Shown: piece after piece, positions 1 through 64,000 of the stretch
How positions within the stretch are numbered: position 1 is the first letter of the stretch
Layout: the number at the start of each line of letters is the position of its first letter
Assembly: GCA_015345905.1 (NCBI GenBank)
Contig: JADDTR010000010.1
Coordinates: forward strand, 788,477-852,476
Origin: Aotearoamyces nothofagi
Lineage: Eukaryota; Ascomycota; Leotiomycetes; Leotiales; Tympanidaceae
Direction of reading: 5' to 3'
Length of the DNA stretch: 64,000 bases
Notes under the pieces: model-generated
The model's input: only the letters and a program-made list of their open reading frames with translations
What the model was told of the DNA's origin: nothing
Database searches by the model: none
Position numbers and translations under genes: made by a program

Positions 1-358
1 GCTACTCCTGATTGGGCTGTATGTTTGCAGCCATTTTTACTAAGCCCGTCGTCCCATCGCGTCCAGCGGCCGTAAGAGCGTTAGCAACTGTAAACATACT
101 CGCTCATAAGTAGGACAGTGACGTGTGAAGTTTGAAAAAAAGGCATACATAAAGAAAAGCAAGATGAGCTCCGAGAAAGGGTTAACAAGCCAGGCGAAAA
201 CGACAAACGGTTGTATTCCGAACATTATAAACGTGTTTCGGACATTATCAAAGAAAACGGTATGCATCTACCAATCTACCACGTGATCTGCGCAAGCGAT
301 CAACTGATGAGTCCAGACTAGGCAGAATAGGGCTAATTTTATTGATTAGTGGATTATC
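1..358. other. Left edge, no gene recognised
   Basis: Upstream flank of the chitinase gene. The only open frame (minus strand, about 75 codons) resembles no family I know and has no start context. It presumably holds the chitinase promoter. Confidence 0.4.
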
Positions 359-1508
359 ATGCTCAGCGTTGTGATAGCAGCAGCTCTCGTGCTGGGACTG
401 GGATGCGGGCTTGGTATTAGTGCAGATTCAGATACAAGCACCGAGAGATATGGGAAAGAAGTTGTGTTATATTGGGTATGTCTTCTACTCCCTTTGGCTT
501 CTATAATTCCAGACCGCTGACATACTCTCAGGGCCATGGAGGGACTACACAGAGCAACCTGTCATGGGTCTGCCAAACACAATCCGGAGTGTCTGTCATT
601 CCTATCGTCTTCGTAGTATCTTATGGAGAAGAGCTCGAGGGCGTCATGCCGTCAGTTCATTTCGATTCCTCCTGCGACGATACATACTTCAGCCTTACCA
701 ACACCACCATCGATAACTGCCCTACCATCGCTGAGGGTATTGAGGTCTGCCAAGCTCTCGGTATCAAGATCCTTGTCTCTATCGGTGGCCCAACTTCCAA
801 TAGTACCCTAGATTCAGAAGCTGCCGCCAACGCCACTGCTGATGTTCTGTGGGCCGCATTTGGGTGAGTAATTTCCAGACCCCAAGATTCTAACTGCTCT
901 AACGCTATTTCCCTTTGAAAAAATACTTGCTAATGTTTTTGTTTCTTCGAACTTCTAGGCCTCCAGGTACCCTAAACTCCTCACGTCCTTTTGGCAACGT
1001 GAGTGTCGATGGCTTTGATCTCGACATTGAGAGTGGGTCAGGGGACAACTATCGCTACCTCGTGGACCGGTTCCGTGACCTGTACGCCGCTACCGGAAAT
1101 GCATCCTCGTACTACATCTCAGGCACTCCACGCTGCGCAGTACCTGACGACCAGCTCAGTGACGCTTTTGAGAACTCTTCCTTTGACTGGCTGTTCCCAC
1201 GCTTCTACAACAGCGCAGTCTGCTCCCTAAGCGCTGATCTTGCGGGCACTGGAGAGTTGACCATGGATAGCTGGCTTGCGGCTGCAAAGACGAGCGGGAA
1301 CCCCAATGCAACGATCTTCCTTGGGCTGCCCGCAAGCTCGAACAGCAGCTATACAGTCACAGCTGAGCAGCTGAAGAAGGCTGGTAGGAGCTTCCAGAAT
1401 GATACGAGTTATGGAGGTGTGATGCTTTGGGATGCGGCAAGTGGGATAGCTAATCACCTGTCGGGAGGTTATAATTATGTCAATTGGACGGTAGATGCGA
1501 TTGCGTGA
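359..1508 (+). CDS. Secreted class III chitinase (GH18)
   Basis: Predicted endochitinase cleaving beta-1,4-GlcNAc bonds of chitin, acting outside the cell. Three exons: 359-475, 532-863, 959-1508, giving about 332 aa. The first exon encodes a hydrophobic signal peptide (MLSVVIAAALVLGLG) and then VVLYWG, the first beta strand of the class III barrel. The usual YWGQ is YWGH here. The SIGG motif is near residues 122-125 and the catalytic DGFDLDIE near 167-174, so E174 is the expected proton donor. GVMLWDAASG near the C-terminus matches the last barrel strand with its substrate-stacking Trp. Several NxS/T sites fit secretion. There is no Ser/Thr tail, GPI signal or chitin-binding module. The ATG was chosen because only it adds a signal peptide and the YWG strand; the open frame from 472 starts inside intron 1. 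The neighbour on the same strand is a chitin synthase. Confidence 0.9.
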
Positions 1509-2742
1509 TCTAAAAGTCTGGGGTGCTTTGGCGTAAAAAAGGAGCATATGGGGCGTATAGATTACCCGGGGCATATGGATTGGGAAATGGGAGACTTAGG
1601 CTATAGAAAACCAACATTTGAAGACAATTCTAGAATCACAGCATCACTGGCCACCGCTAATGCCGCGGCACATTATCTTCCGATCCACGTGCAGCTAACC
1701 ACCGCGCTAAATAAGGTACGACCCGTTAGTTGCCGAATACGGCGCTAGTTATGACAACGCCGCGAAGCGACGGGGACTACAACAACGCTAGAGGACTCGA
1801 AGACTCGAGGACTCGAAGACCCGCCACATCGCTGAGGAGAAAATAAATTCCTCTGCTGCTTTGCATATACATTTTCTTATTCCGTCATTCCTGATGATCT
1901 GGCTATCTCATAGGACAAAGCTCTTGTTTCATTTAGCATTCTGATTGCCAGTATCATCTGAACAGATAACTGAACTGTCTACGAGGCCTAGGAACTTATG
2001 GATAAGTGCCGCAGGGTCCAACTAATTATCATATCACAGTAACGATATAGTGTATACTGACTGCAGCTGTGAGTGTAGAATTCTCGAGCACCACCTACCT
2101 CATATGGTACCTATTCGAATTTAAACCAGGCATTTGAGTTAATAGTGTGTGGAACTGGCTGGCAGCAGCGATGACATCTACAGTGAGAATCCTTCATTAG
2201 AGTTTGATAACAGCGAACATACACGTAAGTATATCTCTTCAAATTATTTGCATGCGGCCGCCAAGAGTATTTCGGCTGGTTTTCTTTTTAGTTTTGTCAA
2301 GATAGCCCCGATTCGTTTGTTGTGGCAACCAGATTCTGTAGTCACGATATTTTATGGAGCTCGTTGCTGCATGCAACCACCGTCAATGCATTTGGAATGA
2401 AATAGGCAAGCTTTTGCGTCGCAATTGTCCATCCATGCGTCATTTCACAAGATCTCATACTGCTATCGCGATCGAGTTAGTTGTATTGCGTGCGTATCTT
2501 ACTATCTGGATAATCTCTGTCGTTTCTATGTTATTAACCTCGGCCGGCCGCTATGCCGTTGGACACCCTATGTAAAGTTCGAAATACAAATTATATACCC
2601 TTCATACTATTATTCATTTTTTATACATTAGTTGCCGTTGTCTATGCTGCAGATACCAATCAAGAAAACTATCAGAGACGATTCCAAGCGCCGTAGTAAG
2701 AGAAGATTTACACAGTCATCTCATGGAGAGAAGTAGACCATC
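1509..2742. other. Intergenic, chitinase to chitin synthase
   Basis: No convincing gene. Short frames around 2149-2631 have no family resemblance. A small run of direct repeats (gaggactcgaagactcgagg type) lies at about 1790-1822. The 3' part should contain the chitin synthase promoter and 5' UTR. Confidence 0.4.
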
Positions 2743-5441
2743 ATGAGCGACATGTATGTCACGGCCTAACATAGCCTGCTGTATCTACTACCTAGATTTA
2801 AACTGACTATAGCAGATACCGACTGCCAGAAGATGCTGATGCTGATTCCATATCCAAACATCGGGAAATATCATCATATCGCAAGAACAAATATATGCCA
2901 CCATTTAATAGCACAGAATCAGGTGCTTTGAACTTAAGAGGCATCGAAGATTTATACTACGAGAAATACCCAGCTTTGTTCCAACCTATCATCTACAGGC
3001 CTGATTTCGAAGAAGAGTCTTCTGTCGTCGATCCGCCTAGAAAGTTTCACTATATTAAAAGGCCACCAATTGGACCTCGTACAAAGTCAGACAACACAAG
3101 AGTAAAGCGTGGGTCAAATTTGGTAAATCCCCGTGGGTACAAAGTTAGTTTTACAGGAGAAACCGCACCAGCTGCGCCGAGCTATATACCGGACCATTTA
3201 GACCCATCTACACCACCGGAGAGTCACCAAGAAGCAAGCCGACTTCATTCACTAGACCAAGAGGAATTGGACAGAAGGGAAAGTCGACTTCCTTCATTAG
3301 TTCAAGAGGAATGGGAGAGAAAGGAAAGTCGACTTTCTTCACTAGATCAAGACGAATGGGGGAGAAGGTCTACACGGTCTACACTCGGCAGCATCGCAGA
3401 GGTAGATAACGACTCCCAAGATGAACCCGTCAGTGGTGGTCGACAATTCCCATTGGTCAATCCTGAACATAGACCAATTGGGGAGGCTATTATCATCCCG
3501 TCGGCCGATCCTGCTCCATCCTTTTCCACTAGATCTCGATCAAATTCCGAGACCAGTATATCAGATATCCCTTCCCCAGAGGTTGAAGTAGACCCTGGAT
3601 ACGCTCCAAGGGAGCCGCCCCCTGTCTTCATAGATCCGTTTGCAAGAGACCGCATTTACACTCCGGATCATCCGAGTTCTATCATCCACGAGCAGCCGCC
3701 GGAGGCCGAGGGTGATGCCGTCGTCACCATCAACGATGACGGAATTTCTGATCCGTTTAATCCATCTCGCATTCTTACAAAGGCAGAGCTGGGCTCACAA
3801 AGAGTATTTGTTGGAAGCATAATACTTTTACTTAATGCCACCTGTATAGTATGCGCCTTAATATTCGCCGGATCAATAGGAACCTTCACATTGGCTTTCA
3901 TTTGTTTTGTGAAATGCAAGGATTTCATCTTCGTCTGGATCCAAATATTTGGGCTAAGCTTTCGTGCCCTCAAGGCATGGCATCACCCCAAGCCGGACGT
4001 CCCAGGAACGTGGATCTTGAGTTTGATCCCAACCTATTCGGAGAGTGAGGAGCAGATTGTCAAAGCGATTTATTCGTTGCGCGACAACGGCGTTGAACCT
4101 CACAAGCAGGTAATGTGCGTTATAATGGACGGCAAGCCACGAGATATAGTGAAGCATATGTCTTCAGTCATCATATCTATGGAACGAAAGTACGTCAACT
4201 TCAAATACAGACGAGCGGACCTAAAAATCACGGCTGGCTTTGTGGGCAATATCCCAACCATCGTCATTGAGAAGGTCCAGAATTCCGGAAAGAAGGATTC
4301 GTTAATCCTATGCCACGACCTCTTCAACTATCCCAGAGATAATATCGAAGAGTCTATCCAAAAGCTACGCGAAGAGATATTCAGAGATGTTCTCCCCAAA
4401 CTTACTCACGTCCCCAACTTTCCCGGCTTCGAGCTGGTTTTCTGCACCGATGCCGACTCCACGATCCATGAAGGTGCCCTTCGCAAACTCGCTGACGCTC
4501 TTATGAGGGATGACGCCGCCATTGCAGCATGCGGCCTTGTCTATGTTGAGCTCGAAAAGGGTCTGGAATGGTCCTTCTGGAATAACTTCCAATCCTTTCA
4601 ATATACATATGGCCAGTTTGTACGTCGTGCCGCCGAGGGCCTCATTGGAAAAGTGACCTGCCTGCCGGGCTGTATCACTATGATCCGTGTACGACCGGAA
4701 ATGGCTGGAGCAATCAAGAAGTACGCAAAGCCTGTTACTTCTGCTCCTGTTCTTCAACATCAAGTTCAGTATCTAGGCACCGATAGACGTCTTACCTATT
4801 CTATGCTGAGCCAGGGAAAAGGGCTGCGTACACTCTTTGTCCCTGATGCTGGTAGCGAGACACTCGTGCCGCAAAGCTTGAAGCATTATCTCTCACAACG
4901 TCGCCGTTGGGGTTCCAACGCCTACTTCAATAACACCTACTACTTTAGCGGAGACAACATGATCTGGTTTACGCGTATTGAAGCATTGATCGATATTGTC
5001 CGTATGTCCATGGTATACTACCGTCTTGTCAACACGATATTATTCTTCATATCACTAGCGACGAGCTTTAGCATCATGGCGCTTATCCCTATGCTGATTA
5101 TCAGCCAACTTCCAACGCTATGGTATATATTTATCGTGGCGTTTCTAAGTAAGACTTTGAGGAAGAAGTGGAAGAAGTTGATTGTGGGATATGCAATTGA
5201 TAAGTGTGTCGGCCCGTTTCTGAGCCTGAGTGTATTCACGCTGGTAGTGAAGAACTTGGGCTCTCAGGCTTGGGGTATGTCCGGTACTATCGTACCAGCA
5301 TCGGCAACAGCTAAACTACCAACAACATCTGATGATCTCGATCCAGCAGCAGAAGCAGCAGAAGCCGCCGCACTGGAGAGTGAGATTCTAGACCGTGAAG
5401 AGAGAGAGAGAGAAGAACGAGGAGAGACAGTAGTTATATGA
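2743..5441 (+). CDS. Chitin synthase, class unresolved
   Basis: Membrane glycosyltransferase (GT2) polymerising UDP-GlcNAc into chitin. About 878 aa from two exons: an 11-nt first exon, 2743-2753 (ATG AGC GAC AT), and 2816-5441. The frame stays open upstream of the internal ATG at 2895, and the tiny exon restores the start MSDIYRLPEDADADS. Roughly residues 1-320 are acidic, Ser/Pro-rich and probably disordered, with three 15-residue repeats. Two membrane segments follow, then the catalytic domain: TDADS near 544-548, LPGC, and QRRRWG near 698, the chitin synthase signature. Three or more C-terminal membrane segments and an acidic Ala/Glu tail end the protein. There is no myosin motor or cytochrome b5 domain. 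Where most family members have GEDR, this protein has GTDR. Non-class I-III is likely (class VI-like is possible), but the class needs a tree. Confidence 0.88.
2754..2815 (+). other. Intron with NAGNAG acceptor
   Basis: Starts GTATGT and ends TATAGCAG, so two acceptors three bases apart (AG at 2811-2812 or 2814-2815) are both usable in frame. They give MSDI-YRLPE or MSDI-RYRLPE. Confidence 0.65.
3237..3371 (+). repeat. Three 45-nt in-frame repeats in chitin synthase
   Basis: Three consecutive copies encode SRLHSLDQEELDRRE, SRLPSLVQEEWERKE and SRLSSLDQDEWGRRS. Each has a conserved SRL-SL-Q-E/D-E core and lies in the disordered N-terminal region. Confidence 0.9.
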
Positions 5442-7281
5442 CCAAGCTTCGTCATTTAATAAGAGATCTAATTCTACATATAAAACCTTACAACTTTTGA
5501 GACTAACACACATGATTCATTTGATGTGATAACGTAATCTTAGATCCTTAGATCTAGCTCGGGCAAGATCTTCATAGTCTCATCCATTGTCTCCCCTACC
5601 TATTCCGGCTCCGTTAGCTCGAAGCGCTTTTACTTAGTCATCATCTTTCTAGCTTCACCCTTATCGTCATCTGTGATTTTGAAAGTCAATACAATAGTAG
5701 AAGACTTCTCCTTGCTCTACCATCAGCGATTAGACTAGTCTGGCTGCGAAGATATTAAAAACGCAGCAACATCAAATACTTTAACAAGCACGCGGGCATT
5801 AAAAAAGTTATACACTTTAATATAGATTTTTTTACAACATTTATTTGTCAACTTAAATAGAAATTTAATTAATAAGCTTTAGATATGGAACCAAAGCTGC
5901 TTCTGATCTTTATACAGCTCAAATCTCAATAAATTTGAGATGGTTCTTGGAATGCTGAAAAACGATTGAAAATAATGATTTTTTTGTTCACGAGGCGGAG
6001 CGTCGGAGTTGTATTTTATTAGAGACCTTATATTATACTGTCGGGATCATGGCTATATTATATTATATAGACTATTAGCTGAGATCTTCTAGCCCTTATA
6101 TTAATAATGGCTTGATATATATTAACTATACAGAGTAACAGAATTCCAAGGTTCTTCCTTAGAAGACTATATCCACTTCAGGTTTCTGATATCTACTATA
6201 CTGAGCAGTAGACCAAGTACCATCGCAAACCTATTTTCAATACTACTATCTTGATATTGAGATAACCTGGCCTACAATCTATGGACCGGCGATATAGATA
6301 TCTGACCCCGGCTCTATTTCCAAAATCCTAGATATCAAAGCTCTACAAATCTACATATCCTATAAATATATCTATCATTTTCTTCTCGATATAAATATCT
6401 TTCTGATCTGTAGATAGCCAGTTGCCAGTCTCTGTAAATAGGAAATAGAATACTCAACTGCATTTCAGCGTTGAACCTGTAGGGATAGTAAGTCTTGGAG
6501 TGCACCGGCAGTGGCAACTACTACTATCCTTCTTGTTAGATTTTTAAAAGCGGAGTAAAATCGAGGCTATAAGCAAGGTGTTTTGCTCAATTAATTTGTG
6601 AGAAGTAGCGATTGCTGGTTCTAAAATAATGCAACGTTGTATAACGGTTGGCAATAATGATAAATTTACACGATAACTCTACGCTATAGATTATCCAGCG
6701 AACCAGCGACACAATATACAGAGCCCTAGCTTACTAAACGGTACAACCTGTACTTCTATGAAGGCTAACAAGGAACCGGGGGGAGAGATAGTAGTATCGC
6801 GCACAGTTGTGCAAATGCACGTGCGGCCCGCCGCTATCTTTTTCTCTGGCGGTTCTGCTCACAGCTGACAGCCGGAGACGAGAAGGGTCCGCGAGACCTA
6901 CATAAACGAATTGTGGAAGAGAAAAAAGACCGGGAATTGAACTTTCTTGTTCTTAGAATGCCCCTGTAGTTTCAATATATCTTATTGACTTGAACCCTGG
7001 CACTTGCAAGATATGCTTAGTTCGTAACCCTTGTAAGGTATTACAATGCACAGACCTAATAACCAGCCCTAGACGTCTTAAAATGAACTAGATAACCTTA
7101 AAAGCACCATCAATTTATTATATTGATGTACTTGTAGCGTAAAGCTCGGCCTCTTCTTCTCTATTGTGTAGATTCAGAATAATCCAAGTTCCACATAATA
7201 CATCTGCGAGTCATAAATATGCTTTGAATAATTCATTATAGAGGCTTCTTAGAGCTGTCTTAAAACTTGCTAAACACGATT
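5442..7281. other. AT-rich intergenic region
   Basis: About 1.8 kb between the convergent ends of the chitin synthase and permease genes. Much of it, especially 5740-6700, is AT-rich, broken by stops in all frames and without recognisable coding sequence. It could be decayed repeat DNA or ordinary spacer; I cannot tell which. Confidence 0.4.
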
Positions 7282-9156
7282 CTACTTCCTAAACCGAGCT
7301 GTCAGACCCTCAATTCTCCCATTGAAAGTTGTAAAGCTATGTTCCCACCACTCCGGGCCTGCGCTGGCACCAATAACCGAACCATCGTGTCTCACTCTTT
7401 CAAAATGACTGGCTGTCCAGCCATCGTCTCGGATAATCGTTCTCCTGACAAGGGTGTAGCCGCCAATCTTTGGGAGTATCTTGGCCCAGATAAGCCAATA
7501 GATGCCACCTGCGACAAAAATCCCAACACCGACGACACAGTGTAGGTAGTAAGGGAGATGTTCGTAGACACTCTCACCGTCGCTTGGTGGCACGTACGGC
7601 GCGACTACGAGGTATATGTTGGAGAGAAGGAAGAAGACGATGACGGGGATTGTCGCACGGAAAGGTGGTGCCCATTCTTTGGGATTGCGGTCTTCGGAAT
7701 AGGGCCGGATGTAGAGCCAGAGGAGACCACCAGCGACGAAGACGTTGACAATAGCAAGGGGGTAGGAGATAACACTAAAGAGGAAGAGTGGTTAGTGTGA
7801 TGCTGAAAAAGTCGCCGGAGATCTTGTTATAAGGTTGCACTTACTTCAAGATGAAATTATATGCGTCTCCAGGTGGAGGCGCAAGCATAATAATAACGGA
7901 AACGGCCCAGTGCTCAAACAAGCCCATGAATGGAGTGTTGAATGGCTTATTGCTGGCCCAAAGGCGGGAGAATGGCAAGATACCTTCGCGGCCGACTTCT
8001 TGAACCAATCTACCTTGTGAGAATATCACACTCAAAACATTTCCAAACGCCGACAGAGCGACGAAGACGGACAAGGCACGCTCGGCTTTGGAGCCAAACA
8101 TGTTGCGGAAGAAGGAAGCTGCAAGAATGCGACCAGAACTGATGATTTCTGCCTTCGGAACAGCGGCGAAGTATGCGATATTTGCTAGCATGTATAGAAT
8201 GGAGACTATAATAAGCGCAACTGGTGCAGCAATTTTGAGAGTCCTCACGGGGTTCTTGACTTCCGAAAGAGCGTAGTTGACATTACTGTAGCCGATATAA
8301 CTCCAGATGACATTGTACAGGGCGGTGACAACTCCATATGCATTTCCAGTCGTCCCTTCAAACGCATTGGAGAAGTTGTCTGGCTTGTCGATCTTGAGAT
8401 GACCACCCAGGGCAAAGAAACCCGAGACAACAATCAAGAGAAGGATAAGAAGCTTAACTATTCCCAAGAAATTCTGCAAACGAAGACCCCAGTTGAGAGC
8501 AAAGCCGTGGACCAAGAAGGCTGCTGTGATACAGGCAAGACCAACACCACGTTGATTCCACCGATTAACCTCGATCTGGGCAGCACTCAGAATATACTCT
8601 CCGAACACGACGGAATTGCTACCAGCCCATCCGAGAAGAACGACATAACTGGCGTACATGCCAGTCACGAGGAACGCGGGCTTCTTGAAAACATACTCCA
8701 GGTAGTTCTTCTCACCACCGTTACGAGGAAGTCCAGAACCCCATTCCATATAAACCAGCATACCAGCAAAGGCGATGAGCATTCCGGCAACCCATATGAA
8801 GAGAGCCAGGCCGACAGATCCAGAGAGTTCGAAGATTGAACTGGGAGTTGCAAAGATACCGGTACCGATCATGCGATTGAAAATCAGGAAGATGGCAGAG
8901 AGAGTGCCGATCTGGCGACGGGAGTCGCTGGTCTCATATTCGATCTGGTCTAGAAGGAGTCAGTATAGAGGTTTTTTTTTTTTTTTTGGATTTCCCTTCT
9001 GGAAATTGGAGGTATGTATTGCTAGGAACTACATGTGGCATGCTTACCTGTATTAGATATATCCGCGGCCACACCGTCTTTGCCTTCATGCTTGACTTCA
9101 TGCTCCGAGCTGTCATTGCGGACGCGACCACTCGAGCGGCCACCCAAAAAGCCCAT
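7282..9156 (-). CDS. MUP1: High-affinity methionine permease-like transporter
   Basis: Plasma-membrane amino-acid transporter of the APC/LAT type resembling yeast Mup1 (methionine/cysteine uptake). Three exons: 9156-9048, 8949-7845, 7774-7282, giving 568 aa. The first exon encodes a hydrophilic cytosolic N-terminus (MGFLGGRSSGRVRNDSSEHE). TM1 has the family signature NRMIGTGIFATPSS, and the GLPRNGGEKNYLEYVF loop is typical of fungal methionine permeases. About 12 membrane helices follow, then a hydrophilic tail ending LTARFRK. Both junctions keep frame and join conserved text (SNT-DQIEYET and FILN-VISYPLAI). Length is normal for the family. Substrate is inferred from family resemblance; another large neutral amino acid is possible. 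A poly-T run lies in intron 1. Confidence 0.87.
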
Positions 9157-11220
9157 ACTCAGAGCAGCTCTAGGTATACCTAGCGAATTATGTAGCTACC
9201 TCTTAGCGAAAAAAATGAAAGGGCAAAAAAGAGGCTCTCGCGTGTTGCTGCTACTTAATAATAGCTGTGTAATCTTGCAAATAGACAAAACTGAAAGACT
9301 GGATGAAAGAGACATTTTATTCAATACTCGCCTCAAAAAGCACATGTTGGTCGCAGATATTCGCAATAGCAAGGCCTCAAAGGCGCAATCGCCATCAGCC
9401 CTTTTCTATTTTTTTCTGTCCGCACGTATAGGGAAGGTCTGAAGATGTGGTTGTCACCCATATGTCATGGCTCGTGACGGCACCAGTGTTATTGGGCGGC
9501 CGGCGAGAGATTTTAGTCATAGCTTCTATGCTGAGCATAGCCAAGCGGCGTGGCTTCAAGTCTGAGATGTCGTGATCGCGGCCCGGCGACATATTTCGCC
9601 GAGAGCCCATGCCAAGCGAGGGTGAGAACGTTTTGTAGCGCCATCGTGGCCAGACACCCAGAGCAGTTCAAGGCATCCTCATTGGCTGGAGGGGCTTAGT
9701 CAGACGAGTTGTTTCAGCCGTGATGTTTGATCTTGTCTTGCTATACTGTTGCAAAATTGAGTGAACATCATGTCTAACCATGTAGAATCATGGCAATTGG
9801 GAACTGGCCTTCATACTCCCACTAGCGCAACCTTGTTGCTAGCGTACGCATGGTAGTATAGCATATATGCCTTGGTATACATATAGGGACCCTGTAGGCA
9901 GGTAGGTAATAATATCTATTCTTTAGCTGGGTAGCTTACTATATAGTAGAAGGCAACTTGACTTATAGCTGTATTCCAGGCAATGGAGTAGATGTACGGC
10001 CTAGTAGATATATAGATAATACAGCCTTGTAAGTTCCATTGTAAGAGCTTTCAAAAGCATGGCATAATATCCTTGCACAAGGTACCATTATTCAGCTTCT
10101 GCAACGCCTCTAAAGATTCTCCTCCACCTCCTTTTTCTTTCTTTCTCAAATCGTCGCCCTTTGCCGAATTACACCAGTTGACCACAGCAGTCCTATGATC
10201 CTACTATTGTATTCGACCCCTGCATTTCATGACATTAAAGATCAAGGCTCCTGCCTAAGGCAGATGTTTTGCCGGCTTATGCTTGTATATATCGTGCACC
10301 GGATTACTTTTGAGGTTTTGGGCCGTGCCCCGAGCTGACCGACGGCGCCTCTTTCGCCCGAGATTTCAATCCAAGAGGCACCGTGAGACCTCCCTCCTTA
10401 TCCATCTCTCATACAGGCAGTCATGGTTTTCACCTCTGTGCCGAAAGAAGAGGCGGCGATTGTTTGGGAAACAAACAGCCCATAGTCTGGCCGGTCATAC
10501 GTCAATTCTTGTCTACTCAGATTGACCCATTACTTATTTGGCTGCTATTTCGTTTTATAATATCAGTAGCCGCGGCACGCAACAGTGTGCATCATCAAAA
10601 CCACATCCAAAGATCTTGGCGCCACCACCAAGAACTCTGCCAAGAATGGCGTTCGTCAAGCCAATACGCGTCCATTTGTTATTCTTGAGCCACTCCTGCT
10701 TAGACAGCTGGATCTAGTCTGGAAACAAGAAGAATCGATATTCCTAGCATCTATCGAACCAGAGCTCGAAGAGCCAGCCGTAAATAAACACCATAGATGG
10801 GCTTCGATAGCCATCCGGTACTACACCTCGCCTCAGCCTCCTACTCGCTATTACCTATAACCAGAACTTCCCGATAAAGTCAGCAAATGTCACGATGCCA
10901 AGGAGCCCAGCGGAAAAGGGGGTTCCAGAGGTAATAAGTCACGTGTAAACATTCCATGTTTCCGAGTATATATCTCTGTATTACCGAGGCACTGGTGGAA
11001 TCCCAGTACGACATCTATTCTGCCTCCACCACCTATATAAATACCAGAGGGTTCCCTTCAAGAATCAGTCTTCGTATATAATTGCACCTACTACTATCCA
11101 GAGATTCGCCAGCGGTCCTACCTTGGTGTTTTCCAGCAGTAGAATTCCTACAGAATATCTATGAATGTGCAATCTCGACAAGCAGAAATAGGCCGAGGCT
11201 GTTTCAACCCCGAGGCTTTT

Positions 11221-11251
<31 letters not shown>

Positions 11252-12936
11252 AATGACCAAGTTTGGACAACTTTCCAGCTCGGGGTGGTCGTATCCGACC
11301 TCCGTGAGCCATTCAATCGATAGTAGCGGCCGGCGGTGGACAAAGGGGCAGAGACGTAGTCGGCTCAAGCTGATGACTTGTGCCTACTATGAACTCCTCG
11401 CTGAAGAGCAATAATTGCAATGCTCTATCCTTTATACGACAGAGTTTAACAAGATTACCCAGACCTTTCGGCCAAGGTGATGAACTTGCTGGCTCTATCA
11501 GAGTAGTGTATATACGGCCCAGAACATTCGTTTTATCTTATAAAATTGAATTCAACACTGCTGTCATAAGAGAAACTCTAGTAGGAACATGCTACCAGTG
11601 CTTACCTATAAGCAGGTACTACTCTATCGAAGTGCTCGTCGGCTTCTTCTTCGACGAGTACTTGGAAGCCGAAACCAGCTATCTCAACAGTTCTACTTGC
11701 TACTATTACTTAATATATAGCCAGTTATATGACCACTATCCACCAATCATCTTACCAAGAGTCTATATATAACAACGCCGTTATCTATTTCTGGACCAGG
11801 AGGTAGATGTACTGTATTCCAGGTCCTGACAGCTATCTATACTCTTACTCAGATCCTTCCGAAGGTATCCAGATCGATGAAGGCTTCCCACTTCTGCAAA
11901 TGTCCTAAATTAAAGGCTTCCTGCTTACCTACTCGATGCACTAATATCTGCAAGCGTATCCAATGCCTGCCTGATACTGTCCGCGCTGATGTTATATCAA
12001 TAATAAACCCCTCCAAGAATGAAAAAACCTATACATGTCCTCTGCCATCGCGTATCTTCTGCAAGCCATCACATCCTTGCTAGATGAACACGTTCCAAGA
12101 TACAGAGAGTGCATGCTTCGAAACCCCATCACAGGGTATCGATACTGTGAATGGATGATATATACTAGTCGTACATGGACAATCCGGATCCGGATCTTGG
12201 TCGTGATCGCTTTGGTTTTGCTGGAGCGGATAAGGGATTTGTAGGCTGGGAAAGAGGGGCTTTTCTTGGATGTGTGGTTTTGGAGCTCGTTTAGAGTGCA
12301 ACGGCTTGTGAAGTGGAAGTCGGGTCACCCTATGGAGTGGAAAATGCAATACCACCGTCAGTTAAAGATTGCGTCGTCCTTAAAAGTGGCAGCGGGCCTC
12401 ACCTGCATAGGGACGAGGTATGTATCCATGGCATGCCAAGGGATGCAGTGGAGCCATGGAGGTGCAGAGGTGCCGAGCCAGTGGTGTTTCAAGGAGTATA
12501 TAGCACCAAAAGATGGTCTACTATAGCATGTACAAGATGGGAATTTTCGAATACTCTGCTGCTATACTATACTCGAGTAACTGTACATTTAGTTATACTA
12601 TGCAAGAGAATTACTGTTCGCTGTTCTGTACTGTACTGTACTGTACCATCTATTTGGAATGAGTGAGACAACTTGGGGGTGCGATATGGTGGTTTTAATT
12701 AGTTGATGTACACGTTAGACTGGATGATAAACTATTGCCATTCTGCTTGTCTATATAGACTGATGACAAGGACAAGCTCTAGGCGGAAGTTCAAACATTA
12801 CAAGGACAAGGTAGCCTTCGAAGGAATATATTGTTTGATATCTCGTCTTTTCAGCACTGGGTATATACCAGCTTTTTTAAGCAATTTCGCAGAAGAAAAC
12901 GTCGACCCAAATATTCGCCATTGTTATATTGTTGCA
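9157..12936. other. Gene-poor region
   Basis: About 3.8 kb without a supportable gene. The longest frame (11380-11772 +) is Tyr/Leu-rich with no family resemblance. A short TACTG pentanucleotide run lies at about 12627-12648. The first few hundred bases should contain the permease promoter. Confidence 0.4.
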
Positions 12937-13808
12937 TCATTGTATTAATTCCATACAACACCCAGAACCAACTGTGTCTTGCTCTGTAGAATCGTCGAAA
13001 AATGGCGACGCCATATCCGCCGAGGTGTAAGCCCAGTCTAGGATACAGCAAAGAGGACAGCATTGTTGCTCCATAGCAGGAATTGAGAGGGTAGTATCTA
13101 CACCATCGGGAATGTTACTTGGGGCGGTGGAATAGGGCTCGAAGGAGAAGGAGAGTGATTCGTGGGGAGGTAATCCCTGAGTTGGAGGATATGCTTGGTA
13201 TGTGAAAGGACTGGCTTGCTGGACATCTTGAGCAGGAATAGTATAGCCAATATTGCAGAGGTCTGCATTGTGGATCCAACCGAGAGATGCATCATCGAAT
13301 GGGAATTGAGCCATATCCTGACTCTGGAGCTCCGGGTCTTCTATCCCCAACGGCCCCTCGTGAGCCTGATCTTGTGCCAAGGACAATGTATTGAAGTCGT
13401 TGTACTCGTTGGAAGCCGGTGCTGTGAACCATATCAGTAGTCTCCTCTGTAGTAGTCGATGAAGACCTTACCAGTGGATCTTTGTGTAATGCAAGCATGC
13501 TGGGTCAAGACATACCTACACTTACACATATAATTGCACCGCGGGCAGACAAATTTCGGCCCATGTTCTTCCTTTACATGCCGCCTCAGTGCTTTGATGG
13601 TTCCGAACTTGGCTGTACTTCCACAGCCAGGTACATTGCAGGAGATGGATTTCTCGGCCTTGGATGCTTTCTCCACCTTCGATACTTTCTTCGACTTCGA
13701 TGATTTCTCTACATCGGTTGTCTCGTGCATCCCGGGGGAAGGAGAAGGAGGAGGGGAAGAGGTTCGACTCCGGCCATTCGCTGCTGGCTGTAAATGCTCT
13801 GAAGCCAT
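12937..13808 (-). CDS. Small C2H2 zinc-finger protein A
   Basis: Likely DNA-binding protein of 273 aa from exons 13808-13472 and 13421-12937; the junction gives RST-APASNEYNDFNTLS. The N-terminus is Ser/Pro-rich, followed by a Lys/Ser-rich stretch (residues 36-54). One good finger follows, C-x4-C-x12-H-x4-H (CNVPGC...RRHVKEEH). A second starts CPRC and reaches QHAC but lacks the final His, so it is atypical (perhaps C2HC) or non-functional. The rest is acidic, Pro/Gln-rich and could be an activation region. The RHVKExHGxxFVC linker is shared with the other zinc-finger gene at 16.8-17.6 kb, suggesting a duplicated fungal family. Target genes are unknown. Confidence 0.72.
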
Positions 13809-16800
13809 ATTAAGTCTTCAGGATATAGCTATCAAGATACAGTTGGCAGAAGACGTGATATATTGATATTGAATGATCGTGATGTGGTTTTGGACATTCG
13901 AAAGGGCGAGAGATGCTACACAGCTCCCTTCTTATAGCGTTCAGCACAACGCCAGGTCAGTGCCGTTGCTCTGAAAGTCTTGAACGTCATTGCTATATTC
14001 AGCACGCCTCTGTGCAGATGCAAAGGGTCGACTGATTGACCAGGACGGGAAGTGGAAAGTCGACTCCTAGACATGTTGATTATTGACAGCCGGGGGCGCG
14101 AACGGACATGGTCCAGGGTTTCCCAGGGTTGCTTTCCGGCTTTCCAGGGTTGTTCAGCGTCATCCAGGGCCATCCAGGTCTGCTTTGCACTGTGCCGTCC
14201 GACCCCAATCCTGAGGCTGCATCCGGTTATACACGTTACACGGCGAGCAATGCAAGGGACCTGCCGATCATCTGGAGGGGGCGATTTGCAGTTGATAAGG
14301 AACCTGAGCATTATAGCTGGGTCTCCGAGACTCCTGTCCTGCCCTGGCCTTTCCTGCAAACATCCCTACAAGCAATCCGGCAAGAGAATGCTGCAAATTG
14401 GGATAAACTAGTGTCGATATATGATGTTGAAATCTGAGGGCCAGTACCGGCCAGTCAGTGGAGTGAAAGCCCTAGGCAGTAGTGGGAGCCACCTTGTGTG
14501 GGATTCCCACATCCTGCAACCAAAGTCTTTAAGCATCAAGCAATACCAAGCACCGGAGCTCACAACTACAAGCATAATTGCTGCAATATCGCCAGGGATT
14601 TAGAAGGAAAGGGTACCAGCAAGGCGTCTAGGACGAGAGCTACAAGACAAGATGACGGATAGATAACAAGAACAAGAACAATAATACAATACAATGTAAT
14701 ATAATATATAATATATATAGATAATACATCTTGCACGGCCCATTGCAATATAAAGTCGGCATTGCCTAGTGGGGGCCATCCGCCAGGTCGATCCGACGTT
14801 AGGTCGGGTCAACACCACACAACTCACGCCTACCGCATGTCCTCAGGAGCACGTTTGCACACGCCAAAACACACAGAACACAGTCTACAGAAGCATAATC
14901 CCCAGCCGCCCCAGGCCCGGCAGCTTGTCGTCTCTCAGTGTACCAGTGGCCGGTGAGACATGCATGGCTGGCAGTACACGGAGGCTACCGGAGGCGCGGC
15001 GGCTCATGCTGCAGTGGCTGCAGTGGCTGTAGTAGACGTAGTCGACGCAGTGGGCTTTCCTACACTGCACCTCACTACACTGCAATGTCTGCACCCCATG
15101 CACTGCACTGTACCCAGCACCCTGTACTAGCACCCATACCAGCATCTCTATAAAAAATAGAGTTCACGGCTATCTTCCGTCTTCAGCGCCTCGTTCTGCC
15201 AACTTGGCCCTCCCCAGCTCCGCTGCAAGGCCACAGGAGCCAGCAAGCCTCCTGCTCCGAGTATCCATCCTACACAGCATGCATACAGCATGCGTGACGA
15301 GTCCAGGAAGGGTGACCGAGGACTCACCAATGCCTAAGCCGCTGCCTGCCAGGCGCTGATCTACAGTATACCGTCTAAGCACCTCTCGACGACCTATCCT
15401 ACGATCCATCTCTGCTGTCACATCGCGCCATATCTCCCCGTCGTGCCGTCGCAGAGGCCAAGTCACCATCCGGCTTTTCGGAGTTACCAGCCGGGTCTAA
15501 TCGTTGCTGAGTCCCTCCAGACGGCATCATGTAGCTGCCAGATACCCTGCTATCACCCTACAGCCGGCGTGACACCCACCTCCTGTGCCAGGATATCTAA
15601 CAGAAAGCTCCATTGCGCCTGTACAAGCATGCATATAAGGGCTCGAGGATAGGGCTTGCATTGTATCCGTGCACCCCGGCGCCGTCTAGGTCTTGCAGGT
15701 TGAGCGTGGTGTTCTAGCTTCTCTACAGTGTCTATCAACCAAACATTACAGATGCAAGTATGCCTCATCCCTCCTACATCTCTCCCTGCCATCGCTGTCA
15801 GACATCTTGATTCTATACATGAGCTATCTGCAACCACCGTATCTTGCACGAAATCCAACAATCTAACTCCCTGTAATCCATCGGCCGTCAGTTCTGACGA
15901 CCGAACATGACAGACTCCCTATCCGACATCCAGATTCCACACACAGATCACCTAAACTTTCTGCATCTTGCAGGATATCCAGCAACCAACCTAGCATCTT
16001 TCCAGTAATCCACCCGCCGACAACAGCTAATACGACAGACTCGCTTCTGCCCTGCAAGGATTGGTCTTCTTCTGCTACTTGCGCCCCCAAACTGGCAGTT
16101 CTTGTACGGGCATAGGCGGGATTTACCTTCCCGGCCCACTGTGATGCTATGTAGCCCCCGCCACTTGTAGGAACAGTGAGGTGCTCCCGCTTCGGAGACG
16201 TTCCGGGAGTCAATCTCTGCATTACTTTGTCTACTACTATCCAGAGCGAGCTTCTCAACGATTATGCAGTAGATAGTGCCGTAGTGAACATATTCGGTAT
16301 TAGAAAGTAGCAGGACATTTGTAGCTGAAATATCCGTCCTTTGATTCTTCTGCTTCTACAAGTTTTGATCTAGGTCGAGATATATCTGATAGGAGTAGAG
16401 ATATGATGACTCTGAGCTAACTGGCACAGAACTCGATGATGAATTGCAATCGTTCTTCTCATCTTACCGCCTTGCCATCTCCGTATACTCGGACAGGTGT
16501 TGTATAGGGGGTTTAAGCATGAGTTTGTGCTCTGATAGGTTCTACTTGTAAAGTATATCACATAACAAGCAACGAAGCTGCAGTACAATAAAGCTGTTTG
16601 AGAGTTTACACTGACAAAACATGAGCCCGGCATCTCTTGTAAATCTTGAGTGACTTGAGTAACTGATGTTTGAGCGCGATTCCTCTTAAAACCTGCACAA
16701 GAGATTCATCTTTAGCTGGCATTTCCCCTCCCGACGCTCCTCTTGAATGATGAAAAATCGATATGCCATCCGCCATATATAAAGAGAAGCAGGTCAGACA

Positions 16801-16821
16801 CTGGCCCTTGCTGGCAATGAC
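13809..16821. other. Gene-poor region
   Basis: About 3 kb between the two zinc-finger genes. Short frames on both strands are Cys/Arg-rich translations of repetitive CTG/CAG-like and CACTGCA-like DNA (for example 15000-15120), with no recognisable product. Imperfect repeats of (c)cagggttg occur at 14110-14160. Confidence 0.4.
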
Positions 16822-17625
16822 TCAGTGTCGACCTCGGGGCTGATATTCTGCTGATGTGTTGCTATAACCATCATCCTCTAGGCCCGCATCCCAGGATGCA
16901 GAATCAGCCTGGTGAGACACAGTCTCGTTATACTCAGGGACTGAATCTGTGTAGTCGCTGCTGAGACTAGCAGTTGCTTGATAGTTTTCACTCGAGTGGC
17001 CTTGCTTATATTCGGGCGAGCCATTCGCAAGTGTAGTGCGCGTGTTGTTTGATGGGCTGAAAGGTGCTCTACTCTGCACGCTAGGATTCTGCGACAGAGT
17101 GGAGAACGGAGCAGAAAGTGACTGCCATAAGGCTGAGGTCGGAACTTGTGCCATCGTAGAGTGCTCGTTGATCGCTATACCGTACACGAGTGATGAGTTG
17201 CTGTAATTCACCTGGGTATTCGACACAGTTCGTGGTTGGAACAGCGGCTGAAATCTTGTCGAAGATAAACGCTCAGGTAGTCCGGAGCCGACAATAGGAC
17301 TCAAGGTGTATGAAGGTTCGTCGAATGGCTGAGTAGCCACTGTAGGGTTGGTTTTGTTGATGCTGGAAGGAGCTATAGTACAAGTTAATCTCTTTCTTAA
17401 CCTCTCCAGATATAAATGCTTAAACTTACATGTCCTGCCTCCATGCTTTCGAAAGACATGTTTAACGTGCCTGGCTCTCCTTTTGGTACTATGTTTGCAC
17501 TGTGGCCATGAGCATACAAACGGGCCACCGTGTATTTCCTTTACATGCCTGTTCCGTTCGCTACGTCGAATGAAACGAGTCGAGCAGCCGGGAATCAAGC
17601 AGGAAATACTTGGTCTTCTGGCCAT
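16822..17625 (-). CDS. Small C2H2 zinc-finger protein B
   Basis: Probable DNA-binding protein. Two C2H2 fingers sit at the extreme N-terminus: CLIPGC...RHVKEIH and CSWPQC...HVFRKH, both C-x4-C-x12-H-x4-H. A Ser/Thr/Asn-rich, probably disordered tail follows. A canonical 57-nt intron (17429-17373, GTAAGT...CTATAG) interrupts the frame just after the fingers. Its length is a multiple of three and it has no in-frame stop, so the unspliced frame is 267 aa and the spliced one 248 aa (junction GGRT-SPSSINK). It is related in layout and linker sequence to protein A. The start is the only ATG ahead of finger 1. Confidence 0.72.
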   Translation of the reverse strand: MARRPSISCLIPGCSTRFIRRSERNRHVKEIHGGPFVCSWPQCKHSTKRRARHVKHVFRKHGGRTCKFKHLYLERLRKRLTCTIAPSSINKTNPTVATQPFDEPSYTLSPIVGSGLPERLSSTRFQPLFQPRTVSNTQVNYSNSSLVYGIAINEHSTMAQVPTSALWQSLSAPFSTLSQNPSVQSRAPFSPSNNTRTTLANGSPEYKQGHSSENYQATASLSSDYTDSVPEYNETVSHQADSASWDAGLEDDGYSNTSAEYQPRGRH

Positions 17626-20600
17626 CGTAAGTATAGAAGTGCTTTGATAAGCTAGCGGTCTCTTCGTCAGAAATTGAAACGAGCCCTTCTAAGCTCCTGT
17701 TAGAGATACGTAGTGTAAAAAAGCCTCTAAATGGTGGCGATCTCTCTGGTGGAAAGAAATGGGATTTCGGGGGGCAGAGGCATTTTTGACCGCAAAACCA
17801 CAAGGCCGAGCCAGTCTTTTGCAGATGCCACACACCACCATTACTTGATCTGACAAGAGATGGAATGGAGTACTGGTAGCCGTAGCCATTCCGAAACGAT
17901 ATTCAGCAACGCCAGCCAGCCTTGATTACTTTGGTCTCGATGTATGAGACCTAACAGGTAAACGTGCCCTCCGGGCGTAAACGATATGCAGTATTAAGTC
18001 TACAGAGAGCAAGGAAATGTCCTCGAAATGCATCTCGACAACACCCCGGCCATCACACCACCAGCAGCTTGATGCAACAGCATGCCCAATGTGCTGCTTG
18101 AGCACTCCTTCTTTTCTGCATTGTTCTCGTACGGTATTCACAGGGAGCTTTCCGAGAGGACGGGCAAGGAGTTGCTAGGAGATTCAGCTGTCCTCAAATG
18201 CGTCCAAAGTGGGAACGGGAAGCTACGAAGTTCATTTTGCACGTCTGTACAATCGCTTCGACCTTCTAATAAACTGACAAGTGGAGGCAGATGGCCGTTG
18301 ATTTCTCTCCGCGAAGACAAATATCTCATAGAATACACTTAAGTATAAGGATAACTATTTATGACCTTGAGAAAGTCCAGTTAGTCTTGATTACAAAGAA
18401 AAGAAGAAAATAAAACTCAAGCAAAAAGAATACCAAAGTACATCGGAGAGCACAACAGTAACACGTTTGACCTCTCTACTAAGCCTACACTAATATAACT
18501 GATATGCCCTGGTAGCGAGGTGCATGGCAGTAAGGCTGGAGGGGACATAATCACAGACAAAACGTGCTTAAGCGGCATATGCACTGAGGTTTGTAAGGCA
18601 GTTCCTCCCTTGCACTTCAGTATCCTTTGGATGGAAACCATTTGAGGAGATCTGCTGGTTCTTGAAACCATGTCATAGACTGTATGAACGCGAAAATTCG
18701 TACAGGGGAGTTTCTCCCCCTGTTACGGCGGACTAAACGTTTAGTCCGCTGTACCTGTAAATGCGAAAATCCCTACAGGGGAGTTTTTCCCCAGTACGAA
18801 ATTTCGTGTAAATTTAAATCCTGGATAACCTTTGGTCTGTTGAATGTGTGTGTAAGGCCTGACTGAACGGCGTTGAGCAGACAGTCAGTTGCCTTCTATG
18901 CGTGCAACAGTTGCCTCTCGATGTTTGATCGCTAGACATCAATTCTCCCATATCGAAGCCAAATGCAAACCGAACGGGAGCTTGAGCACCAAATATATCA
19001 CTGTTTCCAACAGCCTAAATAGATCATAAGATAGCCTGCAAATTTTCTGAAATTTTTAGAGAGCACCCAGAAGAGGCGCTTCTACTATTCTACCACTTAT
19101 CGGCACTCTAGACGAACTGGTAGTTGTGATATAAAATCTTCAAAGTTGTTTAGGCCGCTTGCTAGGTAGGCGTTTAATTTTGCGTTTGGCCGCCTTGTAT
19201 AGGCTGATCTGGAGCGTCTATTCTCATCAGCGACGGTGCCAAGTTTCCTTGAAATACCCTAGATCCTAGTATCTCATTAGTTAACATCACTGCCTGAATA
19301 AATAGGTATTATCAGCTGCGTCGGCAGAAAGTATTGCATAGCGGGAGTGATTCCCGCCGGGTCTGTCTCAGGTTTGCCCTTGTACACTTCAATTGATTCC
19401 CCACACCACTCGAAATAAGGCAGATGTGTGTTCATATGAGTGGGCCAGATACGAAGAAAGAAATGCTGTTCAGCATTGACAAGCACTAAGAATGACTCGC
19501 CATCGTAAAATTATCCTTGCTGGCGTTCTCTCAACGGTCTAGGGGCACATGCCACGAGCCCTAGTTGCCATCGTGGGGGTAGAGAATGGGAATCGCAAAC
19601 TTGACATGACGTGTAAAGAACGAGATAGCTGCTGTTTCTCGCTGCACTACGAGGCGGAGTTATGAGAGAATATCCCACAATCTGGAGGTGCGAAAACACC
19701 GAAGTTACTCGTCGCGTGCAGAAGAGGTGGCTTGGCTTAGTCTCTGTAGATTATGGACTCATAGAATGCATTCAATGAAGAGCTGTGGCGTCACATCTCT
19801 TTGTAAAAGCACGTCTATGACCTTGTCCATCAATGACTGTCCGTATTTATGTTGTCCCGATACAACGGCACACTATCTGTTGCAGATTTAGCGCTTATAC
19901 TTGAGCCTTTGGATGTGGAGTATGTGTCCCATAATTACGCCCAGCTACTAAGAGTGCAACATGAGGCTCATACCACATCCCTAGACCTATCCGAACGCCT
20001 GATTGTCTGGTGAGACATCCGAGTGTTGACAGGGAATTTCTCCCTTGTAGATATGCAAGCGAGTTCATCTATTCTCGGGATTCAAGCCCTTGTATTCTGA
20101 AACGTCGAGCATATTCCTAATAGGATTAGCTCTGATACAGGATAGAGAGAGGGGTAATAGAGAAGATCTTTCACATCTGTGAAGATAGCGGAGCCGCAAG
20201 GTTATACCAAAAATGCCGGCTGAGTAGCACTCCGCATCTGTCCACAACCAGCTGTCATTGACCTGGTGGTTGTAGAAGTATATTCCCGTCGTCCTAGTAA
20301 CTCTTCAGGGCAGCTTGCAAGGTTCATCATTGCTCGCAGAGGGTGGCTCTCCATTGTAAACACGGCGCTCACCGGTCGGGGAACCAACATCTGCATCCGT
20401 ACTTCCAATAGATGGATATATTGGACGATGCCAAGGCAATTTCCCTTGCAATGAGCTGAACACCCTAAAGCCATTCATGCTTAATCCCCGTTTATTTCAA
20501 ACTTTACAGAATTGGTCAGGCTGGGATGGGGAGTACTTGCTTTCATCTGCTTTCATAATGTCATGTCTAATGCTATACCACCCAGCCAGAGTGGGCCAGA

Positions 20601-22263
20601 ATCCCCAATAAGAGAACCTCGTGTCATCGACAATATTTATTTCTCGATCGGAGGCACCTTCCATTAGAAGTGCCCATTTAGCATGATAATAATCAAGCAA
20701 GTACACTGCAGTAAGTCCTTGTTAGCATCACATGCGTCAACTGCAGGGAGTTCTAGCTTATCTCTAAGTTCTTTCTGCACGCTAGCATATATGTATCTCT
20801 TGGCCAAACAAAATACTTCTAAATACTTCTTTGATAGCTGCGATGATGATGGTCAGACAAGTAATAGTCCAAGGAGTGTTGTGCTTGTATGTCCATTCGG
20901 CAACTACGTCTTTCTATGAGAAGGAGAAAGTGTTTTGCTTGATACATGGGCCATCATATATCATGGGAGTCAAGACAGGATCAACAGTTAGCGCTGAGTG
21001 CTTGCCAATCATTTGGGATAATCGAGGTTATAGCAAGGACTAAGAGGAATGTCGAATGAAGGGTAACTGTTTTCGTTCTTTAGTATAGATGATAATGCTG
21101 GAGATAAACAACTTACACCGTTCAAGTCTTTAAATACATTAGTGTCCAGCTATAGTCCTTTACCAACCTTGGAGTGCGAGCTGAAAATAGAACGCGAAGA
21201 AAGATATAATCATTAAACCTTTCAAGGAATGATCATTAGACAAACAGGGGTATAATTACCTTCAAAATAATGACCTCTTGCTTGAACAATGTAGCAAGTT
21301 CTCCTCCAGTGCAGGAGAGGTAGTCTGCAGCTATGTTATTGACATTCAGCGATTTACACGGTCGGGAGCTTGCCTGCAACTTATATCGCTGAGGAAGAAC
21401 GTCGGACAAGACAATCTGCAGTATCTGATGAAACGAGAATCCAATACAATGTATTCGATCTATAATCCGTCCTAGATCGATATAATAAGCCATGATTGCC
21501 TCTTGCTGTATACAAATTGTTACAAGTGCAGTTGTGCAATTAATAAGCAACCATGTTGGATGTTTAAAGTACGTCGTTTCTTGGTTTAGCTGTCATGCAA
21601 TAGATGCTCTACACAGTCTAGCGTCAAATTATTCAGCAGCAAATCGAAGTGATGCATTGCAATTTCCAGCTAAGGTAATATCTTTTAGAAATATATACTG
21701 GATATATCTAATGATTGGCTGTTAAGTTATTAACAATATCATATATATCCCTAATCAATCTTGTAATTACAACAGATATTTATTATATACAGGCTCAGAG
21801 TATATAATGATTTGAGTGGAAATCATATGACTCAGCTACTCCTATTTGAGATAGAAATATATTAAGTGTCTTGTACCTAGTATATAACTACGATTTCGAC
21901 CTTTAAATCATCGAATTTATTGGTTCGAATTGATTTGGTTAATTATTTTACACACTCTACTTATACATGTATACATGTTGGTGTTATAGAACTAATTCTT
22001 TCCATTTACAGTCTCATTAAATTCCAATAATGGCGGATGGGACTCCATTATAGTTGGATACTCTTAAAGAGTATAACACAGGCATGCAAGTAGCCTCTAA
22101 ATTTTAGATGCATCCAATGTCAATGTTAAGAAGCTTATTTGAATTTTGTATCTGAATGCCGCAAGTTGCTAGTAGTTATTTCCATTGACTAGCTTCGAAT
22201 ACAAAAGCCATCCAGAGCCATTCAAAGCCAATCAAGCCTTCTTGAATCTCATACCCGTAATCA
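17626..22263. other. Gene-poor region with hairpins
   Basis: About 4.6 kb with no supportable gene. Frames are short and read like random translation. It contains the palindrome cluster at 18690-18792, a related hairpin at 20029-20048 and an AT-rich stretch from about 21700 to the end of the WG-repeat gene. Confidence 0.4.
18690..18792. repeat. Direct repeats flanking a perfect palindrome
   Basis: Two near-identical 30-bp copies (18690-18719 and 18763-18792) share gcgaaaat, two to three variable bases and tacaggggagttt, ending in cccc. Each can form a small hairpin, aggggag/ctcccc. Between them is a perfect 22-bp palindrome at 18728-18749 (gcggactaaacg/tttagtccgc). A looser relative of the hairpin (acagggaatttctcccttgt) lies at 20029-20048. 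Confidence 0.8.
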
Positions 22264-24348
22264 CTATTCATCATCACTGATGTTCATTACCTCACCGCCC
22301 TCCAAATCAATATCCATGTCCGAGTTGGCCTCCCCACTGTCAGAATTACCCTTAGAGCCCCACGCCTTCTCAAGTCTGTTGAAGGGGAGAGGAGCTGCAT
22401 TGGAACCCTGAGGCGTCTGCTTGTAGATAGCCCCCTCTCGATGTGGAGCGTCACTGAAAGATTCGCGACTACTGTAGTTCATCTCTTCGCCAATATCGTC
22501 TCCAGTTGAGGCAATCATGGCTAATCGCTTGGGGTTGATGCTAGGCTCAGACATTGTTGTGGCTAGTGTAGTGATGCTACCTCGTCGACTAAATGCAGAC
22601 GGACTTGGAGAAGTAGGATCACTAGTTAGAGCTGGTACTAGCTCGCTGCTGCGAGGGACAGAAAGGCTAGTGCCCTCAATCCCTGGAGTTCTGTCTATGG
22701 TAGACTGGAATGAATCCTGATGAACCGGAGTAGATGCCAAAGTTGCCGCGGCAGCCCAGCGAGTGTCAGACATGTTTTGGTCGCTGGATGACTTGGACTG
22801 TCCAATGCCCCATATGTATGAAGTCTCTGTATCCGGGAGGTGTGACCCACTGGTGATTAAACTGCCACTAGTGAGATCTGGCGAATAAATTGGCACTGGA
22901 GTAGTTACGGAAGCGTTATGCCAACCGGAGGCGGAACTTGGTGATGCAGTTTCGGTGGAAGATTTGTTTCCCAAGGTAGAAACATTATCAGTAGAAGCCG
23001 AGGTGGCATTGAGGTTCGCCCATGTGTTGGTAGAAGTGGCTGGAGCAACTATTGAGCTTGTAGAAGTACCCCACCCAGCTAGAGATTCAATAGACAGCGG
23101 AGCTCTTGCCCAGGGATCTGTAGCAGAAGACGAGAATTTGCTTAGATCAGAAGCGCCAACATTATTGTCCCTAGCTGCTGAAGTGTTACTGGAAATTGCC
23201 GCAATTGAGTTCGTCTCTGTACCAGCATCCCAAACCTTGGAGAGTGTGTTTGAAGGGGGTTCATGAGTAGCTTGTAAGGATCCACCCCAGTCACTATCAA
23301 CGGGAGCAGTAATGACCGATGAAACACCACTATCCCATGCACCCGCGGAGGTAGCTGGAAGTTTACTTAGGAATGGATCTGAAAGTGTTGTATCTATGGC
23401 GAATACGTCGACGTCAGTGGTACTGGGGACGGCAGGAATGATGGGAGTAGTCTCTGTCGAGGGACTAGCTACGCCACCCCAAGAGCTGACACTGACAGCA
23501 GGAACAGTGCTAGCTGATACATTCCCACGTCCACCCCAGAGCTCTTCCAAACCTGTGGTGTCCTTTTTTGCAGATGTAGAGCCACCCCATGTGTTGCTAG
23601 AAACAGTAGGAAGAGCTGTGACAGAATTACCGCCACCCCAAGCAGCATCATTGGCAGGGTTAGAATGGGTGATAGCAGCTACAGATGCTCCCCATACGTC
23701 GCCAGCTACATCGTTGTTACTTTCCGTGGTAGTTACTAGGAAATATTAGCACATGTGTATCGATCTTAGGGCAAGCAGAGCCATCTTACCCAAGTCTCCC
23801 CATCCAACTCCTACTCCACTGATATCCGTCTCTCCAATACCAATTTTTGCGATTCCGGTATTCATAATCCTCTCCTCTCTCTCCTTATTCTTCCGTGCCT
23901 CCTCATCTTTCCTTCCATTAGCCCACTCCTTCTCAGTGCCGTCAAATGGAGTACCTCGCTCCCAGACCCTCTTCATGCTCCTCGTAAGCCTTCCAATCTT
24001 CTGTCTCTTCATGTACTCAACGGCTGCCTTCCTCTCCCCGAGTAACTTATCAACCATAGCGGAGACCTCTTTGATCGGAATGTCGTCGTCGAAGGAGCCT
24101 TTGTGGACTGCATTGTTTAGTGCTGTTGCAACATCCATATGAGCATGACGAGTGTTACAGCCTGCATCTCGTGCAGTAGTTTTACGAATATGGCGATTTC
24201 TCTTTGCTGCTGGTAGATCTTTCTCTTGTGGGTCTTCAGGAAGGCCGCTGATATGGACATTGCGGCAAAGAAGACCCAAGAGGGTACGGTACTCGAAGTC
24301 TGTCCATTCGTGGGGGCGGCCCGACTTAGAGCTACGTTGAGGCGGCAT
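22264..24348 (-). CDS. WG/GW-repeat protein, possible Argonaute hook
   Basis: Unrecognised protein of 676 aa from exons 24348-23790 and 23735-22264 (54-nt intron, junction GWGDL-VTTTESN). The N-terminal 180 residues are charged and mostly helical-looking. A short WTDFEYRTLLGLL start resembles a SANT/Myb-like helix, and a Lys/Arg/Glu-rich segment lies near 120-165. From W183 to about 500 the chain is Ser/Thr/Ala/Asn-rich and disordered, with single tryptophans next to Gly or another small residue: VWGA, AWGGG, TWGGS, LWGGR, SWGGV, AWDSG, DWGGS, VWDAG, GWGTS, GWHNA, IWGIG. A final AWGSKG is near 645, and the end is acidic (DMDIDLEGG...NISDDE). This pattern is known from Argonaute-binding proteins (GW182, Tas3, plant NRPE1). 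Function here is inference only. The open frame from 23550 is only the internal part. Confidence 0.75.
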
Positions 24349-25396
24349 AATTGGGATGTAGTGATGGTGATTTTTGCTGCTCAGAGTTGAATATCAGAGG
24401 TACCGAGAAGTGGCAGGACTGTGTAGTTCTACACGGAGAAGTTCTGCTTATCAATTCCGTCAACGAGATCGACTTCTTTCAACGGACCGTAAAGTACTGT
24501 GGCTTGAAGTTGGCGGGATATGCCTTTGTAGCCTACGGTAGACTGTTTGAAAGAGTGTGAGGTGTTGAATAACGGAGTAGACGCGTTATATCTGTGATGC
24601 ACTCCGACCAAAACACCCATCAGTTGTGGGCATAAGAAGGCGTTTGGAGGACGAGCCTGATCTCAAGGGAGTTTGATCACTTGAGTAACGTTATAGACCT
24701 ACACCAAGGTAGACTGTGATTGATGATGTGGTGTAAATCAAGTAGTCGCGCGCTGCGCTTGAAATATAAATATAAAATTGGGACAATATTGACTACCAGT
24801 TCACTCACTATCAGTAGAATGCCACAATCTGAAAAATTTGTTAGTTGATACGTAAAATTACCTGCATAAAATGGCATACATGTCATTTGTCCAAACGAAT
24901 ATTTTGATAATTAGTATAAGTAGTTGATGCCCAAGATATAATGATGGCGGGGTGGAGTTTTCACAATCTATTCCTCATCTGCATCACATTGCAACGCATG
25001 TAGCCCGAAAGAACTAACCGCACCAGCTCTAATGTAGAACGTTGGCATATTAGGTAGATTTCATATTCCATATTTATCGCATAGCATGTCCAGAACTTAA
25101 TTGGACATAGAAAGCTTGGAATTTAAGGACTGTACGAGACTCATTTATGCTTGTATACAACGATATCCAGAAGAGCGAAATATAGCCGCGCTATACAATG
25201 CCTAATCGGACACTTCCGCAAGGTTAAGTGATCGACTAAGCTTCTATCACATGCCCACTAATGCTACATTTAAATGCAATCCTTGGATGCAGTTTATGCT
25301 TCTATATTTCATCAACACATCAATGAAGTCGGTATATCCAGGACGCCATGCAGTTACATTTCCAGCCCGCTTTTTAAGTAAATATTCAAAGTACTA
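24349..25396. other. Intergenic, PIK1 3' side
   Basis: About 1 kb between the stop of PIK1 and the start of the WG-repeat gene, both on the minus strand. It presumably holds the WG gene promoter and the PIK1 3' UTR. AT-rich from 24700 on; no coding signal. Confidence 0.4.
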
Positions 25397-28300
25397 CTAG
25401 TATATACCCTGGGTTCGATATTGGAACGTATCATAACTAGAGACAGTCAGGATATTTTGCTTTCAATAGCATTGATTAGCATGTATATTAAGACTTACAG
25501 TCGTGTGTAATAACTGCCAAGCGACTTTCCGATTAGATCTGATTCAACAAACCTCTCAGCATCATCTGCACTGAGCTGTAGTTGAAAACGCTGTCGCAAG
25601 GATATTGTTGTCTGTTGTACACCAGACGCAAAACAGGGCATCTTTGATTCGCGTCCCATTAAGCTGACTAGATCAACTATGTTGTCTGCAGATCGTCGTA
25701 AGGCTGTAAATAGTAAATTATCAGTGTCCGAAGATCAATCATTTAGGAAGGTCATACCTTGGAATCCCTGTTTACACAAGTCCTTGTAATCATCGAAAGC
25801 CGGCGAACCTACACCACCCAAGACATCAACGTAATCTTGGGTCAATTTAAAGGGTGCGGCCTCAAACCCGACTGATCCTGGCGAATTCGAAAGCATGAAA
25901 CCGAAATCGATATGTATGATATGGCCCTCGTTGTCGATTAGGACATTGCCATTGTGTCTATCTTTGAGCTGAAAAATATAGGATATGATACTATAGGCTG
26001 CTAGAGATCGTTTGAAGGAGTCAACAGCTGCTTTGTATGAATCTGTTTCGGGAAGGCCGAAAGCTTTCACGAAGTGGTCTTTTAGAGTAGCTATTCGCCC
26101 ACGTGGATTTTCACCCGACTCAACTGTAGCCATTGTCAGACTCCGCTTTATAGAATGCAACGATACCCCATTCGTGATTGTCTCAATCAGGCCCGAGGAT
26201 TCGCCAGTGACAAGGATGCGCATGCGTTTTACCCAGACCGGGGTACCAGCATCTTTCCATATCTTGTCACAAACATGTATCAGTTGACAAGCAAATGCTT
26301 CTTGTCTGAGGTCTGCTCCTGTCTTCACAATTACACTTATGAGATCCCAATTTTTCATCCAGCCGTATGGAGAAGCTTTTCTAATTCGTTCTTTCTTGAC
26401 TGACCATGCCTCGCCAAATGTCACAGCACTCGGGTCATCCCGATCACCCTTGCTTTGAACACCGCCGGTCTTCTGGTCATTCTCCATTCGAGCAGCACCA
26501 GCACCAGAATTGAGCGCGGCGTCAAGAGCTATGTCATCGTCGATATCTTCAGGGTCGGCATTGGCAGCAGCAGTATTTGCTTTAGCCATTATAACATCAA
26601 AAGTCGGTGTTTCACCCGGCTCAAAACTCTGTTCTTCGAGGCTTTGCATGCTTGCAATAATCTTAGCGCGGATGGCGTCAACTTCGCTCTTGGGACGTTT
26701 GCCACTGGTAGAATCAAGCTGGGTAAGCATTTGGGACGCAGCTCTCATATGAGTTGCTAATGCCGAGAAATCTGGTTGATCTAGGCCAGTCTGGCGATTA
26801 TTCAGGGGTAATATCATCTTTCGAAGTGGCCCTGGACTACTAGATCTAGATGTGGGTGCCCTCGATGTACGTGGTGTTCCAAGCGATGATAGTGAAGATA
26901 ATGTTATAGCCCCACTAGACAATCTAGGTGGCTGGCCCGGTGATTTCACATTTTCTTTCGTCCAATCGCCATCACCTGTAGCCTTTAATAATGGTGAGCT
27001 TCCTAGGTCGCCTTGAGATGGCTCGAACACACTGTCTACTGGTAGCTCTGCCGCTGGAGCGCCATTATGAGCGATTCTCGGGGCCTCCGACAAGTCGAAT
27101 ATCCGTCGCCGGCTAGTACCTTGTTCAGCGAGGAGTCTAGCTAAAAGGGTTCTGTTGTCAGAAGTTTCGGGGTTGAAAGTGAAGTCATTGCACAGGACTT
27201 CAACCATGAGAAGATATGGCACTTTCTCGGCACTGTTTAATACAGTACACTCGGCGGGATTAAGACGCACAATGCGATGATGCTTGCTCTTACTCGGTAT
27301 CCCATCCACAAGATAAGCGGGGCAAATGACTGGTATGTCAACCTCGGCAGGTAAATCCTGTGCAATCAGGGCAAGTTCGGCGCGGAGCGCACTGAGTCGT
27401 GCAGCCTTGGGGACCAGCACTAGGCGATTGGAAATATCCTCAAGAGCTGTCAAAAACTGAGTCTCACATCGAAAATAGTTTTGCCTTAAAAGCCTTACTT
27501 TCTGCTCTGAGCTTAATACAGATGGAGAGATTGATCTTGGATGATGGCTATGTCTCCGGTTGTGTTCTACGTTATCAGGTCGGGAAATAAGGTTGACTGA
27601 GGCCGAAGTAAAAGGTCGTGTACCAGTTCGCGGTGTTCGTAATTCGGGAAGCGGTAGTGACGCCGAACTTATTTGAGCATCAGGTGCCGCAAAGTCCAAA
27701 TGAGATGGTCTCTTTCTCCCCATCGGTGTTCTGACACTGGAAGATGAAGACTGCGGCCTACTCAGAGAGGAGGCCCGGTAAGATCTTTGCTGAACTTCAG
27801 TTGGTTCCGGAGCACTTCCGATCCTAGTTCTATCATTTGCTTTCCTTGTTCTACCTGAGCTAGACGCTACAGTACGACTCCTTACGAGCTTTTGAGTTTG
27901 GCTCGCATCTGAGATAATATCGTTGTTCGATTGTGGTTTCCTTGCTTGGGCAATCGCGAGAGGGCCTGCCCACTGAGGAAGTAGAGGTACGGCAACACTG
28001 GCTAATACAAAGCTTGCAAGGACGGTTACAGGCACCACGTTCTCCTTAATTTTCTCTAGTCGCATTGGTTCAGAGAGTCCAAACACAATATGCTGGACCT
28101 TGTTGTATATTCGTCTACATGTTTTGAATGCTGCTAAATGGGGGTTGTTCGAAAGGTCGTGAAGGTATGTTTGAAAAAGCCAGAACGTCTAGAGCTGAAT
28201 CAGTCCGCGATTCTCGTTGGACGGGAGATAGGTTCTTACGAGTAAGGCGCCATTGACAGATTCCTCGCACAGGTCCAATATAAACTCTTCTAGGGCCATA

Positions 28301-28568
28301 GACTCATTGTCAAGGCTGATGAGAAGATGGCATAGCTGTGGAAGGAAGAACTCAATTTCCTCGTAACTGAACTGTCGAAGTTTTGAGCACAGAACATAGT
28401 GGATGCCGACGTGATCTGCATATCGCCTGAAAGGGTTCATGCATCAGCGATTGTGAAGCATATGGAGACGACAAGATGAAGTACGCACGATAGGTAAGCT
28501 ACAGATAAGAACGGGTTCTGATTAAACACATCGCTCTCGATGAATCGTTTGAGCAGATCCCAAGACAT
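25397..28568 (-). CDS. PIK1: Phosphatidylinositol 4-kinase, Pik1 type
   Basis: Makes PI4P from phosphatidylinositol at the Golgi and nucleus; essential for secretion in yeast. Five exons: 28568-28489, 28426-28240, 28188-25758, 25703-25499, 25436-25397, giving 980 aa. The start MSWDLLKRFIESDVFNQNP and the LSRYADHVGIHYVLC segment, restored by splicing exons 1 and 2, match the Pik1 N-terminal helical (LKU) region. The middle third is Ser/Pro/Arg-rich. The kinase domain at the C-terminus shows LKDRHNGNVLID (catalytic loop) and HIDFGFML (metal-binding DFG). The last two short exons restore the invariant ending YDTFQYRTQGIY. Starting earlier would need a non-ATG codon at 28661, so the ATG at 28568 is preferred. 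All introns are GT-AG and in phase. Length is normal. Confidence 0.95.
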
Positions 28569-29664
28569 CGGGGAGCCAAGATGCCGGGGAAAATAAGATG
28601 GTAGGATAAGAGGCGGGATGCCTCTGCTAATGTCGTCATTAACAGACTTCTGGCGAGTCAAGTAAAGTCATGGCTAGGGGGAAACGAGGAGAGCGCGTGT
28701 TTGGCACGTGTGTCTGTCTGTCACGTAAAGAAATACGGTGTCGACATTAGAGGTTGCGATCCGGATAAATGTTTTGACCGAGACCGAGCTTACCGACACC
28801 TCTGCCGCCATGGCCGACGCCGCGTCAAAAGCTTAAATCTCCCCAACCCTCCGGATTGCGAGTGCACTTCCATACGCCGAGCTCCTTGCCAATGCACCTT
28901 TATCCTTAATTAAATCTTCTGGAACCGGCGAAATCGTGCCTAAGCCTATCTCAACTGTCTATACTCCGGAGTTGGGATAGCCCTATTATGCATTTTTGGC
29001 CGTGGAGCTTCACCAATTCTCGTGTTTTGTGATCCAAATGACCCGCCACGCTGTCACTGTCGCTCTCGTTAATCGTCAGTACTGACCAAGGTGGTCAGTA
29101 CCGACGATTATGTGTTGGGAACGCAGTATGACAGTGGCTGGAACTCCGTATGGGAATACATGAAGCATGGAGAGCTGCTCTTATCTATGAGGCTCCCCTT
29201 CACTACCCGATATCCACGATCTCAGCGGTCGGCATCTCTGTGAAGTCTTTTGTATCTTTCGGAATGCCGTTCGTCTAGTTTCCCGGGTCAATCGCCGTTT
29301 ACATCCCTCTTGGGCTGAGATAGATCGTGAACTGATCCATATCGCCAATAACATACTCCGTCGGGCGGGTTTCGTGTTTGGCAAATGGGCGGTCTCTGAC
29401 GGGTTTCGTATCGGCGTCTTGGCCCTCGCGAACTTCTACTATCCCATCTAGGTCCTCTCCAATTCCTGTAGCTCGTAGGGTCACATACTTCCAGACATCC
29501 TCGTTGGCATCTAAATACAAGTATAAAGAGCTATCTCTAGCCCACGTGTCGTGTTTCATCAACAAACTTCAGTATCGTTGTTCTTTCCACCTCTTATCAC
29601 TTTCATTTTCAACATAAAACTACCCGTTAATTCTATAATTCTTCAGTTGCCACTACTAGCAAAG
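28569..29664. promoter_or_regulatory. Divergent promoter region, PIK1 / CFEM gene
   Basis: 1.1 kb between divergently transcribed genes. It contains a strong inverted repeat at 29070-29110 and one CCCACGTG E-box (core 29543-29548) about 120 bp before the CFEM start. Frames here (for example 28701-28913) show no family resemblance. Confidence 0.45.
29070..29110. repeat. 19-bp inverted repeat, 3-bp loop
   Basis: Left arm taatcgtcagtactgacca (29070-29088) and right arm 29092-29110 are reverse complements with one mismatch. Weaker outer similarity (ctgtcactgtc and gacagtggc) extends the symmetry on both sides. Confidence 0.85.
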
Positions 29665-30350
29665 ATGCAATTCTTAACGCTTACCTTCGTTGTGGCCCTC
29701 GTTGCTCCACTCGTGCACGCTCAAGACCTGAGTTCTCTTCCTTCTTGCGCGGTACGTCCAAAATCACGAGGCTGCAAGCGTTGACGCTGTAGACTACGTT
29801 AAATCCAGCCTGTAACTAACATACGTTTTAGCGTACACCCGCGGTTGAGGCTCTTTCTTCAACTGGGTGTTCATCCATTGATATTGCTTGCATCTGTGCG
29901 GACAGTAGTTTCATCTCTGGTATTACAGCTGCAGTCCAGAATGGCTGCACTCAAGCTGAGATTGCTAGTATGTCTTGAGATCTCACATTCCGTTCCTGTC
30001 CCATGCTTAATCTTTCATTATGACATTTTGGAAAGGCGTCGAAATAGAAGTTAGATCTCATGCTGATGGATATTTCAACAATAGCAACTATTCAGTTCGC
30101 CAGTGCTCTATGTGGTTCTGTGGGCGTCAACCTCACGATACCAACGGCTCTAAGTAACTCGAGTACCGCGTCGCCAACGTCTACGCCCATTAGTAGCTCT
30201 ACATCGACTGGGACTAATACATCCCTACCTTCTTCAAGTGCTACTGGATCTAGTACTTTGGCAACACCCACAAGCGCAGCTACTGCAATCTATGGCTCCA
30301 TGGCTGGCGCTGGTTTATTCTGCATTGCGGCTATTTTCATGGGAATGTAA
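29665..30350 (+). CDS. CFEM-like GPI-anchored wall protein
   Basis: Small secreted protein of 162 aa from exons 29665-29751, 29832-29967 and 30085-30350. A signal peptide (MQFLTLTFVVALVAPLVHA) is followed by a Cys-patterned module: LPSC...STGCSSIDIACIC...NGC...ALCGSVGV. This matches the CFEM layout, including the aspartate before CxC that binds haem iron in characterised members. However, only six of the usual eight cysteines are present: the second and the seventh are missing. A Ser/Thr-rich stalk and a hydrophobic end (SMAGAGLFCIAAIFMGM) suggest a GPI anchor. Exon 3 was joined at AATAG because the closer acceptor CAG puts the conserved ALCGSVGV out of frame. Family roles include haem/iron uptake and host interaction; the role here is unknown. 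Confidence 0.75.
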
Positions 30351-30693
30351 ACTATATTGTTGTCATATGGATCCTTTATTTCTATGGTGCTTCAATTTTC
30401 AAGGTGGAAGCTAGAGTCTTTTATACTTCGTGTGCGGTTTATCCCTTTGGCTGGAGATTTCTGAATCGCTATGAGTGTTCAAGCTCAATGTTTTAATATT
30501 TAAATCTGAATCTTATGGCAATTTTGCACTGGAAACCGTTGAAGTGAGTGACATGAATAGATCTTGTGACATCGTCCACTCATATATGATGTCATTTCTT
30601 ATAGAACCCATCATAGGATCTCCTCATCTGCTAATGACCAATGAGTCTGAGCGCTATACGCTTTGATCTTTATCAGCGTCGATACCATCTGAA

Positions 30694-30725
30694 TCACGTG
30701 ATAATCATGTGGTACAGTCACGTGA
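30694..30725. promoter_or_regulatory. Paired TCACGTGA E-boxes
   Basis: Two identical 8-bp palindromes 24 bp apart start-to-start, the type bound by bHLH/bZIP factors such as Cbf1. They lie about 345 bp after the CFEM stop and 740 bp before the acyl-CoA synthetase start. Confidence 0.5.
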
Positions 30726-31059
30726 CTGAAGTCACCGAGTAGGTTTCGACTGCGCTGTAAAGACCGGCATCTACTTCAACAACGTGTATCTTTAATAACG
30801 GTAGAGTGTCCGCTTTGCTCATTCGCAATTTGAACAGCCTTGAATATCTTCCGGGCCAATTTACAGGGCTTGGAAGGACTTTCTGGGGCCCCTTTCGGGC
30901 AAGTCAGTATCTTTATAGCTAATTAGATGCTAATTTAATATCACTCAATTGCAATTTAGATACAACTTAGCACATTCAATTACGAGGTAGCATTGTTGAG
31001 CTATTCATATCAAAAGTTGGGTGGTTGATTGTCTTGAGCGACGAACACTTCCTGTATTT

Positions 31060-31100
31060 GATTGTGCTTGTACTTGTTCTGTACAAGTACAAGTACAATC
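31060..31100. repeat. 18-bp inverted repeat
   Basis: Arms gattgtgcttgtacttgt (31060-31077) and acaagtacaagtacaatc (31083-31100) are reverse complements with one mismatch, around a 5-bp loop. Each arm also contains short gtacaa/gtactt repetition. Confidence 0.85.
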
Positions 31101-31466
31101 AGAACAGGAGCACTTTGGCAAAACCGAGATATCAATTTACAATGAAACGTTGCGTCCCTATTATTAGATATTTTTGGTAGAGAAGACAGTGCCGGGAGGG
31201 TGGGGAGGGAGGGATACCTTCGCCAATCTCTCCCCTTCGAGATTGTGCCTAAATAGGCCGGATATTCCTCCAGCCCCGCATCGGCAAAGTAGACATTGGA
31301 GAAGGAATTATGGCAATTGATGGCTTATTATACCTCGGCACCGTAGCCTTTTAGCAATAAGTACCCCTTGATGACCTGCCCGATGCCATAATATACTTGC
31401 TTTGAGAGTTGCCAATTTTGGGCTCTGTGATCTCATCTGGTTGATGCCGTACTTCCATATACATTG

Positions 31467-33286
31467 ATGATTGGGAAGATGCCTTGCGTATCTCCACACC
31501 CTACAATTGAGATCCCAAAAGTCAACGTCTTGACATACCTGTTCCCTCCGGAGGCGACGCCTTCAACATCTCCAATATGGATAGACTCCAAAAATCCAGA
31601 GAAATCTTTGTCGCCACACCAAGCCGTAGAATGGGTGAAACGGTTGGCGTTTGGCCTTGAAAGAGTGGGCCTGAAGAAGGGCGAAGTAGTTATGATTTAC
31701 ACACCAAATCATATATTTGTCCCTGTTGCTTATTTTGGGATTGTAGGGGCTGGATATGCTTTCACTGGTGCAAATCCCGTATTTACCTTGCAAGGTAAGT
31801 AGTTTTTACCCTTGAATTTGTATCATACTGACTGCGAGATTAGAAATTGTGCACCAGATCAAGAACACTAGTGCTAAGATCATCTTGGCTCACCCTTCGA
31901 TTCTCAGCACTGCAGTCGCAGCAGCAGAACAGATCGGATTATCGAAGCCACGAATTTTACAGTTCTCAGACGAGGAATGTCCCACTGTTGGGAGTATCAC
32001 TGACTGGCGGGCCTTGATTGGAACCCCTAAGGAAGTCGAGAAATACCAGTGGAAGTCGTTCAGCCCCGAAGAATCAATGCAAACTATATCAGCAGTCAAC
32101 TATTCTTCAGGCACGACAGGACTCCCGAAGGGAGTTTGCGTTAGTCATTATAACCTGATCGCAAACGCTGAGCAGTGCGCTTACATGAGATACCTTCACA
32201 AACCATTTTCGCAAAACAACGGACCACCTGAGCGATGGATTGGTTTCTTGCCGTTGTATCACGCTTATGGTCAATTATACACCATGCTCATGTCAGTCAA
32301 ACTGGGAATTCCCATTTACATCATGAAAAAGTTCATCTACACAGATTTCCTGGAAGCGATTCAAAAGTATAAGATAACCGCGCTTCAAATTGCACCACCG
32401 ATCCTCGTGATGCTTAGCAAGCGGCTCGAGACGGCAAAATTCGATATTAGCAGTGTATCCAGTATTCTATGCGGTGCAGCACCGCTTTCAAAACAGTTGC
32501 AAAACGACGTTTCCAAACGTTTCAATGTTCAAATCAACCAAGGCTGGGGAATGACCGAAGTCACGTGCGGTGCAATGCAAGTTCCAGGCGGAGTCAAGGA
32601 TGAGAGCGGTAGTGTCGGTCAACTAGACCCAAATTGTGAGTGCATGCTAGTAGATGATGACGGGGCTGAGGTGCCTGTTGGAAGCCCAGGGGAAATCTGG
32701 ATTCGCGGACCGAATATCTGCTTGGGATACTGGAAGAACGAAGACGCAACTAAGGAGGCAATAACGCCAGAGGGGTGGCTGATAACGGGAGATATTGCCA
32801 TCTGCAACGAACGAGGATATTTCTGGATAGTCGACAGGAAAAAGGTGAGCGTGCTCTGGTCCTGGAATAACGAGTCTGACTCCTGTAGGAATTAATAAAG
32901 GTCAACGCCTTGCAGGTAGCTCCCGCAGAACTCGAAGCCGCTCTTCTCGAAAACGAGCACGTGGCCGATGCCGTCGTGGTTGGAGTTACCCTGTACGTTG
33001 AGCTGTACCTCCCTCTACCCGCGCACTAACATCTCGCAGACACAACGCAGAGTCGCCGCGAGCGTATGTAGCGTTACAGGACACCTCCATAGGCAAACTA
33101 TCGCCTGAGCATATCCAGGAGTGGATCAAACCCAGAGTAGCGAGGCACAAGTGGCTGGTTGGAGGTGTTTCTTTCGTTGACGAGGTTCCCAAATCAGCCA
33201 GTGGGAAGATCCAGAGAAAGGTTTTGAAGGAATGGTCGAAGAGGGATGCGATTTTTCTTGAGCAGCAGACCAAGGCGAGGTTGTAG
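31467..33286 (+). CDS. 4-coumarate-CoA-ligase-like acyl-CoA synthetase
   Basis: AMP-forming ligase activating a carboxylic acid to its CoA ester. Four exons: 31467-31794, 31844-32844, 32889-32992, 33040-33286, giving 559 aa. Visible motifs are the P-loop YSSGTTGLPKGV, the GWGMTEVTCG motif, GWLITGDIA, the hinge FWIVDRKKELIKVNALQVAP (completed only by splicing exon 3) and the catalytic lysine context SASGKIQRK near the C-terminus. The protein ends KARL; ARL fits the peroxisomal PTS1 consensus. The start is either the ATG at 31467 or the one at 31479. The CoA-transferase gene 440 bp downstream on the same strand also has a PTS1, pointing to a shared peroxisomal pathway. Substrate (aromatic, fatty or branched acid) cannot be read from sequence. 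Confidence 0.9.
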
Positions 33287-33728
33287 AGCAAAGAACAGAT
33301 ACAACAATTGCTTTTCTTTTCTCGGGAATACGACTCATACAGTATTATATAGACTGACTTCTCGTGTTAGCAGTCAGATTATAATAGTTCTATATCGTAG
33401 ATCAGGGTTTCTTTATACCAGTACGTTATTATCGCTGCGTGATCATATTTCAGTCTTAAAAAAAATTAGGCTTTTGATGTTCTCAGCTTGTGGAATCCAA
33501 GACTCACCTCTCCCGAGCCCCCCCTGCATCCAGGTCCCTCGGCACATAACAAGGATTCCCCGCATTCCGATTCCCGATTTCTAGTCTGGAAATACCATCC
33601 CCCACCTCCACACCCAGAGCTCCAAAATCAGATCCTAAAGTACTCGTAGCATATTCTATTCAGCACATGTCTCTCCTATGAGAGATATTTAGATTCTGGA
33701 TTTGTTAGAATTGTATGCATATATAATC
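33287..33728. other. Spacer between the peroxisomal genes
   Basis: 3' UTR of the acyl-CoA synthetase and promoter of the CoA-transferase. Nothing else seen. Confidence 0.4.
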
Positions 33729-34989
33729 ATGCCACGCCCTCCACCTCTGAAAGGGATTCGCGTCCTCGAATTCGCCGGCCTGGCGCCTGGTATGAATAAT
33801 CAACTCGCATCCTCCCAAACACCCATTCTAACGTCCTCCAGGCCCATTCGCCGGCCTCATGCTTGCTGACAGCGGGGCATCGGTCTTGCGAGTCGACCGA
33901 GCGATTCCCGGCCACGATGAGTCCAATCCCGCACCACCAACCGCCGATCTCTTGACCCGACACAAGTCCTCCATCGCCGTAGATCTGAAATCCGCATCTG
34001 GAATCGCCCTGATCAAGAGACTCGTCAAAAATGTTGATATCGTCATCGATCCTTTCCGGCCGGGCGTGCTGGAGAAGCTGGGTCTTGGCCCGGATGTTCT
34101 GCGGGGTATTAATCCGCGGCTGATCGTGGGGCACATGACTGGCTTCCGGCGGGATGGCAAGTATAGAAATATGGCAGGTCATGATATTAACTATATTGGT
34201 ATTTCGGGTGCACTGTCGATGATGGGCAGGAGAGGCGAGAAACCTCTGCCGCCGCTGAATATCCTAGGCGATTTTGCAGGCGGTGGAGCGATGTTGTTTC
34301 AGGGCTTGCTGTTGGCGTTGCTGGCGAGAGAGAGGAGTGGGAAGGGACAAGTTGTGGAAGCAAATATGGTGGATGGGAGTGCCTATCTTGCCACGTATCC
34401 GAGACTGACGAGGAAGACTATGTTTGCACGACCGAGGGGAGAAAATCTTTTGGATAGTGGCGCGCCATGGTATGATGTGTACGAGACCAAGGACGGGAAA
34501 TATGTTGCTGTGGGATCTTTAGAGCCCCAGTTCTTTACTCTATTGGTAGAGGGTTTAGGATTTGCAGGAGAGGGACTAGAGGAGCAGAGGAGTGATCCGA
34601 GTACATGGTTCGATATGAAGAATCTGTTCGAAAAGCGATTCAAGGAAAAGACAAGAATGGAGTGGGAAGCGATTTTTGACGGCACGGATGCTTGTGTCAC
34701 GCCAGTGCTCGAGATGGGAGAGCTGGAAAAGGATCCGAGGAGAGAAGGAGATCAGAGGCCTTCTGTGACGTTGTCGGAAACTCCAGGTCTAGCAGTAAAG
34801 GGTGGGGGATCTAGGAAAGTGAATATAGGACAAGGCGTTGGGGTTACGGGTGATGGATGGTCGAGTTTAGGATTAAGGCCTAATGAGGGAAGTGAAAAGA
34901 CTCTGAAAGAATGGCTGGGATGGAAGAGAGGAAAAGATTATGATGTGGAGGGAGGAGGTTTGGTGTTAAAAGAATCTTCGAAGTTATAA
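33729..34989 (+). CDS. CaiB/BaiF family III CoA-transferase or alpha-methylacyl-CoA racemase
   Basis: Enzyme of the family that transfers CoA between acids or racemises 2-methylacyl-CoA for beta-oxidation. Two exons, 33729-33789 and 33842-34989, give 402 aa. The N-terminus [27 protein letters not shown] is restored across the intron. MAGHDINYIGISGAL and LGDFAGG resemble the racemase segment holding the catalytic His and Asp, and VVEANMVDGSAYL is the usual follow-up. This favours racemase over transferase. The C-terminus is ESSKL: SKL is a perfect PTS1. It is a likely partner of the acyl-CoA synthetase just upstream, which ends ARL. The ending is 15-20 residues longer than the domain, as in peroxisomal racemases. 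Confidence 0.9.
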
Positions 34990-35303
34990 TACTAGCCGGA
35001 GATGTCAGGTTGTTATTGATGAAAATAGCAGACTTACTCATTGTAAAAAATTAAATTAAATTGGCCCTTTGCCTTGGCTGGCACCCTTGATACCACTGTT
35101 GGGGACCGATTGACAGTTAGTGACGATAATGCAGAAGCCACAGGTGCTCTATATCTCTAGTAGATATGTGATCGATGCTATATATAACCAAATGCAATAT
35201 ATTCCAATGAATGCCGGAAGTGCCATGATCTCAAACTTCTCTGGACCGAAATGCCTCATACCTAGATATGTATCTCCTGGATTGCTGTCCAAATCTAATA
35301 CTG
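34990..35303. other. Convergent 3' spacer
   Basis: 314 bp between the converging ends of the CoA-transferase (+) and HeLo-pseudokinase (-) genes. AT-rich UTR-like sequence. Confidence 0.4.
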
Positions 35304-36976
35304 TCAGGGCCGAGCTTGGATGGATGTTATCGCACTCACTTTCTCGATATACCGAATGCCAACAAGTATTCCATCATCATCATAAAACTCCTTCTCGTCG
35401 CCAAAGGTGTTGTCGGATTTATCGAGGCACGACAGGCACGATATTACCACGTCAGAGTATCTTTTCCCCATGGTATACGGCAAACTCTTGCGTGCCATAT
35501 CTATCAGAATTTCCTTGATCTCGTTTGCTTTTCGTCGTTGATCTCTTATCGACTGATCAACGGCAATCTTGAGGAGCGGCTGGGGTTCCGGACTTTCATT
35601 GCCTCCTTGCCACCGTAGGAAAGAATCCCACATCCCGATCTCCAAGAGACATACTCCTAAGGAGTAGATGTCATGCTGCATGACATAGTCCTCTTCTGGC
35701 CTTTCGCCTTGGCGACTAGGATGACGATATAGATCCATCTCCCACAAACCATCACTTATGCGATATGTCTTCCCTTCCGCCATGCGGAACCTTTCAAAAC
35801 CAATGAGGAATGGCCATTTGGAAGCCAAACCATTGCCATCGCCTGCCAGAACGAGAATAGTCTCCGGACGAATATTCTTGTGCACGAACTGTGCGGAATG
35901 GATGAACATTACTGATTTGGAGAGTTGGCGTGCAATATGAAGGCGTTCGTGCAAAGGATAAGGCTTCTCTGAAATTATAATTTCTCGGAGACTTTGAGGA
36001 CTGCGTAATCCTGGGGGGATGGCGAATGTGAACTGATAGGATGTAATCGGCTTAGATAGGGAAAGCGGATTGGTTGTGAACGGCTCATATACGGATCTAA
36101 TCACACCTTGGCAGTTAAGTATGCCAAATGCAAATGGATCTAGTTTGCGGAGGATTAGGGCGAAATCTCGAACATCTCTCATCGATACCTGAGATGTATT
36201 CTCTGGATCACTGACTAGAGTGTCCAATATAAAAGCGGCCGTAGGCGTGGTTTTACTAACATACGCCGAGCAAAAAGGAATTGATACCTTGTTCTTAAAC
36301 GTGTCTTCCACAAATACTGGAGCAGCATTGCTGAGAGATTCAGACGTGTTGTCGCCATTGATGGCATCTCTTAAAGATTTTAAGATTGTAATTGATTCGG
36401 TTGTTGCTCCGCTGATTTGCTCATGTTTGAGCTGATCGTCAATATAAGGACTTGGAACGCATACTAGTAGGAACCAAGAGAGATTGAAGGTTTCGTGCCA
36501 ATGGTCTAAATCTTCCATTGTTCTTCTAAGGCTGTCTTTAGCCACAGCCGCATACCTAATCCGCTTAACGTCGCCTTTCTTCTTCATAAGTTGCAATATC
36601 GACGTATTCTTCACGGGCTCCCCGATTATGCTATCTATCTTATTTATAGCACTCTGCAGCTTTGAATCCAGGAGTTGAATCACACCGTGGAAATGTATTT
36701 GAAAGTCTTCGTCAATATTCTGCGAGACCTTCGTGAGACATTTGAGCTGATGCCTGATAGATATCCAGTGTGCGTCGATTCGGAGGATCAGCTCGCTCGT
36801 CTCGTTCTCGGCATCCCTAAACGATTCGTACTTCTTGACCATGATATCGCCATATCTGAAGTTATCTGTCTGTCAACGTTGTGTTTGAGTGACGCTGGAG
36901 GCAGGAGAGAGGGGACTGACTTGATACACTGTTCTACTAGACCTACAACTCCAATTACAAATGATATGCCATCCAT
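35304..36976 (-). CDS. HeLo-domain protein with pseudokinase domain
   Basis: Two exons, 36976-36921 and 36855-35304, give 535 aa. The N-terminus MDGISFVIGVVGLVEQCIKYGDIMVKKYESF, seen only after splicing, is typical of fungal HeLo (prion-inhibition/propagation) domains, a helical bundle that can permeabilise membranes. A helical middle follows. From about residue 290 the sequence is protein-kinase-like: HERLHIARQLSKSVMFIH, then HKNIRPETIL where HRDLKPENIL is expected, and IGFERF in place of DFG. Catalytic Asp, Lys, Asn and the metal-binding Asp are all changed, so it should be a pseudokinase. The ending YSDVVISCLSCLDKS...FGDEKEF is common in this fungal family. The architecture parallels mammalian MLKL. 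Role in self/non-self or stress cell death is inference. Confidence 0.86.
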
Positions 36977-37588
36977 ATTCGTTCCCACAGCTGCAGGAAT
37001 CAATTGATTCTTCTGATATTTGCTTATGCATAAAATGGCTTTGCGTGGAGATACTGCGATATGCTAATCCCGACACTGAAATAAGGATATTAGAGAAGGC
37101 GGCAATGGTTGCTGCAGGAATTTTTGATTGGGATAATGGTAGTAAATTCTGTTTGCGAACTTGAAGAAGAGTCGATAGATATATAAGAGGTTGTCTCGTC
37201 AGATATGTTGGTTTGCCTGAGGTGGGCTGAGGCGAGAGTGGAGACAAGGGTCACATCCTTGTTCAGGAGCCTCGAGCGAGGCTTCCAAGTCAGCCTCAGA
37301 TCGTTATTTCGCATTATCCTGGTTGTTGTCTCTAATACTCGCATTTAAAATGTCTGGCCAGGTTGCTATCGTAGGTAGCGGATGTCATATAGGGGCATCA
37401 CGATTATTCCACTCACAAGAAACCTATCAATCTAATAGCCAACTCCAGAACAACCCTCATTGCTCTTTCTGAATGCCAGATATGATAACATGCTGAATCT
37501 TCTTCGACATCTATTAACTATTAACTATAAACTTTTTATCTCCTTCCATCTCCCACGCTATTTACAACAAACTCTACCTCTCGTCCCC
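36977..37588. other. Spacer upstream of the HeLo gene
   Basis: About 600 bp containing the HeLo gene promoter and phytase 3' UTR. No gene seen. Confidence 0.4.
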
Positions 37589-39130
37589 TCAAACAAAACA
37601 CTCACCCCACTGTCCCCCCTCCCTCGCAAAGCTCAGACTCTCCACCCAGTTCCCCAACGCACACCTCCCCAACCCATCAGCGCCACAGTTCTGCAACGGT
37701 ATGACGCGATCATTGACGACGACCCTAACCAACTCCTCCGTCTGGCCCTTACACCTCATTTTCTCAAAATACGCATGCCCGGCAAACGGCACCGTGACAC
37801 TCGCCGAGTATCCATTCATCTGCGCGAGTGTCTCCAGAGTCGTGTTTGACAGCGCAGCCGTGGCATTGTACAGACCTAGCGCCGCGAAGATGGCCGTCAT
37901 GTCGTTATCGTGGCTGAAATCCGCAAAGAGCACGTTCTCGCCGCCAGTGGGGAACGTCGCGGGGTTCGAGTCGAGTGTGTGGTTCGTGCTGGTGTGGTCG
38001 TTGACGGGCGAGTTCGTCATGCGCGCGATGAGCTCGTTGGTGAATCCCACACCCTGCGTAGGTCCAAGAGGATTTCCGGCGCCGTAGCCGTAGTATTTGT
38101 TAAGGGTTTCGTAGTAGTCGTAAGATCGCCATTCGGTTGCGTTGAAGAGGTCGCAGAAGGGCGAGATGGTGCCGGTGGATGAAGCCACGGTGTTGAACGG
38201 GCAGAGATCCATGACATAGATCGTCTGAGTATCGGTTAAGTTCCCGCCTGGGAGATCTTCGTTGAGACGTTTTGTAATGGACGGGACGAACACTTTGGCC
38301 CATTTGTTCTGTGCGCTGCCCCCGATGTTAGAGTAGATCCCGTCCTCGAAACTCGTGCAAAGCTCGTGGCATAGAGTGTTGTTGACGCCCGCCGCTTCGG
38401 GGATTACGAGGATGTCGTAGGGATAGTTGTCTGGCTCGGCACAGTCGTCGGTCGTGCGAGATTTGTGGAAGCCTTGAGTCCAGTTTCTGGCAGATTCAAC
38501 AACGCGAGCTTCACCGGAAGAGCGAACGAAGGGTGTTATAATCGAGGCCAGTTCTTGGTAGCGGTTGTAGAATTTGATACCGGCATTAACCAGTTCTTGC
38601 TGTCCAAATGTAGTGAGCTCATCAGCGCCGAGACTGTAAACATAGTCGGCGAGGAAAGCATATTTCCCAGAGAAGGACTCAACGTTATCCTGGATCTGGG
38701 CTACGGTTGCTTCATATACCGCAGTCTTGGATGCAGTGGGATCTCGGGCGCCATGACGAGAGAGGACCTGTGCAAAGGTAATCTCACATTGGGCTGGGAG
38801 ATCGGCGGATATTTCTGACGACACGGCGAAATATGGCGAGTACTGGCCCCAGAAGTGGGAGATGTCATCTTGGCACTGATATCCGTTGTAGATGGTGTCA
38901 CATGATTGAGCAGAGGCCCTGATATAGTCAGTACTGTGAATGTATACTGTGAATATAGATAGTATCCGAAAGTCTAACATATATACTTTCCATAACTGGA
39001 AGCCCAGATCGAAATCAAGGAAAATGACTCGTAAAGAACACCACCATCGATCTGCAAAGCAACAATAAAAAAATACATCAACTTACAATCCCATCAACCC
39101 CCCAGCAACAAGACTCCTCAAACTTCTCAT
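37589..39130 (-). CDS. Phytase-type secreted histidine acid phosphatase
   Basis: Secreted enzyme releasing phosphate from phytate or other phosphomonoesters. Two exons, 39130-39087 and 38918-37589, give 457 aa. The first 15 codons (MRSLRSLVAGGLMG) are separated by a 168-nt intron. Joined, they give a signal peptide ending ASA|QSCDTIYNGYQCQ, the usual mature start of fungal phytases. The open frame beginning MLDFRIL at 38980 reads into the intron and is a weaker start. The mature protein has the catalytic LSRHGARDP and the second-half HD motif in ADFSHDNDM. Many NxS/T sites and paired cysteines fit an extracellular glycoprotein. It probably responds to phosphate, given the CCCACGTG boxes upstream. 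Whether phytate is the true substrate is not visible. Confidence 0.9.
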
Positions 39131-40138
39131 ATTCCTCAACCTTATACCTTTCCGAATCTTTAACCTTCCCTAAAGATCTCTTTCTCTTTCCTGTAAGCAA
39201 ACCAACCCTCTAAAGCTCGCCCAAAAACCAAGCCCAGCAGCCCAAGCTCAGCTTTATACCCCATCGCCCCTTTCCCATCCAAATCCCAGCAAGCGATTCG
39301 TGACCAAATTAACCGTCATGCCTCTACCCCGGATGTCCGATATGGCCTATCACTGAACCCACGTGCACGGGCGCCTGTCCTTCCCGCGCCGTGTAATCTC
39401 CGGCCTGCTACCAAAACCGACGATTACCGCGCCCTCATCAGCCTATCTCTTCTCTAGCCAGCGCTTGTTTGTAAACGCCGCCATCTCTGCGCGGCTGTTG
39501 TCGAATAGGATCTCCCACGTGCCCAGTTGATGCTTAAGAATTGAGGCTTAATTTGGTGCTGTAGCTGGGTTATGTCATGTGACGGCGATGGTACAGTACA
39601 GTAGGGGTGTAGCGCTATGCGGTGCGGGGACTGACGGCTGTGTAGCAAGCAAGCAACCCTATCTATAATATCTTTCGCGATAGACCGAACACCGAGGGCA
39701 TCGATCACCTCTCTTTACGATCATCCGTTCATCCGCTCCTTGCCAGATTGATTCCCACGTGGAATGCCACGGCCTCGTTATTACCAGCAGCACAGGATCC
39801 CGACAACTATAAAAGCCTGTAAATGCCAAGCTTCTCAATCTTCCTTATCCGGCACCTAGCTCGCGTATCTGGGCCCTGGATCTCAGGTCTAGCTATACAC
39901 GCCCATTCAGAGAGAAGTAGCATTTACCCATATTCACTAATAGCAGACCAATGATCTTCGATTCCTCGCCGAATTTTGCGAATATCCTATCAAATCAATA
40001 TATTTTTGCCATCTATACGCTTTCCCCCTTTAAAATTATATACACGCCATCTACCTATACCATCAGATCCAGCACTGGGTTGAATTAAAATATTATTGCG
40101 TTGCATCTTGACCTTTATCTACATCCAAACTTGATTAC
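39131..40138. promoter_or_regulatory. Phytase promoter with three CCCACGTG boxes
   Basis: CACGTG cores at 39360-39365, 39516-39521 and 39757-39762, about 230, 385 and 625 bp before the phytase ATG, each preceded by CC. CACGTG is the core bound by Pho4/NUC-1-type phosphate regulators. The rest is UTR of the transporter gene and unassigned sequence. Confidence 0.6.
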
Positions 40139-42092
40139 TCAAGTTGAGATGATGCCCTTCTCCGTAGGCACAGCAGCTTCTGAGCTAGCCTCAGTCTCCT
40201 TTTCGAGCCCCTTTGGCCCCTCTTCAGGAGTCGTCTCTCGTGTGACCGTGCTGTTCTTTTCGTGGAGCACTGCTTCGACGTCATGGAGACGCGTTTCTGC
40301 GTCGATGACGTTGAACAGGATGTCCATTTGTTCGATTGAGAGGCCTTTGGTTTCTGGGAGGAAGAAGGTGAAGATGAAGCCGACGGCATTCATGGTGCCG
40401 AAGAGCTAGGATGAGATAGATTAGTTCGATGGAAATTGATGCATATGGAGCGGCGGGTGAGACGTACCATCCAGGTTTTAAAACCGATGTGGAGAACCAT
40501 GTTTGGTGTTTCTTTCGAGACGATGTAGTTGAAAAGCCATGTGACCATGACTGCAATTGCCATTCCATAATCACGGATTCTGGTTGGGAAGATCCTGGAA
40601 AGGTTTAGATTTGGGATGTTTGGGGAGAAGGAATGAGAGGGAGACATACTCTCCAACGTAGATCCATGCTAGAGGTCCCCAAGATACGGAGTAGAAGATG
40701 ACAAAGATATAGATGACAGCCATCTAAGAAGAGATTAGTCATATAACCCGAAAATTGGATGGTTATGTGCAGAAACTTACCATTCCCTTGCCACTAGGAG
40801 TATCATTCGCGACCTTTCCCGAAGCCGGAGGATGTGTCGCCAAAATCGCTCCAAGAGCAAACATCATAATAGCCATACCAGCGCTTCCGAACGACAAAAG
40901 ATGAGTACGCTTAAAACGCTGAACAATAAAGAGAAGGAAAATACCCGTGACGACGAATTTGACAACGGTGAAGACACCACTAGCCAAGAGAGTAGCGTTC
41001 TGTGTAGTGAAACCAATCTGCTTGAAGACGGTAGGTCCGTAGTATAGAATACCATTGTGGCCACACCAGATAGAAAAGAAAGAGACACCACAGCCCCAGA
41101 CTAGACGAATAAAATTTCGGCGCTGGAATAGTTCGCTGATGGAGCGACCGGAAGTGGCACGTAGTTCTTCGTCAATTTGGGCTTTCATCTCGGCGATCTC
41201 GGCTTTGAATTCGCCATCCTCCTTGCTGACACCGCGGAGGTAGGAGAGGGATTCATGCGCTGCCTCCCAGTCACCACGCTTCCCGAGCCAACGGGGCGAT
41301 TCGACGATTATGAAAGATCCGGCGAAGACGATTGAGGCGAGGATTATTTGGAGACTGAGAGGTACGCGCCACTGCTTGGGCGTTGCTTTGAGATGGACCG
41401 AACATCCGTAGGTTGTCCAGTAGGCCAGCATGCCGCCGCTGACGAGGAACATCTCAAAAAGACCCATCAGAAGGCCTCTCAGCTCCTTTGGTGCCGTCTC
41501 GGCGACGTAAACTGGTGCTAAGTTGGAGACCATACCTACACCCCATCCAGAGATAACACGGCCGCCATAAAACCAAGAGAGGTTAGGTGGCTGAGCGGCA
41601 GTTTGAATAATACCTCCGACCAGCATGAGGAATGATGCGATAGCCAACATGTGTTTGCGGCCGATCTTGTGGCCAAGCAGGGCAGGTGCAAGAGCTCCGA
41701 AGAAACATCCTGCGTTCAACAAGGCGACAATATTGGATGAAGCGTCAGCGGCTCTTTGGGCGTTGGTAGAGAGCCCGAACTCGGTTTTAAGACTGCAAAA
41801 TCCATTGTTAGCAATAATCAATACGATAATCTGCAGATAGCCGTTGCACCAGAGATTGGCTTGCTTGAGTCCGGAGCTGATATCGCGGCCACTGTAAAGT
41901 CGAGGGAAAGGAAAATGAAAGGAAGACGACGAAGAGGTATGCTGCGAATATCAGAAAAACAGACCTTGCCAACGCCACAATAGAACCAGCAACACCAGTA
42001 TCGAAGCCGAAGAGCATGGAACCCGTATTGGCAACAGCCGCCACGAAAACGGCGCCCCTGTTCTTCTTTAAAAGCTGCAAAGTTGACGCCAT
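40139..42092 (-). CDS. MFS sugar/quinate-type transporter
   Basis: Twelve-helix proton symporter of the sugar-transporter family. Five exons: 42092-41965, 41792-40781, 40723-40650, 40594-40468, 40405-40139, giving 535 aa. Family marks: LFGFDTGVAGS in TM1, GHKIGRKHML in the first loop, VYVAETAPKELRG, ESPRWLGKRG, and PETKGLSIEQMD at the end of the last helix. The middle loop is long and charged. The tail is Lys/Glu-rich. Intron 1 (172 nt) was chosen to end at TTTTGCAG because a GCTAAC branch point lies just before it and the join VALA-SLKTEFGLS is normal for the family. Resemblance is closest to fungal quinate/inositol/pentose permeases; the substrate is not resolved. Confidence 0.9.
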
Positions 42093-43998
42093 AATGATAT
42101 CTGTGCAAACTCAATAGCACGGTACTGCACTGCACTGCACTGCACTACAGTAGATTGCCGATCATAATGAGAGATAGGGAAAAGACCGGATTTTAAAGAA
42201 AGAAGGAGAAGGGCTGCAGATTAGCTTCATCCACCACACGAGGAAGCGAAGCAGAAGGATATTGGGCTTCGACAATGGTAATTATTAGAAGCCCACACTG
42301 GTTACGACGACAGACGGAGTAGAGTAGGGGACGGCGTACTGGCTTCAATGCCCTCCTCGAGCGTCTCCACTCAGAACGCTGCGTCTTCGGTTTCTACTGT
42401 ATTACAGCAGCGGAGCACTTCCTGTACTACCGTCACTATAACATTACCCATAATATGATGCATATGCACTGAATCCTCGTATCCTCGCATGTTCGCAGCT
42501 CCTTGCACCATGTGGCAGTTTACTCCGCGCGATGCCATGCCCGGCAGGCCTACGAGAGTGAGAAACCCTGAAGATATCCTGGGCAATGCTGCAGATTGTT
42601 GCAATAAGGCAAGGCAAGAATCGGCTCGGCGCGCCGGTGCCGTAGGCGTGCGCTATCGCCCTGATAAGATTGTTGTCTGCCGTCGTGCGGGCCTTCGCTT
42701 TTCCGTTGCCCGCTCACACCTCAATCAAGCACCGCGATACTCCATAATTGTATATTTGTATATAGTATCCATACAGCACAGTACAACCCTACACGGATGT
42801 CTACGAGCGCAGCGGGGGCAGGGGGTTTGGAGGAGAATCCCCCATAATAAACTCAAAACAGAAAATCCATTCCAAGTTACTCCGCCAGTACACAGTAAAT
42901 TGGATATCAAGCCTCCTTTTATCGATTCAATGCGGTGGCACTCCGCTGGCCTGCCAAGGGCCGCTGCCACGGAGGCCGTCCAGAGCACCGCCGTGCAGTT
43001 CGTTATCTCGGGATGAAGCTGTATCTCGCATCTCTCTGCGCCTCGTCACCAGCGGCTGCTTCTAAAACCTGTCTAGGCCAGCGGGGGCCCACACGCTCGA
43101 TATGCTGCGGATAGGCGGGGCGTGGGCAGGGAGAGTGCTGATTCTTTCGGTGTAGGGGATAGTTCCAGATTTAATAGATCACAGAATGCATGCTTTGGAT
43201 GTACTGGACTGGACTGTATCTCCGCCGTAGCTGCAGTGCGCAGCCTGCGCGAGCATGCACCGCACGTCCAGCGGCCGCCAGGGTGGTGTGACTTACAGAT
43301 CAACGGGGACGAACCCTCCGATCGAGGTTGCGAGTGTCGAGTGGTATTCAGTACTGTGGGCGGGCACAACAGCTCGTGGTTCAGGGACCCCCGAAACGCT
43401 TGTTGCGAGTCCCTACGTTTTGCTGTCTAACCGACGTCTGTCTTATCGGAGGTCCTTCAGGGAAACCGCTTTGGCCCGCCCTGTCGGTGAGTCGCGCTCA
43501 ATCATGTCAAACTACAGCGTCTCCAGAGTCTCCGCAGTCTCCAATGCTGTACAGTATAGCACCATTAAGGCTAGAGCTAAATTTATGATCGAATCTTCTT
43601 CAACAAGGGTCCCTTACCTGCTATCCAAACACTGCGAAACTGTGGATCTTAAAGAATACTTACTACAGCGAATATAGGACTGTCTGGCTTAGTACATACC
43701 TGCACATACCAAGTGTTGCTTTGGAGTCTCGCTCTCGTACGTTGTACTATCGAAACACTTACAAGGCTACGAGTACGTACAGCAGTTATATCCTTACTTG
43801 TTACATCCGTTTCAAGTACGTTCCTCCGTCCAAGAATCCTGCCTGTTACATTGTCTACCTTCTCAATATATCTTCCAGCTGAGACCGAGACTGACGCAGA
43901 CTCTAGAATCTCACCAAAGACCTCGCTAGACACACCTACACACCCAGAAACCCAGACACGGCAAGATACCCAAATACCCAGATACCAAATCCCTACCC
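42093..43998. other. Intergenic, transporter / FAD monooxygenase
   Basis: 1.9 kb between divergent genes. A CTGCA pentanucleotide run (about 42121-42146) sits just upstream of the transporter start. Frames at 42489-43016 and 43122-43677 on the plus strand lack start context, conserved motifs and family resemblance. Confidence 0.4.
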
Positions 43999-45510
43999 AT
44001 GGCTACTCAGACGCCACCTGTTACCCGGCCGAAGCAACATGTCCTGATTGCCGGTGCTGGTGTCGTCGGTCTCTGTATCGCCCAAGGTTGCCATCAGCAC
44101 GGCATTCCCTTCACTGTCTTCGAGCGCGATGAGTCTCGCTCGCAGCGCAGCCAGGGCTGGGCTCTCACGTTACACTGGTGTCTACGATCTATCCGAAGAC
44201 TTCTAGGACCCGAGCTCGCAAGTCAGTTACCGAGTGTGCGTATCTTAGTTCCTGGGCCTCCGCCCTTCACTCTTCTCCCTCCACCCTTCTACTATCGAGG
44301 TGACGACCACGTTGCATATTGATCAGATTTTGTCTAGGATATCATATTGGAAGCTGGCACTAATTGTTTACCTTGGTAGGCGGCGGTTGATACTACGCTG
44401 AAGCTGGACGCGGGTAATTTCCTGTTCCTGAATACCGAGACGGGCGAGGTGAAATATAAGATCCCGCCTGTTAAGGAAAGGCTACGCTTGGATCGGACAA
44501 GGCTCCTGGATCTCTTGTCCACGGGCATCGACATCCAATGGGGCAAGCGAGTCGCTGCTTTTGAGGATTCGAGCGATGGCAGCGGCGGAGTCAACGTTCT
44601 TTTCCAGGACGGTTCTTCGGCCTTGGGGTCCATCTTGATTGGCGCAGATGGCAATCACAGCAACGGTATGTTTCCGATTCTTCATCCAGCGCAGTTTTAT
44701 ACAGCCAGTATTATACGGCATGTATGATGCTATTTATATATACAAATCACATTGTTCGTTTCATTATCATTTATACTACAGGCTAACCAGACAGTGCGGA
44801 AACACCTGATCAACGACGAGCAGAAATCCAGCCTGAAGAAGCTGCCCATCAATGTCACGGGCGTGATCCGCCACTTCACGGCCGACGAAGCTATGACGCC
44901 GCTGTCCTACGACCCCCTCCTGTTCCACGGCGTGCACCCGCCGACGTCCAACTACCTCTGGTACAGTGTGCAGAACGTCTACCCCGAGCCTGACGGCCGA
45001 AAGGCGCTGGACGCGCTTGTCCTGATTAGCTGGCCCATCCGCGACGCCGTCGCAGATACCATCCCGGCGACCAATCATTTGCGCATCGCCAACATGAAGG
45101 CGCGCGCACGCGAATTCGTGGGCCCGCTTCGCCAGCTAGTCGACGGCATCCCTGACGACAGCGACGCCGTGACTCCCCTCCAACTTGCGGATTTCGCATC
45201 GCTTGCGTGGCCGGCCACTGGGAACATCACATTGGCTGGCGATGCTGCTCATGCCATGACCATGTACCGGGGCGAGGGCGCGAACCACGGCATCCTCGAC
45301 GCTGCGCTGCTTGTGGACCAGCTGGTGAGGGCCAGGGACGGCGAGGTGAGCCAGAAGGACGCCGTTGCTGCATATGAGACAGAGATGAAGGCGAGATGCA
45401 GTGCGGCGGTGCTGAAGAGTAGACAGGCTGCGCTGGACGGGCATTGCTGGGCCCGGATTACTGACGACAGTCCTCTGATTGGCGGCCGTATCGCGCCTGC
45501 CACTGCATAG
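43999..45510 (+). CDS. FAD-dependent aromatic-ring monooxygenase
   Basis: Flavoprotein hydroxylase of the salicylate/polyketide-hydroxylase type (FAD, NADPH, O2), 412 aa. Exons 43999-44235, 44380-44665, 44795-45510. The N-terminus HVLIAGAGVVGLCIAQGC is the Rossmann GxGxxG motif binding the ADP part of FAD, and the strand ends at the expected Glu of VFERD. The ILIGADGNHS segment is the family DG motif. GDAAHAMTMYRGEGANHGILDA is the GD motif binding the flavin ribityl phosphate, with the usual Pro after His replaced by Ala. The last acceptor was set to GACAG because the nearer CTACAG gives an immediate stop, while this one yields HSN-VRKHL. Nearby genes give no biosynthetic cluster, so the substrate is unknown. 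GC content rises in exon 3. Confidence 0.83.
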
Positions 45511-47586
45511 ATGTATATACTGAAGATGGCCGTGATAGTCCTAAAGAGGGAATTAGATGCTTGCCGGAGTAGATAAAGATAATGAACATCATCGCGTAGT
45601 AACTAAGCTCAGCTCGACGTCAGGTCTATACTGGCTATACCGCACTATACGTACTGCATATAGCAGAATAGGCACAAATAGGTGCACATCTCCCCACCGC
45701 GGCTTAACTGATCATCGGATCGTCGCTTTAACATTTATCTCCAGTACTCGGTTGCTGTACTGGGTCTTACTTTAAGATATCGTCTAAGCATTCCAGCCCT
45801 AGTGCAGCGACCATCACTGAACGGCGGAGATTCTGATAGTCGCTGGACGGCAGACGCGTGACGGCAGATTTATTTCTCTCACTCGTCTGGATTGATATCC
45901 TTTGCAGAAAAGATCAGAAGGCTGCTCCCCTGTTTCCACACAGTCCGGAACTGCACCTCGATTCGCAATAGCTTGCTCTGCCAGCGTTCTGTGCCCCCAT
46001 AGTGCGCCCGCTGTTGCGACAAATTGCTGTTGATCCTTCGCGCATGAAGAATTCAGGGTCAGGGCTGTTGAAATTTCCAACGTACTGCACGTTCTGTACT
46101 GTACGTTCTGTACGTCGACGAAAGAAAGCGTCGCTTGCTGGCTTGCTGGCTTGCTGGCCTGCGCAACTCCCTAACTGCCCACCTACCCTGCTCTTCCCGC
46201 CCGTACTCGGCTTGAGCCGGACCGAGTACGGGACGTCAAAGCGACCAGACAGGGCTGACCCGGAAATGCCTGCGAGATCTGGCGGGTTCTTTCCGCGCAC
46301 TGCGACCCTTCAAAACCCGCGATGCTACTACTCTTGGCTACTCCCAGTGTCCAGCACTGTCAGCATGGAGCCCAGGAGTACCATTAAAGTATTACTCCAT
46401 GCTGGAGCTCCACTGTTACTGTGCAGAATCCACCCCACGGCTTGGCTAAATTGCAAGTACTGACAGTACTTGGCTAGTACTATAGCGGTGCTGATAGCGA
46501 CTTGGAGGGGGGTGCCCAGTGGAATACGGGCTGTAGCAGCTCGCTCAAACAGATAATGTAAGGACATCCAATGCAGTAATATGGACTATATACTCACATC
46601 TCAGGTAGGATAGAAGAGAGCTGCAGAGGGCAGGGCCCCGGCATGATTACTTATGTAATGTTAATTGCTTTCGACAGCCAAGACGAGGGGATCTTCATGG
46701 GCCGGTGTGCACAGAAGATCGTCTCGTCACGTAGAGGGAGGGTATAGGAGCAGATGTCGCCGTTCCCGAAGATTGCTACGAATCGCCTCCGCCGACACAC
46801 TTTCCAACACCGGCAGGGTTTGTTGGCTGGGTCTCCTGGGTGTGTTGCATAGCGGAGACAGAGCCTAGCTATGCTAACTGACTGATCATAGCACCGTATG
46901 CTATGGCTATGCTCACTAATGCCACAGGATGCGATGCTTCAGTATGCTCTGCTACGGCTACTCAGTCCATTCTATCCTATTTGGCCCTGTCCTATTTAGC
47001 CCTGTCTAATCCGATCATAGCCGTCTGTAGTCTGCTATACGTCCAGCATTCACTTGCACACGCCGACCCGTATATACCGCAAGGTGTGTTCTTTCCATCC
47101 AGCACACACCAACTGTTCCGTACTATACGAATAGTTGTCTGTCGGACCCTCGGTCTAGTCTAGGCCGGAGAGGTGTCCTATGACATCTGCTTTGCTCCAT
47201 CCCAGAATCCGAAGCAATAGCCCGAAGAGATGGGCAAACAGAGTAGTTGGCCTTAGTCACGCTATCTTGCTACCACCAAGCTTTGACGCCTCCAACACGG
47301 GAACTGTAGGATGCCATATGCTACAAAACGGGACCCTATCCCATGTCCACAGACCCTTCCTCCCCTGCGGTTCCTGCAGAAACTGCAAGCCACAGTTGCT
47401 ACGACAGGAATAATACCTTTGTTATTACATTCCAGTACCGGCGACGGATTCTCGTCCAGAACGTCTTGTACGGGTACTGCTCTTTTGCGTACAGCGCTGT
47501 ATCAGCTAGCAAGCAGCCCCGGCTAGCTATATCATATCCTAATGCGTGGCCTGGTTCCAGACTCGATACCGCGAGAAGCAGTAGAC

Positions 47587-47618
<32 letters not shown>

Positions 47619-48025
47619 GAACAAGTCAAGAGCCAGAGTGGCAGAGAGACCCTATTCAATACTTCAACCGATGCGAGAGTCTCACCAAGCCATAGAGGGG
47701 CCCGAGCATCACAACGTATATACAGTACAGTACATGACAACGCCGACTCCACAACACTAAGAACTACTCACACACTCACAAACACCCCTTCCTTATCCCG
47801 CTGGTCGGCGTTTAAATTAAAAGGTTATCGATCGATCCCCAAGACCAGAGTCACAAAAACATACAAGATCAGCGCTCTCGCCACGCTCACTCCTAGGAAT
47901 ATAGATAGTTAGGGTTCTTTAGAGACTGCTTTTTAAGACACGAGATATCGGTATCGATACGATACACCAGTGACAGGATTGGGGGAAGCAGATGAGGAGC
48001 CTCTCCTTTTTGAGAGGGAAGCACG
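45511..48025. other. Gene-poor region with simple repeats
   Basis: 2.5 kb without a supportable gene. It contains gcttgctg triplets at about 46133-46160, several TACTG/CTGTAC runs (46088-46115 and 47704-47718) and the ATTG array at 47587-47617. Confidence 0.4.
47587..47617. repeat. (ATTG)n microsatellite
   Basis: About seven perfect copies of GATT in a row. Confidence 0.9.
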
Positions 48026-49888
48026 ATGTCTTCATCTTGGGTCTATAATACTGATCAGGAAGTCGCTGCGCAGTCCAAGTATCCACTGATCTTGGGTGTG
48101 TCGTTGACGCTGCTTGCCCTGATGGTTGCCACTGTGTCTGCGAGATTCTGGGTGCGGGGAATTATTCTGAAGAGTTTAGGGATGGATGATTGGATTATTT
48201 TCGGGACTGCTGTTAGTTTTTCTTCTCTTTTTCTTGCCTACATCTTTCTTCTTGCCGATTTTATGTTTAAAATTTCTCTTGTGGTTATAGGAATTCTTTC
48301 GATTGGAATTCCTTTTTCCTTTTTTCCCCTGCTGGCTGAAAGATGGAGATGGGATACGAATTATTGACATGATTGTTGATGTCTTGGTACTGATGGTTGT
48401 GATAAAATAGCTTTGCAGTATCATCTATAATTCGTTGACTATTACTCGTAAGTCCTTCAATCCTTCTTCTCTTCGGCTTTCTCGGCCTCAAAATCTGCAG
48501 GATTCCAACCCTAATAAAGTATGCAGAAACGCGATACGGACTCGGTCTACCATTGGACTTACGTCCTGCTGCCAGCCTGAATACATATTCCACGGTACGT
48601 ATTATTTGACTAATTGGTCGTATCATATTCTTTTGGGTTTGAAGTGATTGGTGCTAATAGTATCAATGTGCTTTAGGTGAATTATGCAGGGAGACCCTTT
48701 TACATGTTAGGCATTCTAGGATTCAAAATAGCACTTTGTCATGAATATTTGCGGGTTCTTTCACGGGGTCAGCCGGCGTATAGGCTCACTATTTGGGCCT
48801 TAGCTGTGGCTTGTATTGCGGGACATGTGGCGGGCATGTTGGTGTTGATATTTAACTGCAAACCTGTAAGTACATCCAAGTCTATCCAATCCAAATCCAC
48901 CTCCATTCCCTTTTCCTCTCCCTTTCTAGCTTATATTCCCGTCTCATCCAATCCTCTACCCTTCCACCAATCCGCAATCAACCTAATCATATCCCACAGA
49001 TCTCCAAATCATGGCATCCTCACACAACCGGAACTTGCCTCCCTTTCGGCCCAACCAACTACGGTCTTGCCTCAGTGACGATTCTCTTCGACATTCTCAT
49101 CTTTACAATCCCGATCCCCTTTCTGGGCGCGCTCAGGATGGATCGGAGGAAGAAATGGGGTCTTATGGGCGTCTTCCTTCTCGGTCTGCTCACGACGGTT
49201 TGCTCGATCCTGCGCTTGACGCAGATCTCCGTCATTGCGACGGGGAATGGTAATTCTACCATGTTAGTGCTTTGGGGAAATATCGAGATGAATGTCGGCG
49301 TAAGTCTTTCAATTTCATTATTCTGTTTTTTCTTCTCCCCACATCTATGCCACTGCTATCAAATTTTACTATTCGTCTATCTGTTTCCATCTGTCGTTTT
49401 GTATTTGTATATAACTTAAGCTAACCCATTTCCTCTCCTAGATAACCCTAACCTGCCTCCCGATCCTCGCGCCGCTCGTGAAATACTTTTCTCATAAATA
49501 CAAGTCCAGCCGCGACTACACATTAGGTTCATCGGGCCGCGACGGTCGCAGCCAGGGACACAGCATGCAGGTCTTCTCGCAGCACGGCACGGCCAGCAAG
49601 CTACACCACACCAACAACCATGTCAAGCTAAAGTCGCAACAAAGCAGTTATGAAGCCGACGCCGTATCGAATAATTCGTCGCGAGATGAGATCTTGGGCA
49701 TCACGAAGGACAAGGACCTACAGCAGCGCTCAAGTGCCAGTGGTAATACGAGCAACGAGGATATCTCAGGGCCCAATAAGGGAGAGATCTTGAGGACCAT
49801 CGAAGTCCAGGTTCAGCATACGGCCGTGCTAGAGGGGGAGGATAGAGCGCGAGAGAGGAAGCTGGATTATACCCGAGACTTCAATTGA
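48026..49888 (+). CDS. Seven-helix SAT4/PTH11-like membrane protein
   Basis: Fungal rhodopsin-domain integral membrane protein, 408 aa, plasma membrane, possibly receptor-like. Six exons: 48026-48211, 48411-48447, 48527-48594, 48677-48865, 49000-49299, 49442-49888. Marks of the family are LKSLGMDDWIIFGTA after TM1, TQTRYGLGLPLDLRP (restored only by joining the two tiny exons 2 and 3), the GRPFYMLGILGFKIAL helix, CLPFGPTNYGLASVTILFDI, MDRRKKWGLMGVFLLGLLTTVCSI and WGNIEMNVGITLTCLPILAPL. A hydrophilic tail of about 130 residues follows, rich in Ser, Gln and Lys. No N-terminal CFEM domain is present, unlike true Pth11. The ligand is unknown. Confidence 0.87.
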
Positions 49889-50608
49889 GGATTTGTAGCG
49901 TGGGGTGCGTGACGGTTGTTACTCTTGATGAAGGGATTCTTGATGAGGAAGATTCTGCCCGGTCTGGGTCTGGGTGGTCTTTTTATGTCTAATCTATGTT
50001 TGTTACGATACCAATCTCGACTGGTCTTGATGGCTTGACTTGATAGTCTGTCGCTATTTATTTGTTTGTAGATAGATGTTTTGTAGATGTTGCTGATGAG
50101 AATTAGTGATAGAATTAGTGATGATAATTGCATATATGGATATGATGATGGTCTTGTGAGTATCGTTCGTACTCCAAGTGGTGTTTTTCAGCAGGATTGC
50201 ACTTGTACAATACTTGCGTACCTAACCTGGGCCTATATGGTCTTTTTGGTATCCGATCTATGATCTCTGACCACGTAATCCAAGGACTTTTGGACTTTTG
50301 TTGTAGACGAGGAGTCGGAAAGAAGAGCGAAATGATTTGAGCTCGCCCACATTCAAGCTACATGTCTCGGATTATTCGCCCTCCCATGCTTGCTCCGAGA
50401 CTCGGGGCATTGTTTCTCCGGTCTACACCGGAATCCAAAGAGCACTGCTGTTGTACTATTGCGCCTTAGACCGAGAGAATCCAGCTACTTTCTACTGAGG
50501 ATTCAATATCAATGTACGGATTCAAGGTATAATCACCTACCATTCCAGGTCTGCACCACTCGTCCTCCTCCCCTCCTTTTTCCCTCCTCCCACACCCACA
50601 ATCGCACC
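49889..50608. other. Spacer before the phosphoribosyltransferase
   Basis: 720 bp of UTR and promoter sequence; the upstream part of the open frame at 50390-50608 has no family resemblance. Confidence 0.4.
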
Positions 50609-51579
50609 ATGTCTCTCCTTCCCCCTACACCACACTTCACGTCGCCCACAACCCACTCCTGGCAGACCCTCCTGCCCGCCTCCCCCATCCCGCCTCCCCC
50701 CTACCAGTACAACTTCCCTGCCCGGCTTCCCGACTCGCGCATCCTGATGCTGCCGATCCGGCCGCTGGCTAGCGACCCTGAACATGCCGTCGCGTCGCTG
50801 CTCGTGAACCAGGCGTCGATGGAGGTCGTGGCGGAGCTGGGTGGGGTTCTGGGGAGGTTGGTGGCTGAGCTGGCGATGGGTGTGGAGGCGGTTGTTGGGT
50901 TGCCGACGCTGGGGTTGAGTCTTGCGCCGATTGTTGCGGGGGAGGTAGGGCTCGGTATGTATCCTCGCCCTCTCCCTTCCCACACATCCCCAAAAAATCC
51001 CCAATAACTCCATCCTTCCAGCCCGCTACGTCCCCCTCGGCTACTCCAAGAAATTCTGGTATCTTGACGCCCTCTCCGCCAGCGTGTCATCCATCACATC
51101 TCCCGGCCTGGGCGAGAAGAAGATCTATCTAGATCCGCACCAACTGCCGCTGATTCAGGGCAAGAAAGTTGTCATTATCGATGACGCAGTGAGTTCTGGC
51201 ACTACCATCTGCGCGGCTTGGGATCTATTGGAGGCGCTTGGCGCGGAGGTTCTGGTGTGTGGGGTCGCGATGAAGCAGGGGGGACGGTGGAGGGGGGTTT
51301 TGGGAGAGGGTATGTTATTTCTTTTGTTTCTCACTCGCCTTACTCGATATAGCCCCATCAACTATCACGGAGGAGTCCTTACCCACCATCCCTCCCTCAA
51401 TTCCAAAAACACTCAAAAATACACATCACTCGTCGATCCTGTAGCAATCGCAACCGCAATAAAAACCTTCGCTAACTTTCTCCTGCTCCGCTCCCCTAGA
51501 GCGGACGAAAAAGGTCGTAGGCGTTTTCGACAGTCCGCTCTTGAGGAGGGTAGAGGGCGGCTGGGATCTGAGGGATTAG
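50609..51579 (+). CDS. Phosphoribosyltransferase-domain protein
   Basis: Predicted type I PRTase fold protein, 237 aa, from exons 50609-50954, 51022-51309 and 51500-51579. The PRPP-binding motif VVIIDDAVSSGTT is complete near residues 165-177. Upstream, VVGLPTLGLSLAPIVA resembles the region before the flexible loop in adenine/orotate-type enzymes. The last exon gives VFDSPLLRRVEGGWDLRD, a conserved ending in fungal homologues; without splicing the frame would run into unrelated sequence. It could salvage a purine or act as a regulator; base specificity is not readable. Exon 1 is strikingly GC-rich with a Pro-rich N-terminus. Confidence 0.82.
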
Positions 51580-52225
51580 AACAGTGGTCTAACTCAAAGC
51601 CACTTTGTAAGATTATGTTATTCACTTAAATTGAGTTAACCCGTGGGTCGGGTTTGAGTCTGCAATCCTCAACTCGTGAGTTGAATTGGGTCTCCAGTTG
51701 AGTTTTGAGTCGAATTCAGTTGAATTCAGTTAGTCAAGTCATTACTCTTCATATGCATGCAGTTAAGTACTCGAGCTATCCAATCCAATCCAATCCACTC
51801 CAGATGATAAAATCTCACTCCTTGAAAATCGTATCTGCATTCCATCAATTCTTCGTTGAGTTCTTTCAAGTGTTCTCTATATGATGTGGAGAATATCATC
51901 GTGCCGTTGTTGGTAGCTGTCTGTGCGGGCTCCGTATCCAAGCCGTCTTCCAGACTGGGCATCCAAAGCCGTGTTCGGGAGATAGGGATTGCAGCCTCAG
52001 TCGTCATATTTCTAGGAATGATAGCTGGAGCCTGCACTGGGGCTAGCCTGATTTCGCCCTTGACCCTGGGGAGGCAGTAGCGAGGAAAATATGACCGTGA
52101 TGCTTTATCAAGGAGCATGGAATCCTCGAGAGTCCGAGGCAAGCTGCATATTCCACACTCCGTATCCAAAATCTCCAAATTGGGTATTTCAAAAACAATT
52201 TCTTCCACAGATGGCACAAATGTGC
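51580..52225. other. Spacer with short symmetric repeats
   Basis: Includes a ttgagt-rich patch at about 51620-51735 with caactc/gagttg inverted repeats and repeated tgaattcagt. An uncertain minus-strand frame lies within it. Confidence 0.4.
51726..52118 (-). CDS. Doubtful hypothetical protein
   Basis: Open frame of about 130 codons from the first in-frame ATG, downstream of the Q/Y-rich gene. The open part before the ATG reads like leucine-rich text (VEEIVFEIPNLEILD), so it may be a decayed or partly missing gene. No family recognised and no clean splice links it to its neighbour. Confidence 0.2.
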   Translation of the reverse strand: MLLDKASRSYFPRYCLPRVKGEIRLAPVQAPAIIPRNMTTEAAIPISRTRLWMPSLEDGLDTEPAQTATNNGTMIFSTSYREHLKELNEELMECRYDFQGVRFYHLEWIGLDWIARVLNCMHMKSNDLTN

Positions 52226-52669
52226 TCAACTGTTAGGCTCCTCAAAGTCGACGACATGTTGGGTTATAACATGTCCTGTCGGGCCTTTGAAGTCGACCGT
52301 CCAGTGGTTTCTCTTATCGGGAAACCTGATCGACCCATCCCCCTTGTGCCGGATCCCTCTGCGAGAAGTCAGAACAAGCAATAAGGATGAAGGGAGAGCA
52401 ATCGAGACTTACCGGACCATGGCCCACGTCACACCTTTCAAGTCCAGCCTACAGTCCCGGTAGTGTCTCCGGATCTGCTCCTCCGCCCGGGCCAGCCATC
52501 TACCCTGGTGATCCCTGTACTGGATGTTGTACAGTTGGTACGGCATCTGGTACTGGGCGTTGTACTGTTGGTACGCCGCCTGGTTCTGGATGATGTATTG
52601 CTGGTACATCATCTGAGAATAATCACCAGTGCTCGCTGGCCCGACGCTTCGGCAGGAGAGACCTGGCAT
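52226..52669 (-). CDS. Small Q/Y-rich hypothetical protein
   Basis: Unrecognised protein of 129 aa from exons 52669-52413 and 52358-52226. Residues about 20-50 are a Gln/Tyr/Asn repeat (MMYQQYIIQNQAAYQQYNAQ, then YQMPYQLYNIQY), which looks prion-like. A charged segment ARAEEQIRRHYRDCRLDLKG follows. The spliced second half, MVRGIRHKGDGSIRFPDKRNHW then TVDFKGPTGHVITQH, resembles a compact beta-rich fold. The join keeps phase and avoids a stop. Function unknown. Confidence 0.5.
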
Positions 52670-53059
52670 CTCGAGTTATCGACTTGATGGTGTCGACGGT
52701 TGAACTAAGGTAATATACCTGCGCAAAACATATTGGTTAAGGACATACATGGAAAGCGTCAAAGCAGTGCATACCTTAGAACTTATGAGAGAGCAAAAGT
52801 TTCAAAAATCGAAACTCTTGAGGGGAGTAAGGATATTGAAATCGAGCTCAGTTGAATAAGTCTGTTAAGAATAGACCAAGACTGAAAGACCATAGGACTT
52901 TGGAGAAAGCAGATATTCAGTGAAGAGTCGATGTTCAGTGGGTAACGATTTCGTTCCATTGTGCGGGGGAGAGCTGTTTCTTATAGTCAGAGAGAAGAGC
53001 TAGCACGATCGGGATCACCTCTACCACATTTCAAATCACCGACTAAGAGGACGGAATCA

Positions 53060-53309
53060 CACTCGCACATTCAGAATCGCGTACCATTACAGCTCGAATC
53101 ACACCTCAAGGGGAAGAAAACATGCTCATACACTTAGAGTTATTAACCATTGCAGCTGAACTAAGCCCCAAAAGGATGGAACCGCACTCGCACACCCAGA
53201 ATCATGTACCATTACAGCTCGAATCACACCTCAAGAGGAAGAAAACATGCTCATACACCCAGAATCACCGACCATCACAGCCGAATCAAGCCCCAAAGGG
53301 ATGGAACCG
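53060..53309. repeat. 125-bp tandem duplication
   Basis: Copy 1 (53060-53184) and copy 2 (53185-53309) both start cactcgcaca and end ggatggaaccg. They are similar along most of their length; within each, the gaatcac...cagaatc motif also recurs at about half the period. Confidence 0.85.
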
Positions 53310-53466
53310 CAGCTGGAATCACACCCTAGGAGGAAAGAGTGTTTCAACCTTGCTCGAGCTCGCGTCAGAAAGGGGAAACCCCCTCAAGTACAAAAGGCAG
53401 GCGGCACAAGCCCCGAATTCCCTGGTCGTAGCTGCCATCGCAAGCCACAAGTCCGTTTGGCCTCCA

Positions 53467-53534
53467 AAATCAACTCATGCACGAAATCAACTCATGCACG
53501 AAATCAACTCATGCACGAAATCAACTCATGCACC
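53467..53534. repeat. 17-bp tandem array, four copies
   Basis: Four head-to-tail copies of aaatcaactcatgcacg, the last with one change. Confidence 0.95.
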
Positions 53535-53794
53535 TAACTAAACCAGGACCGTGCCTGCCGATTCGGGTACACGGCGACATGTTGCTTCGAGTACGTTCCA
53601 TTGGACACCTACCAGTAGCCTGCTGACCGGTGGGTGTCCGATCCGACCCATTGCATACAACAGCAACGCCCGTGAATTTGACTTGTCCAACAATCAATGA
53701 AACCTCACTTAGCAGACAGGAACAGATAGAATATTCTGGCAGCACGGAGCTTGAGCTCCCAGCGATATTTACGTCTAGAGGCCACTTTGGCACA

Positions 53795-56700
53795 TTACTT
53801 ATTTTGCTCCTTATCCTTCTTCGCAACAACCAGCCAAGCACCTGGACTAACAACCGTGCCAGGCTTACTTGCAATTGCCTCAACCTTTGCCCCCACGGTC
53901 TCCTCCGAAGCCAGAACATTAATCTCCATCTTCATCGCCTCTAGAATCGCAACTACCTGTCCCTGTTCTAGCACATTCCCCGGCTCAACCAATATCTTCC
54001 AAACATTTGCATCGATCGGACTATCTACCGTAACCCTCTCTCCACCTTCTCCACTCTCCATCATCTGCCTTAATCTCTCTGATTCTCTTTCCTTCTCTAA
54101 CTCCTGTTCCTTCATCCACTCATTATACAACTGCTTCTCAATTAACAGTTGCTCCGCCGTCCCCTTTTCTTGCTTCGATCGAAACTCGATTACTTCCGGA
54201 TCCGTCTTGGCAGTTTGGAACATGTCGTAAACTTCTTGTAGACTAAACTCTGCGGTACGAATATCAAATGTATAATTCCCCGAGCGATAATCACGCATCA
54301 AGCTATCATATTCCTCAACGCTCACTTCATGCCATTTGACAATATCGAACGGCTCAAACAACCACGGCCGTTCTGGTGTGAATGAAGGTTTCAGGCCAAA
54401 CGTGTCCCAACATTCCATAGTCCGAGCAAATAACATGTAGCCACCGGGTGCTTCAACGGGATAGATGGCGAACAAACTTCCTCCCATACCCAAAGTTCCA
54501 CCTGGTGTCGAGACGCGTGTGGGATTATATTTCTGCGCTTTGATTCCAGAATGCGGATTTAACGGGAACAGTATAGGGGTTCCAACAAGGAAACCAACTG
54601 CAACGATTAGATATGGTGATTCGAGACTGGTTTCAAAAACGGCACGACGGGAGGCAAGGCCGTTGTTATGCTGCAGGTAGGTGACATTATCAGGGAGGTA
54701 TGCGGCGGTCGGTCGAGCAGTCTCCATGTAACGAGTTATCGAAGTTGTGAGATCCGGGTGGTCAAAGACGATAGGCAGGCGGATTTCACGACAGGGGATT
54801 TTGATGTCTGTTGCTGCTGCGATGGAGTGTTCTAACTCGTCGACGGTTTGGAGCAACTTTTGTTGGCTGATGACTTTCGCGTCGAATTGGATCGTGACGG
54901 CTATGAATGGTCAAAGATGGACATCAAAAATGGATATGAAAGTTTTAGCGATACTTACAGCTAACATTAGGGTTCATGACAAGGTTTGGAATCTTCAATG
55001 CTTCGAGCCTCTGTTCCAATAAACGCACACGACTAGTGACTACAATATCAACGGTCTGCTTTCCGAGTTCCACAAGTAGGAAGCAATCGCCGCCCTACGA
55101 CATTTAGTACGCTCTGTCAAGATCTGGCGCAAGGATGTATCTTACCTGCCTGTAGATAACCTGAGGACGTTTATCACCATCTCCCGGTACCACCTTCAGG
55201 ATAGCATCCGATACCCCCTGTTCAAGTCCAGAATCTGGCAAGATAGTATCTAATTTCGGCCTAACATCTGATTTTCCACTTACTAGTGCCTTCAAAAGCC
55301 CAATAAATACTTCGACTCTTTCTGCCAGTTCCCTCGCATGCTCAAAGGTCGTGGGCCGCAACTTCAACGTCCCGCCAGGTTTTACTTGTCCCAACCTCCA
55401 CAAATCCCCAGAGATAACAGTCGTAGAGCACAGCAACCCGCCAAGATCAGGGCTATCCATTGAAAACACAACTGGAGAGTCACCGCCCCAGTTCATGCCT
55501 CCAGGAGATGGGTAGCCGTAATCAAAAACATTGGAAGGATGTGAGCCACCTTCACCACCATCTTTGCGGCTCCATCCAGGAATGGGACCGACGAGGCGGA
55601 TACCAGTACGGTTGGAGTTGTGTCCGATTTTCCAGGCGGTACTGTACAGCATATGACGGTCTGCAGCGGTCATGAAGTCGTCGGAGTCGTGTGGTCCATG
55701 CATGCAGTAGACTTCCGTGATATTGTAGTCTGGGATACAAGAGGATGGGAGAGTAATTATGTCTTTCATCTCCAAGGCCCATTGCTTAGACTCGGGATCC
55801 AATTCAATCCAGTCGCCCATTTGGAGCTGACGGCCCTTAAATTGTCAATAAGTTTTCAAAAGTGGGAAGCTGTAACTTCGAGCATACCTGTGTACCGCCA
55901 AATAACAAGCTAGGCGTTCCCGACTTGGAGCCAAGATAAAGTGGTCTGAGACTGGTGAGTAAGTGATGTTTTATTCTTGGTCGAATAACTTACATGTCTG
56001 GGAATCCTCCCTTAACTGCGAGGTATGCTCTGCAGCCACCATTCCCAGCCTTCCCAATCTTCAGCTTCTGTCCAGTGTGTATAACAAGCCTAGACCACAT
56101 CGGTTTCTCTTCTCCATCAATAGTCACTGGCATCGGTGCGCCACAGATTGAGAATATGGCAGATGTAGTAAACAAAAGCTCCGGGCCCGATATTGTCATT
56201 TCGAGCGTTTCTATTCCAGGCTCGTTGCCCACAAGAATATTTGCAACTGAGGGATACACGTTAGCTTCTGTAGACAAAATAGATAGATAAACCTACTTCT
56301 TGACGAGACATTGTCCATGGGCCCTCCCTTTGGAATCCCGTGTCCACTCGTCGCCCGAGCTGGAAAGTCTTGAACAGTAGTGAAAGCACCGGGTGACAGA
56401 ACGTCGATAGCGCAGGGTTCATATTTGAATCTAGTATCGAGAAAGTTTGTTAAAGTATCACCTTCGAGGAAAGCTACCTTCTGTCAGCATACACTTATCC
56501 GAATTCCACAAGAATGAATCTCACATTTCGAAGCTATCACATCACCCAGGAAATGTAAATTTGTAGGTGGCCCTTGAAGCACAGCTTCCGACAGAACCTC
56601 CGTCATCTTCACTGCGGCTGCTGATCTATCATTCGCATATACCATCACCTTGGCAATTAAAGGATCTTTTCAAATCGTTAGAACTCCATCAATAATTGAT

Positions 56701-58126
56701 GTATAAAGACTTACCATAGTAAGGTGCAATCCTTTGTCCAGTTTTTACCCAAGTATCAATTCGGATCCCATCACCTTTCGGCCAGGCCACAGCCTGCAAT
56801 AATCCAGGGCTTGGTGCATAATTCCTGTAAGGGACCTCTGCATAAACTCGAACCTCGATTGCAGCACCACTGGGTCCATCTTTCTGTAGTGAAAGCAGGT
56901 ATTCAGACGGAATTCCCCCCTCTCCTCCTTTTTCGTGATCCGCCTGTCGTAGCATGAGAGCCGCCAGGTCGATATCATAGCAAAGCTCTGTAATTCCATG
57001 CTCAACCTGCAATCTCGTGTTCATCTCCAAGAAGAAGAAATCACCACTGATATCGTCTACGAGAAATTCGATTGTGCCAGCAGATTTGTATTTGAGCTTC
57101 GATGCGTACGCTACTGCGCATTTCGTGAGTTTTGAGCGCATACCAGGATGTTTTTGCACGAAAGGACTGGGGCATTCCTCTATGACCTAAATGTCAAATT
57201 AGCAATGTTTCAGAGAATTGGTATTTTAGTTCAAGTTACCTTTTGGTGTCTTCTCTGAATACTACATTCTCGCTCTCCAAAGTGTACCACATCGACGCCA
57301 TTGCCAAAAACCTGAACTTCGACGTGTCTACTCTCGGGGTAATATCTCTCTAGAAACACGCCGGAATTATTGAATAGCGTCTCTCCTCGACTTTTAACTT
57401 TCTTGAACGCAGCCGATATCTCCTGTTCAGTCGTACAGACTTGTAATCCCATCCCACCACCTCCTCCAGTTGCCTTAAGCATTATCTATGTAATTGTTAG
57501 TACCTGCATTCTCACTCATTGAAATTTAACCACTCAAACATACCGGAAATCCCAGAGTTCTAGCAGCTGCCACTGCTTCTTCCTCGGATTGTAGCAGCTC
57601 TGTGCCCGGCACGACAGGTACATCAGCTGCAATTGCGAGATCTCTCGCTCTATGTTTCTGTCCCATCTCCATCATAGATTCTGGAGTCGGGCCAACAAAT
57701 ACCATGCCCGCATCACCAATCCGCTGCGCAAACGCAGCGTCTTCACTAAGAAATCCATATCCGGGTATGACCGCGTCGACCTCTAGTCGGTTACATATTC
57801 GTAGAATTTCGTCGCTATAGCACAAAGTCAGCAAGGACAAGGTTGTAACAGCAGAGACAAATGTGGCCAATTGGCCATTGCTTAGTAGACTTATATAATC
57901 AAGATGAGCAGTGTATCACCTACGTATCTAAATAGCCATTTGATCCATCAACCGGCAGCCGCACATTCTCATCTGCCAGCGTAGCATGCAAACTCGTCGA
58001 ATCACTCTCCGTGTATATCGACACACTCTCTACGCCCGCATCCTTCACAGCTCGAATCAGACGCACGGCAATCTCGCCTCGATTAGCAACGAGGACCTTC
58101 TTGAGATGAGATAATGTATAAGTCAT
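53795..58126 (-). CDS. Biotin-dependent urea-carboxylase-like enzyme (BC-KipA-KipI-BCCP)
   Basis: Fused carboxylase of 1247 aa in eleven exons: 58126-57924, 57814-57544, 57485-57240, 57186-56715, 56665-56525, 56473-56297, 56246-55994, 55945-55888, 55826-55146, 55094-54959, 54900-53795. Order of domains: biotin carboxylase ([17 protein letters not shown] start, [13 protein letters not shown] grasp loop, [14 protein letters not shown]), KipA-like (TTVQDFPAR...GGPMD...AN), KipI-like ([12 protein letters not shown] onward), a coiled region, and a C-terminal biotinyl domain with [10 protein letters not shown] (biotin on K1203). This is the urea carboxylase layout, but the amidase (allophanate hydrolase) part of fungal urea amidolyase is absent. 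KipA/KipI also make up bacterial PxpBC, which works with PxpA on 5-oxoproline. A LamB/YcsF (PxpA) gene lies just upstream on the same strand, so a lactam/amide substrate is as likely as urea. Confidence 0.9.
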
Positions 58127-58662
58127 TGCTGTCGTTTACCAGATCTTGTCGAGCTTCCTCTATGAAAAATGCTGGACACCTGGAGAGATAGGTGTTTCCC
58201 ATGGCTAAGCTGGCCATGCCTTTTTGGTGGAGCTGCCGGCCATCGTGCTGGAGCTCCCATGTCGGCCACTGATAGCAGCACTTGCCTATCATTGCAAAGG
58301 TGGGTAGGACCCCTCCGCGATAAGAGGAGTTCATGCCCCTTGATGATCCTAACCAGGCGGGTGGGGAGCCTTCCTGCCGGACTACGTAATGTGATGGCGT
58401 TTTATTATTTTTCGAGGCAGACCCGAGTCCAAGGGTGTTCTTTATCGCGACGACGGATTCCGACGTGATAGACACCTCGTCGATCAGAAGCAGGCTCAGA
58501 TACCAGCTTTAGCCTGGAAACTTAGGCATCTGCCGGAAGTTGAAGGTTTGGGAACTCGACATTGAGAAGTCTGGACAGGCAAGAATGTTGGCATATAATA
58601 TTACTCGAAATTAGCGATTAAAATGAATTTTTAGTGATTTGTGAGTACGCATTATTTGCTTT
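58127..58662. promoter_or_regulatory. Spacer between carboxylase and LamB/YcsF genes
   Basis: About 540 bp, holding the carboxylase promoter. No gene seen. Confidence 0.4.
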
Positions 58663-59492
58663 CTATGCTACCTTTGGAAATCCCAGTTTCGTGTTCGCCT
58701 CATCTACCGCCTTCCTACCACTAATAGCATTTTCCAGAGCTGTAGGCATATCTGAATGCAAGCAAATACTAAACGGCTGGCCGTTAAATCCAACCCTGAG
58801 CTTCCCACCCTCGTTGTGTTCTCTCAAATCCGTGAGAGCACACTCCGTGATTCTATCGTAGACGATCTGCGGCGTGACCGTCTTACTCTTCGCAACAGCC
58901 ACCAACTTCCCCTCTGGTGTATAGTCAATATCCACATACAGCTCCTCTTGAAAAGGCAGCCCGTATTTCGCACACATCTCCTTCTGAAAATCGTTCTTGC
59001 AGGCATACACCGGGACCTTGAAGACAGCACATGCCCGCAGAACAGCCTCCATGATCACGGCGTCCCGCTGCATGTAGAAGAACAGCTCGCCGTGAGGCTT
59101 GATATGGTTCAGAGGCACGCCTTCTGCATCGAGAAAGGCCTTCAGGGCTCCCACTTGGTAGAGAATGGAGGCGTACATGTCTTCGGGATCGATTTCGATG
59201 CGTCGTCGTCCGAAGCCAAATTTATCGTCGATACCTGGATGGGCGCCTGCTTTGACGTTGTGCTGCTTGGCCAGGCGTACGACTTTAAGCATGATAGAGG
59301 GGTCGCCGGCGTGGAATCCACATGCGATGTTTGCGACATCTATATACTTCATGAGCTCCTCGTCTGGCCCCTAAAGTCGAAGATAAGTAAGCTCGACTCG
59401 ATCCTCCGCGGCTTTTCTCTCACCATTTTCCATCGCCCGTAGCCTTCTCCCATATCGCAATTGATCTCGATCTTCGTCACGAGGCCTGCCAT
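58663..59492 (-). CDS. LamB/YcsF family protein (5-oxoprolinase subunit A-like)
   Basis: Two exons, 59492-59424 and 59370-58663, give 258 aa. The first exon brings the family start KIEINCDMGEGYGRW; splicing continues GPDEELMKYIDVANIACGFHAGDP, the signature metal/substrate segment. HPGIDDKFGFGRR, the IKPHGELFFYM segment and YTPEGKLVAV also match LamB/YcsF. In bacteria PxpA with PxpB and PxpC opens 5-oxoproline using ATP; the older name is lactam utilisation protein. The fused carboxylase next door carries the KipA and KipI partners. Length is normal and no targeting signal is visible, so cytosolic. A frame of about 228 codons on the opposite strand is a shadow. Confidence 0.93.
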
Positions 59493-61051
59493 GTTGACGG
59501 GTCAACTATCAGGTATGCTGATCTGCTTTGAGGTTTTTGGTCCTGTTTATGGGAATTGACACTGTAACTATCTGATAAAAGTTCAGTTTATTACAGTATC
59601 ACATGAAGCTATGGCTCTTATCGTCATTCATCTACTTGATCTACACGACCCCACTGTAGCTCCGACCCTCCAAGGTTGTACGCAGCAGATAATCGATAAG
59701 CTACGCAAGAGTTTCTCCCCGAGTACCTGGCACCAAGACTCATTCAAATTGTCAGACACCGAATTGCAGGCTGTAATCGGAGATACTGTATGTATAATAG
59801 ATAAGAACCACTCCCTACCCTGGTTTTTGTAAGCTCAAGGTTAACACTTCATTCCTGCACAGACATCCAAACGACCGTAGGTCAAAGCTTCCCGTCGTCG
59901 TACGTCGGCCAGTATCGCCGGCCGAGGCCTTATCATCGTATCTCGTATCAACAACGTCAGCGTTAACAGCGCGCCTTGGAAGAGGTGTTATATTACTTAG
60001 ATGCAGCATTACTTGGTTAATGGAAGGCCCCTTTATACGCCCTCGCCGGTATTGTGCATTATTATGAAGTCTGACCGAACTGATCGAGTAAGAGCATTTA
60101 TCAGTATTCCCTTGCGTCAACTGCAGCTGCAGCTTCAAAGTGTAACAACTTATCTCAACTCTTCAGTTTATCTCCACAGCTTATCATGCGGAGGAGAGCT
60201 CATTAGTCTCAGAATGGTCAAGTTTTCCGATATTCGACTATCCCAAGAACTGTGGGTTTTGACGGTCAGAGCGCAACCCAGCATCGAAGGATAATCCAAC
60301 ATCATTCGGCCAACGTCAACCGCTTGCTTGTCGTCCAGTATCAACACCTCGGCGTCAAGCGCGCTGTTTCTCTGCCTGTCACTAAACCATGTCCCCAAGA
60401 CCTTGGGTTGCACATAAACCATTCAACAGGAGGGCATGCCATAAAAGCCTCACTGTTCTGGAATAGTCCCAAATCCCTGGTTCTTTATCTCTCGGGGCTA
60501 TCGCCGAAGTCTAACCAAATCCAAGTTCAAAGACGACAATCCTATCGGGGTTCCTCGCAACACTCCCCTGTCGGCACTCAAGTCCCATTCGTATCCAGCG
60601 TGGCCAGTTACAGCGCGAGCGCGATGATCTACTATCGGGTTCTAACATCGGCTTCTTACCAATCGTTATGTTTGGCCAGTCGAGCAGCCTTCTCTAAAGT
60701 TTATTGATATGGATTGCAATCATGCGTGACTTTTAGCAGGAGGAATCTCGTATGAGGTTTCTTTCTAAAAATGTTGCTACAGTGGCACAGCTCTACCTCG
60801 AGGTCTTGCAAATCGCTGCATAACTGTAGGTCCCCGATAAGAGTATCGCACAGCCAAACCTTATATCATAGCTAGGATCCTAGAATCTCCCGATCTTCAG
60901 CTTTCCAAAGATAAGGTACCTGGCAACAGTGGTTCATGTACCTCAAATGCCGATCACGAAATACCTTAATTACAAACAAGACCCTTCCTCAACCTAGAAT
61001 TCGATACTCCCTTATTGTCCCTCACTATTTCTCAAATCACCTCTTATCAGG
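59493..61051. promoter_or_regulatory. Divergent promoter with eight GATA sites
   Basis: 1.56 kb between LamB/YcsF (-) and the DUR3-like gene (+). GATAAG or CTTATC starts at 59695, 59800, 59929, 60149, 60180, 60836, 60910 and 61043. GATA sites are bound by AreA/NIT2 nitrogen regulators. No gene is supportable here; frames at 60168-60707 show no family resemblance. Confidence 0.65.
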
Positions 61052-63519
61052 ATGAGTTCAATTGAGCCAATTTTCAGCTCTGGTGTTGGCTATGGCATTA
61101 TTGTGGGTGTTGGAGCTGCCTTTGCCATTGGCATGTCGGCTGTATCGTGGGGATTGGAGAGGTTTTTCGCTGAGAAGCAGACGTCGGAGATGTTTATGAC
61201 TGCCAAACATTCTGTCAAGACCGGTCTTACTGCTTCCGCTGTTGTTTCGTCGTGGACTATTGCTGCCACTCTGCTTACTTCTACAACCTGTAAGTTCACT
61301 TATAGTCGTATAATCTGTAATATATTGCAGCGGTGCTTGAAATTTCAGAGTTGGAAGCTGTGCTATCGATCGATAGTGTAGATTATAAGAGTTCATTTCT
61401 GTCCTATGAATACATCTAGCTGATTTAATACAAAGTCAGAACTGACAAAATATATAGATGGCTATGAATTCGGCGTATCTGGACCTTTCTGGTACGCTGC
61501 AGGGGCTTCCGTTCAAATTCTCCTCTTCTCCGTCGCCGCAGTCGAGCTGAAGCGCAAAGCACCCAATGCTCACACCTTTCTTGAAGTCGTGCGAACACGC
61601 TATGGAGCCGGAGCACATATAACCTTAGCCTGCTATTCCGTGTTCTACCAGATCGTGACAGCAATGAATCTCCTGGTTGGTGGTTCGCAACTATTTGGCA
61701 ACTTGACAGGAATGAGCAGCGATGCTGCATGCTTCCTGTTCCCGATTGGTGTGATCATCTACACGCTTGCTGGCGGGATCAAGGCGACCTTCTTGACAGA
61801 TTGGGTATGACCAATTCCAAATGAAGATACTGTAGTTAATCTGACGAATATGCAGGTCCATACAGTCGTCATTTACCTCATCATGCTCTCCACCCTCTTC
61901 GTCGTCTACTCTACGTCTAATCAGGTTGGCAGCTCTGACACGATGTGGTCACTATTAAAGACAGCTGGAGAGCTGCATCCAGTAGAAGGGAACGCAGAAG
62001 GCTCTTATCTCACTATGAGGAGTCAACAGGGTGGATACGTCGGTCTCATCTTCGTGGGTGCCGGATTCGGCGCTGCAGTTGACTCGCAGCTGTTCCAGAA
62101 AGCAATTGCTGCAGATCCGAAGAGCACCCTTTGGGGATATCTCCTGGGTGGGACATGTTGGTTTACTATCCCCTTCGTGCTGGCCAGTACATTTGGCCTG
62201 ACAGCTGCGGCGACGGAACACCTTCCAGTTTTCCCCACGTATCCAAACCGGATGAGCTCTGAAGAAATTGCGGCTGGAATGGCGTATGTATCTCGAGTTC
62301 TTGGGAATCGTACTCGCGCTAACATCTCAATAGTATGCCTTATGCTGCCATCGCCGTTATGGGCAAAGGCGGTGCCGTTGCAGTTCTGCTCATGGCATTC
62401 ATGGCTATCACGTAAGTTTCAGCTCGCAGAAAAATACGCTGTCACTTACTGACAGATGACAGATCTGCCATGTCATCCGAAACAGTCGCAACTGCTGCAG
62501 TGTTGACTTATGATCTCTATCAAGCCTATATCAATCCCAATGCAACTGGCAAGCAGCTCGTACATTTCTCACATTACATCGTCGTTGGATTCGGGTTTCT
62601 CTGTGCTGGAATTGCAGCAGGACTGAACCATGCTGGCTTTAATGTCAGCTGTACGTGTCCCACTTCTTGACTACCCATGTTGTCTTACTCCTATGAATCA
62701 TAAAGCAAACTAACATCGTCCCTAGTCATCATCACCGCCGTCGGCATCTTCGTCGACTCGGCCATCGTCCCGATGGCCTGCACGATCTTCTGGCGCAAGC
62801 AGTCCAAAGCCGCCGTGATCCTCTCTCCCCTCCTGTCCTCCTGCGCGGCAATCATCGCGTGGCTCCTCACGGCCAAAGCCCAATCCGGGTCCCTCTCCAT
62901 CGCCACCCTCTCGGGCAACCTCGCGCTCGTCGCCGGCAACATGATGTCGCTCACGGGCCCCATCGTCCTCACGCCGCTCATCACCTACATGCGGCCCGAC
63001 AACTACGACTTCGAGCTGCTCAAGGCCATCAAGCAGGCGGACGACGCCGGCGAGGGCGACTCCAGCATGGGCGACCTCGCAGACCAGGAGGCGGCGCAGA
63101 CGTCTCGCGACGTGGACCTCTGGGCCGACAACGCCGTGCTGCTCTCGGCGCGCAAGTGGTCGCTCGCGGCCTCGGTGGCCATGACGCTCGCGTTCCTCGT
63201 CCTCTGGCCCATCCCCATGTACGGCTCGGCGTACGTCTTCAGCAAGGCCTTCTTCAAGGGCTGGGTGGCGGTGCTGTTCCTCTGGGCCTTCTACGCCGCC
63301 TGCACCATCACCCTCCTCCCCGTCTGGGAGGGCAGGCGCAGCATCAGGCTCTTCGCCGTCTTCCTCCTCAGGGGCAAGGCCGAGCTCAAGCGCCGCTCGG
63401 CCGCCGCCGCCGCCGCCGCCATGCCGGCCCTCCAGGGCCTCGAAGTCGCCGAGAAGAGCGCCACGGCGAGCGGGAGAGACGTCGGCGCTGGCGCGGACGG
63501 CGACAAGAAGGCTGGCTGA
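61052..63519 (+). CDS. DUR3: DUR3-type urea/polyamine Na+-solute symporter
   Basis: Plasma-membrane transporter of the sodium:solute symporter family, 690 aa, about 15 helices. Six exons: 61052-61289, 61458-61804, 61856-62283, 62334-62411, 62463-62650, 62726-63519. Marks: GYGIIVGVGAAFAIGMSAVSWGLERF, EMFMTAKHSVKTGLTASAVV with WTIAATLL, TLAGGIKATFLTDWVHT, VGLIFVGAGFGAAVDSQLFQKA, MAITSAMSSETVATAAVLTYD and NMMSLTGPIVLTPLITYMRPDNYDFE, all standard for fungal DUR3-like proteins. The last exon is clearly richer in GC than the rest and ends in a long Ala/Arg tail with a GCC-coded poly-Ala run. Divergent to the LamB/YcsF and carboxylase genes, it probably imports their substrate. Confidence 0.92.
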
Positions 63520-64000
63520 TAATCATCCTTCTTTCGCGGCACAGTATTATCTGCTATGGGGCGGGTCGTTAGAGAGGATAGAGAGACGCGGAGTTGGGCG
63601 GCCTTTTCTCTTTTTTTTTTTTTTTGGTGTTTTTTTTTGTTCTTGTCAAGCGAGCTGGTAGAATAAATCAATCAATCAATCAATCAATAGCCCAAGACGG
63701 GCTCCTACAAGAAATAACGAACCTCTCGCCCCGTCGTCGGCGTCGTGATGTCTTTTCTTTTCTTTTCTTTTCTTTTCTTTTCTTTTCTTTTCACATCATC
63801 ATGATCCGCTCCCCTCTCTAGACTCTCTCGTCTTAAATCTGAAGATGTCGAAGGGAGGGAGAGGATAGATGGATAAGATAGATAAGATAGATAGATAGAA
63901 GAGACTGGTAGTAGAAGTAGAAGTAGTAGCAGAGAGAGGAGAGGAGATGTATTTATTTATTTATTTATTTATATTTATATTTATTTATATATATTTATAT
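63520..64000. other. Low-complexity right edge
   Basis: A chain of simple repeats: poly-T at about 63612-63641, (ATCA)n at 63666-63688, (TTTTC)n at 63752-63791, GATA-like at 63870-63897 and ATTTATTT at 63948-64000. No gene. Confidence 0.7.

Follow-up and report, generated by a model that had tools for sequence, protein, structure and literature searches.

Regions carrying WG and GW pairs bind Argonaute in proteins that are otherwise unrelated, so that this kind of protein is already known (PMC2904775, in the part of the text available). The named fungal GW proteins in the accessible parts of the literature are Tas3 of fission yeast and Gwo1 and Gwc1 of Cryptococcus; Gwo1 has been described in a P-body complex with Ago1, and Gwc1 has been listed with the nuclear SCANR complex (PMC4778953, PMC6643885, PMC7763443). 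Among the open-access literature matches listed, with subscription journals outside the scope, there was no GW protein of a filamentous ascomycete, which is no proof of absence. In the present study, a candidate gene of this type was followed up in the window, the whole stretch of 64,000 nucleotides analysed here, which belongs to a genome of 25.5 Mb in 55 contigs. We give about even chances to the best reading of its product, namely a putative GW/WG Argonaute-hook adaptor that would act in RNA silencing and whose N-terminal domain is unclassified.

A search among 5.8 billion database proteins (536 candidates scored, which is no measure of the rarity of the family) recovered a single relative, P0001, a hypothetical protein of 461 aa from a metagenome-assembled genome named Claussenomyces sp. 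TS43310, a leotiomycete. The gene and its parts are as follows.

24348-22264, minus strand: GW/WG gene, 676 aa, two exons and one 54-base intron.
23790..24348, minus strand: exon 1, coding for the basic N-terminal domain (residues about 1-165) and for the beginning of the tail, where the first Trp-Gly is at residue 183; open frame with a GTAAG donor at its end, 46% identity to P0001.
23736..23789, minus strand: intron of 54 bases, GTAAG...TGCTAAT...CCTAG, predicted from sequence.
22264..23735, minus strand: exon 2, coding for the remaining Trp array in an acidic tail rich in Ser, Thr and Ala, and for a C-terminus that is poor in Trp and has the last AWG at residue 645.

The GT donor, the TGCTAAT branch-like site and the AG acceptor of the intron (23789-23736) were read from the DNA. 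Its removal brings both open frames into phase and yields a spliced protein that aligns lengthwise with P0001. The open gene is directly observed. The two parts of the protein differ in charge: residues 1-165 have a pI of 9.65 (34 K/R and 26 D/E), while from residue 180 onwards the tail has an acidic pI of 4.29. From residue 171 the tail contains 89 Ser, 57 Thr, 53 Ala, 44 Gly and 34 Asp, a composition suggesting that it is disordered.

Several other minus-strand ORFs of the window were also annotated. The ORF at 25735-28086 (minus strand), upstream of the GW gene, has PI3_PI4_kinase and Pik1 Pfam matches. The ORF at 35304-36842 (minus strand, 512 aa) matches a protein kinase only below threshold (E 3.8e-6; 26.9 bits, where the cut-off is 31.7) and possibly codes for a degenerate kinase-like protein. 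A carboxyltransferase/biotin-domain ORF (53795-54856, minus strand) lies near a LamB/YcsF ORF (58663-59352, minus strand); genes of these two kinds occur together in bacterial oxoprolinase clusters.

The first-pass annotation had reported some 14 Trp between residues 183 and 500, and exactly 14 were counted there (183, 201, 219, 236, 253, 272, 320, 336, 355, 395, 408, 425, 458, and 495), followed by further Trp at 513 and 645. Most of them adjoin Gly, as had been claimed: Gly contact was found for 10 of the 14 and for 11 of all 16 tail Trp, with WG in 10 of the 16, and the eight contexts named earlier (VWG, AWG, TWG, LWG, SWG, DWG, GWG, and IWG) are all present. This pairing exceeds composition, since shuffled tails (residues 180-676) averaged 2.6 Gly-flanked Trp and 1.3 WG, and the observed 11 and 10 were reached in 0 of 20,000 shuffles. 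The array and its non-random pairing with Gly are direct observations, and several Gly-adjacent Trp, set among many small and polar residues, are a feature of the tails of GW/WG Argonaute-hook proteins. Within residues 180-560, Gly is found at 25 of 119 positions no more than 4 residues from Trp, compared with 7 of 247 elsewhere, whereas Pro and Thr are depleted at that distance. There was no enrichment of Asp/Glu at the same distance (11/119 vs 24/247), nor of Ser, Asn, or Asp beside Trp relative to the remaining tail of that region. The description of the tail as poor in other hydrophobic residues was fair, with LIVMFY at 66 of the 336 positions of residues 180-560 that are not adjacent to Trp.

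The intervals between successive Trp are 18, 18, 17, 17, 19, 48, 16, 19, 40, 13, 17, 33, 37, 18, and 132 residues. A spacing of roughly 20 residues, as first proposed, suits 10 of these 15 intervals and fails for the other 5. The minimum of 13 was matched by random placement in 17 of 20,000 trials, which establishes a spacing floor; as a whole, the array is spaced no more evenly than random placement would give, an equal evenness being reached in 12,572 of 20,000 trials. A DNA-repeat origin of the array was ruled out because no tandem repeat was found in the coding sequence; the sole tandem repeat within the scanned region 22000-24500 lies at 22204-22235, beyond the coding sequence.

The genome was scanned for similar arrays with a DNA pattern of three TGGGG separated by gaps of 40-61 bases, a pattern that arrays of GW alone escape. 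There were 90 matches (35 forward and 55 reverse), compared with 30 and 28 for the reversed-pattern control; 63 of the 90 were examined, the remaining 27 being runs of G. Frames of at least 60 aa with three WG spaced 14-23 residues apart were found in the GW gene (a 493-aa frame with 9 WG) and in three other places, with frames of 215, 120, and 63 aa that have 3 WG each and were possibly cut by the short stretches taken. Of these frames from the 63 of 90 matches, only that of the GW gene has more than 3 WG. With P0001 as query, no paralogue was found in the own genome up to E 1. Five places on contigs C12, C19, C25, C26, and C31 consist of arrays of T plus a long G run, with a step of about 31 bases (61 in C12).

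As a possible partner, Argonaute is available in this fungus. Piwi matches above the curated cut-off were located on C16 (QDE-2-like) and C5, on C8 in three pieces, and on C6 in two pieces that are weaker. RdRP matches make up three loci, and the Dicer-dimer domain is matched twice. That RNAi genes are present is directly observed. The C16 Argonaute has Neurospora QDE-2 as its best match (393.8 bits), while the best human AGO2 chain reaches 213.5 bits; the host accordingly has an AGO-clade Argonaute at this locus in addition to two or more further Piwi-domain loci. A species with the gene and without any Argonaute would have spoken against the first proposal, and the host genome does encode Argonautes. 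Chromodomain matches, 11 among those listed, also occur in the genome and have no bearing on the hook question.

Residues P590, K660, and R688 of human AGO2 are key residues of its Trp pockets. AGO2 constructs P590G, K660S, and R688S have been described, and P590G and R688S are reported to cancel an effect of Trp on AGO2 (PMC11336974, in the part available). In an alignment counted by hand, the C16 Argonaute has Lys, Phe, and Arg at the positions of P590, K660, and R688, respectively, and QDE-2 has Lys, Leu, and Arg by the same hand count. Read by eye, the C5 Argonaute has Arg at the R688 counterpart, and the C8 Argonaute has Lys at the likely counterpart (via chain 5the_A). The binding sites of fungal AGO-clade Argonautes are called "remarkably variable" in the accessible portion of a published survey (PMC12477606). 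Taken as evidence for hook binding, this comparison of pocket residues is mixed.

The replacement of two of the three key residues in the C16 Argonaute, along with the reported variability of fungal pockets (PMC12477606, in part), also speaks for the alternative that survives best, a GW182-like sticker array whose partner would be another mRNA-decay protein with a Trp pocket, such as the NOT9 module of CCR4-NOT or PAN3, instead of Argonaute. Pockets of that kind could also accommodate Trp spaced in this manner. GW182 itself binds NOT9 and PAN3 via Trp. We nevertheless consider this alternative unlikely, as the WG/GW carriers named in the available part of PMC2904775 are Argonaute binders, and the protein has a basic N-terminal domain and no known decay-factor domain that could be found in Pfam or NCBIfam.

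The N-terminal domain matched 0 families of Pfam and NCBIfam up to E 10, DNA-binding families included, and nothing convincing among PDB sequences. The best hit of these searches, the UPF0335 protein 6ozx (E 0.052), was judged to be a chance match and rejected as a relative. Starting from the N-terminal domain of P0001, only P0001 itself was recovered up to E 10 (826 candidates), and among the 13 stretches matched in the prokaryote genome contigs scanned there was no relative. A query made from the two-row full-length alignment was uninformative, as low-complexity words swamped the search and 0 of 7,991 candidates reached E 10, P0001 included. Two AlphaFold models of the domain are helical and very weak; with mean pLDDT values of 42.5 and 46.8, they cannot decide the fold. 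By eye, the domain may have a Myb/SANT-like look, and no sequence match to a Myb/SANT-like family was obtained (Pfam and NCBIfam, E up to 10). A search of the own genome with Myb_DNA-bind_3 found no match anywhere, controls included, and is hence uninformative. P0001 retains Cys28, His32, Cys64, and His68, with its second Cys-His pair spaced two residues further apart; these four residues could be zinc ligands, for which two sequences are too few to make a claim. The pI of the domain is 9.65 in the window protein and 10.21 in P0001, values that make nucleic-acid binding plausible.

A basic domain on DNA followed by an acidic, aromatic-bearing tail would also describe a transcription factor with an activation domain. 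The step in pI from 9.65 to 4.29, the helical prediction, very weak as it is, and the possible Myb/SANT-like look are all in keeping with this idea. However, Gly and not Asp/Glu is enriched around the Trp of the window protein, Asp/Glu is likewise not enriched around those of P0001 (8/104 vs 8/150, equalled in 949 of 3,000 permutations), and no DNA-binding family is matched even at E 10. We rate a transcription factor as less likely still than a decay partner.

The Argonaute-hook reading was further considered in the light of the single relative. In P0001 the array consists of 13 Trp, of which 7 are flanked by Gly (reached in 90 of 20,000 shuffles), with 6 WG (15 of 20,000), so that a similar array in one relative is directly established. 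Its Trp are spaced 13-36 residues apart; the minimum of 13 was reached by 0 of 20,000 random placements, and its evenness beats every one of the 20,000. Over exon 1 the N-terminal domains of the two proteins are 46% identical. The alignment of the two tails scores 222, compared with a mean of 136 and a maximum of 186 for shuffled tails (0 of 300 reach it), and the overall homology of the tails is real. Identity is low, with 100 of 251 aligned residues against an average of 79 of 238 with shuffled tails. Eight Trp are aligned in the pairwise alignment, a number reached in 55 of 300 shuffles, and 9 in a MAFFT alignment. Conservation of Trp columns was therefore rejected as proof of hook function, the aligned count being not above the shuffle null. 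Because the count of aligned Trp does not exceed that of shuffles, what appears to be conserved between the two proteins is the type of tail and the spacing floor, and not provably each single Trp. On the earlier question of whether Trp-Gly pairs are kept while their flanks drift, the single relative gives a mixed answer: an array is present in it and the rest of the tail drifts, but 55 of 300 shuffles equal the 8 aligned Trp.

The low tail identity, Trp matches to P0001 no better than those of shuffled tails, and the uneven spacing of the whole window array would fit a drifting tail of low complexity that has no specific partner and in which WG pairs are incidental, but this is the least probable of the alternatives, for Gly pairing and a spacing floor of 13 go beyond chance in two proteins whose N-terminal domains are only 46% identical, and free drift should erode Trp because it has a single codon.

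The proposal of an Argonaute hook made in the first-pass annotation was thus supported in part: the Trp-Gly array of the relative and the Argonautes of the genome speak for it, but there is a single orthologue, the aligned Trp are at the null level, and two of three AGO2 pocket residues are replaced. We infer Argonaute binding, the role of the N-terminal domain, and a nuclear or P-body place of the protein as follows. The many tail Trp, most of them adjacent to Gly and at least 13 residues apart, would occupy at least one Trp pocket on the PIWI domain of the fungus's Argonautes, so that each Argonaute would take up several Trp, or each tail several Argonautes. The complex would be anchored elsewhere by the basic N-terminal domain, most simply to DNA/chromatin or RNA, or else to a partner. 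A more specific version of the hook reading, which we put forward tentatively and regard as doubtful, is that filamentous ascomycetes have an Argonaute adaptor not described before. Its unclassified basic domain (possibly zinc- or DNA-binding) would recruit QDE-2-like Argonautes via a multivalent Trp-Gly tail, either to chromatin or to nascent RNA, and the adaptor would be a counterpart of Tas3 that would engage mainly the one retained pocket near the equivalent of AGO2 R688. If Argonaute is bound, the protein would be a concrete candidate for the link between quelling-type Argonautes and their targets or effectors, and a test case for the use of GW hooks by fungal Argonautes that do not have two of the animal Trp-pocket residues.

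The window protein was compared with the known systems that resemble it most. GW182/TNRC6 of animals has folded domains (UBA and RRM), whereas no Pfam domain was found in the window protein. The two are alike in having several Trp in a region that is disordered in the one and predicted to be so in the other, and the minimum Trp spacing of 13 in both the window protein and P0001 fits the distance of at least 10 residues between paired Trp of TNRC6 (PMC9262622, in the portion available). The largest subunit of plant RNA polymerase V and KTF1/SPT5L similarly carry a WG/GW region, Argonaute-binding in their case, on an unrelated protein (PMC2904775, in part); the remainder is a polymerase subunit or SPT5-like there and an unclassified basic domain here. 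Gwo1 and Gwc1 of Cryptococcus neoformans are, like the window protein, fungal GW182-like and GW/WG proteins (PMC4778953, PMC6643885, PMC7763443, each in part); unlike it, they are basidiomycete proteins, and they are likened to it by description only, not by sequence. Tas3, a component of the RITS complex of Schizosaccharomyces pombe, is a fungal, Argonaute-interacting protein with WG/GW in an Ala/Ser/acidic/Asn-rich context (PMC2904775, in the part available), a likeness to the window protein by description only and not by homology or array length.
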